Shown here: positions 1 through 64,000 of the stretch, piece by piece
Position numbering within the stretch: the stretch's first letter is position 1
Layout: every line of letters begins with the position of its first letter
NCBI RefSeq assembly: GCF_020850895.1
Contig: NZ_JADZDS010000051.1
Location: 1-64,000 of the forward strand
Length of the DNA stretch: 64,000 nt
DNA from: Thermomonas sp.
GTDB taxonomy: Bacteria > Pseudomonadota > Gammaproteobacteria > Xanthomonadales > Xanthomonadaceae
Direction of reading: 5' to 3'
Position numbers and translations under genes: made by a program
The notes under the pieces: model-generated
What the model was told of the DNA's origin: nothing
What the model saw: only the letters and a program-made list of their open reading frames with translations
Databases searched by the model: none

Positions 1-909
1 CCTGCCCTCCTGCACCAGCGCCTCGCTGAAAAACCCGTGGTAGCGCGACGACACCGGCACCACGCCGTGCATCATCGCCTCCACCAGCACGATCCCGAAC
101 GCCTCCGATGCCGAGGTCAGCACCAGTGTGTCCAGCGCCGGCAGGATGTCCTGATAGATCGCTTGCGGCGGCAGCGCCCCACGCAGACGCACGCGATCCG
201 TCCACGCGGCCAAACCGTCCGCAAGTTCCTTGCGGGCCGGACCGTCCCCCACCACGTCCAACTCGAACGGAACACCGCGCTCGGACAGCGCACGACACAG
301 GGGAATCAGATCGAGTACCCGCTTGTCGTTCTGGCTGAGACGGCCGACAAAGCCCAGGCGAATCACGCCATCGGACCGACGCGGCTGGCGCGGCGAAAAC
401 GCCGGATCGGCGCCGTTGGGGATATGCAGCACGCGATCAGACGGGAAACCCGCCCACTGCACCAAGACCTTGCGGGTGAGCTTGCCTGGGCAAATGACAC
501 GATCGAACGCATCCCGATAGAGCCGCAGATCGGCAAGCATCGGGGCCAGGTTGCCTTGAGCGTGTGCGACCAGACGCAGGTTCTGGCCTTTTTGTTTGCA
601 ACGAACCACGGCTTCGTTTGCATCGACGATGCCCATCGGCACGACGACATCCGGCTTCACCCACCCGATGCAGCGCACAAGCGCGCGCACCCGGCCTTCC
701 CGGTCCAGCCCGCGGCCATCGACGTCGACCGCATTCAGGTCTGGATGGGCACGCCGATAGCGGTCGGGGTCGTTGTACCGCAGCCCTTGCACCAAACCCA
801 CCACGGGCTCGAACCCATGGGACTGAAAATGCGCATGCGCCCGATCCAGCCACGTTTCAACGCCACCGAACGGTGACGAGGTGTTCATGAAGAACAGCAG
901 TCGCGTCAT
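1..909 (-). CDS. Glycosyltransferase (partial, runs off the window start)
   Basis: Manual reverse translation from ATG at 909: MTRLLFFMNTSSPFGGVETWLDRAHAHFQSHGFEPVVGLV...VICPGKLTRKVLVQWAGFPSDRVLHIPNGADPAFSP...IRLGFVGRLSQNDKRVLDL, typical GT4-like motifs; ATGA overlap with the upstream CDS stop; not in the ORF track because it lacks its 3' end. Confidence 0.8.
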   Translation of the reverse strand, partial: MTRLLFFMNTSSPFGGVETWLDRAHAHFQSHGFEPVVGLVQGLRYNDPDRYRRAHPDLNAVDVDGRGLDREGRVRALVRCIGWVKPDVVVPMGIVDANEAVVRCKQKGQNLRLVAHAQGNLAPMLADLRLYRDAFDRVICPGKLTRKVLVQWAGFPSDRVLHIPNGADPAFSPRQPRRSDGVIRLGFVGRLSQNDKRVLDLIPLCRALSERGVPFELDVVGDGPARKELADGLAAWTDRVRLRGALPPQAIYQDILPALDTLVLTSASEAFGIVLVEAMMHGVVPVSSRYHGFFSEALVQEGR

Positions 910-2156
910 GCGGTGGCCAGCAGTGCATCCACGGCGGCATGGAACACGGGCGTGGAGAACTGCTCCCTAGCAACGCGACTGGCGCTGGCACAGGCTGCTG
1001 TGTACGCCTCGGCGTTCCCCAGCAAGGCCTCCAGTGCCTGAAGAATGCCCTCCGGTTCCAGACTGGTTGCGCTTGCGCCGAACGGATGGCTGCGGAAGAA
1101 CGCCGACAGCGCCCCCTCCGGCGGCGCGTGCAGGAAGACCGGCCGCCCGAGCACCAGGTAATTGCTCAGTTTGGTCGGGAAGGAATACCGGCACAAGTCG
1201 CGCAGATGCGCCACGAACGGCTGCGGCATGTAGGAGGCATGACAGCCTGCGAGCAGGGCCTGCACCTCCTCGGTTGAACGGAAGCCCAGATAGTCGATGC
1301 GAGCAGGCTTCCGGTTCGCCAGGATAATGCTGGATGTCATGACGCGCAGCCGCACCGGTCGTCCTGCCACCTGCCAATCGGCCTGATCCAGCGCCTTCAG
1401 CAGCGCCTTCCACGCGTCCGGGGCATACAAGGTGCCGGCAAACCCGATCAGCCATTCGTCCTGCGGCAAGTCCACGCAGGAGTCCGACGCGGCGGTCTCG
1501 TCCGGCATCGGCAGCCCGTGACGCAGGATGCCGATGGGGGCATCGGTGTATCGGGCATAAGCGTCCTGCATGGTCTCGGAGACCACGGCGACGTACCGGG
1601 ATGCCTTCAGGCTGCGCTGGAATTCCTGCAGCAAGCCGGCCCGGCTCCAGCGATCGAAACCCGCCTGCCGCAGCAGATACTCCGGCGGATCCCAGACCAG
1701 ACTCACCAACGGGACGCCCAGCCGATCAGCGACGCGGTGCGCCAACGCGAACATCATCGCGTTGTCGAGTACTGCGAACACCTGTCCGACCTGCGCGGCT
1801 TTGGCCTCGGCGACGATTGCCTGGGTCAGCTTCGACAGCTCGGCCTGAAACCCCGTGCGGTAGTGGATGGCCGATCCCGCCGCGCCCCACTTGCCGCCGC
1901 CCCAGCGCTTCGCGCGCAGCATGTCGGTGGTGAAGCCGCGCACGGCGAGCCCGGACAGCGACGGGTCAGGGCACCAGCAGCTCTTCGCCGACGCAACGGC
2001 AACGCAATGGAATCGATCCAGACCCGCGCGTCGCACGATATCGCCGAGGATGATCTCGCCGACGTGGCCTGTCCCTGGCGCCGATCCAGACAGGAGCAAG
2101 GACTTCGGTATTACCCGAACGGACACATCCTGTCCAAACGCCTGAGCATGAGGCAT
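906..2156 (-). CDS. Glycosyltransferase family protein
   Basis: ORF 906..2492 in track; likely start is the ATG at 2156, after the upstream methyltransferase stop (2186); PKSLLLSGSAPGTGHVGEIILGDIVRRAGLDRF...VPLVSLVWDPPEYLL...IGFAGTLYAPDAW. Confidence 0.7.
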   Translation of the reverse strand: MPHAQAFGQDVSVRVIPKSLLLSGSAPGTGHVGEIILGDIVRRAGLDRFHCVAVASAKSCWCPDPSLSGLAVRGFTTDMLRAKRWGGGKWGAAGSAIHYRTGFQAELSKLTQAIVAEAKAAQVGQVFAVLDNAMMFALAHRVADRLGVPLVSLVWDPPEYLLRQAGFDRWSRAGLLQEFQRSLKASRYVAVVSETMQDAYARYTDAPIGILRHGLPMPDETAASDSCVDLPQDEWLIGFAGTLYAPDAWKALLKALDQADWQVAGRPVRLRVMTSSIILANRKPARIDYLGFRSTEEVQALLAGCHASYMPQPFVAHLRDLCRYSFPTKLSNYLVLGRPVFLHAPPEGALSAFFRSHPFGASATSLEPEGILQALEALLGNAEAYTAACASASRVAREQFSTPVFHAAVDALLATA

Positions 2157-2185
2157 TGGGTGTATCACTGCCTGCGAACCACCGG

Positions 2186-3178
2186 TCAAGCTGCTCTCCG
2201 CAACCAGAGACTCGCCGGCTCTGAATCCGGAAATGCCGAGCGCATCGCCGCATACTCCTCTCCGAACAATGCCGTCATCCGCGCGGGCGCGGCCTGCATC
2301 AGGTAGTTGCCCGCCCATACAACGGAAAACTCTTTGTTGAAACTCAAGAATGCCTGCAGGAAGTACTGCTCCATCCAGTACCAATGGTTTTCCAATGTCC
2401 GCGCAGGATACGGAAGAGGCAGGGAAATGTCGTGGAAGTGCACCAAGACGCCAGGCTTGATGCGCGGGAGGATTTCGCAGATCTCCCACCACACGTCACC
2501 ACCCGGCCGCACGGTATGGGTCGAATCGATGAACAGGATATCGCCCGCTTCGAGGCTGGTGAAAACCTCGAGGCCCACATCCTGGACATACTCGCGCCTG
2601 ATTTCGGACACCTCGGGGAGTTGTTCCAGAATCGACGTGTGGAACGGCTCAATGCAGGTCAGATGGCTTGTAGAGCGCCCTTCCGCCCGATTCCTTCTGA
2701 TAGCATCGCAGGCAAGCCTCGTCGAATTCCCCGACCCGATCTCGACGATGCGCTTCGGCGCAAAAGATCGAATCAGACCGTAGTACATGTTGCCGTCCAC
2801 CGCCATGAACGTACCGTTCACGAGATGATAGTTGACGGATGAGTCGGCACTGTTGTGCGGCAAGGAGCGGAACTCAGCGTCGAATCTCGCCACATGCTCG
2901 TCATGGAACGAGAAACATGCCTCAGGATCAAACTCGCACCCGATCAGCTCAGTTCCCCGGATACTCGCGATATCCCTCGCATCGGGCAATGGCAGGTAGT
3001 AGTGCCGCCGAAGTAAAACATACTGATGGCCATCGAACGCGGCAATGTCACCGCGTCCGGGCTCGGTTCGATCCATTGCGGACGCCAAATATCCGAGAAA
3101 GCGCCTTGAGCTGATGGCACGATCAAACGCTTGTCGAAGGGGCCGAAGAAGCCGGCGCAGCAGTGGAAACTTTCTCAT
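2186..3178 (-). CDS. Class I SAM-dependent methyltransferase-like protein
   Basis: 330 aa ORF with RIVEIGSGNSTRLACDAI, DILFIDSTHTVRPGGDVWWEI, GVLVHFHDISLPLPYP. Confidence 0.75.
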   Translation of the reverse strand: MRKFPLLRRLLRPLRQAFDRAISSRRFLGYLASAMDRTEPGRGDIAAFDGHQYVLLRRHYYLPLPDARDIASIRGTELIGCEFDPEACFSFHDEHVARFDAEFRSLPHNSADSSVNYHLVNGTFMAVDGNMYYGLIRSFAPKRIVEIGSGNSTRLACDAIRRNRAEGRSTSHLTCIEPFHTSILEQLPEVSEIRREYVQDVGLEVFTSLEAGDILFIDSTHTVRPGGDVWWEICEILPRIKPGVLVHFHDISLPLPYPARTLENHWYWMEQYFLQAFLSFNKEFSVVWAGNYLMQAAPARMTALFGEEYAAMRSAFPDSEPASLWLRRAA

Positions 3179-3427
3179 GATTTCGCCTGTTCATTGTTTT
3201 TGAACATGCAGTGATACGTCACCAACATGCTCTGTCGGAACTTCAGATCTGGAGCATTTGCAGGTGCTCGCGGGTCCAAGCGGCACCACCTCCGGCTTTC
3301 CTGCCTGCGTCGACGATTTCCCGCGTGCAGCGGGTCACCGCTGCTTGGAATCCCTCCAGCAGTTCAACGACGATCTCTTCACGCCTCATTGCCCCCAATC
3401 TTCTGACTTCCAGCTGCTCGTTTAGGA

Positions 3428-3595
3428 TCATGTAGATCGGCAATTCCGACAGTCACGGGTCAGGGCAATAGATGTATCTCGAGTCACCGACGCTACGCAA
3501 CGAAACCGATCCTGACCCGCTCGTCGCACGTTCTCGCCGACATGCCCGTTACCCGGCAACGTCCTCGAAAGCAACAGCGTTTTGGGAAACTGCAT
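3428..3595 (-). pseudogene. Truncated remnant/duplicate of a glycosyltransferase 5' end
   Basis: MQFPKTLLLSRTLPGNGHVGENVRRAGQDRFRCVAS resembles the N-terminus of the 906..2156 glycosyltransferase (IPKSLLLSGSAPGTGHVGEIILGDIVRRAGLDRFHCVAVAS), followed by a short out-of-frame tail. Confidence 0.65.
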
Positions 3596-3605
3596 CGGTC
3601 TCAAA

Positions 3606-4562
3606 TCAGATTCGGTATACATCCTTCATCCAGGCCGCCGTCTTGGCAACGCCTTCCGCCAGACTCACGCTGTCCTGGTGCCCGAGATGGTCGCGGGCCT
3701 TGGACGTATCCACCTTCTTGTCGCGTGTGGTCAGGATTTCGGAATCCCGATACTCGACCAGGGAAGGACTCGCCCCGGTGGCAGCCAGCACGATGTCCGA
3801 AAGCTCCTCGATCGTGTGCAACCGCTGTCCGCCGATGTTGTAGGTTTCGCCCGGCACGAACCGTTCCGCGATGTTCGCCAGCGTCCGGACCGAATCGGAC
3901 AGATAGGTCGATGTCCGCGAGTAGCCGCGGAACACGACCCACGGCAACCCCATCAACGCGCAATAGACGAAACGGGCATTCACCGAACGGTACGGGCTGT
4001 AGTACTCACCCGGCCCGTAGGTGTTGAAGATGCGCACGATCACCGACTCGGTGCCGTAGTGCAACCGCGAGTTGTGAATCTGCATCTCGTTGACCCACTT
4101 CGTCATCGCGTAATCGTTCATCTGGCGGATTTCGTACTGATCCATGACCGATTCCGCCATGATTTCCGGCCAGTCCCCGTACACTTCAGAGGACGAAAAA
4201 TGGATCAGCCGGAAATTCTGCTCTTCCTGCAGCCGGATCAGATTCTTGGTGCCGATCGCATTGGATTTCCAAAGCTGCTCGTAGTAGTCCTCGCCATTCC
4301 AGCGCCCGAATTCGGCGCCACAGTTGTAGACATAATCGAATGGCCCCCAGGTCTTGAAGACACGCTCTAACTGCCGGTATTCACCGATATCGCAACGGGC
4401 ATAGCGCGGATCGGCGACGTCGGTGCGCAGGGAGAACCCGATCTCGTCCTCGCTGTGCCGAAGGTCGATGGAATAGACGTCATGACCCTTGCCGCGCAGC
4501 TCGGCAATCAAGCCGCGTCCGATCGTACCCAAGCCACCCGTCACCAGTATTTTCTTGCCCAT
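3606..4562 (-). CDS. NAD-dependent epimerase/dehydratase (extended SDR)
   Basis: MGKKILVTGGLGTIGRGLIAELRGKGHDVYSIDLRH...SSSEVYGDWPE...YAMTKWVNE...[12 protein letters not shown]; internal ATG of the 3606..4808 ORF chosen as start. Confidence 0.85.
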   Translation of the reverse strand: MGKKILVTGGLGTIGRGLIAELRGKGHDVYSIDLRHSEDEIGFSLRTDVADPRYARCDIGEYRQLERVFKTWGPFDYVYNCGAEFGRWNGEDYYEQLWKSNAIGTKNLIRLQEEQNFRLIHFSSSEVYGDWPEIMAESVMDQYEIRQMNDYAMTKWVNEMQIHNSRLHYGTESVIVRIFNTYGPGEYYSPYRSVNARFVYCALMGLPWVVFRGYSRTSTYLSDSVRTLANIAERFVPGETYNIGGQRLHTIEELSDIVLAATGASPSLVEYRDSEILTTRDKKVDTSKARDHLGHQDSVSLAEGVAKTAAWMKDVYRI

Positions 4563-4600
4563 GTATGTATCCCCAGCAGAAATAGAATTAGAACCGTGAA

Positions 4601-5749
4601 TCAACGTTCCAGCCACGCGACGAGATCGTCCACGATCCGTTCGGCGGCATGGCCATCCCAATTGCGCGGACGACGCTCGACGCAGCGACCGCGTGACAAG
4701 GCATCCCCGAACGCAGCCTCGATCGCAGCCGCATCCGTGCCAACGAGTGAATTGGTGCCTTCCCGAATGGTCACGGGCCGTTCCGTATTCTCGCGCAAGG
4801 TCAGGCATGGCAGGCCGATCGCCGTGGATTCCTCCTGCAATCCTCCGGAGTCCGTCAGAACCAGACGTGCACCATCGAGCAGTCCAAGCATTTCCAGGTA
4901 GCCCTGTGGGCCGAGCACGGCAACCCGCGATTGCTCGAACATCCCACCCAGGCCGAATTCATCGATGCGGGCGCGCGTCCTCGGATGCATCGGGAACACG
5001 ATGGGCAGCCGCTCGCTCATCCTAGCGATGGCCGTCAGCAGCTGCCGCAGGGATTCCGGCTCATCGACGTTCGATGGACGGTGCAACGTCAGCACGCCAT
5101 ACCCGTGTTCAACCCAGCCCTCGGCGGCGTTGCCCAGTACCCGCCTCAGCGTATCCACGGCCGGGACCGCATTATTTCGACATGCCAGCAAGGTATCGAT
5201 CATCACGTTGCCTGCATGCACGATTCGCTCCGAAGCGATGCCTTCCGCGAGCAGGTTGTCGAAGGCTTCGTCTTCCGTGATGTAAAGCCTGTCCGAAAGT
5301 TGATCGGTCAGGATGCGATTGATTTCCTCGGGCATGCTGCGGTCGCGCGAGCGCAACCCGGCTTCAACGTGGATGACCCGTACGCCTTTCTTGGCGGCCA
5401 CCAGCGAGCAGGCGATGGTCGAATTCACATCCCCGACCACCAGCACCGCATCCGGCGCATGGTCATCCACGACCAGCTCGAACCGCTTCATGATCTCGGC
5501 GGTTTGTACCGCATGCGAACCCGATCCGACTTCAAGGCTCACATCCGGTGCAGGAATTCCTAGCTGGCCAAAGAAACTTGCGTTCATTTCGACGTCGTAG
5601 TGCTGGCCTGTATGCACCAGCTTGACGATCACATTCGGGGCACGGGCGGCGAACGCCCGCATCAGCGGCATGATCTTCATGAAATTGGGACGCGCCCCGA
5701 CCACGCAAAGCACGCAATGTCGCCTCGTGGTGGCATTTTCCATACTCAT
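4601..5749 (-). CDS. wecB: UDP-N-acetylglucosamine 2-epimerase (non-hydrolysing)
   Basis: VGARPNFMKIMPLMRAF, HVEAGLRSRDRSMPEEINRILTDQLSDRLYITE, GVLTLHRPSNVDEPE, LTDSGGLQEESTAIGLPCLTLRENTERPVTI. Confidence 0.92.
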   Translation of the reverse strand: MSMENATTRRHCVLCVVGARPNFMKIMPLMRAFAARAPNVIVKLVHTGQHYDVEMNASFFGQLGIPAPDVSLEVGSGSHAVQTAEIMKRFELVVDDHAPDAVLVVGDVNSTIACSLVAAKKGVRVIHVEAGLRSRDRSMPEEINRILTDQLSDRLYITEDEAFDNLLAEGIASERIVHAGNVMIDTLLACRNNAVPAVDTLRRVLGNAAEGWVEHGYGVLTLHRPSNVDEPESLRQLLTAIARMSERLPIVFPMHPRTRARIDEFGLGGMFEQSRVAVLGPQGYLEMLGLLDGARLVLTDSGGLQEESTAIGLPCLTLRENTERPVTIREGTNSLVGTDAAAIEAAFGDALSRGRCVERRPRNWDGHAAERIVDDLVAWLER

Positions 5750-5762
5750 TTCATCAGCCTCG

Positions 5763-6692
5763 TCACATCCGCCGCTCGAACACCGCCAACAGGTGATCCT
5801 CCAGCGTCATCGTCCACGGCACCGACTGCATGTGTCGCAACTGCTGAAACCCGGGCAGGGTTTGCAACAGTCGGTGCGGCAGCCGCCACGCGCCGCCGCG
5901 CTGGCGCAGGCCCCAGTAGGTGGCACGGACGGATTCGTTGAGCCGCGCCGAAGCACGGGCGTGGCGGTGCGGAATGATTGCACTGTCCCGCAAATCCAGC
6001 CCGAGCTTATCCGCCATGTAGCCAAGGAATCGGCGCGAGATGACCGACAGATGCTGTGGGGTCTGCAGGTACCAGTGGCCGGATCCCAGCCACCGCCAGG
6101 TCCAGGCGTCGAGATCGCCGGAGCTGATCAACAGCACCCCACCCGGCCTGACCAGCCGTGCGGCTTGCGCGATGCCGACACCCGGGTCAGGCAGGTGCTC
6201 GATCACGTCGAACAGGGTGACCGCATCGAACTGACCTGCCCACGCCGCCTCCGTGTCTTCGAGGCGTGCGCCGATGATCGTCACATTCTGTGTCTCGTGC
6301 GCAATCCGGCACGGTTCGCGCGCGCTTTCAATGCCGTGTCTACGCCACGTTTCCGGCAGTCCGCCAAGGAAGCGTCCGGTATGGCAGCCGATGTCAAGCA
6401 CTGCCACGTCTTGCCGGTTGCCGAAGCGCTCGCGCAACCACTGCCGGGCCAGCGCCCACGCCGCATTGGCTTCGTTCGTAGTCGTAGGCCATCGCCTCCG
6501 GTGAGGCATCGGTGTACATGGCGGCGATGGCGTCGGCATCGGGGATGGGATGACGCTGGCCGAGCCCGCACTGCCGGCAGCGCAGCAGATGCCCGGGGTC
6601 GATACCCGCTTCCGCCGCGGAGACCGGACGGGCGCAGGGCCCGAGGTCATCCAGTTCCGCGCTTCCACAACTGCGGCAGTGCAGAGCATCAC

Positions 6693-6696
<4 letters not shown>
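5763..6696 (-). pseudogene. SAM-dependent methyltransferase with N-terminal zinc-ribbon, split by an apparent +1 frameshift
   Basis: N-terminal frame MSDALHCRSCGSAELDD...LLRCRQCGLGQRHPIPDADAIAAMYTDASPEAMAYDYE, then other frame NEANAAWALARQWLRERFGNRQDVAVLDIGCHTGRFLGGL...FDAVTLFDVIEHLPDP; total span 934 nt = 3x311+1; shift near 6474-6483. Confidence 0.75.
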
Positions 6697-7975
<1,279 letters not shown>

Positions 7976-7976
<1 letters not shown>

Positions 7977-8878
7977 CAGATATTGTCCGCGAACTCGCGC
8001 TCGGTGCGCCGGAAGAACCAGATGCCGCTCATCAGCATCAGCACCACCACGCCGCAGGAGAGTGCCAGCGGGCCCATGTCCGGCGCGGCCTTGCCCAGCA
8101 GCGCCCAGCGGAAGCCTTCGACCACGCCGTAGATCGGGTTCAGGCTGTACAGCCACAGGTATTTCTGCGGCACGATCTGGCTGGAGTAGGCAATCGGCGA
8201 GACGTACATCCAGATCTGGGTGAGGAACGGCACCAACAGGCCGATGTCACGGTATTTGACGTTCAGCGCGGTCAGCCACAGGCCGATCCCGAGCGCGGTG
8301 GCCAGCGCCAGCAGGATGAACACCGGCAGCATCAGCAGGCCGAGGCTGGGCGTGACTCGATAAATCGCCAGCAGCACGATCAGCATGACGAAGGCGACGA
8401 CGAAATCGACCAGGCCGGAGACGGTTTTGCTGATCGGCAGCACCAGGCGCGGGAAGTAGACCTTGGTCACCATGTTGGCGGAACCGACGATGCTGCCGCT
8501 GGCGCCGGTGAGCGCGCGCGCGAAGAACGTCCACGGCACCAGCGCGCACATGGTGTAGAGCGCGTAGGGATAGCCTTCCGACGGCAGTTTGGCGAAGTTG
8601 CCGAACACCACGGTGAAGATCAGCGTGGTCAGCAGGGGTTGCAGGATCGCCCAGCCGATGCCGACCGCGCTTTGCTTGTAGCGGATGCTGACATCGCGCT
8701 GGATCAGCAGCACCAGCAGGTCGCGGTAGGCCCACAGCTCGCGCAGCTCGGCGCGCAGCGAGTTGCCGGAGGCGCTGATTTCAGTCAGGTGGGCGCGGTC
8801 GAATTGTTCGTCGCGGGCGGTGGGTGGGGTCATGGTTATTTGTGGTGATGGAATGGCGGTATCGGCATCGGTGTGCAT
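7976..8878 (-). CDS. wzm: ABC transporter permease for polysaccharide export (Wzm-like)
   Basis: LRELWAYRDLLVLLIQRDVSIRYKQSAVGIGWAILQPLLTTLIFTVVFGNFAKLPSEGYPYALYTMCALVPWTFFARAL; start could be 8833. Confidence 0.9.
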
Positions 8879-8916
8879 GCATTTCCGCTTGCGCGGGCAT
8901 GACGGTTGGGGGCTCG

Positions 8917-9906
8917 CTATCCCCTGATGCCTGCATCCAATCGCGTGTGCCAGCGCCAGGCGGTGGTGATGATGGCGTCGAGGTCGGCAAGTTTCGGCAA
9001 CCAGTGCAGTTCGTTGCGGATGCGGGTGGCATCGCCCACCAGCACCGGCGGGTCGCCGGGGCGGCGTTCGCCTTCGCTGACGGCGATCTCACGCCCTGTC
9101 ACGCGCTGCGCGCAGTCGATCACTTCGCGCACCGAAAAACCCTTGCCGTTGCCGAGGTTGTAGGCGGCACTCGCCGCACCTTCGAGCAGCGCACGCAGGG
9201 CCAGCACGTGCGCATCGGCCAGATCGCTGACATGGATGTAGTCGCGGATGCAGGTGCCATCCGGGGTGGCGTAGTCGGTGCCGAATACCGTGATGGCGGG
9301 GCGCGTTCCGGCCGCGGCGTCGAGGACCAGCGGGATCAGGTGGGTTTCCGGATCGTGGACTTCGCCGGTTTCGCCATCGGGGTCCGCGCCGGCCGCATTG
9401 AAGTAGCGCAGGCGCATCGAACGCAGCCCGTGGGCGGCGTCGAAATCGGCCAGCATCCGTTCGACCACCAGCTTGCTGGCCCCGTAGGGATTGATGGGTT
9501 TCTGCGGATGGTCTTCGGTCAACGGCAGGTGCTGGGGCACGCCGTAGGTGGCGCAGGTGCTGGAGAACACGCAGGCGTCGATGCCGTGGTCGCGCAGGGC
9601 TTCCAGCAGATTCAAACTGCCGCCGACGTTGTTGCGGTAGTACTTGCCGGGATTCGTCACCGACTCGCCGACATAGGCATAGGCGGCGAAGTGCATGGCG
9701 GCGACAGGCTTGTGCTGCGCGATGACGGCATCGAGGCGGGCGCGATCGGCCAGATCGCCCTGCTCCAGCGGCCCCCAGCGCACCGCTTCGGCGTGGCCGT
9801 GTTCGAGGTTGTCGTAGGCAACCGGCGTGAACCCGGCAATCGCCAGCGCCTTGCAGGCGTGGCTGCCGATGTAGCCGGCGCCGCCGGTGACGAGGACGGT
9901 GCTCAT
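8917..9906 (-). CDS. galE: UDP-glucose 4-epimerase
   Basis: [42 protein letters not shown]...YFNAAGADPDGETGE...NLGNGKGFSVREVI. Confidence 0.95.
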   Translation of the reverse strand: MSTVLVTGGAGYIGSHACKALAIAGFTPVAYDNLEHGHAEAVRWGPLEQGDLADRARLDAVIAQHKPVAAMHFAAYAYVGESVTNPGKYYRNNVGGSLNLLEALRDHGIDACVFSSTCATYGVPQHLPLTEDHPQKPINPYGASKLVVERMLADFDAAHGLRSMRLRYFNAAGADPDGETGEVHDPETHLIPLVLDAAAGTRPAITVFGTDYATPDGTCIRDYIHVSDLADAHVLALRALLEGAASAAYNLGNGKGFSVREVIDCAQRVTGREIAVSEGERRPGDPPVLVGDATRIRNELHWLPKLADLDAIITTAWRWHTRLDAGIRG

Positions 9907-9949
9907 GCGTCTGGATCCGTCGGGTCGAGACGCGTGGACATGGCGTTAT

Positions 9950-10309
9950 TCATGATTGTGTGGTCTGCATCGGGGCCGCGTTGGCAGATTGCGCTTGCGC
10001 CAGCTCGCCGCGCAATTGTTCGATCTCACGCTCAAGGCGCAGGTATTCGCTTTGGCGCTGCTGCAGGAAGCGCGAGGCCGCAGAGAATTTTGCCTGGATG
10101 CCACTCGGGGTGAGGACATAGGCGTAGGCGCGCTTGTTGCCGCTGGTGCGGAAGTTGTTGACCTTGACCCAACCGCGCGCGATCAGGGCGCGCAGGCAGT
10201 AATTGGTCTTGCCCAGAGACAGGCCGAGTTCGTGCGCCAACTCGCGCTGGCTCAGTTCCGGGCGTTCGGCCAGGATGCGCAGCAGTTGCAGGCGCAGTTC
10301 GTCGTTCAT
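9950..10309 (-). CDS. MarR-family EPS-associated transcriptional regulator
   Basis: MNDELRLQLLRILAERPELSQRELAHELGLSLGKTNYCLRALIARGWVKVNNFRTSGNKRAYAYVLTPSGIQAKFSAASRFLQQRQSEY; resembles the MarR_EPS family; coiled-coil tail. Confidence 0.88.
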   Translation of the reverse strand: MNDELRLQLLRILAERPELSQRELAHELGLSLGKTNYCLRALIARGWVKVNNFRTSGNKRAYAYVLTPSGIQAKFSAASRFLQQRQSEYLRLEREIEQLRGELAQAQSANAAPMQTTQS

Positions 10310-10355
10310 GGGGTTGGATCAGGTGGGGCGGCTGTCATGACAATGAGAGCAACGT

Positions 10356-10386
10356 CCATGGGTCCCCGCCTGCGCGGGGACGACGG
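10356..10386. repeat. REP-like palindromic repeat copy
   Basis: ccatgggtccccgcctgcgcggggacgacgg; stem ggtccccgc/gcggggac; nearly identical to 10421-10447 and 11361-11392. Confidence 0.8.
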
Positions 10387-10420
10387 CGCGCCTAGCACTC
10401 TCGAAGTTGCGGAACGTTGT

Positions 10421-10447
10421 GGGTCCCCGCCTGCGCGGGGACGACGG
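10421..10447. repeat. REP-like palindromic repeat copy
   Basis: gggtccccgcctgcgcggggacgacgg, identical core to 10356-10386. Confidence 0.8.
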
Positions 10448-10491
10448 GGTGTGGAACGAGGATACCGTCGGGGCATACTGGACACTTTCCA

Positions 10492-10523
10492 CCGTCATGC
10501 CCGCGAAGGCGGGCATCCATGGA
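10492..10523. repeat. REP-like palindromic repeat copy, opposite orientation
   Basis: ccgtcatgcccgcgaaggcgggcatccatgga, inverted orientation of the same family. Confidence 0.75.
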
Positions 10524-10545
10524 CGTTTCCGGCGCAAGAATCAGA

Positions 10546-10568
10546 CACGCTACCGCCCTGCGATAGCG
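10546..10568 (-). promoter_or_regulatory. Candidate ops element (RfaH recruitment) at the 3' edge of a hairpin
   Basis: Minus strand CGCTATCGC AGG GCGGTAGCGTG: exact E. coli-type ops core GGCGGTAGCGTG at 10557..10546; 9-bp stem with one G-U pair at 10548-10568; 99 nt downstream of the rfaH stop on the same strand. Confidence 0.6.
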
Positions 10569-10655
10569 GCCATTTCGCTGGGCCGACGTACTTGGCATTT
10601 CGCGCACCTTGGCCTTTGACCTCGGTACGCTCCTACAAAATCCCACCAAGGTGGG

Positions 10656-11159
10656 TCAAATCCTGGCTGCCACCTGCTGCCTCGGCAGCACCACTTCACG
10701 CACGCTGCCCAGAAGCTCCACCAGCATTCGCACCCGGTCCACGCCGTCGGTCGACAGGAAGATCGCCGCGATGCCCGACAACGGCCCCTCACTGATCCGC
10801 ACCGGCGTCCCCGGCACCCAAGCCGGCGCATCGAGCCGCACCATGCCATCGCCGGGATCGAGCCGGGACTGGATGTGTTCGATCACCGCGTCCGGCACCC
10901 TTGCCGGCGTGCCACCGAAGCGCACCAGGCCGAGGGAACCGCGGGTCGAGCGCACCGGCGCCAGCGATTCCGTTTCCGGATCGGCGCGCAGGAACAGGTA
11001 ATTCGGAAACAGGCATTCGATGCGTTCACGCATTCCGGTTGCATCGCGCCGGCTGCGTCGAACGCGCGGCCACAGACAGGTGTAGCCTTGCCGCTGAAGA
11101 TTGTCGAAGGCAACCGCTTCCGCCCTCGGTTTGGTCAGGACCGCAAACCAAGATTGCAC
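10656..11159 (-). CDS. rfaH: RfaH-type NusG paralogue (transcription antiterminator)
   Basis: MQSWFAVLTKPRAEAVAFDNLQRQGYTCLWPRVRR...ECLFPNYLFLRADPE...VRSTRGSLGLVRFGGTPARVPDAVIEHI...GTPVRISEGPLSGIAAIFLSTDGVDRVRMLVELLG. Confidence 0.9.
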   Translation of the reverse strand: MQSWFAVLTKPRAEAVAFDNLQRQGYTCLWPRVRRSRRDATGMRERIECLFPNYLFLRADPETESLAPVRSTRGSLGLVRFGGTPARVPDAVIEHIQSRLDPGDGMVRLDAPAWVPGTPVRISEGPLSGIAAIFLSTDGVDRVRMLVELLGSVREVVLPRQQVAARI

Positions 11160-11360
11160 GCCGTGTTCCCTATGCGTTCAATGCGTGAACGCATCCTAAC
11201 GGAGCGTGATGCGGATCACAAGTCCCAAGGATAGCTGAACTCATCGCCCCCAGCGTCATCCCCGCACCGCTTCTGACACACGGATATCTGTCCTAGGCGG
11301 GCATCCAAGGACACTTTCCGTTCGGTCCGACATTCACAAAGATCAAGCAAGATCCAACGT

Positions 11361-11392
11361 CCATGGACCCCCGCTTGCGCGGGGACGACAAG
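11361..11392. repeat. REP-like palindromic repeat copy
   Basis: ccatggacccccgcttgcgcggggacgacaag; a degenerate interrupted copy lies at about 11254-11314. Confidence 0.7.
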
Positions 11393-11435
11393 CTGTTTGC
11401 CTGCAAGGGGATGACAGGACTTGTTCAGCGTTACC

Positions 11436-12413
11436 CTACGCTGTCGTGGTCGCACTCCGCCCGGCCAAGAGCCCGTCGAAATAGGCAATCGTCCGGGTCA
11501 GCCCCTCCTCCAACGCCACTTGTGGCTGCCAGCCGAGCTTCGATTGCGCGATTGTGATATCCGGCTTGCGCTGCATCGGATCGTCGGCGGGCAGTGGCTT
11601 GAACTCCAGCTTCGAGGCCGAGCCGGTCAAGGCGATCACCTGTTCGGCAAGCTGGCGAATGGTGAACTCACCCGGGTTGCCGAGATTGACCGGGCCGGTG
11701 AAGCCGGGCGGTGTGTCCATCAGGCGCAGGAAGCCTTCGACCAGGTCATCGACGTAGCAGAACGAGCGCGTCTGCTGGCCTTCGCCGTAGATGGTGATCG
11801 GATCGCCGCGCAGGGCCTGGACGATGAAGTTCGACACCACCCGGCCATCATTGGGATGCATCCGCGGGCCGTAGGTGTTGAAGATGCGCGCGACCTTGAT
11901 GTCCAGCCCGTGCTGGCGGTGGTAATCGAAGAACAGGGTTTCGGCGCAGCGCTTGCCTTCGTCGTAGCAGCTGCGAATGCCGATCGGGTTGACGTTGCCC
12001 CAGTAGTCTTCGGTCTGCGGATGCACGCTGGGATCGCCATAGACCTCGCTGGTCGAGGCCTGGAAGATCCGGCAGCGCAGGCGCTTGGCGAGGCCGAGCA
12101 TGTTGATCGCGCCATGCACCGAGGTCTTGGTGGTCTGTACTGGGTCATGCTGGTAGTGAATCGGCGAGGCCGGACAGGCGAGATTGAAGATCGCGTCGGC
12201 TTCGAGGTAGAGCGGGAAGGTGACGTCGTGGCGGACGAACTCGAAGCGCGGGTGGCCGTGCAGGTGCTCGATGTTGCGTTTGCTGCCGGTGAACAGGTTG
12301 TCGACGCAGATCACTTCGTCGCCGCGTTCCAGCAGACGATCGATCAGGTGCGAGCCTAAGAACCCTGCCCCACCGGTCACCAGCACGCGCTGGCGCGCTT
12401 CGTAATTGCGCAT
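11436..12413 (-). CDS. UDP-glucuronate decarboxylase family SDR (UDP-xylose synthase-like)
   Basis: [40 protein letters not shown]...[36 protein letters not shown]...[12 protein letters not shown]...[43 protein letters not shown]. Confidence 0.92.
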
Positions 12414-12415
12414 CC

Positions 12416-13726
12416 TTACAGCCTCCCGTCCACGGCGTCGCGTGGCAATGCGGATTTCACGTCGAAGATCACGCAGTCGGGCTTGCCGAAGGCGCGGATG
12501 CCGCTGCTTCCCAGCGCGATGAACTGGCGATGGGCGGCGGCAACGATCACGGCATCGTAGCGACCCGGCTGCGGCTGCGCCAGCACGTCGAGCCCGTATT
12601 CGTGGCGCGCTTCGGCCGCGTCCACCCAGGGATCGTGGACATCCACCTGCATGTGGTAGCCGCGCAGGGTGTCAATGATGTCGACCACGCGGGTGTTGCG
12701 CAGATCCGGGCAGTTTTCCTTGAAGGCAAGCCCCAGCACCAGCACGCGCGCGCCGATCGGGTTGATGGCCTTTTGCAGCATCAGTTTCAGGGTCTGGTCG
12801 GCAACGAACGGCCCCATGCTGTCATTGGTGCGACGGCCGGCGAGGATGACCTGCGGGTGGTGGCCGACTTCCTGCGCCTTGTGGGTGAGGTAATACGGGT
12901 CCACGCCGATGCAGTGGCCGCCCACCAGCCCCGGCCGGAACGGCAGGAAGTTCCATTTGGTGCCGGCGGCTTCGAGCACATCGAGGGTATCGATGCCGAG
13001 CTTGTGGAACAGGATCGACAGGTCATTGACCAAAGCGATATTGAGGTCGCGCTGGGTGTTCTCGATCACCTTGGCGGCTTCGGCCACCTTGATCGACGGC
13101 GCCTTGTGGGTGCCGGCAATGACAATGCTGGCATAGAGCGCGTCGACGAAATCGGCGGTGACCGGCGTCGAGCCCGAGGTGACCTTCTTGATGGTGGTGA
13201 CCCGGTGGGCCTTGTCGCCGGGGTTGATGCGCTCGGGGGAGTAGCCGATGGCGAAGCTGCCCTGCCCTGCGTTCGGATCCGAGCAGACGGCCGCCTCGTA
13301 ACGCAAGCCGGACACGCGCTCCAGGATCGGCACACAGACTTCCTCGGTGCAGCCGGGATACACGGTGGATTCGAAGATCACCGTATCGCCGGCGGACAGC
13401 ACGCGGCCCAGCGCTTCGCTGGCCTTGATCAGCGGAGTGAGATCGGGACGCTTGGCCGCATCGATCGGGGTCGGCACGGTGACGATGTAGACGTTGCGAT
13501 CGCGCAGGTCATCGAGGTTGGCGGTGTAGCGCAGGCGCCCTGAGGCCGCCAGTTCCTCCGCCGTCACTTCCAGCGTGCGGTCGTGCCCGCGGCGCAGCTC
13601 TTCGATGCGCCCGCCATCGAGATCGTAGCCGAAGGTATCGAACTGCTTGCCGAATTCGACCGCCAATGGCAGGCCGACGTAGCCGAGGCCGACGATGGCG
13701 ATGCGGGCGTTGACGAGTGATGGCAT
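12416..13726 (-). CDS. tviB: Nucleotide-sugar dehydrogenase, TviB/WbpA-like (UDP-HexNAc 6-dehydrogenase)
   Basis: [29 protein letters not shown]...[18 protein letters not shown]...[26 protein letters not shown]...[19 protein letters not shown]...[41 protein letters not shown]. Confidence 0.9.
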
Positions 13727-13777
13727 CTCTGGGGCTTTCGTGAAGTCGGAAGCTGTCTATTTTGCGGCAAAGTCTCA

Positions 13778-13807
13778 ATGGATGCCGGCGTGCGCCGGCA
13801 GGACGGG
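13778..13807. repeat. REP-like palindromic repeat copy (diverged)
   Basis: atggatgccggcgtgcgccggcaggacggg. Confidence 0.6.
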
Positions 13808-13851
13808 ACATGAGCAATTCGCGCCCCTCGGCCTTTGGCCTCGATGCGCGC

Positions 13852-15856
13852 CTACGGTGCGTGACGGACAGGAACAGCCGTCTGCAACGCTTGCGCAAGC
13901 AAGGGGCGCAAGCGCATGGCGCCGGCCACGGTGAGGTGGTGGCTGTCCGAATAGAGGACGTCGCCCTCCAGCACGCCGGGGCAGAAATCGCGGGTGCACA
14001 GTGCCGGCAGCGGATCCAGCAGTTGCACGCCCGGCACTTTGCCGGCCTGCGCGATCATGTCCCGAGCGGCACGCCGGTCCGCCTCCACCTCTGCACGCGG
14101 ACGGCCGCACTGCGCCTCGGGGCGACGCGCCAGACAGGCCGGCACCTCATGGCGCTGGTCGGGCTTCGGTTCGATCAGGACGACCCGCAAACCGGCCCGT
14201 GTCAGTTGCACGATCGCCTTGTTCAATGCAACCGTGGCGGCGCGCAGCGCTTCCGGCGTTTTCACGTAGGCCGGCCAATGCGCCTCCATCACCACGGCGG
14301 TCAACCCACTGCGACGCAGGCGCAGCGCTTCAGCCAGCACGTCGGCATTGAATTTTTCGCAGCCACCATCCAGGCCGCTGCCGCGTGGAAATTGGATACC
14401 CGCCAGCGTGATCGCAAAACCGGGAAGTGGGGGACATTCCGGCAGGTAACGAATACGCATGACCGCCCCACGATTCCGCGTTATCGCTTCAACCATCACC
14501 GCCAATGCATCGGTATGCGAATCCCCCCACAGCAGGAGGGCAGGAGCGCCATCACGCGGGGGGGGGGGTGCAGCTTTCATTGGCCTGCAACGTGCCGCCA
14601 TATGGGCGTCCCTGTGCGCAATCCGTGCGTGATTTGCGCATCTCCGACAGCGCCACCTGCAACGCCGCCTGCCCCGCATCCCCGCGCCAGCCCAGCCGCG
14701 ACCACGCGCCCAAGCCGCCGGCCAGACCCATGACCAACGCACAGCCCGCAAAACCGACGACGAAGGCGCGCTTGCGCGTGGCCATCAGTGGGTACTGCTT
14801 GCGCCGCAGCGGATTTTCGACATATCGATAGGTCAACCACGCCAGCACGAAGGCCAGAACGCAAATCCCGGCAACGGCCCATGGCCCGATTTCGTCCAGC
14901 GTCTCCAGCCGCGCCACCACCAGCAGCGGCCAGTGCCACAGGTACAGCGAATACGACAGCAGCCCGATGAACACCATCGGCCGCAGGGTCAGCCAGCGCG
15001 TGCACCAGCCGCGCTCATTGTGTTCACCGCCGAGGATCACCAGCGCCGCGCCCAGCGCAGGGATCCCCGCGCGCCAGCCGGGGAACGGCGTTTCGCCTTC
15101 AACGAACGTCACGCAGGCCCAGGCAATCGCTGCCAACCCCAGCAGCGCCAGCGGCTGCGCCAGCGGGAGCGGCGCGCTGCGGCGGCGAATCAGGAAAAAC
15201 GCCAGCCCGCCGATCGCGAATTCCCAGGCCCGCGTCGGCGAGCCGAAGAAGGCAAATTCCGGATGGGTTTGGGTGGTGACGACCGAGAGCACCAGTGACG
15301 CCAGCCCGACCAAGGCCAGCGTGAGTGCCGCTGCGCGATCCGGGTCGCTTCCGCGCCGCTTGGCCCAACGTGAAGCCAGCAGCAGCAGGGCCGGCCAGAC
15401 CAGATAGAACTGTTCCTCGACCGACAGCGACCAGGTGTGCAGCAGCGGTTGGGCCGCCGCCGGCGCATCGAAATAGCCCCCGGTGGCGTGGGCGAACCAG
15501 ACGTTGGAGCCCAGCAGCAAGGTAGCGATGGCCGACTTGGCCAAGCCCTGCTGCTCGCCCCCGATCGGCACCAGGAACACCGTGCCCAGCGCCAAGGTGA
15601 CCGCCAGCACCAGCAACAGCGCCGGCGCCAAGCGCCGCACCCGGCGTTCGTAGAAGCCGGCCAGCGAGATATCGCCGCGGGTCTCGAACTCGCGCAGCAG
15701 CAGGCCCGTGATCAGAAAGCCCGATACCACGAAGAACACGTCCACACCGACGTAGCCGCCCGGCAGCCACGGCAGCCCGGCATGGAAGGCCACCACCGCC
15801 AACACCGCCACCGCGCGCAGACCGTCAATGTGGCGGCGGTAGGAAAGCTCAGCCAT
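13852..15856 (-). pseudogene. OafA/OatA-type O-acyltransferase (AT3 membrane domain + C-terminal SGNH), split into two frames by a poly-C tract; possibly phase-variable rather than dead
   Basis: ORF 14552..15856 (MAELSYRRHIDGLRAVAVLAVVAFHAGLPWLPGGYVGVDVFFVVSGFLITGLLLREF...LHTWSLSVEEQFYLVWP) ends NESCTPPPA*; continues in the other frame as PRDGAPALLLWGDSHTDALAVMVEAI...DSHHLTVAGAM (ORF 13852..14751). The tract is 11 C on the coding strand (14558-14568); span 2005 nt = 3x668+1. Confidence 0.85.
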
Positions 15857-15933
15857 GCGATCTCATTGGCAGTCAGGCGGCAGGGTGTGATGGTAAAGCA
15901 AGAGCGCCCCTCGTCCAGCGCTGCGGCCACCGT

Positions 15934-16251
15934 CTCCCCGCAGGACGGAGAGAAGGAAAAGACCCTGCGGGCACGCCTGCCCACGCTTGCGGCCACCATC
16001 TCCCCGCAGGACAGGGAGAAGGAAAAGCAGGAGCATCGTGCGTTTGTCCCCCTCGCCCAGCTTGCGGGGAGAGAGTTTTCCGATCGCTAAAGTTTAGCGA
16101 CGTGCCGACTCCCTCTCCCCGCAGGACGGAGAGAAGGAAAAGCAGGAGCATCGTGCGTTTGTCTCCCTCGCCCTGCTTGCGGGGAGAGAGTTTTCCGGTC
16201 GCTAAGGTTTAGCGGCGTGCCGACTCCCTCTCCCCGCGTGCGGGGAGAGGG
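15934..16251. repeat. Tandem/imperfect intergenic repeat array with about 115-bp period plus terminal hairpin
   Basis: Unit gcaggagcatcgtgcgtttgt..ccctcgccc.gcttgcggggagagagttttccg.tcgctaa.gtttagcg.cgtgccgactccctctccccgc at 16027 and 16142; partial units ctccccgcaggac..gagaaggaaaag at 15934, 16000 and 16114; ends in perfect hairpin ccctctccccgc-gt-gcggggagaggg (16226-16251). Confidence 0.85.
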
Positions 16252-16295
16252 TTGGGATGAGGGGCAGAGAGATCGAGGTGAGGGGGCGCTTTGCG

Positions 16296-17681
16296 TCATC
16301 CAGACGCACGCGTTCGCTCGCGGCCACCCAGCTCATCCAGGCACGCAAACAGGATGCCGCCGAGCATGGCCACGGTCACCGCGAGCGCAGGGGTGCCGAG
16401 TGGGAAATCGACCCAGGAATGCACCAGCGTGACCGTGATCGCGGTCCAACAGCCGGCCGCCAGCACCGCAGCGGAGCGGCGGCCCTGCAGTTGCAGCAGG
16501 CGGTAGCCGGCCACGGCCAGGATGGCCAATCCCGCGGCGACGACGGCGACGGCCGGCAAACCGCCGACCAGCCACCATTGCGCAAATTCGTTGTGGGCGT
16601 GGTTGATGTATTGCGGAATCCACAGTTCCTTGGGCAGGTCGGTTTCGAACACCGGGGTGAAGCTGCCGGCGCCGCTGCCCCAAGGCAAATAGGACAGGCC
16701 GAGCTGGAAGGTCTTGGCGGCGATCACGAAGCGCGGGTCGGCGCCCGGCGCCGCTGCCAGCCACGGCAATGAGAGGGCTGCCGCAACCACCGCCAGCGCG
16801 GCCACCGCCACGACCAGCCAGGGGCGGCGCAGGGCGTGAGGCAAGCGGATGATGCCGGTCATCAGCAGGCTGCCGGCAAGCGCGGGGGCCAGCAGCGCGA
16901 TCCCGGCGCGCGAATGCGTCAGTTGGACAGCGCACAGGAACAAGACCGCCAAGCCTGACCAGACCAACGCCTGCAGTTCATGCCGGCGGGTACCCGGCCG
17001 CCGCCGGCGCCAGGCATCGACCGCGAGGCTCAGCGTCAGCACCATTGCGATGATCAGGGCCGTGGCGTGGTGGTTCTGATTGATGAACAGGCCGCCGAAC
17101 ATCACCGAACCATCCATCACCGGGTACAGGCGGGCGCGGCTGTCGATCGGTAGGCCCTGTTGCTGGAGGGCCAGCCCAAGGTTGGCCAGGGCCAGCAGGA
17201 CGATGCCGCCCAGCAGGACGCGCCGAAATCTGCGTGCGACCGCTAGACCGCCAAGAAATGCAGCCAAGGGCAGCAGCATCCGCCACAGCGATTGTTCGGT
17301 GGCAAAGGGCGACAGGCTCCAACGCAGATCCGGGGCGGCCACGTCTGCAGCCGCAAGATCCTGTGTCAGGCTCGCACGCGGTGCGCCGCTTCCCAGCCAT
17401 GCCGGCAGCGGCAGCAATTGCAGCGCGACCACCACCCATCCGGCCAGCATGATCACCAGCGCGGTGCGCAAGAGCCTGCTGGACGGCGGGGACTGCAGCA
17501 AGACGGCGGTTGCCGTCAGTAGCAAGGGTAGCGCCAGCAGCGCCAAGCCTTCGTCGTGCCAGCTGCGGTCTTGCACCACGCCGCCGAACAGCCAAGATGC
17601 GAACAGCAAGGCGACCGCGCACAGCGCAGCAAGCGCCAACGCTACGCGCTGGAACCTCGCCTCCGCCGCCAGCGCGATCAA
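16296..17681 (-). CDS. O-antigen ligase/polymerase family membrane protein (WaaL/Wzy-like)
   Basis: Multiple hydrophobic segments; LFLCAVQLTHSRAGIALLAPALAGSLL; LGLSYLPWGSGAGSFTPVFETDLPKELWIPQYINHAHNEFAQWWLVGGLPAV, typical Wzy_C motif region. Confidence 0.85.
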   Translation of the reverse strand: MIALAAEARFQRVALALAALCAVALLFASWLFGGVVQDRSWHDEGLALLALPLLLTATAVLLQSPPSSRLLRTALVIMLAGWVVVALQLLPLPAWLGSGAPRASLTQDLAAADVAAPDLRWSLSPFATEQSLWRMLLPLAAFLGGLAVARRFRRVLLGGIVLLALANLGLALQQQGLPIDSRARLYPVMDGSVMFGGLFINQNHHATALIIAMVLTLSLAVDAWRRRRPGTRRHELQALVWSGLAVLFLCAVQLTHSRAGIALLAPALAGSLLMTGIIRLPHALRRPWLVVAVAALAVVAAALSLPWLAAAPGADPRFVIAAKTFQLGLSYLPWGSGAGSFTPVFETDLPKELWIPQYINHAHNEFAQWWLVGGLPAVAVVAAGLAILAVAGYRLLQLQGRRSAAVLAAGCWTAITVTLVHSWVDFPLGTPALAVTVAMLGGILFACLDELGGRERTRASG

Positions 17682-17712
17682 CCGAAGCGTCCTGCTGCCG
17701 GCTCAAAAGCGA

Positions 17713-17738
17713 CGGGACAGGCCGTTCGACCTGTCCCG
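17713..17738 (-). terminator. Intra-operon hairpin (possible terminator/attenuator)
   Basis: CGGGACAGG-tcgaacgg-CCTGTCCCG on the minus strand followed by TCGCTTTTGA; between the CDS ending 17785 and the ligase start at 17681. Confidence 0.45.
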
Positions 17739-17784
17739 CTTGCCGCCGATTCGCGTTGGACGCACCTGAGTGCGCCGGCTGCGA

Positions 17785-18210
17785 TCAAGGGACCATGCTG
17801 TAGCTGATCGAATCGTTGGGGCTGTCATTGAGCATGGCCGCAGCACCGATCGCCACGGCGGCGACGATCCACTTGTTGATGCCATTGGAACCAGCCTGCC
17901 ACGCACCTGCAGGCTTGCAGTCGCCCGGCACTTCATAGACGCCCGCGGCCTTGAATTCGATGACGCAGTCGTCGCTGGTATCTTGGGTACCACGGTCGTA
18001 GACGGCCTGTGCATAGGTCGCATTGCTGATCGAGAGCTTTTCGCCGCGGGTCAAGCCCTGGCCGTTTTGCGCGGTGACGAATTCGCCGCCGTTGCTGGTC
18101 ATGACCGAGCCATTCTTGATCCGCAAGGTCACGTTTTCCTGGGACTGTGCGAACAGCGAACCCGAAAACAGCACGCCCGTTGCGGCCAAAACGATCGCCA
18201 GCGTTTTCAT
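17785..18210 (-). CDS. Small secreted/membrane hypothetical protein
   Basis: MKTLAIVLAATGVLFSGSLFAQSQENVTLRIKNGSVMTSNGGEFVTAQNGQGL... signal peptide, C-terminal hydrophobic segment WIVAAVAIGAAAML. Confidence 0.65.
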   Translation of the reverse strand: MKTLAIVLAATGVLFSGSLFAQSQENVTLRIKNGSVMTSNGGEFVTAQNGQGLTRGEKLSISNATYAQAVYDRGTQDTSDDCVIEFKAAGVYEVPGDCKPAGAWQAGSNGINKWIVAAVAIGAAAMLNDSPNDSISYSMVP

Positions 18211-18280
18211 TGTTGGACCCTTGACGTCAGCGTGGAATAGTCCCACAGGCCGTTACCTTAGGTGCGACACGCGCCCGCTG

Positions 18281-19558
18281 TCAAGGAGTTTGCACGGGAC
18301 TTTGCACGGGATTCGGGGCCGGTCGCGTGGGCGGTGCCATGGTCGCCGGCTCGATCCGGACGGCATCGATCCACAGTTCCCCGGCCATCCGCAGGCCCTT
18401 GCCACCGTGGCTGAGGGTGTTCAAGCGCAACCATTGTCCCGGGCAGTCGGCTTGGGGAACCTGAACGGTCAAGCTGGGCTCGATCCAGTCGAAGCTGCCG
18501 ACCAGCGGCTCGCCAGTGGCGATCGCACCGAGACGGGATGGGCAGACCAGCTGCCACTGCAGCCCACCCGCGGAGTGCAGCCCACGCGCGCGCAGCCGCA
18601 GGCGCACGGCATAGGCACCGGGCGGCAGGCGGAGCGGGTGCTCCAGCACGGCGCCGCGCACCGGCTGGTCGAAGAAGCGCAGGTGCATGACTCGCCCACC
18701 CGTCCCTGCTCCCGCCGCCGCAAAATCGACGCTGGCCACGCCAGCCACCCGCAGCCGCCAGTCGAAACCGGCGCCAGAGGGCTCGCGGCGGAAATCGCCG
18801 TTATAGACACGGAGACGATGGCTCTCTGCCCCCGGCGTGCGTGCGACCCAGCGTGTGTGCGCCTCGTCCCAATCGCCCTGCCCGATCAGGGCGTCGATCC
18901 AGCCGGCGAATTCCTCCGGACTCAGGGCGTGTTCTTCATCGAGCTGGCCATAGACCCGATCTGCCGCAGCGCGCGAGGTCCACAGTACGCGCAGCATCTG
19001 CTCGCGCCAGGGCGGATTCTGGCGCAGCGTTGCGACCAGCGCACTGGCAAAACGGCCATCGCGGGCCAGCGGCGCCAACTGCGGCAGAAGCCGGGCATTG
19101 GCCGCGGCGCGATCGGGTGATGTGCGTAGATAGAAATCGATCCAGCGCAGCGCTTCGGGAAAGTCCTCGCTGCGCAGCGCCAGACGGACCAGCCCGCTGA
19201 TGGCCTCCGAATCGCGCGGCGCTCGCTGCGCGGCGATCGCGTACAGCCGCCGCGCCTGCGGGTCGTGCCCGGTGTGTTCTTCGATCTGGGCAAGCAGGCG
19301 GAAGGCGCGGCCCTGCAGTGGCTCGCGCGCCAGCAGCGTGCGCGCGGTCGCGGCGGCGGCGGCACGCTCGCCCTGCGCCAGCTGCTGTTCGGCCAGCGCC
19401 CACAGCGCGTCGGGGTCGCCCGGATGGGCTTGCAAGGCGCGCTCCGGGTCGGCGTTGGCCAGTCGTTCCGCCTGTAGCTGGCCGACGATCCGCCACCCGG
19501 CCAGCGCCACGAAGGCCAGCGTGGCAGCCAGCGCCACCACCCGCACGCCCCGCCTCAC
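18281..19558 (-). CDS. TPR-repeat, membrane-anchored EPS-locus protein with C-terminal beta-sandwich-like region
   Basis: N-terminal TM, PGDPDALWALAEQQLAQGERAAAAATARTLLAREPLQGRAFRLLAQIEEHTGHDPQARRLYAIAAQRAP (TPR-like). Confidence 0.7.
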   Translation of the reverse strand: MRRGVRVVALAATLAFVALAGWRIVGQLQAERLANADPERALQAHPGDPDALWALAEQQLAQGERAAAAATARTLLAREPLQGRAFRLLAQIEEHTGHDPQARRLYAIAAQRAPRDSEAISGLVRLALRSEDFPEALRWIDFYLRTSPDRAAANARLLPQLAPLARDGRFASALVATLRQNPPWREQMLRVLWTSRAAADRVYGQLDEEHALSPEEFAGWIDALIGQGDWDEAHTRWVARTPGAESHRLRVYNGDFRREPSGAGFDWRLRVAGVASVDFAAAGAGTGGRVMHLRFFDQPVRGAVLEHPLRLPPGAYAVRLRLRARGLHSAGGLQWQLVCPSRLGAIATGEPLVGSFDWIEPSLTVQVPQADCPGQWLRLNTLSHGGKGLRMAGELWIDAVRIEPATMAPPTRPAPNPVQSPVQTP

Positions 19559-21093
19559 GGGCCGGCTTCCAGCGCAACCGAGGTCACCAGCCAGCGGTCA
19601 TCGCGCCAAGCGAGCGCGGCGACCACGCTGCCCTGGCTGGAGCCGGCAACCCGGTAGGGGGAGCGCAGCGAACCATGGGTCTGTCCGATGCGCCACTGCG
19701 GTGCGCCCAGCCGGGTGGCGCCCAGCTGGCGCAGGTCACGGCGCAAGCCGTCGGCGCGGTCCAAGGCCGAGGCGCTGGCCCAGATCGGTGGCGGCGTGCG
19801 GCTGTCCGACACGAGGTAGTGCATAAGCTGCTGCCCGACCTGGCGTGCCTGCTGGATGCGCGCGTAGGCTTCGTCCCCTTCCGCGCCTGGGCCCAGCTCT
19901 GTCCGCGCTTGGCTGCGTCGCCCGAACACCTGCCGCAGGCGACCGAACAGGCTGTCCTGCTGCACCGCCTCAGTGGGGTCTGCCGCAGCGGTGGCCGCAT
20001 CGGGCGGCGGACGGCGGATAGTCGGCGCGGGGTTGGCCGCGACGACGGGCGTCGGTGGCAACGCCGCCGGGCTGGCAGCGACTGCGGGAGCGGCCGGCAA
20101 CGGAGTCGAAAACGAAGCTTGGACAGGATGTCTCGCTGCATGCGCCGCGCCGGCTTGCCACGCCAGCTCAACCCGCTCAACCGGCACCGGGGGCACCGCC
20201 GGCGGCGGGGTGACTGGAAGCGCCGTCGTCAGCGGCGCGACATCCTCCGCCGCCAGCGGGACCGGCGGCAGGTCCAATTCGGGCGGCAGCACAGGCAGGG
20301 GTGCGGGGGCGGCAGCGTCCACGTCCCGGCGTAGAGGCGCCGTCTCGGCGGATTCAGCGCCTTCGTGCCGCAGCGACATATCCGCAGGCCTATCCGCGGC
20401 GGGCACTGCGGCATCGACGATGTCAAAACCCCAGGGCTCGGGTTCGCGAAGGCTCTGGCGCAAGGCCAGCCAGCCCAACAGCAGGCAGATGCCGAGCAAG
20501 CCGGCCACCAGCGCCCGATGGCGCTTGCGGGTGAAGGCGGCGGGTGTCCCGGGCTGCGGATGCCAGACCGCCGCCGGCAGCGGGCGGGCGTCGGGCCGGG
20601 TTGCGGCGGGTGCAGGCGCGAACGCACGGCCCGTCGCGGCTGCTCGTTCGGCGTCGTAGGCTCGGCGTCGATCCTCGCTGCGCAGCTGGTTCCAGGCCGC
20701 ATTCACCCGCGCGGCAAAGATGGAGTCGTCGCCGGCATATTGGCGATCGGGGTGCAACCAGACCTGCAGCAGACGGTGGTTCGCCTTGATCTGTTCCGCC
20801 GGCGCGTCAGCCGCGACGCCCAGCGTGCGGTAGGCATCGGCGTCCGCGTGGAACAGGATTTCGCGCGCGTAGAAGCGCGCGGCTTCGCGCAGGGTTGCGG
20901 CGGATTCCCCGGTCTGGAGCAAGCCGCGTTGCGGTAACGCCACATCAGTCGCGTCCGGCGCCACGCTGGCGGCGACAGCCAGCAGCTCGCCGACGCCGGG
21001 TGGCAACGGTCGCTGCCGCAGGCGGTAGCGCTCCGCGGGCGCACTCAGCAGCGCCAGTGCCCATTCCAACGCGGTGCCGTTCGCACCGTCCAT
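19555..21093 (-). CDS. J-domain (DnaJ-like) membrane-anchored protein
   Basis: DAYRTLGVAADAPAEQIKANHRLLQVWLHPDRQYAGDDSIFAARVNAAWNQLRSEDRRRAYD contains the HPD signature of J-domains; later single TM LVAGLLGICLLLGWLAL and a Pro/Ala-rich linker. Confidence 0.8.
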   Translation of the reverse strand: MDGANGTALEWALALLSAPAERYRLRQRPLPPGVGELLAVAASVAPDATDVALPQRGLLQTGESAATLREAARFYAREILFHADADAYRTLGVAADAPAEQIKANHRLLQVWLHPDRQYAGDDSIFAARVNAAWNQLRSEDRRRAYDAERAAATGRAFAPAPAATRPDARPLPAAVWHPQPGTPAAFTRKRHRALVAGLLGICLLLGWLALRQSLREPEPWGFDIVDAAVPAADRPADMSLRHEGAESAETAPLRRDVDAAAPAPLPVLPPELDLPPVPLAAEDVAPLTTALPVTPPPAVPPVPVERVELAWQAGAAHAARHPVQASFSTPLPAAPAVAASPAALPPTPVVAANPAPTIRRPPPDAATAAADPTEAVQQDSLFGRLRQVFGRRSQARTELGPGAEGDEAYARIQQARQVGQQLMHYLVSDSRTPPPIWASASALDRADGLRRDLRQLGATRLGAPQWRIGQTHGSLRSPYRVAGSSQGSVVAALAWRDDRWLVTSVALEAGP

Positions 21094-21097
21094 CCAC

Positions 21098-23395
21098 TCA
21101 ACCCCTGGTCAGTTTCGGCGTTCCTTCGCGGCCACCACTTCCATAGTCATAGTTGTAGCCATATCCGTAGCCGTACGCCGACTTCTGGGCATCGTAGCGG
21201 GACAGCAAGGCCCCGACCACGCGGGCGCGCGCCGCCAGCAGACGCTTGAGCGCAATCTGCGCGGTGCGAATCTTGGTCTTCCCGGCATCGATGATCAGCA
21301 CGGTGCCGTCGGCAGAATTGGCGAGGATCGGCGCATCCGCCAACCCCAGCACCGGCGGCCCGTCGATGATCACCTGGTCGAAGCGCTCGATGGCCACGGT
21401 CAGCATCGACACCAGCTTGGAGCCGGACAACAGTTCCGCGGGGTTCGGCGGCAGCGGCCCGGCGAGGATGACCTGCAGCCCGTCCTCGCCGCTGGGCTGG
21501 ATGACACTGGTGAGTGCATCGGAACCGGACAGCAGGCCGCTCAGCCCGGTCGCCGCTGCCTTCAGGCCCAAGGTGCGGTGCAAGGATGGATTGCGCAGGT
21601 CGCCTTCGACCAGCAGCACGCTCTTGCCCAGTCGCGCGAAGTTGCGCGCCAGCGCCAGCGCCGCCGTTGATTTGCCCTCACCGGGCCCGGGACTGGTCAC
21701 CAGCAGCGTGCGTGGAACACCGTGGTCGGTGGAAAACTGCAGCGCCGCGCGCACCGATCGGTAAGCCTCCGAGAAGCCCGAATGCGCATCCGCCGCGGCT
21801 TCGGCCACCCGCCGCCCTTCCTTGACCTTGGGCACCACGCCCAGTACCGCCAGCTTGAGTTTCTGTTCGATGTCGTGCGGCGATTTCAGTGTGTCGTCGA
21901 GATATTCAAGCAAGAAGGCAGCCAGCACGCCCAGCAGCAAGCCAAACAGCACGCCACGGATCAGGTCTTGGCGCACATTGGGCTTGAAACGTCCGGCGCC
22001 GTCGGCAGGATCGATGATGCGGATGTTATTGGCTTCGGCCGCGCTGGTTGCGCCCAATTCCTTGTACCGTTGCAGCAGACCGTCGTAGAGCTGGCGATTG
22101 GTGTCGACATCGCGCTTGAGGATGTTGTATTCGATGCTGCTGCTGCTTGCCACGAAGGCCTGCGTGCGCAGCCGTTCCACCTGCTCAGTCAGTGCCGCCT
22201 CTTCTGCGGCAGCCGCGTCGTACTCGGCTTTGACCGAACCGCCGATCCGTCCACGTTCTGCGGCGATCTGCTTGTCGATTTCATCGATCTGCTGGCGCAG
22301 TTGGACCATTTCCGGGTAGTCCGGCTTGAACGTGGCCAGTTTCTGTTGGTATTGCGCCATCAGCACCGCCCGCTGCTGTTGCAATGGGCCGATGGCCGAG
22401 GCGGTCAGCTGTTCGGTCGAGGTTGCATTGTTGCGGTAGCGTGCTTGTGCGCGAATTCGTGCCTGCTGCGCCTGTGCCAGCGCCGCGCTGAGCTGGGTCA
22501 GGCTTTCCAATGCCAGCGTGCGCCCCTCGTCATCGGTGATCGTCAACCCCTGCGCGCGGGCGTATTCGACCAGCTTGCGCTCAGACGCCTCCAGCTTGGC
22601 CTTGGTTTCCGCAAGTTGGCGTTCCAGATAATCCCTGGCAAAATTCGAACGGCCGCTGTTCTGGTCCTGATTCGACGCGATGAACTCCTCGGCAATCGCA
22701 TTGGCCACGCGCACGGCGAAATCGGGGGAAGGACTGTCGTAACGGATCCAGACCAGGCGAGTGTTTTCCACACGGGTCGCGGACAGGCCACCGTTGACTT
22801 CGGCGGCTACCGCATCGCGAATGGCGTTGGACTGGGCAGTCGGGACAGCACCGGGCTTGGCCGTCCCCGTCAAGGCAGGTCGTGGCCGAATCAGGCCAAG
22901 CAGCCGACTCGACAAGCTCGGTGCTTCCAGGCGATCCAGCGCGGTCTGGTCTAGATTCAGCCGCGTCGCGACACGCTCGGCCAGGCTGCGGCTTTTGAGC
23001 AATTCAAGCTGGGTTTGCAGGTACTCGTCGTCCCAAGAATAATCCGGCGCGACCTGCCCACCGCCGGCAGCGGCAATGGTCAACTCCGCGGTCTTATTGT
23101 CGATCTGTACCAGCGTTTGGGCGGCGTACATCGGCGTGGTCATCAACGTGTTGACCAACGCCAGCGCGGTGACGGCGGCGGCAATGCTGATGACCAGCCA
23201 GCGCCATTTCAGCAGGATGTGCCAATACTTGCGCAGGTCGAATTCGTTGGCTTCATCCTCGGATGGTTCCTCGAACAGACTCAGCACACCGCGCCCGTGT
23301 GCGAAGGCCAACGCCCGCTGATCAACGGGATCCTGGCGCGCTGGAAGCCGGTCGCCACCTTGCGCCGGATCGACCGGAAGCTTGTCGTCTGTCAT
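21098..23395 (-). CDS. wzc: Polysaccharide co-polymerase fused to BY-type tyrosine autokinase (Wzc-like)
   Basis: FDLRKYWHILLKWRWLVISIAAAVTALALVNTLMTTPMYAAQTLVQID (Wzz); LLVTSPGPGEGKSTAALALARNFARLGKSVLLVEGDLRNP (Walker A/A'); VIIDGPPVLGLADAPILA; Tyr-rich tail YGYGYGYNYDYG. Confidence 0.93.
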   Translation of the reverse strand: MTDDKLPVDPAQGGDRLPARQDPVDQRALAFAHGRGVLSLFEEPSEDEANEFDLRKYWHILLKWRWLVISIAAAVTALALVNTLMTTPMYAAQTLVQIDNKTAELTIAAAGGGQVAPDYSWDDEYLQTQLELLKSRSLAERVATRLNLDQTALDRLEAPSLSSRLLGLIRPRPALTGTAKPGAVPTAQSNAIRDAVAAEVNGGLSATRVENTRLVWIRYDSPSPDFAVRVANAIAEEFIASNQDQNSGRSNFARDYLERQLAETKAKLEASERKLVEYARAQGLTITDDEGRTLALESLTQLSAALAQAQQARIRAQARYRNNATSTEQLTASAIGPLQQQRAVLMAQYQQKLATFKPDYPEMVQLRQQIDEIDKQIAAERGRIGGSVKAEYDAAAAEEAALTEQVERLRTQAFVASSSSIEYNILKRDVDTNRQLYDGLLQRYKELGATSAAEANNIRIIDPADGAGRFKPNVRQDLIRGVLFGLLLGVLAAFLLEYLDDTLKSPHDIEQKLKLAVLGVVPKVKEGRRVAEAAADAHSGFSEAYRSVRAALQFSTDHGVPRTLLVTSPGPGEGKSTAALALARNFARLGKSVLLVEGDLRNPSLHRTLGLKAAATGLSGLLSGSDALTSVIQPSGEDGLQVILAGPLPPNPAELLSGSKLVSMLTVAIERFDQVIIDGPPVLGLADAPILANSADGTVLIIDAGKTKIRTAQIALKRLLAARARVVGALLSRYDAQKSAYGYGYGYNYDYGSGGREGTPKLTRG

Positions 23396-23419
23396 TTGAA
23401 ACGCGTCCTCGTTGCGACG

Positions 23420-24139
23420 TCAGAACCAGCGGAACAGGCCGATGATCGGCATCGCATCGAGGAACCTGCGCAGCGTCGTTTTGCTGCCCGACTCTTCGAC
23501 CACGACGATGTCATCCCCGTAGAGCTGTGGATCTTCGATGCTGCCATTGCGCAGCATCCGCAGATCGTAGGCTGCAGCCATCCGCCTGCCATTGACCTGG
23601 CGCATGATCACGATCCCGCGCGGATCGGCGATTTTCTCATCGATGCCGCCGGCCAGCGCGATCGCCTGCAGCAGGGTGATCTTGCCGCTGATCGGAATGA
23701 CCCCAGGCTTTTTCAATGCACCTTCCATGGTGATGCGCTGGCTGGCGAATTCCTTGACGAACACGCTGACCTGCGGATTTTGAAGATAATTTTCCGAGTA
23801 CCTGGTTTTCAGCAGGGCCTCGAGTTCGGCGGTGGTCAGTCCGCCGGCATTCACGGTGCCGATCAAGGGCAGCGAGATCTGCCCCTTGGCATTGACGCGC
23901 ACCTCCTTGCTCAGTGCATCCACGCCGAACACGCTGATCGAAATCAGGTCGTTTCCGCCAATGCGATAATCGCTCGCCTCCCGGAAAGCCTCTTCCATGT
24001 TGTTGGCATCCGGCGGCGGCAGCGCTGCCGCACCGGCGCCTGCGCGCGGCACGTTCCTCACCCCACTTCCACTGGCACAGGCAACCAGCAGCAGGGACAA
24101 GATCAACAGCAGGCAGATCGATGGCAGACGCCGCAGCAT
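23420..24139 (-). CDS. wza: Polysaccharide export outer-membrane lipoprotein (Wza-like)
   Basis: Lipobox LLLVACASG; YRIGGNDLISISVFGVDALSKEVRVNAKGQISLPLIGTVNAGGLTTAELEALLKTRYSENYLQNPQVSVFVKEF...GKITLLQAIALAGG. Confidence 0.93.
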   Translation of the reverse strand: MLRRLPSICLLLILSLLLVACASGSGVRNVPRAGAGAAALPPPDANNMEEAFREASDYRIGGNDLISISVFGVDALSKEVRVNAKGQISLPLIGTVNAGGLTTAELEALLKTRYSENYLQNPQVSVFVKEFASQRITMEGALKKPGVIPISGKITLLQAIALAGGIDEKIADPRGIVIMRQVNGRRMAAAYDLRMLRNGSIEDPQLYGDDIVVVEESGSKTTLRRFLDAMPIIGLFRWF

Positions 24140-24224
24140 GGACGTTCCTTGTTCCCGGACTGGTGATTATGCCGACCAATCGCGCCAACGCAACCACTGC
24201 CGCTCTGCTTCTTGCTGTCAGGGC

Positions 24225-24322
24225 AATGCTGAACACGTCTCTCCTGAACTTGCTCAGCACACGCTGCGTCCGATGCATGCCCGGACGCAGCTCAACGCCG
24301 ACCACATCAGCGTTGCCTCAGG
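24225..24322 (-). repeat. Dispersed intergenic element, copy A
   Basis: GAGCTGCGTCCGGGCATGCATCGGACGCAGCGTGTGCTGAGCAAGTTCAGGAGAGACGTGTTCAGCATTGCC on minus strand; closely matches 35957-36035 on plus. Confidence 0.75.
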
Positions 24323-24401
24323 TAACCGCGACAACCGCCGCCAGACAAACCCATCGCCCCGTTGCCCTTCGCCCTCGATCCTGTAGAATGCCCGGCTCTC
24401 C

Positions 24402-24476
24402 GGGCGGTTAGCTCAGCGGTAGAGCATTGCCTTCACACGGCAAGGGTCGCAGGTTCGAACCCTGCACCGCCCACCA
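24402..24476 (+). tRNA. tRNA-Val (anticodon CAC), CCA encoded
   Basis: gggcggttagctcagcggtagagcattgccttcacacggcaagggtcgcaggttcgaaccctgcaccgcccacca; acceptor GGGCGGT/ACCGCCC, anticodon loop TTCACAC, T-loop GGTTCGAACC. Confidence 0.96.
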
Positions 24477-24490
24477 AGTCGAGACCCTCA

Positions 24491-24516
24491 AAACCCCTGA
24501 TTTATCAGGGGTTTTT
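24491..24516 (+). terminator. Rho-independent terminator downstream of tRNA-Val
   Basis: aaacccctgatttatcaggggttttt: 10-bp stem, short loop, T-run. Confidence 0.88.
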
Positions 24517-24608
24517 GTTGTCAATCGAAACAATGCACCGCAGGCGCGATGGAGGAACGCATCGTCCGCGCAGGCAAGTGTCCCGGTTCACCCTGGGTTC
24601 GTGCTGGC

Positions 24609-26024
24609 TCAGGACACCACCCGGTAGCACGGCCGGTATTCGCCGGAAATCTTCATCCGGCGCTGCTCGACGAAGGCGCGCAGCAGGGCGTCGAGGGCGT
24701 GCATGATGTCGGGATCGCCGTTGATCTCGAACGGGCCGCGGACCTCGATCTGCCGCATCGCCGGTTCCTTGACGTTGCCGGCAACGATGCCGGAGAAGGC
24801 GCGGCGCAGGTCGGCCGCCAATTCATGCGGTTTGCGTCCGTGGTGCAGGTCGAGGGCGGCCATGCGCTCGTGGGTCGGGTTGAACGGCTGCTGGAACTCG
24901 AGCGGCACGTGCAACGCCCAGTTGAAGAAGAATGAATCCTCCTGCGCAATGCGCTGTTCGCGCACGTGCTGGACGCCGGCGAACATGCGACTGGCGACCT
25001 TCACCGGGTTGGAGACAATGATTTCATAGCGGCTGGCGGCGACATCGCCCAAGGTCAGGCGGATGAAGCGGTCGATCTGTTCGAAATAGGGTGCCGCCGC
25101 GGTCGGTCCAGTGAGGACCAGCGGAAAGCGCAGGTGGGCGTTTTCCTCGCGCAGCAGGATGCCCAGCAAGTAGAGGATTTCCTCGGCGGTGCCGACGCCG
25201 CCCGGAAAGACGATGATGCCGTGGCCCATGCGCACGAAGCCCTCGAGGCGTTTCTCGATGTCCGGCATGATCACCAGGTGGTTGACGATCGGGTTCGGCG
25301 ATTCGGCCGCGATGATCCCCGGCTCGGTCAGGCCGATGTAGCGGGTGCGACGGCGACGCTGCTTGGCATGGGCAATGGTCGCGCCCTTCATCGGCCCCTT
25401 CATCGCGCCCGGCCCGCAGCCGGTGCAGATGTCCAGCCCGCGCAGGCCCAGCTCGTAGCCGACCTGCTTGGTGTACTTGTACTCGTCCTGCCCGATCGAA
25501 TGGCCGCCCCAGCACACCACCAGGTTCGGATCGGTCGGATACAGGACGCGGGCGTTGCGCAACAGCCGGAACACGGCGTCGGTGATTCCGGGGGACGTGT
25601 CCAGGTCGGGGTCGCCATTGAGGTCGATCGCGGTGAACGCAAGGTCGCGCACGACCGCGAACAGCAGTTCGGCCACGCCGCGGATGATCCTGCCTTCGAC
25701 GAAGGCCATCGCCGGCGCGTTGTGCAGTTCGATCCGCAAGCCGCGGTCCTGCTGCTTCACTTGGATATCGAACTCCGGGTAAAGCTCCTGCGCCGCACGC
25801 GGGTCATCGGAGGCGCTGCCCGAAGTCAGCACGGCCAGCGCACAACGGCGCAGCAGCTCATGCAGGCCGCCACTGGAGGCATCGCGCAGGCGTGCGACTT
25901 CCTCGCGCGAGAGCACGTCGAGCGCGCCCTTGGGGTAGATGTGGGTGGAAACGCTGGGAAGCAGGCTGCCGGTGCCTTCGCCAGAGAGCATGTATCCGTC
26001 TTGCAGGTCGTCTGTCGTATTCAT
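24609..26024 (-). CDS. ppnN: Pyrimidine/purine nucleotide 5'-monophosphate nucleosidase (PpnN/YgdH, LOG-like)
   Basis: VVCWGGHSIGQDEYKYTKQVGYELGLRGLDICTGCGPGAMKGPMKGATIAHAKQRR...RYIGLTEPGIIAAESPNPIVN...HGIIVFPGGVGTAEEILYLLGILL. Confidence 0.93.
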   Translation of the reverse strand: MNTTDDLQDGYMLSGEGTGSLLPSVSTHIYPKGALDVLSREEVARLRDASSGGLHELLRRCALAVLTSGSASDDPRAAQELYPEFDIQVKQQDRGLRIELHNAPAMAFVEGRIIRGVAELLFAVVRDLAFTAIDLNGDPDLDTSPGITDAVFRLLRNARVLYPTDPNLVVCWGGHSIGQDEYKYTKQVGYELGLRGLDICTGCGPGAMKGPMKGATIAHAKQRRRRTRYIGLTEPGIIAAESPNPIVNHLVIMPDIEKRLEGFVRMGHGIIVFPGGVGTAEEILYLLGILLREENAHLRFPLVLTGPTAAAPYFEQIDRFIRLTLGDVAASRYEIIVSNPVKVASRMFAGVQHVREQRIAQEDSFFFNWALHVPLEFQQPFNPTHERMAALDLHHGRKPHELAADLRRAFSGIVAGNVKEPAMRQIEVRGPFEINGDPDIMHALDALLRAFVEQRRMKISGEYRPCYRVVS

Positions 26025-26049
26025 GCGTCCACTTTACCTTAGGGATTCG

Positions 26050-26130
26050 CCGAACATGTTCATCCCGGAATTGTCAGCACACGCTCACCCAGGGTCGGCA
26101 GACAAGGCCGACCAAGCGTTGCCTCGGGCG
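26050..26130 (-). repeat. Dispersed intergenic element, copy C (diverged)
   Basis: CCGAGGCAACGCTTGGTCGGCC...CTGCCGACCCTGGGTGAGCGTGTGCTGACAATTCCGGGATGAACATGTTCGGC; shares GAGGCAACGCT, GCGTGTGCTGA and TGTTC.GC blocks with copy A. Confidence 0.5.
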
Positions 26131-26279
26131 TTGAGCCCCCGAACAATCCAGCCGTTCCAAGCAGCCAAGGATGGCTGGCTTGCACCTGCTCGATGGAGAT
26201 GTTCACCTCCCCGGGTGATGCGGACCAACCGCTTGCGTACTTGATCGGTCTTGCCATAGAGCGGCCGGATCGCGCAACG

Positions 26280-26310
26280 AAAAACGCCCGGGACACCCGG
26301 GCGTTTTTCG
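26280..26310 (-). terminator. Strong (bidirectional-looking) rho-independent terminator for the TonB receptor gene
   Basis: aaaaacgcccgggacacccgggcgtttttcg. Confidence 0.9.
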
Positions 26311-26330
26311 CGAACCACGATGCCTGTCGA

Positions 26331-29300
26331 TCAGAACGTGTAACGCAGGGTCAGGCGCATCGCCCAGCGCTGCGACGGGTTATTCGATTCGTTGACGTCG
26401 AGGTCATCCGGCATGTACACGCCACCCTTGTTGTACAGGCTGTTGGAGATGTCGAAGATGTACTTGCCGATGTCGGCGGCCGTGCAGGTTGCGTTGACCA
26501 CGGTGCAGACGCCCGCATAGTTCGCAAACTGGCGCACCAGCGGGAAGTCGGCGCGATACTCGACGCCCCAGTTGTGGTTGAGCATGTTCAGGAAATTGAA
26601 GATGTCGAGGCGGATTTCGCCCTTGTGCCCGGCCATGAAACCCGGGATTTCCTGCGAGAAGCTCAGGTCCAGCTGGTTGACCCACGGTGCGCGCGCCGCG
26701 TTGCGGCGGAAGACCTCACCGCGGGCACCATCCAGTTCGGTGTTGCTGTTGACGTAACTCCAGAAGGAGTTGGCCATCGCCGCCGAGGTCGCGTTGGCCC
26801 AGACGACATTGTCCGGCCCGGCCGGCACGTAGGCCAGCCCGCGTGAGCCCAGGCCGATGCCCAGCACGTCGTTGCCGAACACCCAACTGTATGGCGCACC
26901 GTCGTGGCCATCATAGATGGCCGAGACCCGGGTGGCGTATTCCCCGAAGAAGTTGTGCTGCCAACTCACCCGACCCAGCACGCGGTTCGGGATCGAGTAA
27001 TTCGAGATCCCGACCTCCTCGTCACCTGGATTGACGAACGCTCGATTCTGGTAGCTGCTGTAGGCGACACTGGACGTGCCGGGATTGACGTCGGTGCCGT
27101 GGCTCCACGTATAGGCAAGCATGGCGCTCCAGGTGCCGTTGAACGGCTTCTTCAGCGACAGCGTGATGTTGTCGGAATAGCCGCGGCCGGTATTGCTCAG
27201 CAGGATGGTGTTGCCGAACGACGGGTTGCGGTTCCAGAACGTGGTGTTGCTGCTGCCCGGCGCCAAGTACGGGAACTTCGCGTAGCTGTAGCGCCCATCG
27301 GGCAGGATCCCGGTCGGCGCACCGAGGTTGATGTCGGTGTAGCGGATGCCGTTGACGACATCCAGATGCTGGTACTCGGCCGTTGCGACCATGTCCCACC
27401 ACGGCAGCTCACGATCCACGCCGAGGGTGTACTTGGCGACCGTCGGCAACCTGAAGTCGGGATCGACGACGTTGACCGTCATCGACGACGTTCCCAGTCC
27501 CGGCGGGGTCAGCACACCACCCGGGATGTTCTGGTTGTAGGGATCCGCGCTGAACAACGGGTCGGTCGGCAAGCGGTAGCGGTTGATGTTCCAGGTCGCC
27601 ACCGCGACGCCGTTGTTGGAATACGGGTTGGCCACCCACACCGCCGGGGTATTGGACAGGAACAGGCCGGCGCCGCCACGGATCTGGGTGGGGCGCTGGG
27701 TGTCGAGGCGGTAGTTGAACGACAACCGCGGCTGCAGCACGCCGTTGCCGTCGATGGTGGTTGCATTGGTGTAGCCGAAACCGCCGGTCGCGGCGTTCGG
27801 GTTGGCCGCGTTGGCACGCAGTCCACACGGCCCGAGGTTGCCCAAGGTGCCCGGTGCGGCGGCGAAACAGGGGTTGTAGGTCGGCGGCGGATTCACGCGC
27901 GGCAAGTCGTAGCGCAGGCCGTACTGCACCGACAGGCGATCATTGACCTGCCAGACGTCCTGGACGAAGAACCCGTACTGCTTCATCCGGAAGCGGGCGG
28001 CGACGTTATCGAGGGTGTAGCCTGGCGCCGGCAGCGCGAGCTGGTACTGGCGCCACCTGCCGGCGAGGAAGTCGGCGATGGAGTTGAAGGTGTACTGGCC
28101 GTTGTAGCGTTGCAGGAACATGTTGTAGTAATCGTCGGACTGATAGTCCATGCCGGCCTTGAGCACGTGATCGCCCAGGTACCAGGTACCGGCGAAATAG
28201 GCGTTCCAGGTCTTCACGCCAATCACGTTGGCCTGGCTGGAATACTCGGTGCCCAAGCGGACCATGGTGCCGCTGTCGGTGCCGTTGAGGCGCACCGAGA
28301 TCTCCGGCTGGTAACCGCCGACCAGCGGACCGCGGGTCTGGTCGAACTGGTTGTAGCCGATCGAGAGCTCGGTGGAGAAATTCTCGGTCCAGTCGTCGTA
28401 GAAGCTCAGGGCATAGCTGGTGGTTTTCTTGTCGAACGCATACCAGTTGCTGGACAGGGTCAGCAGGCTGGCGCTGCTGTTGGTGATGATCGGCTCGACT
28501 TCGGTGGTCCGGCTCCAGCGGAAGCTGGCGCGGTGGTAGTCGTTGATGTTCCAGTCCAGCTTGACCAGCGCGCGCTTGGAGGTCATGTCGGTGCTGGCCG
28601 AATGGTTGTCGCCGGGATCCAGGCCCCAGCCTTGCGCAACGCTGATGATCTGGTCCAACTGCGCTTGGGTCAGGCCATTCACCCGCGAAGCGGCATTGGA
28701 ATCCGAAGGGCCCCACAGCGAGCCCGGCGAGGTCTTGTTGCCTTCTTCATAGGAGAGGAAGAAGAACAGGCGATCACGGACGATCGGGCCACCGACGGTG
28801 ATCCCCCATGTGGTGTCCCTGCCATAGCCCCGCCAATCAGCCAGCGCGCTGCGATTGTTGCCGCCCTTGCCGATCATGCCGTCGGCATTCTGGTACACGT
28901 AATACAGCGAACCGTGGAAATCGTTGGTGCCGGACTTGGTGACGGCATTCACCCAGGCACCCACGCCTCGGCGGACGGTGACATCGTAGTTGGCCGTGGA
29001 GATGTTGTAGCTCTGGATGGCGTCCTGCGAAATCGGCGTGCCCTTGGTCGGCAAGCCGTTGTCGTTCAGGCCGAAGGGATCGCCGGCCTGGATGGTGTCC
29101 ACGGTGATGCTGTTGTAGCGGAAGTTCTGGCCCAGCGCCGAGAAAGCGCCGCGGTCGCGGTCGGTGACGACGACGTTCGGATCGGTGCGCACCACATCCT
29201 GGATGGAACGGTCGGGGGAAGGATTGCGGTCCATCTCGGCACGCGACAGGTTGGTGCCTTGGCCGCGGTTGTCTGAGGCAAAGGTCGCCGAATTGGGCGT

Positions 29301-29687
29301 TCCCCTGACCACCACCGAACCCAGCGTGGTTGCGCCATCGGAATGGAGTTGGGCGTCGACGGTGGCGACCTGATCAAGGCCGAGGAACACGTTTTCCTCG
29401 GTGTCGGTGCCCTCGCCCGCCTTGGTGATGGTCACCGTGTACGGACCTCCCACGCGCAGGCCGCGGGCGTTGTAGCGGCCACTGGCATCGGTGGTGGCTC
29501 GGCTGACCGTGCCCGACTCGACGTGGGTGATGGTGACTTCGGCGCCGGCCACCGGCTGGCCATTGGCCCCGGTCACCAGGCCGCCCACGCCGGACGAAGT
29601 GCTCTGTGCAAACACGGGGGCCGCGGCAAGCGCGATGATCAGACCCAGTGACAGCTTCGACAGCCGGACGCGGTGCAGGTGGTTCAT
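26331..29687 (-). CDS. TonB-dependent receptor, Oar-like with N-terminal carboxypeptidase-regulatory-like domain
   Basis: Signal peptide; SSGVGGLVTGANGQPVAGAEVTITHVESGTVSRATTDASGRYNARGLRVGGPYTVTI; plug region RDRGAFSALGQNFRYNSITVDTIQAGDPFGLNDNGLP; C-terminal ...WAMRLTLRYTF. Confidence 0.93.
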   Translation of the reverse strand: MNHLHRVRLSKLSLGLIIALAAAPVFAQSTSSGVGGLVTGANGQPVAGAEVTITHVESGTVSRATTDASGRYNARGLRVGGPYTVTITKAGEGTDTEENVFLGLDQVATVDAQLHSDGATTLGSVVVRGTPNSATFASDNRGQGTNLSRAEMDRNPSPDRSIQDVVRTDPNVVVTDRDRGAFSALGQNFRYNSITVDTIQAGDPFGLNDNGLPTKGTPISQDAIQSYNISTANYDVTVRRGVGAWVNAVTKSGTNDFHGSLYYVYQNADGMIGKGGNNRSALADWRGYGRDTTWGITVGGPIVRDRLFFFLSYEEGNKTSPGSLWGPSDSNAASRVNGLTQAQLDQIISVAQGWGLDPGDNHSASTDMTSKRALVKLDWNINDYHRASFRWSRTTEVEPIITNSSASLLTLSSNWYAFDKKTTSYALSFYDDWTENFSTELSIGYNQFDQTRGPLVGGYQPEISVRLNGTDSGTMVRLGTEYSSQANVIGVKTWNAYFAGTWYLGDHVLKAGMDYQSDDYYNMFLQRYNGQYTFNSIADFLAGRWRQYQLALPAPGYTLDNVAARFRMKQYGFFVQDVWQVNDRLSVQYGLRYDLPRVNPPPTYNPCFAAAPGTLGNLGPCGLRANAANPNAATGGFGYTNATTIDGNGVLQPRLSFNYRLDTQRPTQIRGGAGLFLSNTPAVWVANPYSNNGVAVATWNINRYRLPTDPLFSADPYNQNIPGGVLTPPGLGTSSMTVNVVDPDFRLPTVAKYTLGVDRELPWWDMVATAEYQHLDVVNGIRYTDINLGAPTGILPDGRYSYAKFPYLAPGSSNTTFWNRNPSFGNTILLSNTGRGYSDNITLSLKKPFNGTWSAMLAYTWSHGTDVNPGTSSVAYSSYQNRAFVNPGDEEVGISNYSIPNRVLGRVSWQHNFFGEYATRVSAIYDGHDGAPYSWVFGNDVLGIGLGSRGLAYVPAGPDNVVWANATSAAMANSFWSYVNSNTELDGARGEVFRRNAARAPWVNQLDLSFSQEIPGFMAGHKGEIRLDIFNFLNMLNHNWGVEYRADFPLVRQFANYAGVCTVVNATCTAADIGKYIFDISNSLYNKGGVYMPDDLDVNESNNPSQRWAMRLTLRYTF

Positions 29688-29915
29688 GGCATGGCCTCAG
29701 GAATTGGAGTGGAATAAGGAAAGCCCACCGTGCGCCACTGCCGGGAGTCGCCCGACTGGCGTCGCAGGAGGAATTGAGCAAAGCCCCTACGCCGTACGCA
29801 ACGGTACGCCGTTACGGAAGTTTAACACAACCGGCCGGCGGGCCAGCACCGCCCATCGCCTTTCACGCGGATTTTGCCGACTCCGTCACACCGGTTCGGG
29901 ACAGGCGAGGCGGGC

Positions 29916-30509
29916 TCAGCCGGCGCCGTGCAGGTAACGGGCGACGCCGTCGAGGAACATCTGCACCGAGATGGCGACGATCACCATGCCCATCAGGCGC
30001 TCGACCGCGGTCAGGACCCGGGCACCGAGCAGCCGCTGCAGCCAGGGGGAGCACAGCAGGATGACGGCCGTGGCAATCCAGGCCAGGATCAAGGCCAGCA
30101 TCCATTCCCACATCCGCTCGGGCTGTTGTGTGCCCAGCAGCATCACCGCGGCCATGCCGGACGGGCCGGCGATCATCGGGATGGCCACCGGCACGATGAA
30201 CGGTTCACCGCCGGGCACCTCACCCATCACGCCTTCGGCGGTCGGGAAAATCATCCGCAGGCCAATCAGGAACAGCACGATGCCACCGGCGATCGAGACC
30301 GACTCCTGCCGAAGGTGCATCAGGTGCAGGATGTATTGCCCGCCCCAGAGGAACAGCAGCAGCACCACCAATGCGATCACCAGTTCGCGTGCGAGGATGC
30401 GGCGCTGGCGCGCGGCGGAGATCCCCTTGAACAGGCCGAGGATGACCGGGATGTTGCCGAGTGGATCGAGGATGAAGAACAGCAGCAGGGCGGCGGCGGT
30501 GATGGTCAT
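29916..30509 (-). CDS. MarC family integral membrane protein
   Basis: MTITAAALLLFFILDPLGNIPVILGLFKGISAARQRRILARELVIALVVLLLFLWGGQYILHLMHLRQESVSIAGGIVLFLIGLRMIFP; internal ATG at 30509. Confidence 0.9.
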   Translation of the reverse strand: MTITAAALLLFFILDPLGNIPVILGLFKGISAARQRRILARELVIALVVLLLFLWGGQYILHLMHLRQESVSIAGGIVLFLIGLRMIFPTAEGVMGEVPGGEPFIVPVAIPMIAGPSGMAAVMLLGTQQPERMWEWMLALILAWIATAVILLCSPWLQRLLGARVLTAVERLMGMVIVAISVQMFLDGVARYLHGAG

Positions 30510-30561
30510 TGCATGTCCCTCGCCATCGCGATCTGGCCCCGCGGCCGGGAATCTCCGGACC

Positions 30562-31326
30562 TCATGCGTCCACCGCGGCAGCGGGCACGGGTTCGCGATC
30601 CATGATCCGGCCACGCCACGGGGCGCCCGCCGCTGACAGCAAGTCCACGCAGGCCTGCGCATAATCGAACGCAGGGCGTGCCTCCGGGTCGGCATTGAGC
30701 TGGTAGGCCTTGGCACGCAAGCCGGTGCGCATCGGGCCGGGGCGCAGGCCGCTGATGCGCGTGCCCTGGGCCCCCAGCTCGGCCTGCAGCATCGGCACCA
30801 GTGCCGCTTGGGCCTGCTGGGCCAGTCCGTAGCCACCCCAGTAGGCACCGGCCGCGCCGGGCTTGCCGCGACGCTCGGGGGTATCCAGCACGAACACCGC
30901 GGCACCGGCATCGGACTTGGACAACAGCGGCAGGCAGGCCTGGGTCAGCCACCAGCGCGCGGTCAGGTCGACATGGATGGCGCGCGCAAAATCGGCTGGA
31001 TCGGTGTGCGCCAACGGAGTCAGCGCACGGAATTCGGCGGCACAGTGCAGCAGGCCATCGAGACGCCCGAATTCACCCTCGATCGCCTGCGCCAGTTGGT
31101 CGTAGTCGTCGGGTGTGGCGCCTTCCAAGTCCAGCGGATACAGCATCGGATCCGGACCAACCGCCTTGACCGCCTCGTAGACTCGATTGAGCGCGCGCAC
31201 CTTGCGCCCGAGCAGGAGCACGCTGGCGCCGGCCTCGGCGCAGGCCACTGCAGCTTCCGCGCCCAACCCGCCCGCCGCGCCCGCGACCAGGATCACCCGA
31301 TCCTGCAATGCGCCGGTATTGCTCAC
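30562..31326 (-). CDS. Short-chain dehydrogenase/reductase (YciK-like)
   Basis: RVILVAGAAGGLGAEAAVACAEAGASVLLLGRKVRALNRVYEAVKAVG...LDGLLHCAAEFRALTPLAHTDPADFARAIHVDLTARWWLTQA. Confidence 0.88.
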   Translation of the reverse strand: MSNTGALQDRVILVAGAAGGLGAEAAVACAEAGASVLLLGRKVRALNRVYEAVKAVGPDPMLYPLDLEGATPDDYDQLAQAIEGEFGRLDGLLHCAAEFRALTPLAHTDPADFARAIHVDLTARWWLTQACLPLLSKSDAGAAVFVLDTPERRGKPGAAGAYWGGYGLAQQAQAALVPMLQAELGAQGTRISGLRPGPMRTGLRAKAYQLNADPEARPAFDYAQACVDLLSAAGAPWRGRIMDREPVPAAAVDA

Positions 31327-31655
31327 GGCCTGCGCGCATCCGCCAGCAGGCGCGCCAGATCGCCGGACTCGGCCAGTTCCACGAGGATGTCGCAGCCGCC
31401 GATCAACTCACCCTGCACGAACAGCTGAGGAAAGGTGGGCCAATCGGAGAATCGCGGCAGGTTGGCGCGGATTTCCGGATCTTCAAGCACGTTGACGGTG
31501 TACAGCGGATCGGCGCCGGCATCACGCAGGGCCTGCACGGCCCTGCTGGAGAACCCGCACATCGGGAACTCCGGCGTGCCCTTCATGAACAACACGATGG
31601 TGTGGCTGTCGATTTCGGCGCGGATGCGCTCTTCCACGGTCGGCACCGGTGACAC
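31323..31655 (-). CDS. grxD: Monothiol glutaredoxin, Grx4 family
   Basis: [42 protein letters not shown]...[40 protein letters not shown]. Confidence 0.95.
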
Positions 31656-31781
31656 TCCTGCTGGGTTGCGGCTGGTCGCTTCACGAAGCGACGACGCGAG
31701 GGTTCGCTACAATCGCCCATTGTAATGCGTCAGGCGGCCGCGGCCGTACTGCCCTTCTGTTCCGTCTCGGAGATCCGACCC

Positions 31782-32360
31782 ATGGCCATCGAACTGCCCG
31801 CCCTGCCGTATGCCAACAACGCACTGGAACCGCACATCTCGGCGGAAACCATCGACTACCACTACGGCAAGCACCACCAGGGCTATGTCACCAACCTCAA
31901 CAAGATGATCGAGGGGACCGAGTTCGCCAACCTGGACTTGGTCGCGATCGTCCGCAAGTCGCAAGGCGGGATGTTCAACAACGCTGCCCAGGTGTGGAAC
32001 CACAGCTTCTACTGGAACTGCCTGTCGCCCACCGGTGGCGGCGAACCGGCCGGCACGCTGCGTGATGCGATCGACGCCGCGTTCGGCAGCTTCGCCAAAT
32101 TCAAGGAGGAGTTCACCAAGACCGCGGTGGGCACCTTCGGCTCTGGCTGGGCGTGGTTGGTGCAGCGCCCGGACGGCGCGCTGGCACTGGTGAGCACACC
32201 CAACGCCGCGACCCCGCTCACCGGCGAGGACACCCCGCTGTTGACCTGCGACGTGTGGGAGCACGCCTACTACATCGATTACCGCAACGCCCGCCCGAAG
32301 TACCTCGAGGCGTTCTGGAACCTGGTGAACTGGGAGTTCGCGGCGGCGCAGATGAAATAA
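31782..32360 (+). CDS. sodB: Superoxide dismutase [Fe]
   Basis: [43 protein letters not shown]...[20 protein letters not shown]...[11 protein letters not shown]...[31 protein letters not shown]. Confidence 0.95.
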
Positions 32361-32489
32361 GGGAATCTCGAATTACCTCGGATATCTGGCTCGAGGCTCC
32401 AGTGAGCATCTTCAAGTCATTGAATTCAAAGGCAATGGATTCCCGCTTTCGCGGGAATGACGAGCAAAAACCAGTTATTCGAGGTTCCC
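32361..32489. mobile_element. Putative MITE-like non-autonomous element
   Basis: Terminal inverted repeats GGGAATCTCGAATTAC / GGGAACCTCGAATAAC (14/16), flanked by direct ATAA (32357-32360 and 32490-32493); carries an internal REP-like palindrome. Confidence 0.6.
32435..32465. repeat. REP-like palindromic repeat copy
   Basis: atggattcccgctttcgcgggaatgacgagc. Confidence 0.75.
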
Positions 32490-32518
32490 ATAAGTCACAG
32501 CTGCGATCGTGCTTGGGC

Positions 32519-32543
32519 AAACGGCCGGGGCAACCCGGCCGTT
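32519..32543. terminator. Hairpin between convergent sodB and purK
   Basis: aaacggccggggcaacccggccgtt: long GC stem with GCAA loop. Confidence 0.7.
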
Positions 32544-32567
32544 GTCCTTGGAGCGTTCCTCCGCGGA

Positions 32568-33707
32568 TCAGGCGAGGCTGGCAATCACCGGCGCCACCTG
32601 CGCCTGCCGGCCCAGCGCCACACCGACGCGCTGCAGGGCGGCCACCAGCGCTTCGTGGCTGTTGACGCGCACACTGGCATGCCCAACCTTGCGGCCCGGC
32701 CGCGGCGACTTGCCGTAGTCGTGCCAGTGGCCTCCGGCCTCGCGCATGAGCGGCACCGGATCCGGCAGTTCACCCAGCCAGTTGAGCATGCAGGAAACTC
32801 CCAGTGCGCCGGTGTCACCCAGCGGCATGCCGAGCACGGCGCGCAGGTGGTTCTCGAACTGGCTGGTCTGGCTGCCTTCGATGGTCCAGTGCCCTGAGTT
32901 GTGCACGCGCGGAGCCATTTCGTTGGCCAACAGTTCACCATCACGGCAAAACAGCTCCAGCGCCAGCACGCCGACGTAATCGAGTGCCTCGGCAAGGCGC
33001 CGCGCATGATCCAGCGCAACCGCGTGCAGCGCCGCGTCGACCGGCGCAGGCGCAAGGCTCGCCGACAGCACGCCCTCGTCATGCCAATTGCGTGCCAGCG
33101 GCCAGGCGTGGAACGCGCCGTCACGACCACGCACGGCGATCACCGACAGTTCGCACTGGAAAGCGACGTGGCCCTCGAGGATCAATCCGGTGGTTGCCGC
33201 CTGCGGCCCCAGCGCCGCCCACGCCGCACCGATATCCTCCGTCGCGCGGATGCGGAACTGGCCCTTGCCGTCGTAGCCGAGGCGCCGCGTCTTGAGGATG
33301 CAGGGGATGCCGATTTTCATCACCGCGTCCTGCAGCGCGGCCTCCGAATCGACATCCGCAAACGGTGCGACCGGAATGCCGAGGTCGCGGAACAGGTTCT
33401 TTTCGGAGAGTCGGTCCTGCGCCACCGCCAGCGCCTGCGGCGGCGGGAACACCGGCACCCGGGCAGCCAGCCAGTCGGCGGCCTGTGCGGGCACGTTCTC
33501 GAAATCGAAGGTCGCCACATCCACGCCATCGATGAAACGGGCCAGCGTGCCTTCGTCGGCGTACTCGCCCACGGTCAGTGGTGCCACCTGGCCGGCGCAG
33601 GCGTCGGCGGCAGGATCAAGCACTTTGAAGCGCAGCCCGAGCGGGGCACCGGCAAGGACCAGCATGCGGGCCAGTTGCCCGCCGCCGAGGATGCCAACCG
33701 TTTTCAT
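32568..33707 (-). CDS. purK: 5-(carboxyamino)imidazole ribonucleotide synthase
   Basis: [32 protein letters not shown]...[17 protein letters not shown]...[43 protein letters not shown]. Confidence 0.96.
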
Positions 33708-34234
33708 GCGCGCGGGTCGTCGTTGTCCACCACATCGCGGGTCTGCCGGTCGCGGAACGCGGCGAGCGCTTCGGCAATCGCAGGATGGTCGCTGGCCAGC
33801 ATTGCCGCGGCGAACAGTGCAGCATTGGCGGCCCCGGCCTGGCCAATCGCGAAGGTCGCCACCGGCACCCCGGCCGGCATCTGCACGATGGAGAGCAACG
33901 AGTCCATGCCGTTCAGGGCCTTGCTCTGCACCGGCACCCCCAGCACCGGCACCGCGGTCTTGGCCGCCAGCATGCCGGGCAGGTGGGCCGCGCCGCCGGC
34001 ACCGGCGATGATCGCGCGCAGTCCGCGCGACCCAGCGGAGTCGGCATAGGCGAACAGCACGTCCGGCGTGCGATGCGCTGACACCACCCGCACCTCGTGC
34101 GGCACGCCCAAGCTCGCCAATAGGTGCGCGGCGCGCTCCATCGTTTCCCAGTCGGAGCGCGAACCCATGACGATACCGACCAGCGGGACCGGAGAGGTGG
34201 GTATCGTTTCAGTCATGGCGGCATCGTTCGTCAA
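33704..34234 (-). CDS. purE: 5-(carboxyamino)imidazole ribonucleotide mutase
   Basis: [113 protein letters not shown]. Confidence 0.96.
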
Positions 34235-34343
34235 ATCGGCATTCTAGCGCTTCGCGGCCAGTCGTTCGCCTTGCCCGGACCGGCTTGCCACCGGATGCTA
34301 CCCTTGCAGGTTCTGGAACCCGTTTGCGGTTACCGCGCACTGC

Positions 34344-34613
34344 ATGGATCGGAAACTGCTCGACATCCTGGTCTGCCCCATCACCCGGCAACCGCTGGCG
34401 TTACTGGACGCGTCGGGCTTGGAGGCACTGAACCGCGCCATCGTCACCGGCTGCGTCCTGCGCAGCGACGGCAGCCCGCAGCGGGGACCACTGCACGCCG
34501 CCCTGGTGACCCGGGACCGCAAGACCGTGTATCGGATCGAAGACGACATCCCGATGCTGTGTGCGGAAGACGCGCTGGCCACGGCCCAGGTCGAAGGGTT
34601 CCCAACGGCATGA
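34344..34613 (+). CDS. Trm112-like/UPF0434 family protein
   Basis: MDRKLLDILVCPITRQPLALL...VYRIEDDIPMLCAEDALA. Confidence 0.85.
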   Translation: MDRKLLDILVCPITRQPLALLDASGLEALNRAIVTGCVLRSDGSPQRGPLHAALVTRDRKTVYRIEDDIPMLCAEDALATAQVEGFPTA

Positions 34614-35464
34614 GTGCGATCCCAACGCCGCCTGCCGACACGATTGCCCGCGATGTCGCCTCCGCCTTGGCCGAGGACCTCGGTCCGGGCGATGCCACGG
34701 CAGCCTTGGTGAACGACGGTCCGGATCGCGCTCACCTGCTGTGCAAGGAGACGTGCGTCATCGCCGGGCGGCCGTGGTTCGACGCCTGCCATCGTGCGCT
34801 GGATCCCGAGGTTCGCATCGACTGGCACTGCGCCGAAGGCGATGCGATCCATCCCGGCACCGTGGTCGCCACGCTCACGGGACGCCGGCGCGCCTTGGTC
34901 AGCGCCGAGCGCGCCTCGCTGAACTTCCTGCAAACCCTGTCCGGCACGGCCACCGTCACTGCGCGCTATGTGGCCGCCGTGCACGGCACCCGCGCACGCA
35001 TCCTCGACACCCGCAAGACCCTGCCCGGCCTGCGGGTGGCACAGAAATACGCGGTCCGCGTGGGCGGCGGCGACAACCACCGCATTGGCCTGTTCGATGC
35101 GGTGATGCTGAAGGAAAACCATATCCGTGCGTTCGGCTCGGTGGCTTCAGCCATCGCGCGTGCGCGCGCGTTGCACCCGGACTTGCCGCTGATCGTCGAA
35201 GTGGAGACGCTGGACCAACTGCGCGATGCCCTCACCTGCGGCTGCACGCGGATCCTGATCGACGATTTCGACGCCCCCACCCGGCGCGAAGCAGTGCGGA
35301 TGGCGAGCTCGACCCCGTTCGACGGCCGCATCCCGCTGGAGGTGTCCGGTGGGGTCGATCTGGACGGCGTGCGCGCCATCGCCGAAGACGGGGTGGACTG
35401 CATCTCGATCGGCGCGTTGACCAAGCACGTCCACGCCATCGATTTTTCGCTCAAGTTGGGCTGA
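34610..35464 (+). CDS. nadC: Nicotinate-nucleotide diphosphorylase (carboxylating)
   Basis: DVASALAEDLGPGDATAALV...RASLNFLQTLSGTATVTARYV...ARILDTRKTLPGLRVAQKYAVRVGGGDNHRIGLFDAVMLKENHI...LEVSGGVDLDGVRAIAEDGVDCISIGALTKHV. Confidence 0.96.
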   Translation: MSAIPTPPADTIARDVASALAEDLGPGDATAALVNDGPDRAHLLCKETCVIAGRPWFDACHRALDPEVRIDWHCAEGDAIHPGTVVATLTGRRRALVSAERASLNFLQTLSGTATVTARYVAAVHGTRARILDTRKTLPGLRVAQKYAVRVGGGDNHRIGLFDAVMLKENHIRAFGSVASAIARARALHPDLPLIVEVETLDQLRDALTCGCTRILIDDFDAPTRREAVRMASSTPFDGRIPLEVSGGVDLDGVRAIAEDGVDCISIGALTKHVHAIDFSLKLG

Positions 35465-35545
35465 GTCCGTCGCTTTTCCGGCACGGACTTCAGTCGTCCT
35501 CCCGACCCGCTTGCAAGTGCCCTGCGTGGCCACCACAGTAAAGGC

Positions 35546-35881
35546 ATGCCTACCCTGCTCATCCTGATGATCATCGGTGCAGCGGCGTTCTTCTTCTTCA
35601 CCGCCGCCCGCGCCGCCGCCGAACGCGCGGCCGAGATCGGCCGTGACGCCTGCGCCGCGGCGGGCGTGCAGTGGCTGGACCAATCGGTGCACGCCTCCGG
35701 GCTGCGCCTGCGCCGCAAGCCGGATGGTTGGCTGGGGCTGGAGCGGCGGTTCCGCTTCGAATACTCGGAAGACGGCCACGATCGCCACATCGGCCAGTTG
35801 ATCCTGCTGGACGGACGCCTGGTTGGTTTCATCGGCCCGACCCGCGCCGCCCGGGACGTGATCCAGAACTTGCCCGGTTAG
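35546..35881 (+). CDS. DUF3301 domain-containing protein
   Basis: MPTLLILMIIGAAAFFFFTAARAAAERAAEIGRDACAAAGVQWLDQSVHASGLRLRRKPDGWLGLERRFRFEYSEDGHDRHIGQLILLDGRLV. Confidence 0.85.
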   Translation: MPTLLILMIIGAAAFFFFTAARAAAERAAEIGRDACAAAGVQWLDQSVHASGLRLRRKPDGWLGLERRFRFEYSEDGHDRHIGQLILLDGRLVGFIGPTRAARDVIQNLPG

Positions 35882-35908
35882 GTCAACGCGAATTCAGTCG
35901 GCGTTGCC

Positions 35909-36035
35909 TGCCGACCATGGATGGTCGGCCGCGCATCGATCACCGATGTGATTGATCCGCGTGAGCTGCGTTCGGGCATGCACCGGACGCCGCGTGTGCT
36001 GACACGTCCAGGAGGGACTTGCTTCAGCATTGCCT
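35909..36035 (+). repeat. Dispersed intergenic element, copy B, with upstream palindrome
   Basis: gccgaccatggatggtcggc palindrome near 35910-35928, then gtgagctgcgttcgggcatgcaccggacgccgcgtgtgctgacacgtccaggagggacttgcttcagcattgcc matching copy A. Confidence 0.7.
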
Positions 36036-36312
36036 TGGGGAAGGTGGACAACGCCATCCGGGCATTGTCGGCCCACGCCATCCATGCGGGTTGCAGGCGT
36101 GGCTGTCGTCAAACCCCTGCATTGCACGGAAACCCGCTCACCCGCCTGCGGCACTGCCGTGCAGATTGGGCAGCGGCAACGGGTTGCGGCAGGCAATGCA
36201 TCCCGGCAAGAACACCTGTACCGCGCCCGACCGAGCCCATTCCACAGCTTCCACGCCCGGGCCGGACGCACGATAAACTAGCCGCCATGCCTGCTCGCAA
36301 GACCCCCCGCTG

Positions 36313-37680
36313 ATGCCACTGCGCCGATACCTCGGTGCCGTGGTTGCCTGTGCGCTGTTGCTTCCCGGACCGACCGTACATGCGGGGCCCGGCGTGGTCT
36401 GCAAGCGCGTGAATGAACAGGGTGTCACCGAATACAAGAACATGCCCCGCTGCGGGAATGGCTGGGTGGTGGCCGCGCAGTACCAGCCCGATCCAGTGGC
36501 GCCACCGCCGCCGGCCGCGCCCCAAGCAGTCCCGATTCCGCCTCCCGGGACCGCACCGGCCCCAGACGCACCGCCCCTTGCCAACGCTGCGCCAGGCGCA
36601 GGTCCCATCCTGCAGGACTTCGGTGATCCAAACGCCGCCGCAGTGCTGGCGCTGCTGCGATCGGGCGCAGGAGGGGCGCACTTCAGCTACCTGCAGATCG
36701 GCGATTCCCATACCGCAGGTGACTTCCTGACCGAACGACTGCGCCTGCGCCTGCAGCAGTTGCTGGGTGACGGCGGAATCGGCTGGGTGACACCCATCCA
36801 GATCCCCGGCCAGCGGTTGGCCCGAATCACCGTCAGCCAGACCGGCTGGCAACTGATCAGCAGCCGCACCTCCGGTCCCGGCTATGACTATCCGTTCGGC
36901 GGATTCATCGCCCAGATGACCACGCCGTTCGCGATGCTGACGCTGAAGCCCCGTTACGCCACGCCGCGACAGGCGATCACCCTGCTGATCCGGCAAGGAC
37001 CGATGGACGCGCCGCTGACCGTCACCGACGCCAGCGGCCGGAGGCAGACGGTGCAAAGCCCGTACCTCGACAGTCAGTGGCATCCGGTGGCGTTCGAAGC
37101 CGACCTGCCGATCACGGTCAGCGCGGCAATCAGCCCGCAGACCGCGATCGGTGGCTGGTGGATGCAGTCCGCCAATGGCCGTGGCGCCGTGGTTTCGGCG
37201 GTTGGCATCAATGGCTCCGAACTCGAGCAGTGGAACCGCTGGCGCAATGGCTGGATGGACGACCTCGAGCCCGCCCGTCCGGATTTGGTGGCCTTGGCCT
37301 ATGGCACCAATGAGGCCTTCCGCACCACGCTCGACCCCGAAACCCTCCGTTCCACCCTGACTGCGGCGGTCACCCGACTGCGGCAGCGCTTCCCGGGCAG
37401 CGCGATCCTGATCCTCGGTGCACCGGAATCACTGAAGAGTGGCGCCGGGCAATGCGGGGTGCGTGCAGTCGGACTGGACGCCGTGCAGGCAGTCCAGCGT
37501 GCGGTCGCCCAACAACAGCACACGCTGTACTGGGACTGGCAGCAGGCGATGGGTGGCCAGTGCAGCATGACCAGCTGGATGGCGCGCGGGCTGGCGCGGC
37601 GCGACGGCGTGCATTTCAGCCGCGAGGGTTACGAAGCGCTGGCTGATAACCTGTTTTCCGGGCTGAACCAACAGCAGTGA
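36313..37680 (+). CDS. Secreted SGNH/GDSL-hydrolase family protein
   Basis: Signal peptide; VVCKRVNEQGVTEYKNMPRCGNGW (DUF4124-like); FSYLQIGDSHTAGDFLTERLR (GDSH); LVALAYGTNEAF; DGVHFSREGYEALA (DxxH). Confidence 0.85.
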   Translation: MPLRRYLGAVVACALLLPGPTVHAGPGVVCKRVNEQGVTEYKNMPRCGNGWVVAAQYQPDPVAPPPPAAPQAVPIPPPGTAPAPDAPPLANAAPGAGPILQDFGDPNAAAVLALLRSGAGGAHFSYLQIGDSHTAGDFLTERLRLRLQQLLGDGGIGWVTPIQIPGQRLARITVSQTGWQLISSRTSGPGYDYPFGGFIAQMTTPFAMLTLKPRYATPRQAITLLIRQGPMDAPLTVTDASGRRQTVQSPYLDSQWHPVAFEADLPITVSAAISPQTAIGGWWMQSANGRGAVVSAVGINGSELEQWNRWRNGWMDDLEPARPDLVALAYGTNEAFRTTLDPETLRSTLTAAVTRLRQRFPGSAILILGAPESLKSGAGQCGVRAVGLDAVQAVQRAVAQQQHTLYWDWQQAMGGQCSMTSWMARGLARRDGVHFSREGYEALADNLFSGLNQQQ

Positions 37681-37714
37681 TCCGTCGCAGCGGCGCAGTC
37701 CCGATGCGCGCCCG

Positions 37715-38188
37715 TTATTTCACGATCCGCAGATGCCCGCCCCGCTTGGGCGGATCGGGCGCGTCATCCGGTCCACCCGGACGCGAATCGTCGTCCACGG
37801 CTGATGCCCCGGGCTTCGGATCAGGACCCGGCTGGTTCGTGTCAGGTGCCGGGTTCGGATCCTCGGGAAGTGCCATGCCCATCCCGCTTTCGCGCGCATA
37901 GACCGCAACCACCGCCGCCATCGGGATCACCACGCTCTGCGAAACCCCGCCGAAACGTGCGGAAAAGCGCAGCCCATCGTTGTCCATCGCCAGTTTGGCC
38001 ACCGCGCGATCGGCGATGTTGAGCACCACCTGCCCATCCTTGATCGTGTGCGTGGGCACCCGCACGCCCGGGACACCGGCGTTGACCAGCACGTGCGGGG
38101 TCATGCCGTTGTCGACGATCCATTCGTACAGTGCCCGCAGCAGGTACGGCCGCTGGCTGGTCATCAACGGGATCGGCGGCTCCCCCAT
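37715..38188 (-). CDS. sspB: ClpXP protease specificity-enhancing factor
   Basis: MTSQRPYLLRALYEWIVDNGMTPHVLVNAGVPGVRVPTHTIKDGQVVLNIADRAVAKLAMDNDGLRFSARFGGVSQSVVIPMAAVVAVYARESG. Confidence 0.95.
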   Translation of the reverse strand: MGEPPIPLMTSQRPYLLRALYEWIVDNGMTPHVLVNAGVPGVRVPTHTIKDGQVVLNIADRAVAKLAMDNDGLRFSARFGGVSQSVVIPMAAVVAVYARESGMGMALPEDPNPAPDTNQPGPDPKPGASAVDDDSRPGGPDDAPDPPKRGGHLRIVK

Positions 38189-38195
38189 CGCAGGC

Positions 38196-38834
38196 TCAGA
38201 GCACGAGCTCGCGCAGCTTCTTTTCCTGCTCGGTCAGGCTGCGCACGAAGCCCGGGTTGCGGAAGATCCGATTGCCGTAGTCCTCGATCACCTTGCCGTC
38301 CTTGGGCAGGGCCACGCCCAACGCGTCGAGGCGCCAGATGATCGGCGCCATCGCGCAGTCGGCCAGGCTCATTTCCGGATTGAGGAAGAATTTGTAGGCC
38401 TTGAACAGCGGCAGCGATTGCGCCAACAGTTCCTTCAACCGCTTGCGCCCGGCCTCGACCTGCTGCTTGTTGCCGAGCTGGATCGCCTGCACCTGCGGCA
38501 CCCAGTCGTGTTCGATGCGCAGCATCGCCAGTCGCAGACGCGCGCGCGCCAGCGGTTCGACCGGCATCAGCGGTGGGTGCGGATAGCGCTCGTCCAGGTA
38601 TTCGCTGACCACGCTGGCGGCGTACAGCACCAGGTCGCGCTCGACCAAGGTCGGCACCGAGTGGTAGGGATTGAGGTCGATCAGGTCCTCCGGCGGATCC
38701 TGGGGATCGACGGGGATGAAGTCGTAGGTGACGCCCTTGGCAGCCAGCACCAGGCGCACCCGGTGGCAGACGACATCGTCAACGGCGGAGAACAGGGTCA
38801 GAGCATTACGCATGCGAGGACTCACGGCCATCAT
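38196..38834 (-). CDS. sspA: Stringent starvation protein A (GST-like)
   Basis: MRNALTLFSAVDDVVCHRVRLVLAAKGVTYDFIPVDPQDPPEDLIDLNPYHSVPTLVERDLVLYAASVVSEYLDERYPHPPLMP. Confidence 0.94.
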   Translation of the reverse strand: MMAVSPRMRNALTLFSAVDDVVCHRVRLVLAAKGVTYDFIPVDPQDPPEDLIDLNPYHSVPTLVERDLVLYAASVVSEYLDERYPHPPLMPVEPLARARLRLAMLRIEHDWVPQVQAIQLGNKQQVEAGRKRLKELLAQSLPLFKAYKFFLNPEMSLADCAMAPIIWRLDALGVALPKDGKVIEDYGNRIFRNPGFVRSLTEQEKKLRELVL

Positions 38835-38945
38835 CTGGATCCACTCCCGCGCCCGGCCGCGCCGAACGCACCCACGCCGCCCGCACGCTGCAGGCGACCT
38901 TACAGCTCCCGTTCCCCTTCGCGGGCGCCGCCTGGGCGCGCCACA

Positions 38946-39689
38946 TCAGTGAACGTCCCGCCAGAACTCCTTCTTCAGCAGCATGGCGAGGAATGCGAAA
39001 AATGCAAGGAACAGCACCGTCCAAACACCGATGTGCTTGCGCTTGAGCGCCGCCGGCTCGCCGGCGTATTCGAGGAACGCGGCGATGTCACGCGCGGTCC
39101 GGTCGAACTGCTGCGGGGTTTGGTTGCCGGGCTGGCTGAGCGTGAAACCCTCGACCGGGGCATCGCCGGCGGCATCCTTCGGCCCGTACTTGGGCTGCTG
39201 GATGCCCTGCTGTTGCCACAGCGGATTGGGCATCGACACGTTCGGGAACAGGGTGTTGTTCCAGCCCACCGGGCGGCTCTCGTCAACGTAGAAGGACTTG
39301 AGGTAGGTGTAGATCCAATCCGGGCCGCGCACGCGGGCGATCAGGCTCAGGTCCGGCGGTGCCTTGCCGAACGCGGCCTGGCCCATCGCCGGGGTCATCG
39401 CGGAGATCACGTGGTCGCCGAACTTGCCACCGGTGAAGTTCAGGTTCTGCATCACCTGGGCTTCGGTCAGCCCGAGGTCTTCGGAGATCCGGGCGTAGCG
39501 AACGTATTTCAGCGAATGGCAGCCGCTGCAGTAATTCATGTACAACGCCGCGCCTCGCTGCAGCGAGGCGCGGTCGTCGAGGTCGGTGCCCGACTGCTGG
39601 AGGTTGCCGCCTTCGCTGGCCAGTGCGGTGGCGGAGAGCAGCAGGCTGGTGGCGAACAGGGCTGCGCGGGACAGGAAGTTCTTAGTCAT
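38946..39689 (-). CDS. petC: Cytochrome c1
   Basis: LQRGAALYMNYCSGCHSLKYVRYARISEDLGLTEAQVMQNL...RGPDWIYTYLKSFYVDESRPVGWNNTLFPNVSMPNPLW; C-terminal TM. Confidence 0.96.
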   Translation of the reverse strand: MTKNFLSRAALFATSLLLSATALASEGGNLQQSGTDLDDRASLQRGAALYMNYCSGCHSLKYVRYARISEDLGLTEAQVMQNLNFTGGKFGDHVISAMTPAMGQAAFGKAPPDLSLIARVRGPDWIYTYLKSFYVDESRPVGWNNTLFPNVSMPNPLWQQQGIQQPKYGPKDAAGDAPVEGFTLSQPGNQTPQQFDRTARDIAAFLEYAGEPAALKRKHIGVWTVLFLAFFAFLAMLLKKEFWRDVH

Positions 39690-40965
39690 GCGTCGTCACC
39701 CGTTCCGGCACCGGCTTGGTCTTGTCGATCTTCGTCCACACCGGCATGGTGATGAAGAAGGCGAAATACAGGAAGGTCAGGACCCGACCGATGATCGCCT
39801 CGACCGGATCGGTGCCCGGGCCGGCGCCGATCTTGGCCAGCCAGCAGAAGCTGACGACGAAGATGGCCAGCATCGTCCAACTCAGCCAGCCACGGTAGCG
39901 GTAGGACTTGACCGGCGACTTGTCCAGCCACGGCACCAGGAACAGGCAGACGATCGCGCCGAACATCACCAATACGCCCCACAGCTTGATCCCGAAGAAC
40001 GACGGGATCACCCGCAACATCGCGTAGTACGGGGTGAAGTACCAGACCGGCTTGATGTGGGCCGGGGTCACCAACTGGTTGGCCGCGGTGAAGTTGTCGT
40101 GCTCGAGGAACCAGCCGTCGAAGGTCGGCGCGAAGAAGATGACGAAGGCCGAGATGCCGAGGAAGCAGGCGACGTAGAACAGGTCCTTCACCGTGTAGTA
40201 CGGATGGAAGGGAATGCCATCGGCCGGCGCGGTGGGCGACCAGCGGTTGCCCTTCGGGCCCTTCTTGATTTCCACCCCATCGGGGTTGTTGGAACCGACT
40301 TCATGCAGGGCGAAGATATGCAGCACCACCAGCAGCAGCAGCACCAGCGGCAACGCGACCACGTGCAGCGCGAAGAACCGGTTCAGGGTCGCGTCGCCCG
40401 GGTTGAAGTCACCCATGATCCATTCGGTCAGGCCGGTGCCAACGACCGGAATCGCGCCGAACAGCGAAATGATGACCTTGGCACCCCAATACGACATCTG
40501 GCCCCAGGGCAGCACGTAGCCCATGAAGGCCTCGGCCATCAGCACCAGATAGATCACCATGCCAAGCAGCCACACCAGTTCGCGCGGCTTGCGGTAGCTG
40601 CCGTACATCATCCCGCGGAACATGTGCAGGTAGATGACGATGAAGAACATCGACGCGCCGGTTGAATGCATGTAGCGGATCAGCCAGCCCCAGTCGACGT
40701 CGCGCATGATGTATTCGACCGAGTCGAAGGCTTCCGCCGCGCTCGGCTTGAAGTGCATGGTCAGGAAGATGCCGGTGACGATCTGGTTCACCAGCACCAC
40801 CAGCGACAGCACGCCGAAGATGTACCAGATGTTGAAATTCTTCGGCGCGTAGTACTCGGTCATGTGCTTGCGGTAGGCGGGCATCATGCCCGGCGCGCGC
40901 GCATTGACCCAGTCCATGACGCCGTTGGCGGTGGCGCAGGCAAGCTGGGTGATCTTGTTGCTCAT
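39682..40965 (-). CDS. petB: Cytochrome b (bc1 complex)
   Basis: NFNIWYIFGVLSLVVLVNQIVTGIFLTMHFKPSAAEAFDSVEYIMRDVDWGWLIRYMHSTGASMFFIVIYLHMFRGMMYGSY...FMGYVLPWGQMSYWGAKVI...KPVWYFTPYYAMLRVIP. Confidence 0.97.
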   Translation of the reverse strand: MSNKITQLACATANGVMDWVNARAPGMMPAYRKHMTEYYAPKNFNIWYIFGVLSLVVLVNQIVTGIFLTMHFKPSAAEAFDSVEYIMRDVDWGWLIRYMHSTGASMFFIVIYLHMFRGMMYGSYRKPRELVWLLGMVIYLVLMAEAFMGYVLPWGQMSYWGAKVIISLFGAIPVVGTGLTEWIMGDFNPGDATLNRFFALHVVALPLVLLLLVVLHIFALHEVGSNNPDGVEIKKGPKGNRWSPTAPADGIPFHPYYTVKDLFYVACFLGISAFVIFFAPTFDGWFLEHDNFTAANQLVTPAHIKPVWYFTPYYAMLRVIPSFFGIKLWGVLVMFGAIVCLFLVPWLDKSPVKSYRYRGWLSWTMLAIFVVSFCWLAKIGAGPGTDPVEAIIGRVLTFLYFAFFITMPVWTKIDKTKPVPERVTTHD

Positions 40966-40968
40966 GGC

Positions 40969-41565
40969 TTACGCGGCCCCTTTCTGGTCAACGCCGATCA
41001 CGACGGTGTTGTCGTCCGGGAAGTAGTAAGGCGGCACCGGCAGGTTCAACGGCGCCGGTTGCGACTTCAGCACGCGCCCGGAAATGTCGTAGCGCGACTT
41101 GTGGCAAGGGCAGAAATAGCCGCCCTTCCAGTTCGGATCAAACGGTTCGGGCTTGATTTCGGCGTACAACTCCGGCGCGCAGCCCAAATGCGTGCAGACG
41201 CCGACCAAGACCAGGATATCCGGCTTGATCGAACGGTTCTCGTTCTTGGCATAAGCGGGCTGCTCGGAGGCGTCCGATTTGGGATCGGCCACCAGCGCGT
41301 CCATCTGCGGAAGGACCGCCAGCATCGCCTGGGAGCGCCGGGCGATGAAGATCGGTTGGCCGCGCCAAGCGACGACCAACTGCTGGCCCTCGGCCAAGGC
41401 GCTGATGTCCTGGGTCACCGGCGCACCGGCGAAGCGCGCACGTGCGCTCGGGCTCCAGGACTTGATGAATGGCACCGCCGCGAATCCCACGCCGACCGCA
41501 CCGACCACCGTCGTGGTCGCGGTGAGGAATCGGCGGCGTCCGCTGTCGACCTCTTCGTTGGCCAT
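40969..41565 (-). CDS. petA: Ubiquinol-cytochrome c reductase iron-sulfur subunit (Rieske)
   Basis: RRRFLTATTTVVGAVGVGFAAVPFIKSWSPSARA...VLVGVCTHLGCAPELYAEI...GGYFCPCHKSRYDISGRVLKSQPAPLNLPVPPYYF. Confidence 0.97.
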   Translation of the reverse strand: MANEEVDSGRRRFLTATTTVVGAVGVGFAAVPFIKSWSPSARARFAGAPVTQDISALAEGQQLVVAWRGQPIFIARRSQAMLAVLPQMDALVADPKSDASEQPAYAKNENRSIKPDILVLVGVCTHLGCAPELYAEIKPEPFDPNWKGGYFCPCHKSRYDISGRVLKSQPAPLNLPVPPYYFPDDNTVVIGVDQKGAA

Positions 41566-41649
41566 CCCTTACTCCGTAAAAGCGCGCACGCAGCCGCCGC
41601 TTCCGCGACGACCCGCTGAACCTGAAGACAGGCAAGTTTAACGGAACGT

Positions 41650-42669
41650 TCAGCGAGCCGACAATCCGCCCGGTGCCGGAGTCGCCGTCGAAGCCATCGC
41701 CGGGGCCAGCGCCCCGCGGTAGCGCTGCAGCAACTGGGCCACTCGCTGGACATAGCGCTGGGTCTCGCTGTAGGGCGGGACGCCACCGTATTTGGCCACC
41801 GCACCTTCGCCGGCGTTGTAGCCCGCCGCCACCAGCGTCAGGTCGCCATTGAACCGATTGATCAGCCAAGCCAAGTACTGGACGCCGCCGGAAATGTTCT
41901 GGCCCACGTTGAAGGCATCGGCAACCCCGAATCGGCGAGCGGTGCCCGGCATCAGTTGCATCAGGCCCTGGGCGCCGGCACGCGAGAGCGCCATCGGATT
42001 GTAGGCGGATTCAGCGTGGATGATGGCGCGCACCAGCGCCTCCTCAACGCCATTGGCTCGCGCAGCGGTACGGATTTCAGCGCTGTACGCGTCGGTATTG
42101 AGGCGCACTGAGCCAAAGTTCACGCCCGGCAAGGCGCCGCAGGCATAGCATGCCTGGATGTAGCTGTAGGCAATCGTGCGCACTGCCGATGATGCAACCC
42201 CGCGCGGGCGCACGCTGGTGTAATTGCGCACGCCGCTGGCATCAACATAGGAATACACCTGCCCGCGCACCACGCGTGGCGCGCCGGACAAGGCGCGCGC
42301 CGCAGGCGCCGGGGCCATCGCGGGGATCGCGGGCGTCGTGCCGGCAGCTGGAACAGGAGGCGCGGCGGCAGGGGCTGGAGCCACACCAGCCGTGGTTGCG
42401 GTGACGCCCGAAACCGGGGCGACGCCGCCAGAGGGTGCGGCAGCCCGGTTGTCCAAGCTGACCGGAACGACCGGACTGGCCGCCCGTGCCGGGCGCGGTG
42501 CCCGCGACCGCTGGTTGCGAAAACTGCTGACCAGCGTGCACTGGGCGCCGGGAACGCGCTTGCTCACATAGCTGACGCCGCCGGCGTCCTGGCAGCGGTA
42601 CACACTCCCCGCCCAGCACGGCGCGGCCAGCGCAAGCAACAGCACCGCAGTGGCGGTCCTCCCCAGCAT
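41650..42669 (-). CDS. Lytic transglycosylase (SLT domain)
   Basis: VEEALVRAIIHAESAYNPMALSRAGAQGLMQLMPGTARRFGVADAFNVGQNISGGVQYLAWLINRFNGDLTLVAAGYNAGEGAVAKYGGVPPYSETQRYVQRV. Confidence 0.92.
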   Translation of the reverse strand: MLGRTATAVLLLALAAPCWAGSVYRCQDAGGVSYVSKRVPGAQCTLVSSFRNQRSRAPRPARAASPVVPVSLDNRAAAPSGGVAPVSGVTATTAGVAPAPAAAPPVPAAGTTPAIPAMAPAPAARALSGAPRVVRGQVYSYVDASGVRNYTSVRPRGVASSAVRTIAYSYIQACYACGALPGVNFGSVRLNTDAYSAEIRTAARANGVEEALVRAIIHAESAYNPMALSRAGAQGLMQLMPGTARRFGVADAFNVGQNISGGVQYLAWLINRFNGDLTLVAAGYNAGEGAVAKYGGVPPYSETQRYVQRVAQLLQRYRGALAPAMASTATPAPGGLSAR

Positions 42670-42804
42670 GGGCCTGAGTCTCGACGTTTTGCGTCAAGTT
42701 GGCAAGCCCTTGATTTTTCGCCCTGCAGTCCGCCCTGACCGCGCGCTGCCTTAAAATCGCGCTTGAACCGGCCCGGATTCCCCGCCGCGCCCCGGAGAAC
42801 GCCC

Positions 42805-44193
42805 ATGACCGACCTGTTGCCGCTGCCCGCCCTGCCCGCCAAGCCCACGCCCCGCCCCGGCGCAAGGAAATTCTTCATCCAGACCTACGGCTGCCAGATG
42901 AACGAGTACGACTCGGCGCGGATGGCCGATCTGCTGGCCGCGCAGGAAGGCATGGAACCGACCACGATCGTCGAAGAAGCCGACGTGATCCTGGTCAATA
43001 CCTGCTCGATCCGCGAAAAAGCGCAGGAAAAGGTGTTCAGCCAGCTGGGCCGCTGGAAGCACCTCAAACAGGGCGAGCGCCCGGTCATCATCGGCGTGGC
43101 CGGCTGCGTGGCCTCGCAGGAAGGCGCCGCCATCCTCGACCGCGCGCCCTACGTCGACCTGGTGTTCGGCCCGCAAACCCTGCACCGGCTGCCGGAGATG
43201 CTTCGCGCACGCCGCGAACAGGACGCGCCGCAGGTCGATATCAGTTTCCCGGAAATCGAAAAATTCGACCGCTTGCCCGAGCCGCGCGCGGAAGGGCCGA
43301 CCGCCTTCGTGTCGATCATGGAAGGCTGCTCGAAATACTGCTCCTACTGCGTGGTGCCCTACACCCGCGGTGAGGAAATCAGCCGGCCGTTCGAATCGGT
43401 GCTGACCGAGGTGGCCGAACTGGCCGCGCAGGGCGTGCGCGAGGTCAACCTGCTCGGCCAGAACGTCAACGCCTACCGCGGCCCGCTGGGTGACGATGGC
43501 GACACCGCCGATCTGGCCCTGCTGATCCGTGCGATCGCCGAGATCGACGGCATCGGCCGCATCCGCTTCACCACCTCGCATCCGCTGGAGTTTTCGGATT
43601 CACTGATCGATGCCTACCGCGATGTACCCAAGCTGGCCAATTACCTGCACCTGCCGGTGCAGGCCGGCAGCGATCGTATCCTCGCGGCGATGAAGCGCGG
43701 CTACACCACGCTGGAGTTCAAGCAGAAGATCCGCAAGCTGCGCGCGGTGCGACCCGACATCTCGGTGTCCTCGGACTTCATCGTCGGCTTCCCCGGCGAG
43801 ACCGATGCCGATTTCGAGAAGACCATGAAGCTGATCGAAGACATCGGCTTCGACCAGAGCTTCTCCTTCATCTATTCGCGCCGTCCCGGCACCCCGGCCG
43901 CCGACCTCGAAGACACCATCCCCAGCGCAGACAAACACGCACGCTTGGAACGCCTGCAGAAGCACATCAGCGCCCACGCGGCGACGATTTCGCAGGCGAT
44001 GGTGGGCAGCGTGCAGCGCGTGCTGGTGGAAGGCCCCTCGCGCAAGGACGCCAGCGAGTTGACCGGCAAGACCGAGAACATGCGCTCGGTCAACTTTGCC
44101 GGTCACCCGCGCCTGATCGGCCAGTTCGTCGACGTGCAGATCACCCAGGCGATGCGCAATTCATTGCGTGGGCGGGTGGTCACGCCAGACTGA
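42805..44193 (+). CDS. miaB: tRNA-2-methylthio-N6-dimethylallyladenosine synthase
   Basis: [23 protein letters not shown]...[21 protein letters not shown]...[28 protein letters not shown]...[14 protein letters not shown]; internal ATG at 42805. Confidence 0.96.
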
Positions 44194-44195
44194 AC

Positions 44196-45857
44196 TCAAC
44201 GCGCCTGATACACCGGCTTGCCATCGACATAGGTGGCCTTGACGGTCAAGGTGCGCAACTGCGCCGCAGGCACCGCCAACGGGTCCTGCGCAAGCACCAC
44301 GAAATCGGCGCGCTTGCCGGGGGCGAGGCTGCCGACCTCGTGTTCGGAGAAGCCCGCGTACGCCGCCTCGAGGGTGAACCCACGCAGCGCTTCGAAGGCG
44401 GTCAATTCCTCCTGCGGCATCCAGCCACCGACCGGGCGTCCTTCGGGATCGGCGCGGGTGACGGCGGAATACAGGCCCAAGCGCGGATCGACCGATTCGA
44501 CCGGGAAGTCCGAGCCGAATGCAACGTGCGCGCCGGTGTCGCGCAACTGCCGCCACGCGTAGGCGCCGAGGATGCGCTGCGGCCCCAGCCGATCTTCCGC
44601 CCAGGGCATGTCGCTGGTGGCATGAGTCGGCTGCATCGAGGCGATCACGTGCATGCGCGCCAGCCGCGGCAGCACCTGCGGCGACAGGATCTGCGCATGT
44701 TCGATCCGCCAGCGGTGGTCGCCATCGACATCGCTGCCCAAGGCCTTGGCGTAGACATCGAGCACGATGCGGTTGGCACGATCGCCGATCGCGTGGATCG
44801 CCACCTGCACGCCGCAGCGATGCGCCTTGTCGGCGGCGATCTGGAGGTCGTCGGGCGAGGTCACCATCAGGCCCCGGTTGCCCGGGTCATCGCTGTAATC
44901 GGCCAGTAGCGCCGCGCCGCGGCTGCCCAAGGCGCCGTCGCCGACCAGCTTGACCGCCCGCATCTGCAGGCGACCGGAAGGATGCCGGTACAGGCCGTTC
45001 GTGCACAGCCAATCCAGCGCGGCGTGGTTGCCATCGGCCATCGCATACACGCGCAGCGGCACCTGCCCGTGATCGGCAAGCTGCTGGTAGACGCGCATTT
45101 CCTCCAACCGAATGCCGGCGTCATGCACACCGGTGAGGCCATGCGCCACCGCGGCCTGCATGGCGATCGCCAGTGCATGCTCGGTGGTGGCCGAGCTGAT
45201 GGCGGGGCGCGCCGCCTCGATCAGATCCATCGCGTTGTCGATGAAGACGCCATTGGCCTGGCCAGAGGCATCCCGGCGAATATTGCCGCCGTCCGGCTGC
45301 CAACTGCCGCTGAGGTCACGCCGCACCATTCGCATCGCGGCGCTATTCGCCCAGCCGGCATGGCCATCGACCCGATACAGCCACACCGGACGATCCGGGA
45401 ACGCGGCATCGAGGTCGGCAGCGGTCGGAAAGGCCTTGTCCGGCCAATCGTTCTGGTCCCAGCCGCGGCCGAGCAGCCACTCGCCAGGCTTCAGGTCCCG
45501 CGCCTTGGCGCGCAGGCGCGCGAGGATTTCGGCCTTGTCCGCGGTGCCGTCCAGCTCGGCGCTCATCATCGCCATGCCCAGGCTGGTGACATGGCCATGC
45601 GCGTCGATCAGGCCCGGAATGACGGTGGCATCACCCACGTCCAGCCGGGTTGCGCCCGGATAGTGCGCGAGCAGGGCATCCACCGCGCCCAGTTCGAGGA
45701 TCTTGCCGCTGGCATCAAAGGCCATCGCCTGCGCCACCGGATGGGAGGTATCCATGGTGTGGATACGATGGGCGGTCAGAACAGTGGTTTGCGCCAGCGC
45801 CGGCAGCCCCGCCATGCACAACAGCAATCCCGCGATCAGCTTGCCGAACCTTGCCAT
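44196..45857 (-). CDS. Secreted amidohydrolase (YtcJ-like)
   Basis: Signal peptide; TVLTAHRIHTMDTSHPVAQAMAFDASGKILELG...TVIPGLIDAHGHVTSLG...VAIHAIGDRANRIVLD...HVAFGSDFPVESVDPRLGLYSAVTR. Confidence 0.92.
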   Translation of the reverse strand: MARFGKLIAGLLLCMAGLPALAQTTVLTAHRIHTMDTSHPVAQAMAFDASGKILELGAVDALLAHYPGATRLDVGDATVIPGLIDAHGHVTSLGMAMMSAELDGTADKAEILARLRAKARDLKPGEWLLGRGWDQNDWPDKAFPTAADLDAAFPDRPVWLYRVDGHAGWANSAAMRMVRRDLSGSWQPDGGNIRRDASGQANGVFIDNAMDLIEAARPAISSATTEHALAIAMQAAVAHGLTGVHDAGIRLEEMRVYQQLADHGQVPLRVYAMADGNHAALDWLCTNGLYRHPSGRLQMRAVKLVGDGALGSRGAALLADYSDDPGNRGLMVTSPDDLQIAADKAHRCGVQVAIHAIGDRANRIVLDVYAKALGSDVDGDHRWRIEHAQILSPQVLPRLARMHVIASMQPTHATSDMPWAEDRLGPQRILGAYAWRQLRDTGAHVAFGSDFPVESVDPRLGLYSAVTRADPEGRPVGGWMPQEELTAFEALRGFTLEAAYAGFSEHEVGSLAPGKRADFVVLAQDPLAVPAAQLRTLTVKATYVDGKPVYQAR

Positions 45858-46030
45858 CGTCTATCCCCATCCTCGCGGTACACATTTGGTCGGGACCACT
45901 GTACGTCAGCCCGGACGCTTCCCGAAAGCAGTTCTCGACAAACGATCCTCGAAAGCGAATCCCGAAGGCGGCAGCGACGTGTGATGGCTGCAACCTGCTA
46001 GTCTCGACGCGACGAGCGTGGGGATCGCGC

Positions 46031-49000
46031 ATGCGACGTGTTGGACTGGGCCTCTGCTGGGCAATGCTGGCGTGGTGCGGGTGCCCATTGCTCGCGATCG
46101 CCGGTGCGCCGGCGGCGGCGCCGGTCAAGCCCATACCGACCACCACCCTGGGCCACGTGATCGAGGATGCGCCACGCGCGTCACTACCCGCCGAATTCCC
46201 GGGGCGTGCGTGGCGGGTGTTTTCGGTCAACGACAGCTTGCCGGACAACATGGTCTACGCAATCACGCAGGACCCTGCCGGCCTGATCTACGCGGGGCTC
46301 GGCAACGGCATTGCGAGCTACGACGGTGGCGGCTGGACGCGCCTGCCCTTGCCTGGCGTCCACGGCGCGCATGCGGTGGGCGCGGTGCGGACGACGCCTG
46401 ATGGCGCGGTCTGGATCGGCGCCGATGGCGACGGCGTGTTCCGCCTGCACGCCGGACGTGTGGTCGCCGTGCCGGGACTTGCGGGCGATGCCCGTGTGGT
46501 CCATCAAATCGCGATCGCCAGTGGCAACAGCGTGTGGGCTGCCACCGGTGGCGGGCTGGCGCATTGCACGGCACAGCACTGCACGCTCGATGCCGGCTTG
46601 CAGGGACGCAAGGTCCTCAGCGTCAGTCCGGGTGGCGGGCCGAACGGGCCTTGCCTGTGGCTGGGCATCGCCGATGAAGGCTTGCGCCGCTACGACCTGA
46701 CGGCTGATGGCCGTCTCCTCGACAGCGGTTTCCTGTTTGCGCGCAAGGACGGCCTGCCCAATAGCGTTGTCGTCACCGTCGTGCAATGGGGCGGCCGCGA
46801 CGGTCGTGACCTGTGGATCGCCACCGGACGCGGGCTCGCACGATTCGATGGCCGGCGGCTGGTGCGTTACACCGCCGCCGTAGGTTTTCCCGGCTCGGTG
46901 ACGGCGTTGTTGCCGGGCCAAGGCCGTGATCGCGGCCTGCTGTTCGCCGCGCTGAAGCCCGGTGGCTTGGCGGTGATCCGTGCGGACGGAAGTTGGGGGC
47001 TGATCGGACCGGCGCAAGGACTGCCGGACAGTTCCGTGCAGGCGCTCGCCTACACCGGCCAAGGCAGCGGTGCGCCGTTGCTGTGGGTGGGCACTTCCGA
47101 AGGCGGCGTGGCACGTGCCGATCCGGAACGCTGGCAGTTACTTGACGAGCGACGTGACGTGCCCACCCGCGGCATGGCCGGGCTGGGGCGCGTGCGGTTT
47201 CTGGATGGGGTGGAGACCCTGTGGATGGGCTCCGCTGCAGGCACCCGCCGACTCACCAGCGACGGCTGGGAACCTGTGCCCGGGCTTCCCGATGGGGTCA
47301 CGGCGGACATGGTCGATACCTCCGACGGCGCGCTGTGGATGGCGACCCGCGAGGGACTTTGGCGATTGCAGGGCAAGCGGCGTGAGTTGTTCACCACCGA
47401 CAACTCGCCCCTGCCCGCCGTCTACGTCCACAAACTCGTGGTCGAGCACCAAGCCACCGGCGATGTGTTGTGGATTGCTACCAATCACGGTCTGGCGCGC
47501 TGGAGTGCCGCCGAAGGATTGCGTCGCGAAGTCGCGCCACCCCTGTTGCCGGCGGGCAGCACGATCACCGCCATGGCCGTGGCGGGTTTGGGCGATGAAG
47601 CCCCAGATTTCTGGATGGCGACGGAGACGCGGCTGCTTCGCCGCCACCACGGGCAGTGGCAAGCAATGGCCGGCGACTGCTTGCGCGATGCAACCGTGAC
47701 CACATTGGTCGGGCATCGTGGCCCGCGCGGCGGCGAACTGTGGATCGGCACCAATGGCCCCGTGGTCCGCGTGCGTTCCGACGGCTGCGAACGGCGCGAC
47801 GGGCTGTTCCAGGGCGGTGGCATCAGTCAGCTTGCGTTCGACACGCGCGGTCAGGTCTGGCTGTTCGGCGAAGCTGGCGTCGCCCGCATGGACACCTCGG
47901 TCGACACCCGCTTGGCGATGGCGCCCATGGTCCAGCATGGCGGCGAGGATGGCTTGTTTGCGCGCGATTTCCTGCCCGATCGCGGCGTGGCGATGGATGA
48001 TCGTGGCCGTCTCTGGGTGGCCAGCACGGCCGCTCTGCAAATGATCGACACGAGCTACACGCCGCCACCGATCGACGATGCCCGCCTGCTCTGGCAAAGC
48101 GCCAGCGCGGGCGAAAACAGACAGCCGCTGGCCGCCGGCGCGGAACTGCCCGCCGGGACCTCACCTTTGGAGTTTTCTGCGCGCCTGCTCGCGTTCGGGC
48201 GCGAGGGCAGCAACCGCTATCGGGTGCAATTGATCGGCCTGCATGACGCGCCGCTGCCGTGGTCCTCCGACAACCGATTCGTGTTCAACCGCCTTGGCGC
48301 GGGCGACTATCAAGTGCTGCTTTGGGGACGCGATGCCGAAGGCAAGGTCGTCGGCCCGCTGCGGCTGCCGTTCCGGATCCTGGCACCGTGGTGGCAACGA
48401 TCGTGGGCGCTGGCGCTGTGGGCATTGATGCTGGTCGCCAGCGGCCTGCTGCTGGGCTGGTGGCGGAGCCGTTCGCTGCGCCTGCGGGCACGCGAACTCG
48501 CCGATGAAGTCGCCGCACGCACCGGCGAATTGGCCGACGCCAACCGCCAGCTTGAAGCGATGGCGCGCACCGATACGCTGACCGGCCTGCACAACCGTCG
48601 CCACGCCCTCGATGTCCTGCCCAACCTGGTCCACCGCGATGATCGTCGCCGCCACGACGGCGCGGCGGAACGGTTGTTGCTGGTGTTGATCGACGTGGAC
48701 CATTTCAAGCACGTCAATGACAGCCACGGGCATGCCATCGGCGACGTGGTGCTGCAGGAGGTGGCGCAGCGACTCCAGGGTGCCTTGCGCACGGGCGACA
48801 TGCTGGTGCGCTGGGGTGGCGAGGAATTCCTGATCGCCCTCGACGGTTGCGCGCCCGCCCATGCAGCAGGACGCGTGCTTGCCTTGCTGGCGGCGACCAG
48901 CGATACGCCCGTGGCCATCGATGGCGGCACGCTGCGGATTTCGGTGTCAGCCGGCGTGGCCTGTTACGCACCGCCCGAGGACAACGATCTGCGCCACCTC

Positions 49001-49153
49001 GATCAGGCCATGCATCAGGCGATCGCGCGCGCGGACGCCGCCCTCTACGAGGCCAAGCGAGGCGGGCGTGACCGCGCCGTGCTGGCGACGGACGACGTCG
49101 ATGACCCGGCGCGCTGGCAGCACCAGCCACGCAAGCGCGTCGAAGTCCGCTGA
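46031..49153 (+). CDS. Periplasmic two-component-regulator-type propeller sensor with C-terminal GGDEF (diguanylate cyclase)
   Basis: Repeated propeller motifs (ITQDPAGLIYAGLGNGIASYDG, VRTTPDGAVWIGADGDGVFRL, DLWIATGRGLARFDG); YYY-like segment; TM SWALALWALMLVASGLLLGWW; DTLTGLHNRRHA...RWGGEEFLIALDG; start at internal ATG 46031. Confidence 0.92.
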   Translation: MRRVGLGLCWAMLAWCGCPLLAIAGAPAAAPVKPIPTTTLGHVIEDAPRASLPAEFPGRAWRVFSVNDSLPDNMVYAITQDPAGLIYAGLGNGIASYDGGGWTRLPLPGVHGAHAVGAVRTTPDGAVWIGADGDGVFRLHAGRVVAVPGLAGDARVVHQIAIASGNSVWAATGGGLAHCTAQHCTLDAGLQGRKVLSVSPGGGPNGPCLWLGIADEGLRRYDLTADGRLLDSGFLFARKDGLPNSVVVTVVQWGGRDGRDLWIATGRGLARFDGRRLVRYTAAVGFPGSVTALLPGQGRDRGLLFAALKPGGLAVIRADGSWGLIGPAQGLPDSSVQALAYTGQGSGAPLLWVGTSEGGVARADPERWQLLDERRDVPTRGMAGLGRVRFLDGVETLWMGSAAGTRRLTSDGWEPVPGLPDGVTADMVDTSDGALWMATREGLWRLQGKRRELFTTDNSPLPAVYVHKLVVEHQATGDVLWIATNHGLARWSAAEGLRREVAPPLLPAGSTITAMAVAGLGDEAPDFWMATETRLLRRHHGQWQAMAGDCLRDATVTTLVGHRGPRGGELWIGTNGPVVRVRSDGCERRDGLFQGGGISQLAFDTRGQVWLFGEAGVARMDTSVDTRLAMAPMVQHGGEDGLFARDFLPDRGVAMDDRGRLWVASTAALQMIDTSYTPPPIDDARLLWQSASAGENRQPLAAGAELPAGTSPLEFSARLLAFGREGSNRYRVQLIGLHDAPLPWSSDNRFVFNRLGAGDYQVLLWGRDAEGKVVGPLRLPFRILAPWWQRSWALALWALMLVASGLLLGWWRSRSLRLRARELADEVAARTGELADANRQLEAMARTDTLTGLHNRRHALDVLPNLVHRDDRRRHDGAAERLLLVLIDVDHFKHVNDSHGHAIGDVVLQEVAQRLQGALRTGDMLVRWGGEEFLIALDGCAPAHAAGRVLALLAATSDTPVAIDGGTLRISVSAGVACYAPPEDNDLRHLDQAMHQAIARADAALYEAKRGGRDRAVLATDDVDDPARWQHQPRKRVEVR

Positions 49154-49168
49154 AGCCGGACGATCCGA

Positions 49169-50251
49169 TCAATCCAGCCGCTTGCGGAAGCGCAGGGTCG
49201 CGAAGCTCATCATCGCCACGGTGAACACCAGCAGGGCCAGCAGGTCCGACCACATCGATTCCATGTCTGAACCGCGCAACATCACCCCGCGAATCAAGCG
49301 CATGAAGTGGGTCAAGGGCAAGACTTCGGCGATCCACTGCACGATGATCGGCATGCCGTCGAACGGGAACATGAAACCGGACAGCAGGATCGACGGCAGG
49401 AACAGGAAAAACGCCATCTGCATGGCCTGAAACTGGGTCTTGGCCAAGGTCGAAATCAGCAGGCCAAGACTGAGGTTGGCGACCACCAGCAAGGCCGAGA
49501 CCACGTAGACATCAAACAGGCCGCCGCGGATCGGCACCTGGAACAGCAGCGCGCCCAGCAACAGGACCAGCGTCACCTGCACCAACCCGGCTGCGATGTA
49601 CGGCAATACCTTGCCGACCATCAAGGCCGCGCTCGACACCGGTGTGGTGATCAGCAGTTCGAGGTTGCCGCGCTCGCGTTCGCGCACGATCGACATCGCG
49701 GTGAACATCACCATCGTCATCGTCAGGATCACGCCGATCAGTCCCGGCACCACATTGATCGCGGAGATGCGCGCCGGGTTGTACAGCGGCAACACCGCGA
49801 TCTGCGTTGCCGGAATTGCCGTACCCCCGTCCAGCGGCATCAGCGCCAGCTGGCGTGCGGCCGCCTGCACGGACGTGTCGCTGCCATCGACCAGCACTTG
49901 CACCGCTTCCCTGCCCTCGGCGCGCCGGCGCTCGAAATCCGCCGGGATGACCACGCCGACCTTGATCGTCCCCGCGTGCAGCAGCGCTTGCAGGTCCTGC
50001 GGCAGCTGGGCGCTGGCCACCGGCCGCACTACACCGGTGGCGAACAGATCCTGCACGAACGTGCGCGAGCCACTGGTGTCGGCCATGTCGGCCACCGCCG
50101 CCGGCAGGTTGCGCACATCGATGTTGATCGCATAGCCGAACAGCAGCAGTTGCATGGTCGGGATGCCGATCATCATCGCCATCGTCATCCGGTCGCGCGC
50201 CATCTGCCGCACTTCCTTCCACATCACCGCGAGGACCTGCTGCAGGTTCAT
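49169..50251 (-). CDS. ABC-2 type transporter permease (YbhS/YbhR-like)
   Basis: MNLQQVLAVMWKEVRQMARDRMTMAMMIGIPTMQLLLFGYAINIDVRNLPAAVAD...RERERGNLELLITTPVSSAALMVGKVLPYI...LPLTHFMRLIRGVMLRGS. Confidence 0.92.
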   Translation of the reverse strand: MNLQQVLAVMWKEVRQMARDRMTMAMMIGIPTMQLLLFGYAINIDVRNLPAAVADMADTSGSRTFVQDLFATGVVRPVASAQLPQDLQALLHAGTIKVGVVIPADFERRRAEGREAVQVLVDGSDTSVQAAARQLALMPLDGGTAIPATQIAVLPLYNPARISAINVVPGLIGVILTMTMVMFTAMSIVRERERGNLELLITTPVSSAALMVGKVLPYIAAGLVQVTLVLLLGALLFQVPIRGGLFDVYVVSALLVVANLSLGLLISTLAKTQFQAMQMAFFLFLPSILLSGFMFPFDGMPIIVQWIAEVLPLTHFMRLIRGVMLRGSDMESMWSDLLALLVFTVAMMSFATLRFRKRLD

Positions 50252-51198
50252 GCCGCGCGCGCCTCCGCCTGCCTGTGGGTGGCGGACACGAACACGTCCT
50301 CCAGGTTCGGCTCGATATCGCTGACCTCGGCATCGATGGCCTGCACCCGCAGCGCGTCGCGCAGATGGCGTGCGGGATCGGCAAGACCGGGCGCGCACAG
50401 CACGCGCAATTCGTTGCCGATCTGGGCCACGCTGAGGATGCCCTCGATGCCATGCAATGCCAGCTGCGCGCGGCGCGGCTGCTGCGCCAGCACACCCAGC
50501 GTGCGTCCAGACAACCGCGCCGCCAGCGCCGCCGGCGCGCCATCGGCGACCAGGCGGCCACTGTCGAGGATGGCGAGCCGGTGGCAGCGTTCGGCCTCGT
50601 CCATGTAATGGGTGGAAACCAGGATGGTGGTGCCGGCATCGACGAGGTCGAAGAGTTTTTCCCAGAATGCGCGGCGCGACTCCGGATCGACCGCGCTGGT
50701 CGGCTCGTCGAGGAACAGCAGTTCAGGACCGTGCACCACCGCACCGGCCAAGGCCAGCCGCTGTTTCTGGCCGCCGCTCATGGTGCCGGCCAATTGCCGC
50801 GCACGATCCGCGAGATCGTAGGTCTGCAGCAACTCATCCACCCGCCGCCGGCGTGCGCTACGCGGCAAGCCCTGCACGGTGGCGAGGAAATCGAGGTTCT
50901 CGCGCACGCTGAGGTCTTCGTACAACGAGAACTTCTGGGTCATGTAGCCGATCCGCCGACGCAGCGCCTCCGCCTGCTTCGGAATGTCGAGGCCGAGGAC
51001 TTCGATGGTGCCTTCGCTCGGCGTCAACAGGCCGCACAGCATGCGGATGGTGGTGGACTTGCCCGACCCATTGGGGCCGAGGAAGCCGTACACGCAGGCG
51101 CGCGGCACGGCGAGATCGACGTGATCCACCGCCAGCAGCGCGCCGAAGCGCTTGCTGATGCCGCGGGCACGGATCGCGATGTCGTCCTCAGCGCGCAT
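50248..51198 (-). CDS. ABC transporter ATP-binding protein (YbhF-like)
   Basis: GISKRFGALLAVDHVDLAVPRACVYGFLGPNGSGKSTTIRMLCGLLTPSEG...GTMSGGQKQRLALAGAVVHGPELLFLDEPTSAVDP. Confidence 0.95.
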   Translation of the reverse strand: MRAEDDIAIRARGISKRFGALLAVDHVDLAVPRACVYGFLGPNGSGKSTTIRMLCGLLTPSEGTIEVLGLDIPKQAEALRRRIGYMTQKFSLYEDLSVRENLDFLATVQGLPRSARRRRVDELLQTYDLADRARQLAGTMSGGQKQRLALAGAVVHGPELLFLDEPTSAVDPESRRAFWEKLFDLVDAGTTILVSTHYMDEAERCHRLAILDSGRLVADGAPAALAARLSGRTLGVLAQQPRRAQLALHGIEGILSVAQIGNELRVLCAPGLADPARHLRDALRVQAIDAEVSDIEPNLEDVFVSATHRQAEARAA

Positions 51199-52147
51199 GC
51201 GCGATGCCCACGAACTCGACCCGCACCGGCAGCCCTGCCGGCAAATCGCCGGGATGATCCAGCACGACCTCGGCGATGTAGCTCAAGCGCGCGGCGTCAT
51301 CGCCATTCAGGGCGTAGTACGGGGTGAACACCGGTTCGCTGCGCACCATCCGCACATGCCCTGCGAAGCTTCCATCGCGGCCATCGACGAACACCTGCGC
51401 CGCCATCCCGGGCTTCACGTCCGCGCGCATGCGCTCCGGCACGTACACGCGGGCATGCGGTGCATCGCCGACCAAGAGGATGGCCAAGGGCGCACCGATC
51501 GGCGCCTGATCACCGAGCTTGTACGGCAGGCTGTCGACACGTCCCGCGCGCGGCGCGGTGATATCGAGCTTGCCCAGCGTTGCCGACTGCGCCGCAGCCT
51601 CTGCTTGCGCGGCAGCGGCGGCGGCTTCGCCCTGCGCGATGTCCTCGCTGCGCGTGCCATGCAGCAATTCGGCCAGCGCCGCTTGGGCGGCACGCACCTG
51701 GCCATCGGCATTGCCGGCGGCGGCACGGGCGCGGTCAACTTCGGCAGCGGCCACCAGCTTGCGTTGGCCGAGCGGCCGCAGGCGCTCGTAATAGGCCCGC
51801 GCATCCACGGCCTGCGCCTGCGCGGAGGCCAGCATCGCCCGTGCCTGCGCGATCTGTTCGCTGCGTGGCCCGGCGCGCAGTTCCGCCAGCGCCGCGTCGC
51901 CCTGCCGCGCCAACGCCCGCGCTGCATCCAGTTGCGCCTGCGTGCGGGTCAGCTCCAGTTGCAACAAGCGCGTGCCTGCGGCGACCTGCTGGCCTTCGTG
52001 CACATCGATGGCAACGATCTTCTCCGCCGCCGGAGCCGGCAAGCTGATCCGATCCCATTCCAGCGTCCCCAAAACCTGCGGCGACGATTGATTGCACGCG
52101 GTCAGCGACAACGCCAGCGCGAAGCCCAGCAGCGCCTTGTTGTTCAT
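51188..52147 (-). CDS. HlyD-family periplasmic adaptor/membrane-fusion protein (YbhG-like)
   Basis: Lipoprotein signal ALSLTACNQSS; EKIVAIDVHEGQQVAAGTRLLQLELTRTQAQLDAARA...LDITAPRAGRVDSLPYKLGDQAPIGAPLA. Confidence 0.92.
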   Translation of the reverse strand: MNNKALLGFALALSLTACNQSSPQVLGTLEWDRISLPAPAAEKIVAIDVHEGQQVAAGTRLLQLELTRTQAQLDAARALARQGDAALAELRAGPRSEQIAQARAMLASAQAQAVDARAYYERLRPLGQRKLVAAAEVDRARAAAGNADGQVRAAQAALAELLHGTRSEDIAQGEAAAAAAQAEAAAQSATLGKLDITAPRAGRVDSLPYKLGDQAPIGAPLAILLVGDAPHARVYVPERMRADVKPGMAAQVFVDGRDGSFAGHVRMVRSEPVFTPYYALNGDDAARLSYIAEVVLDHPGDLPAGLPVRVEFVGIAHAR

Positions 52148-52866
52148 GGTTTGAGCTCCAGTCCGCGATCAAGCAAGGCCAGGGCGTGCCGGCGCACGTC
52201 GTCCATGCCGAGGTCATTGGCTTCGAACATCTGCCGCCAGATCGGCGCACCGGCAGCCGGGAACAGGGTCAGCCCGATCAGCGTCGGCAACAGCAGGCGC
52301 GGGTCGAGATCGGTGTTGAGTCGCCCTTGCGCCTGCGCCGTGGCAAAGCGTTGCGCCAGCATCCGCGCCAGGTCCGGGGCGATCCGGGTCAGCAGCAGAT
52401 TGCGCAGTGCGCCGCCTTCGCACAGCACCTCCCGCACCCACAGCTGCGGCCACCACGGATAACGCTTGACCGCCTCGGTGACACCGAACACGAAAGCAGC
52501 CACCACGTCGGCAACATCGTCGCCGGCTGCGGCCACACGCTCGCGCACCTGCAGGAAGGCCGGCATCGCACGCGTCTCGATCACCGCCTCCAGCAGTTGC
52601 GCCTTGTCGCCGAAGTAGTAATGCGCAAGCGCCGGCGTCACCCCCGATTCGGCGGCGATATCGCGCAAGCTGGTGGCGGCAATGCCGTTGCGCACGAAGC
52701 AGGCAAGTGCACCGTCGAGCAGGCGCTCGCGCTGGTCGGGGGCATCGATCCGTGGACGCCCGGGTGTCCGCTTGCGTGGCTTGGCTGCGCTCTTTGCCGC
52801 CGGCGTGGATGCGGGCTTGGATGCGGCCGCTGCCCGTCCAGTACGAGATTTACGTGAGCTTGTCAT
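52144..52866 (-). CDS. TetR/AcrR-family transcriptional regulator (CecR-like context)
   Basis: RERLLDGALACFVRNGIAATSLRDIAAESGVTPALAHYYFGDKAQLLEAVIE; basic Ala/Lys-rich N-terminal extension. Confidence 0.92.
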   Translation of the reverse strand: MTSSRKSRTGRAAAASKPASTPAAKSAAKPRKRTPGRPRIDAPDQRERLLDGALACFVRNGIAATSLRDIAAESGVTPALAHYYFGDKAQLLEAVIETRAMPAFLQVRERVAAAGDDVADVVAAFVFGVTEAVKRYPWWPQLWVREVLCEGGALRNLLLTRIAPDLARMLAQRFATAQAQGRLNTDLDPRLLLPTLIGLTLFPAAGAPIWRQMFEANDLGMDDVRRHALALLDRGLELKP

Positions 52867-52873
52867 GCGCTAA

Positions 52874-52897
52874 ATTTAATTCATTGTTTAATTAAAT
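52874..52897. promoter_or_regulatory. Candidate operator for the adjacent TetR regulator
   Basis: ATTTAATT-cattgttt-AATTAAAT, a perfect 8-bp inverted repeat in an AT-rich island just upstream of the tetR start and between divergent tetR and phoH. Confidence 0.65.
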
Positions 52898-52951
52898 GCA
52901 ATCATGACGCATGGATGCGGCATTGCCGGACAAACGCGCTACCCTTTCGCG

Positions 52952-53935
52952 ATGCCCACACAACACGATTTCAGCCTCGAACCTGATGACACCGAACGGC
53001 TGGCCAACCTGTCCGGTCCGTTCGACGCCCACCTTCGCCTGATCGAGCTTCGCCTCGGCGTGGAGATCGCCAATCGCGGCTGCGTGTTCAGGATCAGTGG
53101 CGATGACAGGGCGGTGGCGCAGGCCGAACGCCTGTTACGCCAGCTTTGGGACGAGGCCGAACACGAAGCCCTGGACGATCATGCCGTGCACCTGCGGTTG
53201 GGGGCGTTCGCGGGCGATGGTGCGACCGCCGTTGCCACCGGGAGCGAGACTGCCCAGGACGTGGCGGTGCGGGTCAAGCGCGGCACCCTGCGCGGGCGCG
53301 GCGACAATCAGCGGCATTACCTGCAGCGCATCGCCAGCCACGACATCAACTTCGGGGTCGGTCCGGCCGGTACCGGCAAGACCTTCCTCGCCGTTGCCAT
53401 GGCCGTGGAAGCGCTGAACCAGTCACGCGTGCAGCGCTTGATCCTGGTGCGACCCGCCGTCGAAGCCGGCGAAAAGCTCGGTTTCCTGCCGGGCGATTTG
53501 ACCCAGAAGGTCGATCCCTACCTGCGTCCGCTGTATGACGCGCTGTACGAAATGCTCGGCGTCGACAAGGTGGCGCGCCTGCTGGAACGCAACGTCATCG
53601 AGATAGCGCCACTGGCCTACATGCGCGGACGCACCCTGAACGATGCCTTCGTGATCCTCGATGAAGCGCAGAACACCAGCATCGAGCAGATGAAGATGTT
53701 CCTGACCCGGCTCGGCTTCGGCAGCACCGCGGTGATCACCGGCGACCTCACCCAGATTGACTTACCCAAGCACCAGAAATCCGGCCTGAAGGACGCGGCG
53801 GAAGTGCTACGCGGCGTGGAAGGGGTGAGTTTCACGTTCTTCGAAGCACGCGACGTGGTGCGGCATCCATTGGTGGCACGCATCGTCAATGCCTACGAAG
53901 CGCGTGATGCGCGAAACAACATGATCGGAGACTGA
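52952..53935 (+). CDS. ybeZ: PhoH family ATPase (YbeZ)
   Basis: [67 protein letters not shown]...[40 protein letters not shown]. Confidence 0.96.
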
Positions 53936-53936
53936 C

Positions 53937-54857
53937 GTGATCGCCAAATCCACCCTGTGCATGACGCTGGCGCTGTTTGCCTTCACCCTCGCCGCACCGG
54001 CGCCAGCCGCCCAGCCTGCCCCCACGACCGCGCAAGCCGAACAGCCGCTGATCACCACCAGCTACCTGATCGCACCCGAACGCGTTGGCGATTTCGTGCT
54101 CGAAAAAACGACGTTCGACGACAAGAACAAAGCCGCCGGCGCCGGCTTCCGCTACGCCCTGCCCGACTACGGCCAGATCCGCTTCGACGTTTTCGTTTAT
54201 CCCACGGGCCGCCTGCCGCACGACCAGGCCGTGGATCTGGGCATGCCGGCCTTCAAGAGCGGCGTGGAGGCGGCGCAGAGCAATGGGCTGATCAAGGACC
54301 TGGTTTTCCTTGCCGATGAGCCTTTCCCGCTGCAGCCGCCTGACGCACAGCCCCCCGCCTCGTCCGCCACCGCAGCGCGGCCCGCTGACAAGCCCACCGA
54401 TCCGATGGCCGAAATGCTGGCCACCATCGCCCACGAATTCAAGCCGATCGGCCGACGCCTGCGGATGCGCGACACCTTGGTGGATGCGCGCGGCGATTTC
54501 CCGATTTACTCCAACGGCTACTTGTTCTATCGCCAACTGTATTACTACAAAGTCCGCATTTCCGCAGGGCGCGACCTGATTTCCGAAGCCGAGTTCGACG
54601 CGCTGGCCGACCGCGCCGCGCGGACGCTGGTTCCCGCCATCGAGGTCATCAACCTCGGCGGTTGCGCGAACAAGGAAATCCAGGTCAATCCCGATGCAGG
54701 CTCCGACACCGTGGCCGAGACGCTGATGCGGAAGTTGGCGCAATTCGAAAGCGAAAACTGCTTTGCGGACACCCAAGCGGCCAAACTGGACGAAAAATCC
54801 GAACACGCCAGCGTCGTCACCATCCATTTCAACGCCAGCGACTGGAAGACCGAATGA
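53937..54857 (+). CDS. Secreted hypothetical protein
   Basis: Signal peptide [26 protein letters not shown]; overlaps ybeY start (54854). Confidence 0.75.
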
Positions 54858-55336
54858 CCCAGGGCCCCGTCCATCTCGATGTCGCCGTCGGCTATGCGCT
54901 GCCGCGCCTCGGGCTGCCGGCCGCGGTGAGCTTCCGGCGCTGGGCCGCCGCCGCGCTGGCCGGGCGGATCCGCGAAGCCGACGTCGCCATCCGCATTGTC
55001 GACGCACGCGAGGGGCGCGCGCTCAATCGCCACTACCGCGGCAAGGATTACGCCACCAATGTGCTCAGCTTTCCGGCGGAAATACCGGTCGGCCTGCCCA
55101 AGCATGTGCGCCTGCCCCTGCTTGGCGATCTGGTGCTGTGCGCGCCGGTGGTCGCGCGCGAGGCGAAGGACCAGCGCAAGCCCCTGCGCAACCACTACGC
55201 CCACCTGACCGTGCACGGCTGCCTGCACCTGTTGGGCATGGACCACGAGGAGCCGCGCGAAGCCGAGGCGATGGAGCAGCTCGAACGCGAGATCCTCGCC
55301 GGGCTCGGATTGCCTGATCCCTACCGGGACGCTTGA
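54854..55336 (+). CDS. ybeY: Endoribonuclease YbeY (rRNA maturation factor)
   Basis: [23 protein letters not shown]...[16 protein letters not shown]...[45 protein letters not shown]. Confidence 0.95.
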
Positions 55337-55374
55337 TAGCAGCGGATACTGGACTGACCCCGGGGACGCCATCG

Positions 55375-55788
55375 ATGACCACGTACGACCGCACTCAAGC
55401 ATTCGCCTCCGCTGCCTGGCTACTGCGTGGCATCAGCAGTGTGCCCGGCCAGCTCGTATTGAATTCAGGACTCCTGTCCTTCTCCACCAACCACCCGGGA
55501 TCCGCCTGGCCTTGGCAAATCAGGAAACTCGAGCGGCAGCTGGGGGCCGAAGGATTTGCCCAGGCACTGCTGGCGGGGGAGCAATGCACCCTGTTCCAAT
55601 GGCGTATGGGAAGCTTTGCGTGGCACTCGCCGTGGTACGTCTTCGGCGGCGGGATCAACCTTACCCACAATGGCCAGAAGCTACGCATCAGCTTCGGTGA
55701 CCAAACCAGTGGCATGAACGAGGTCGATGCCATGCGGAAACTCGGGCAGGCCTGGCTCGAGGTCCTCGGTCAGGCATCCCAGCCATAG
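55375..55788 (+). CDS. Hypothetical protein
   Basis: MTTYDRTQAFASAAWLLRGISSVPGQLVLNSGLLSFSTNHPGSAWPWQIRKLERQLG..., coherent ORF with an in-frame start after ybeY. Confidence 0.6.
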   Translation: MTTYDRTQAFASAAWLLRGISSVPGQLVLNSGLLSFSTNHPGSAWPWQIRKLERQLGAEGFAQALLAGEQCTLFQWRMGSFAWHSPWYVFGGGINLTHNGQKLRISFGDQTSGMNEVDAMRKLGQAWLEVLGQASQP

Positions 55789-55932
55789 AATTGCGGCCAC
55801 CGACCATCGCCCCGCCGCATTCCACGGCGCATGGGCTGACAGGGCCGCAGGGGTCGATGCAAACACCAGGCAAGCTCGGGCTCCGGCTCCCCACCAGTCG
55901 CGCCGACGCGCCGGTCATGGCAGGCTAGGCGG

Positions 55933-57561
55933 ATGTACCTCGCCTATTACGGGCTGCGCGAGCCGCCCTTCTCGATTACGCCGGACCCACGCTTCGTCTT
56001 CCTGAGCGAACGCCACCGGGATGCCTTGGCGCATCTGTTGTTCGGCATCGACAAGGGCGGTGGCGGCGGCTTCGTCCAGCTGACCGGCGAAGTCGGCACC
56101 GGCAAGACCACGCTCAGCCGCTTGCTGCTGGAACAGCTCCCCGAGAATGCCCGCATCGCGCTGGTGCTGAACCCACGTCAGAACCCGATCGAGCTGCTGG
56201 AGACGGTGTGCGAGGAGCTGCGCATCGACATCGAAGGCAAACGCGGCAGTGCCAAGGCGCTGATCGACGCGCTCAACAGCTACCTGCTTGACGCCTACGC
56301 GCAGGGCCTGCGGGTGGTGGTGCTGATCGACGAAGCGCAGAGCCTGCCGGCCGACACGCTGGAACAGGTGCGCCTGCTCACCAACCTGGAAACCCACAAC
56401 CAGAAACTGCTGCAGATCCTGCTGCTCGGCCAGCCGGAACTGCGCGACCTGCTGGCGCGTCCCGATCTGCGCCAGCTCGCCCAGCGCATCACTGCGCGCT
56501 TTCACTTGAGCCCGCTGGACGAACGCGAAACCGCGGCCTACCTGCGCCACCGCTGGCGGGTGGCCGGCGGCTCGCGCTTCCCGTTCAACGCCAAGGCCGT
56601 GCGCCGCCTGCACGCGCGTTCCGGCGGCGTGCCGAGACTGATCAACGTGATTGCAGAACGCGCCCTGCTGGCAGGCTATGCACGCGATGCGGTCAGCATC
56701 GATGCCCGTTTGGTGGATGCGGCGGCACGCGAGGTTCTGCCCGGTGCCAGCACAGCCCGCCTGCCTCCCTGGATGGCCCTTGCCAGCGGGATGGCCGTGG
56801 CAGTATTGGTTGCAAGCGCGTGGGCACTGCACCCTTGGGCCCCGGACGATCGGGCGCCGTCGCCCAAGCCCGCGCCTGCTTTCGTCCCGACCGCGCAGAC
56901 GCCCGCCTCCGGGCTCGCTTCCCGCGCATCGGCCGAACGACCCACCCCTTCGGCTTTCGCCCGCCTGATCGATGGCGCCGGCGCAACGCCGATGGCGGGC
57001 TGGCAACTGCTGCTGCAGCAATGGAACCTGCCGGGTGATGCGATCACCCTTGCCGCGGATGGCGGCTGCGCGCCTGCGTCCAGCCAGCCCGAATTGCACT
57101 GCGTGCAAGGCAGCACGCGCCTCGACACCTTGTTGGCGCTTGACCGCCCGGTCCTGCTGCCGCTGCATGCGGGTGCAGCAGACGCTTGGGCGCTGCTGCT
57201 GGGCGCGGATGCGCGCGCGGCGCGGCTGTGCATCGGCACGCACACGGTCGATGTCGACCGCACCACATTGCAGGCGCATTGGGATGGCCGCTACGCCGGC
57301 CTGTGGCGTGGCCCGTCTGCGCTTTCGCAAACACCGATGCCGGGCAACAGCGGCCCTGCGGTCGACTGGCTCTGGCAACGGCTTGCCTCGCCGCCGCCCG
57401 CCGCCGGCACGCCCTACAACGCCAGCTTGCGCAATGCCGTGCGCGACCTGCAGGGTGCACGCGGCCTGCCGACCGACGGCATTGCCGGTTCGCTGACCCT
57501 GATGGCGCTGGCCAATGACCTGCCCGGACCGCGCTTGCTGCGGGTGCTGGAAACTCACTAA
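55933..57561 (+). CDS. ExeA/GspA-like AAA ATPase with C-terminal peptidoglycan-binding-like region
   Basis: MYLAYYGLREPPFSITPDPRFVFLSERHRDALAHLLFGIDKGGGGGFVQLTGEVGTGKTTLSRLLLEQL...VVVLIDEAQSLPADTLEQVRLLTNLETHNQKLLQILLLGQPELRDLL; C-terminal LRNAVRDLQGARGLPTDGIAGSLTLMAL. Confidence 0.93.
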   Translation: MYLAYYGLREPPFSITPDPRFVFLSERHRDALAHLLFGIDKGGGGGFVQLTGEVGTGKTTLSRLLLEQLPENARIALVLNPRQNPIELLETVCEELRIDIEGKRGSAKALIDALNSYLLDAYAQGLRVVVLIDEAQSLPADTLEQVRLLTNLETHNQKLLQILLLGQPELRDLLARPDLRQLAQRITARFHLSPLDERETAAYLRHRWRVAGGSRFPFNAKAVRRLHARSGGVPRLINVIAERALLAGYARDAVSIDARLVDAAAREVLPGASTARLPPWMALASGMAVAVLVASAWALHPWAPDDRAPSPKPAPAFVPTAQTPASGLASRASAERPTPSAFARLIDGAGATPMAGWQLLLQQWNLPGDAITLAADGGCAPASSQPELHCVQGSTRLDTLLALDRPVLLPLHAGAADAWALLLGADARAARLCIGTHTVDVDRTTLQAHWDGRYAGLWRGPSALSQTPMPGNSGPAVDWLWQRLASPPPAAGTPYNASLRNAVRDLQGARGLPTDGIAGSLTLMALANDLPGPRLLRVLETH

Positions 57562-57575
57562 TCAAGAGCCGCCCG

Positions 57576-58289
57576 ATGTCGCTGATCCTGGAAGCCCTGC
57601 GCAAGTCCGAAGCCGAACGCCAGCGCGACGGCACGCCCAATGTTGCGATGGAGTTGCCGCCGGTGCCCGTGCGCGGCGACGGTGCAACCCCTGCCTGGGT
57701 GTGGCCGACACTTGCTGTCGTGGTCGTCGGTGCGATCCTTGCCGGCTGGCTGGGCATGCGCGCCGACAAGCGCGACCGGACAGCGCACAATGAGCCTCCC
57801 GCCGCCGAGGCAGAGGCGGCGACGCCAGCCCATTCGCCAGGACCCATCATGGCGCCTGCGGCAGCTGCCAGACCGATGGTTGCACCAGCGCCCCCGCCCG
57901 AACCGACATTGGCCACGGCGCCAGCACCACCAGCAACGACAGTCGCAGCAGCCTCTGCGCCCGACGACGGCGTGCGAGTGACGGAACACCCGGTGCCCCC
58001 GCCACCGCTGCCGGCCGTGCCCATCGCCCAGCCCCGTCCTGGTCCGGCTCCCGCAATCACGGCGGTCGACGATTCGGAGGATGCGCCACCCATCGCCGCC
58101 ACCGGCCTGCCCGCGGTGAAGCTGAGCATGCACATGTGGGATACCGACCCGGCAAAACGCTTCGTCATCATCGATGGCCAGCGCATGGGTGAAGGCGATC
58201 ACAGCGGCGGCCTGGCGGTCATCGCCATCCGTCGCGACGGCGTCATCATCGAACGCAATGGCCTGCGCGCGAAAGTGCCGTTGCCTTGA
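57576..58289 (+). CDS. GspB-like general secretion pathway protein
   Basis: MSLILEALRKSEAERQRDGTPN (GspB N-terminal signature), TM, Pro/Ala linker, C-terminal LSMHMWDTDPAKRFVIIDGQRMGEGDHSGGLAVIAIRRDGVIIERNG. Confidence 0.88.
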   Translation: MSLILEALRKSEAERQRDGTPNVAMELPPVPVRGDGATPAWVWPTLAVVVVGAILAGWLGMRADKRDRTAHNEPPAAEAEAATPAHSPGPIMAPAAAARPMVAPAPPPEPTLATAPAPPATTVAAASAPDDGVRVTEHPVPPPPLPAVPIAQPRPGPAPAITAVDDSEDAPPIAATGLPAVKLSMHMWDTDPAKRFVIIDGQRMGEGDHSGGLAVIAIRRDGVIIERNGLRAKVPLP

Positions 58290-58320
58290 GGCCTTCGGCC
58301 CTCCCATCGAACACGCCGCC

Positions 58321-58542
58321 ATGGCCATCCGCGACTTCGAACTCGAACGTGATTTCATCGAACTCAACCAGTTGTTGAAGCTGGCCGGACTGTGTGACTC
58401 GGGCGGCGCCGGCAAACAGCTCGTGGCCAGCGGCGCCGTACGTGTCGATGGTGACGTCGAACTGCGCAAAACCGCCAAGATCCGTGCCGGACAAACGGTA
58501 GAGCTGGGCGATTGCAAGATCCGGGTGCACACCGTCAGGTGA
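58321..58542 (+). CDS. S4 RNA-binding domain protein (YbcJ-like)
   Basis: FIELNQLLKLAGLCDSGGAGKQLVASGAVRVDGDVELRKTAKIRAGQTVELGDCKIRV; internal ATG. Confidence 0.88.
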   Translation: MAIRDFELERDFIELNQLLKLAGLCDSGGAGKQLVASGAVRVDGDVELRKTAKIRAGQTVELGDCKIRVHTVR

Positions 58543-58624
58543 AATTTTCCGGGTGGGTCGTGAGATTCCGCCCGTTGCCGCGAATCATGGTTTCGAGTGG
58601 CGCATCCTGCGCATCGGAACCCTC

Positions 58625-59155
58625 ATGGACGCCAGCGTCGAAACCTTGCCTGACATGACCTCCCGCGACGACCGCGACACGTTCAGTGCGCTGCTGCATC
58701 AGCATCGCGGCATCGTATTCAAGGTGGCCGCCAGCTATGCCTGGCAAATCGAGGACCGCGACGATCTCGCCCAGGAAATCACCACCCACCTGTGGCTGGC
58801 CTGGCCGAAATACGACCCGGCGCGGCGCTTCAGCACCTGGATGTACCGGGTGGCGCTGAATGTGGCGATCAGCCACGTGCGCCTGCAGTCCGTGCGCCGC
58901 CAGCACGCGACGGTGCCGCTCGACCAGGACCTCCACGACATCGCCGCCGCGGACGCAGATACGCACGAACACGCGCAACAACTGCACTTGCTGCAGCAGT
59001 TCATTCATCGCCAACCCGCACTGGATCGCGCCCTGTTGCTGCTCTACCTGGACGAGCGACCGCAACGCGAGATCGCCGACATCCTCGGCATCACCGAAAC
59101 CAATGTCTCCACCCGCATCGGACGCCTGAAACAGCGCCTCCGCAACGAACTCTGA
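58625..59155 (+). CDS. ECF-type RNA polymerase sigma factor
   Basis: LLHQHRGIVFKVAASYAWQIEDRDDLAQEITTHLWLAWPKYDPARRFSTWMYRVALNVAISHVR...ALDRALLLLYLDERPQREIADILGITETNVSTRIGRLKQRLRNEL. Confidence 0.92.
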   Translation: MDASVETLPDMTSRDDRDTFSALLHQHRGIVFKVAASYAWQIEDRDDLAQEITTHLWLAWPKYDPARRFSTWMYRVALNVAISHVRLQSVRRQHATVPLDQDLHDIAAADADTHEHAQQLHLLQQFIHRQPALDRALLLLYLDERPQREIADILGITETNVSTRIGRLKQRLRNEL

Positions 59156-59166
59156 GCCTCCGCCTC

Positions 59167-59826
59167 ATGGACATCCCCATGGAACTCGACGACTTCAAAT
59201 CCGCCTGGCAATCCCTTGACGCGCGCCTGGCACGCCAGGAACAGCTGCAACTGGCATGGCTGCGTGAGCGCAAGACCCATCAAGCGCGTCGCAATCTGCG
59301 CTGGCTGCACGTCGGCATGATCCTGCAGATGCTGCTCGGGCTGGGCCTCGTGCTGCTCGGTGTCGGTTGCTGGACGCACAATCTGCACACGCCCGGCCTG
59401 CTCGCCACCGGTATCGCCCTGCACGCCTTCGGCGTCCTGCATGTCGTGTTCGGTGGTCTGGTCACCGGGCTGGCAGCCGGGCTGGACTACAGTGCGCCGG
59501 TCCTGCGCATCCAGAAACGGCTGCGCCTGCTGCTGCGGGTGCAGACGCTGAACTCCAACCTGTGCGGTGCCCCGTGGTGGGTGTTGTGGGTGCTGGTGGT
59601 GATCGGATTCGCCGGCCTGTCGCCCACCCATGCCGCCGGCCCCACGCCGCTGTGGATCTGGATCAGCCTCGACATCGGCATCCTCGGTACGTTGGCCACT
59701 TGGCTTTGGGCCGCCAAAGCCGCACGCACGCCGGACAGCCTGTACGCCCGGCTCGACGACGGCACCGACGGCATCCGTCGCAGCCTGCGCTTGTTCGACG
59801 GAATCGACCAGGTCGAACACGACTGA
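59167..59826 (+). CDS. Multi-pass membrane protein, possible partner of the adjacent sigma factor
   Basis: MDIPMELDDFKSAWQSLDARLARQEQLQLAWLRERKTHQARRNLRWLHVGMILQMLLGLGLVLLGVGCW...; several TM segments, 11 bp after the sigma gene. Confidence 0.75.
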   Translation: MDIPMELDDFKSAWQSLDARLARQEQLQLAWLRERKTHQARRNLRWLHVGMILQMLLGLGLVLLGVGCWTHNLHTPGLLATGIALHAFGVLHVVFGGLVTGLAAGLDYSAPVLRIQKRLRLLLRVQTLNSNLCGAPWWVLWVLVVIGFAGLSPTHAAGPTPLWIWISLDIGILGTLATWLWAAKAARTPDSLYARLDDGTDGIRRSLRLFDGIDQVEHD

Positions 59827-59988
59827 ACGACTGTGTCCTCGCCCCTCTGATATCAGCGCCTGCATCCGGCAACGCATGTCGGATGCAGGCGCATCCGCCT
59901 TCCCGCAGAATCGTGCTTGCCCGGCACTGCGTCCCGATGCAGGATCGGGGTTGATATTGGCGGCCTTCGAGGGGACCAAGGAAACGCG

Positions 59989-60540
59989 ATGGGGATCGTT
60001 GTCGGCATCGTTGCAATCACGCTCGCGATCTGGCTGATGCTCGCCTTCAATCGCCTGATCCGGCTGCGCAACCAATACCGCACCGCCTGGGCCGATATCG
60101 ATGTGCAGTTGCAACGCAGGCATGACCTGGTGCCGCAGCTGGTGGAGGCCGTGCGCGGTTATGCCAAACACGAACGCGCCACCCTGGAAGCCGTCACCGA
60201 GTTGCGGACGCAGGCCAAGGCGGCGCAGGGCATGCAGCGACAGGGAGAGGTGGAGACGCAGCTCGAACAGGCATTGACGCGCCTGATCGCACTGCAGGAG
60301 GCCTACCCCGAGCTCAAGGCCAGTGGCAACTTCCAGCAGCTGTCGTCGGGACTGGTGACGGTGGAAGACCACCTGCAATACGCGCGACGTTTCTACAACG
60401 GCGCGGTGCGTGACTACAACGACACCATCCAGCGCTTCCCAGACCTGCTCATCGCCCGCGTCTTCGGGTTCCGGGGGTCCGAATTCTTCCAGGCCGACGC
60501 TGGCAGCCAGGCCGCGCCGAAGGTGGAGCTGGGACCATGA
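59989..60540 (+). CDS. lemA: LemA family protein
   Basis: MGIVVGIVAITLAIWLMLAFNRLIRLRNQYRTAWADIDVQLQRRHDLVPQLVEAVRGYAKHERATLEAVTELRTQ...YPELKASGNFQQLSSGLVTVEDHLQYARRFYNGAVRDYNDTIQRFPDLLIARVFGF. Confidence 0.96.
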   Translation: MGIVVGIVAITLAIWLMLAFNRLIRLRNQYRTAWADIDVQLQRRHDLVPQLVEAVRGYAKHERATLEAVTELRTQAKAAQGMQRQGEVETQLEQALTRLIALQEAYPELKASGNFQQLSSGLVTVEDHLQYARRFYNGAVRDYNDTIQRFPDLLIARVFGFRGSEFFQADAGSQAAPKVELGP

Positions 60541-62480
60541 AGCGCCTGTTGGCGACCCTGCTGCTGTGCCTGGCCGCAGGGCTGGCTCCACCCGCCCTCG
60601 CACGAGGCGCGTCGACGCGGGATGCCACGGCAAACGCCGCCCCAGGCGCCGATGAAATTGCCCGTCAGGTCTACGCGGCCATCGCCCAGGGCGGCAGCGA
60701 AGCGGAAATCCACCAGCGCTACAAGAAGAGGCGTGCAGTCAGCCGCTACAGCGCCAGCAGTGTTTCCACCGACGGGACGGGGACCGGTGAAAACGCCGAC
60801 GTCGGCGGCGAACGCATTCTCGCCTACGGTATCGAGGTCCAGGTCAATGCCGACAACACCCTCGACGTCACCGAGACCATCCGCGTCCGCGCCGAGGGCA
60901 TCCAGATCCGGCGCGGCATCTACCGCGACTTTCCGACCCGCTACAGGGACCGCTACGGCAACGGCGTGGTGGTCGGCTTCGACGTGCTCGGGCTGCAGCG
61001 CGACGGCAGGCCCGAGCCGTGGTTCACCGAGCGCCTCTCCAACGGCGTGCGGGTGAACTTCGGCAACGACGACTTCCTGCCGGTTCCGGCCAACTTCACC
61101 TACACCCTGCGCTACCGCACCAATCGCCAGGTCGGCTTCTTCGCCGACCACGACGAGCTGTACTGGAACGCCATCGGCACCGGCTGGGATTTCCCCATTG
61201 AGCAAGCCAATGTCACCGTGCATCTGCCGCAGCCGGTGGCCCCCGCCGACATGCGCGCTGAAGGCTACACCGGACCGCAAGGGGCGAACGGGCAGGATTA
61301 CACGGCCCGTCTTCCGGCACCGGGCCAGGCGCGCTGGACCCTGGCCCGCCCGCTGTCCCCACGCGAAGGCTTGACCATCGTCCTGTCCTTTCCCAAGGGC
61401 ATCATCACCCCGGCCTCGGCGCAGGAAAAAGCCGTCTGGTTCTTCAAGGACAACCGAGGCGTCCTGCTGGGCTTGGGAAGCTGGCTGCTGATCTTCGTCT
61501 ACCTGTTGCTGCGCTGGATACGGGTGGGCCGCGATCCGCCCGCAGGCGTCATCATCGCCCGCTACGAACCGCCTGCCGGACATTCGCCTGCGGCGCTGCG
61601 CTTCATTCGCAAGATGAACAACGACGGTCGCTGTTTCACCGCCGACATCGTGGACATGGCGGTCAAGGGGCTGCTGCGGATCCAGGGTGAAAAAAAGGCC
61701 GGGATCGTGGGCTCCTACATATGGACGCTGGAACGCACCGAAATGGAATCCGACGAATCCCTGCCCGGCTCGCAGGCCGCATTGTTGTCGAAGCTGTTCG
61801 GGAACGAGGACATCCTGCCGGTCACGACAGCCAATCGCCCGCAATTCATGGCCGCGCGGCTCGAACAGTACAAGGTGCTGGAACGTGCCTGCAGCGGCCG
61901 CATGTTCAAGCGCAACCACGCCCCGGTCGGCTGGGCCTCCCTCGTCGGCTTTGCCACCATGGCGGGCGCATTCTTTCTCTCGGACGGCCTGGGAATCCCG
62001 ATCCTGATCGGGCTGGGCATGCTGCTGATGGTGACCCTCGTCACCTTCCTCACCCTGATGCCTGCACCAACCGCCGAAGGCCGCAAGCTGCTCGACGAAA
62101 TCGCCGGCTTCAAGCTCTACCTGTCGGTTGCCGAGCGTGCGGAACTGGCAAGCCTGCCGGGCCCGGACGCGCCGCCCACCCTCGATGCCAAGTGCTATGA
62201 AGCACTGTTGCCCTACGCGATCGCGCTGGACGTGGAAGACGCCTGGACCCGGAAGTTCACCGATGCCGTGGGCGTCATGGAAGCCCAGCGGACTGCATCC
62301 AACCTGTCCTGGTACCACGGCGCCAGCATGAGCAGCATGGCCCAACTCAGCGGCAGCCTCAGCGGCAGTTTCGGCGCATCGATCGCCTCGGCCTCCTCCC
62401 CTCCGGGCGGCAGTTCCGGCGGCGGTGGCGGCGGCTCCTCGGGCGGCGGCGGCGGGGGTGGCGGCGGCGGCGGGCGTTGA
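60537..62480 (+). CDS. DUF2207 domain membrane protein with Gly-rich C-terminus
   Basis: ILAYGIEVQVNADNTLDVTETIRVRAEGIQIRRGIYRDFPTRYRDRYGNGVVVGFDVLG...; ends SSGGGGGGSSGGGGGGGGGGGR; overlaps lemA stop. Confidence 0.94.
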   Translation: MKRLLATLLLCLAAGLAPPALARGASTRDATANAAPGADEIARQVYAAIAQGGSEAEIHQRYKKRRAVSRYSASSVSTDGTGTGENADVGGERILAYGIEVQVNADNTLDVTETIRVRAEGIQIRRGIYRDFPTRYRDRYGNGVVVGFDVLGLQRDGRPEPWFTERLSNGVRVNFGNDDFLPVPANFTYTLRYRTNRQVGFFADHDELYWNAIGTGWDFPIEQANVTVHLPQPVAPADMRAEGYTGPQGANGQDYTARLPAPGQARWTLARPLSPREGLTIVLSFPKGIITPASAQEKAVWFFKDNRGVLLGLGSWLLIFVYLLLRWIRVGRDPPAGVIIARYEPPAGHSPAALRFIRKMNNDGRCFTADIVDMAVKGLLRIQGEKKAGIVGSYIWTLERTEMESDESLPGSQAALLSKLFGNEDILPVTTANRPQFMAARLEQYKVLERACSGRMFKRNHAPVGWASLVGFATMAGAFFLSDGLGIPILIGLGMLLMVTLVTFLTLMPAPTAEGRKLLDEIAGFKLYLSVAERAELASLPGPDAPPTLDAKCYEALLPYAIALDVEDAWTRKFTDAVGVMEAQRTASNLSWYHGASMSSMAQLSGSLSGSFGASIASASSPPGGSSGGGGGGSSGGGGGGGGGGGR

Positions 62481-62484
62481 CGCC

Positions 62485-63690
62485 TCAGGGCCGCACAGTG
62501 GATTCCCGGGCAGGCTCGCCGGCTCCTGATCCATTGCGAGATGCGCCTGTCGTCTCGGCACCTGACCCATGATCCCCGGGATCTGGGGCAGTTTCTTCCG
62601 CCTGTTCCGTTTCGTCGACGCCCTCGCCGGTCGCAGGCACGTCCGGGATGGGCGCCTCGGATGGAATCGCGAGTATCGCCCCGTCCAGTTCGGCCATTGG
62701 ACTTTCGACCGGACAGCGCGGATCCGGAAAACCGAACTTCGCACGCAGTGCCAAGCCACAGGCATTGATGTCGGCCACGTCCTGTCGGGCCTCGTCTGCG
62801 GGCTGCACGCACTGCACCTCGTAGGCGCGCCGGAAGGCATCGCGCCGTTGCAGGAATTCCGTTCCGCAGCGGCGCGCCAGTCGGATCCGGTCAAGGTCAT
62901 CCTCGACCGCATTGGCACCGGCCAAACCAAATTTGTCCAGTTCCGCGTCGGTCAGGACATGCACGGTGCGGTTGGGCACCGTGGTCATCAAGTCGTAGAC
63001 CTCAGCCGAAGCGCCATTGCGTTCGAGGTAGTTGCGCAGCTCCTCGCTGAGTACGCGCAACTCCTCGCCCAACTCCTTGCGGGACGTGGCATTGGATCGA
63101 ATCCGGATCATCCGGTGGATGCCGACCGGCCCCACGATCACACGCATGTCGCCCGCCGCGAGGATCAGCACGCAGGCACTGTGGCACACCGAATCCCCGC
63201 GCACCCAGATCGTCCAGTCGTTCTCGCCGATCGCGTCACCGGCGCGCATTGCCGCCTCCACGCTGCCACCGGTGGAATCAATGTCGAGGATGCGCTTGCC
63301 GATGCCAAGATCGCTTGCGACCTTGCCGGCGCGCTCGGCCAGTGCTGCGAAACTGGCCGTGATCTTGCCCTTGTAGCGCAGCCGCATCAGGCCACTGGCG
63401 CGGCAATCCTGCATGGTCGTGCGCAGGTCGATATAAGCCAGCGACAGCACCGACTTTCCGTCCCCTTCGCGATAATTGGCACCGCAGTCGATGGCGGCAT
63501 CCCCCGCCTCCAGCCGCACCGGCGACCAGTCGATCGTCGCCTGCGGCTTGCGCTGCACCACCGGCGCCGCCGTCACTGGCTGGTCTGCGCTGGCGCTGGT
63601 CTGGCCGGCAGGAACCGGCTGGCGGTTACAGGCCAACAGCAGCAGGCACAACAGCAGCGGCAACCAGCGTGGCGACATCGAACGCTTCAT
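62485..63690 (-). CDS. Lipoprotein with ClpP/crotonase-like periplasmic domain (hypothetical)
   Basis: MKRSMSPRWLPLLLCLLLLACNRQ lipobox; GIGKRILDIDSTGGSVEAAMRAGDAIGENDWTIWVRGDSVCHSACVLILAAGDMRVIVGPVGIHRM resembles ClpP-fold motifs seen in similar hypothetical proteins. Confidence 0.8.
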   Translation of the reverse strand: MKRSMSPRWLPLLLCLLLLACNRQPVPAGQTSASADQPVTAAPVVQRKPQATIDWSPVRLEAGDAAIDCGANYREGDGKSVLSLAYIDLRTTMQDCRASGLMRLRYKGKITASFAALAERAGKVASDLGIGKRILDIDSTGGSVEAAMRAGDAIGENDWTIWVRGDSVCHSACVLILAAGDMRVIVGPVGIHRMIRIRSNATSRKELGEELRVLSEELRNYLERNGASAEVYDLMTTVPNRTVHVLTDAELDKFGLAGANAVEDDLDRIRLARRCGTEFLQRRDAFRRAYEVQCVQPADEARQDVADINACGLALRAKFGFPDPRCPVESPMAELDGAILAIPSEAPIPDVPATGEGVDETEQAEETAPDPGDHGSGAETTGASRNGSGAGEPARESTVRP

Positions 63691-63902
63691 ATCAGGGGAG
63701 CGTGGCAAGTTTAGTACGCCCGGACGGAATGGACACCTGCACCAGAGCGTTCGCCACGCAATGCGGCGGAGACCACGTCGTTCGAAGGACTCCGCCCCGC
63801 AGGGGCATGCCTGCTGTTCCGGCGAACCGCCCCGGCAGTAAGATCAAGGCGGGGCAACAGCGGGGGAATCGCTTGGCGAATGACACCGATCGATCGCGCG
63901 TG

Positions 63903-64000
63903 ATGGTGAATGGCGTCCCCTTGTCGAAACTCGGCGACAAGGGCATGTGGTTCATCTACCCGTTTTTCGGCATCCACATGCTGATGTTCGGGCTGTCCGG
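63903..64000 (+). CDS. Hypothetical membrane protein (partial, runs off window end)
   Basis: Open frame MVNGVPLSKLGDKGMWFIYPFFGIHMLMFGLSG to window end; TTG at 63873 and GTG at 63900 are alternative in-frame starts. Confidence 0.5.
   Translation, partial: MVNGVPLSKLGDKGMWFIYPFFGIHMLMFGLS

Follow-up and report, generated by a model that had tools for sequence, protein, structure and literature searches.

Does an rfaH gene that lies within a polysaccharide cluster, with an ops-like element directly behind it, form part of a switch serving its own operon, or did the two come together by chance? The question is raised by the window, the whole 64-kb stretch of Thermomonas DNA analyzed here, whose minus strand reads polysaccharide genes, rfaH, an intergenic stretch, MarR_EPS, galE, an ABC-2 permease gene and the gene of a Wzt-type ATPase. 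A first-pass annotation had proposed a processive antitermination cassette placed mid-operon and made up of rfaH, an exact ops element with a 9-bp stem and three REP hairpins. The features of the locus, in the order of transcription, are the following.

Before rfaH, minus strand: wza-, wzc- and wzy-like genes, a UDP-sugar dehydrogenase gene and a sugar epimerase gene, the polysaccharide genes of the window
11193..11221, minus strand: promoter-like TTGTGA-N17-TAGGAT before rfaH, found by eye, 8 of 12 positions matching, below the scan threshold
11172..11194, minus strand: operator-like inverted repeat ATGCGTTCA-CGCAT-TGAACGCAT, just before the rfaH start
10656..11159, minus strand: rfaH-like NusG paralogue of 167 aa, an open reading frame with a NusG NGN domain and a match to the RfaH profile
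10559..10580, minus strand: upstream part of the JUMPstart element, with a CAGCGAAA box and a short stem GCGA/TCGC (10578-10575 with 10563-10560), from the Rfam match
10546..10557, minus strand: ops element GGCGGTAGCGTG, the predicted RfaH loading site, an exact 12-mer conserved after rfaH
10492..10523, minus strand: REP palindrome 1 (palindrome confirmed at 10497-10516), an ordinary dispersed repeat
10420..10447, minus strand: REP palindrome 2 (palindrome confirmed at 10423-10442), an ordinary dispersed repeat
10356..10386, minus strand: REP palindrome 3 (palindrome confirmed at 10362-10381), an ordinary dispersed repeat
9950..10309, minus strand: MarR_EPS regulator, the first gene after ops (TIGR04176, 142.9 bits against a cut-off of 88)
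8917..9906, minus strand: galE (TIGR01179, above cut-off), predicted to be controlled by RfaH
7976..8878, minus strand: wzm-like ABC-2 permease (PF01061), predicted target
6693..8156, minus strand: wzt-like ABC ATPase with a Wzt_C domain (domain match), predicted target; the open reading frame probably starts too early

The polysaccharide cluster also holds, near wzc, a gene for a DnaJ-domain protein (19555-21093, minus strand).

Conservation of ops behind rfaH

The exact ops 12-mer is present at 10557..10546 on the minus strand, as had been claimed, and lies 98 nt past the rfaH stop codon; the 11-mer reported at 22433 on the plus strand, antisense in wzc, was likewise found. Within the 64-kb window, the motif count is not significant (two occurrences with at most one mismatch versus 2.4 expected), and the case thus rests on conservation. 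The search for rfaH covered 149 relatives plus 399 genomes from the order, and we examined 74 non-redundant rfaH loci. Of these, 45 have an ops on the same strand no more than 300 nt past the rfaH stop; 38 carry the T6 form, exact or nearly so, and 7 the T6C form. The remaining 29 loci come nearly all from one family, f9, with the addition of second rfaH copies in family f11; for two of the 29 (L068 and L083), the sequence is too short to judge. After anchoring the 45 loci at ops, we measured 1.87 bits per base over the 12 core bases and 0.09 in the flanks. Bases 2-5 and 7-9 are invariant, while base 6 varies in one clade only. In an evenly drawn sample of the class, the exact 12-mer was found on the rfaH strand within ~3 kb in 29 of 60 rfaH loci and on the opposite strand in none, and named Thermomonas, Lysobacterales, Gallionella and Burkholderiales genomes have ops soon after rfaH.

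A chance match, or a dispersed repeat like the REP hairpins around it, would agree with the chance-level frequency of the motif in the window and with an intergenic region crowded with repeats. The probability of an exact 12-mer in 250 nt is, however, ~6e-5 per locus, and yet the element stands in the same place and on the same strand in dozens of diverged genomes with unrelated flanks; the comparative data refute such an origin, and we give it practically no weight. As expected of a JUMPstart/ops element (RF01707), GGCGGTAGCGTG is exact and conserved, and, judged from the genome comparison, rfaH and ops are a real built-in pair that heads sugar-coat clusters across many related bacteria.

The REP palindromes fared differently. 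All three are real, with a fourth at 11369-11384, on the upstream side of rfaH; the REP core is found at 24 genome sites, with 0 for the control, in keeping with dispersed short intergenic palindromes. The suggestion that they serve as read-through barriers did not hold up, given this dispersal and given that the same-genus relatives examined have no REPs in the ops-marR interval, and for the same reasons we rejected them as designed parts of the cassette. Two further elements were seen between rfaH and ops: a weak terminator-like hairpin after the rfaH stop (10642-10655, minus strand), with a similar one in L012, and a TTGTAGGAGCG-type repeat (10600-10640, minus strand), also present in L011 and L012.

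The genome-wide distribution bears on whether RfaH would act at this site only. The single intergenic ops found in the genome is the one downstream of rfaH, in a 146-contig draft that is ~95% complete, so that more ops sites are possible. Two further exact 12-mers are intragenic, antisense in a LysM/M23-type peptidase gene and in nuoL (genes named by eye). Across the genus, nine genomes have rfaH, and in six of them the 13-mer GGGCGGTAGCGTG occurs once per genome, adjoining rfaH; the element is present in the other three with the last ops base changed, and the 13-mer is absent from the seven genomes tested that lack rfaH. It is therefore improbable that RfaH acts here in the usual trans manner, serving further operons as well and lying near ops only incidentally, the two other exact 12-mers being intragenic and the 13-mer being confined to the side of rfaH. 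The idea is not without precedent, as E. coli RfaH acts in trans (Wang et al. 2020, PMC7593976), and the f9 genomes whose rfaH has no adjoining ops mostly carry one or two distant ops sites, two of which directly precede a MarR_EPS gene. Since such genomes stand beside those with an rfaH-ops pair, a single order contains both cis and trans layouts. In the f9 genomes L106 and L107, MarR_EPS directly follows an ops that has no rfaH nearby and is accompanied by a stem CTTTGGG/CCCAAGG.

The upstream stem and the predicted reading of ops by RfaH

The Rfam JUMPstart model matches the window over its full length at 10580..10546, with 22.8 bits and an E value of 0.042, under the gathering score of 35. 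Among relatives, a conserved stem is found just 5' of ops, its last pair one base before GGCGGTAGCGTG in most of the stem-forming loci. Hairpins anchored at ops exceeded shuffled sequences in stability at 46 of 52 sites, and perfect 5-bp stems were formed at 36 of 52 sites, versus 19 on average and 29 at most in 2000 permutations exchanging the arms between loci. So large an excess was seen at one register only, that of the Rfam JUMPstart model. The pair types include TGCGG/CCGCA, TACGG/CCGTA, TGCGT/ACGTA and TTGGG/CCCAA, and the copy in the window is weak, with 4 bp only. On this covariation, the element is a JUMPstart/ops with a covarying stem just upstream in relatives. The stem would set a hairpin ~12 nt from U11, the pause base; hairpin-stabilized pauses have this spacing. 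The E. coli ops pause has been described as distinct from pauses of that type (PMC11001881). The stem is known in kind, as a stem-loop in JUMPstart elements was already reported by Weinberg et al. (PMC2864571).

The stem originally claimed is a different one. The long pairing CGCTATCGC/GCGGTAGCG can fold (–17.2 kcal/mol, z –2.8), but it is not kept in relatives, and we rejected this 9-bp stem as the conserved part: it is specific to the window, and the conserved stem is the other, just upstream of ops. The proposal that 12-mer and stem would be conserved while the flanks drift was thus borne out decisively for the 12-mer and failed for the stem that it named.

The protein combines a NusG NGN domain (Pfam NusG, E 1.5e-16) with a predicted C-terminal KOW barrel. 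Its best NCBIfam match is TIGR01955 (RfaH; E 1.8e-35, 122.3 bits, under the cut-off of 144.5), and the RfaH model outscores those of UpxY, LoaP and NusG by a wide margin, the UpxY and LoaP scores of 68.9 and 34.5 lying below their curated cut-offs of 100 and 125. Its best fold match is an E. coli RfaH chain, and it is the single RfaH match in the 2.5-Mb draft genome. Of the residues contacting ops in the RfaH:ops structure (PMC5995543), K10, R23, Q24 and R73 are retained and H20 is replaced by Asn; the autoinhibition residues E48, I93, F130 and R138 are also retained.

These residues weigh on a second way of reading the locus, in which ops is a pause site only and a permanently active RfaH with a NusG-like fold is captured in cis during its synthesis, without reading the ops bases. 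A 2026 preprint describes putative monomorphic RfaH proteins that are encoded beside their targets and are ops-independent (PMC13015549), and AlphaFold2, given a 42-sequence alignment, placed a beta-barrel C-terminal domain in its best model (mean pLDDT 86.5), in line with what is reported for those proteins. This alignment is small and contains near relatives only, however, and AlphaFold2 often returns one state only; from the single sequence, the prediction was uninformative (pLDDT 34). An RfaH indifferent to the bases would also sit badly with the invariance of ops bases 2-5 and 7-9 in 45 loci, with base 6 varying in one clade, and with the retained contact and autoinhibition residues, and we consider such a mode unlikely, though with a real share of the probability. 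RfaH proteins without R73 and E48 (L037/L095 and L038/L053) still adjoin a perfect ops.

The clade in which base 6 varies may itself be informative about recognition. In E. coli, T6 goes into a pocket formed by H20, R23, Q24 and R73 (PMC5995543). The T6C form GGCGGCAG is found downstream of rfaH in seven loci, all of family f11 (L016 and L019-L024), and residue 20 of RfaH is Cys in all seven, while it is His, Asn or Gln in T6 loci. The pairing of T6C with Cys20 is a possible natural switch of specificity; because the seven loci form one clade, they count as one event and provide a lead only. The T6-type ops sites of these f11 genomes lie inside open frames, and the degenerate C6-type pattern is too common in high-GC genomes for genome-wide counting. 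A second, diverged RfaH with no adjoining ops was seen in f11 genomes with a T6C ops (L043, L044, L046, L047 and L083).

The start of the unit and the MarR_EPS regulator

The operator-like repeat GTTCA-N5-TGAAC occurs once in the 2.5-Mb genome, before rfaH. In 185 non-redundant related rfaH loci, we counted 115 sites in 103 loci versus a mean of 1.6 for 59 permuted half-sites, and the 5-nt spacing is the only one enriched. In same-genus genomes with the window layout, the repeat precedes rfaH and is 640-1000 nt from MarR_EPS; in those without rfaH, it lies 30-43 nt upstream of five of six MarR_EPS genes. Judged from its position in the two layouts, the repeat is a mark of where the MarR_EPS-containing unit begins, and the rfaH-ops pair looks as if it had been inserted between operator and marR. 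As the repeat precedes MarR_EPS in relatives without rfaH, MarR_EPS is its likely ligand. A search with a CG-extended operator raised the notion that the repeat tracks rfaH rather than MarR_EPS; we discarded it, as the unextended repeat was found at MarR_EPS promoters in genomes without rfaH. Close to the repeat, TTGTGA-N17-TAGGAT may function as the promoter of rfaH, its position and spacing being preserved in same-genus relatives.

The f9 family complicates the assignment of the ligand. Its loci with ops before MarR_EPS and rfaH absent have no repeat nearby and are not simply explained by MarR_EPS binding this operator, and some f9 rfaH genes have the repeat but no MarR_EPS within the sequence examined. 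Both observations would suit a regulator encoded elsewhere as the protein that binds GTTCA-N5-TGAAC. Against such a regulator stand the same-genus MarR_EPS genes preceded by the repeat in genomes without rfaH and the finding that, in three module gene orders, the repeat starts a unit containing a MarR-type gene; we judge it doubtful, if less so than the base-blind RfaH considered above. Binding by MarR_EPS itself is the likelier account, and no operator for this family was found in the open-access literature searched.

Gene order was compared using only neighbors confirmed by Pfam, since the simple ORF caller is unreliable at the high GC content here. The order rfaH, MarR_EPS and then epimerase or ABC-2 permease is common to the window, L121, L122 and L124, with a same-strand sugar epimerase downstream of the module in L121 and L124 and an ABC-2 permease in L122 and L124. 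Other arrangements exist: MarR_EPS-rfaH-ops is common, ops-MarR_EPS-rfaH is also found, and in other Gammaproteobacteria a common layout is rfaH, a distant MarR-like gene and then ops. The last is seen in L207, L211, L223, L226 and others of the class-level sample, in the order rfaH, GTTCA-N5-TGAAC, MarR-like gene and ops, with ops ~700-1000 nt after rfaH; it is the same parts in a different arrangement. Among loci with a nameable upstream neighbor, an opposite-strand gene precedes the module in L134 (priA) and L159 (abgT), and the module can thus head its own unit. In the window, the genes upstream of rfaH are on the same strand, and read-through from them into rfaH is possible. The description of rfaH and ops as mid-operon therefore needs amending: the pair is conserved and heads export and sugar genes, but rfaH has promoter-like and operator-like sequences of its own.

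A probable cis-acting cassette and its place among known systems

Considering the architecture, its conservation, the uniqueness of the site in the genome and the covarying stem, we think that the locus is quite probably a self-contained, one-site, cis-acting RfaH–ops cassette set between a MarR_EPS-type promoter and polysaccharide export and sugar genes. A promoter with the operator GTTCA-N5-TGAAC, likely bound by MarR_EPS, would transcribe rfaH first. RNA polymerase would then reach the JUMPstart/ops element 98 nt beyond the rfaH stop and pause, RfaH made from the same transcript would load at ops, and the modified polymerase would escape early Rho-type termination as it passes marR_EPS, galE, wzm, wzt and what follows. 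With rfaH placed upstream of ops, its own expression would be independent of RfaH, giving a feed-forward switch.

Extended to the order, the model would make RfaH a dedicated antiterminator of its own operon, produced from the leading transcript and handed over at an ops ~100 nt downstream, with initiation gated by a MarR_EPS encoded behind ops, the cassette mobile as a unit and one clade re-addressed through ops T6C and the change of residue 20, the base-6 contact, to Cys. We offer this wider version tentatively, at somewhat less than even chances.

The resemblance to the E. coli RfaH–ops/JUMPstart system (RF01707) extends to a NusG paralogue with NGN and KOW domains, an identical 12-nt ops, polysaccharide targets and a stem that adjoins ops on its upstream side and shares the register of the Rfam model. 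The difference is that only one intergenic ops was found here genome-wide and that rfaH precedes it by ~100 nt, in the same direction of transcription. Like UpxY (Bacteroides), TaA (Myxococcus), LoaP (Bacillus) and plasmid NusG paralogues, the antiterminator is encoded inside the operon that it presumably serves; Wang et al. (PMC7593976) call the recruitment mode of such operon-encoded paralogues unknown. The window protein is distinguished from UpxY and LoaP by being closest to RfaH in sequence and by having an E. coli-type ops. With the putative monomorphic cis RfaH (PMC13015549), it shares an rfaH adjoining a polysaccharide operon and an AlphaFold2 beta-barrel C-terminal domain, but the preprint couples cis action with ops-independence, whereas the window retains ops and most of the residues that read it. 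In Wang et al., the RfaH clusters CL2-CL8 have envelope genes as neighbors, and CL4 has an associated HTH regulator, possibly this MarR_EPS; that paper describes the gene neighbors, and in the parts consulted no ops beside rfaH, stem or operator is reported (PMC7593976). More widely, no conserved ops behind rfaH was found in the open-access literature searched.

Among transcription factors, RfaH serves as the model for fold switching, and only for the E. coli protein, which acts in trans, has recruitment been worked out in detail. A cis rfaH with a strictly conserved ops, here and in many relatives, offers a natural test of the idea that acting in cis goes with ops-independence, and the genomes with a single site are a clean system for the study of RfaH. 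The clade combining C20 with C6 may provide a naturally altered RfaH–ops specificity to study, and GTTCA-N5-TGAAC is the first candidate operator for the uncharacterized MarR_EPS family.
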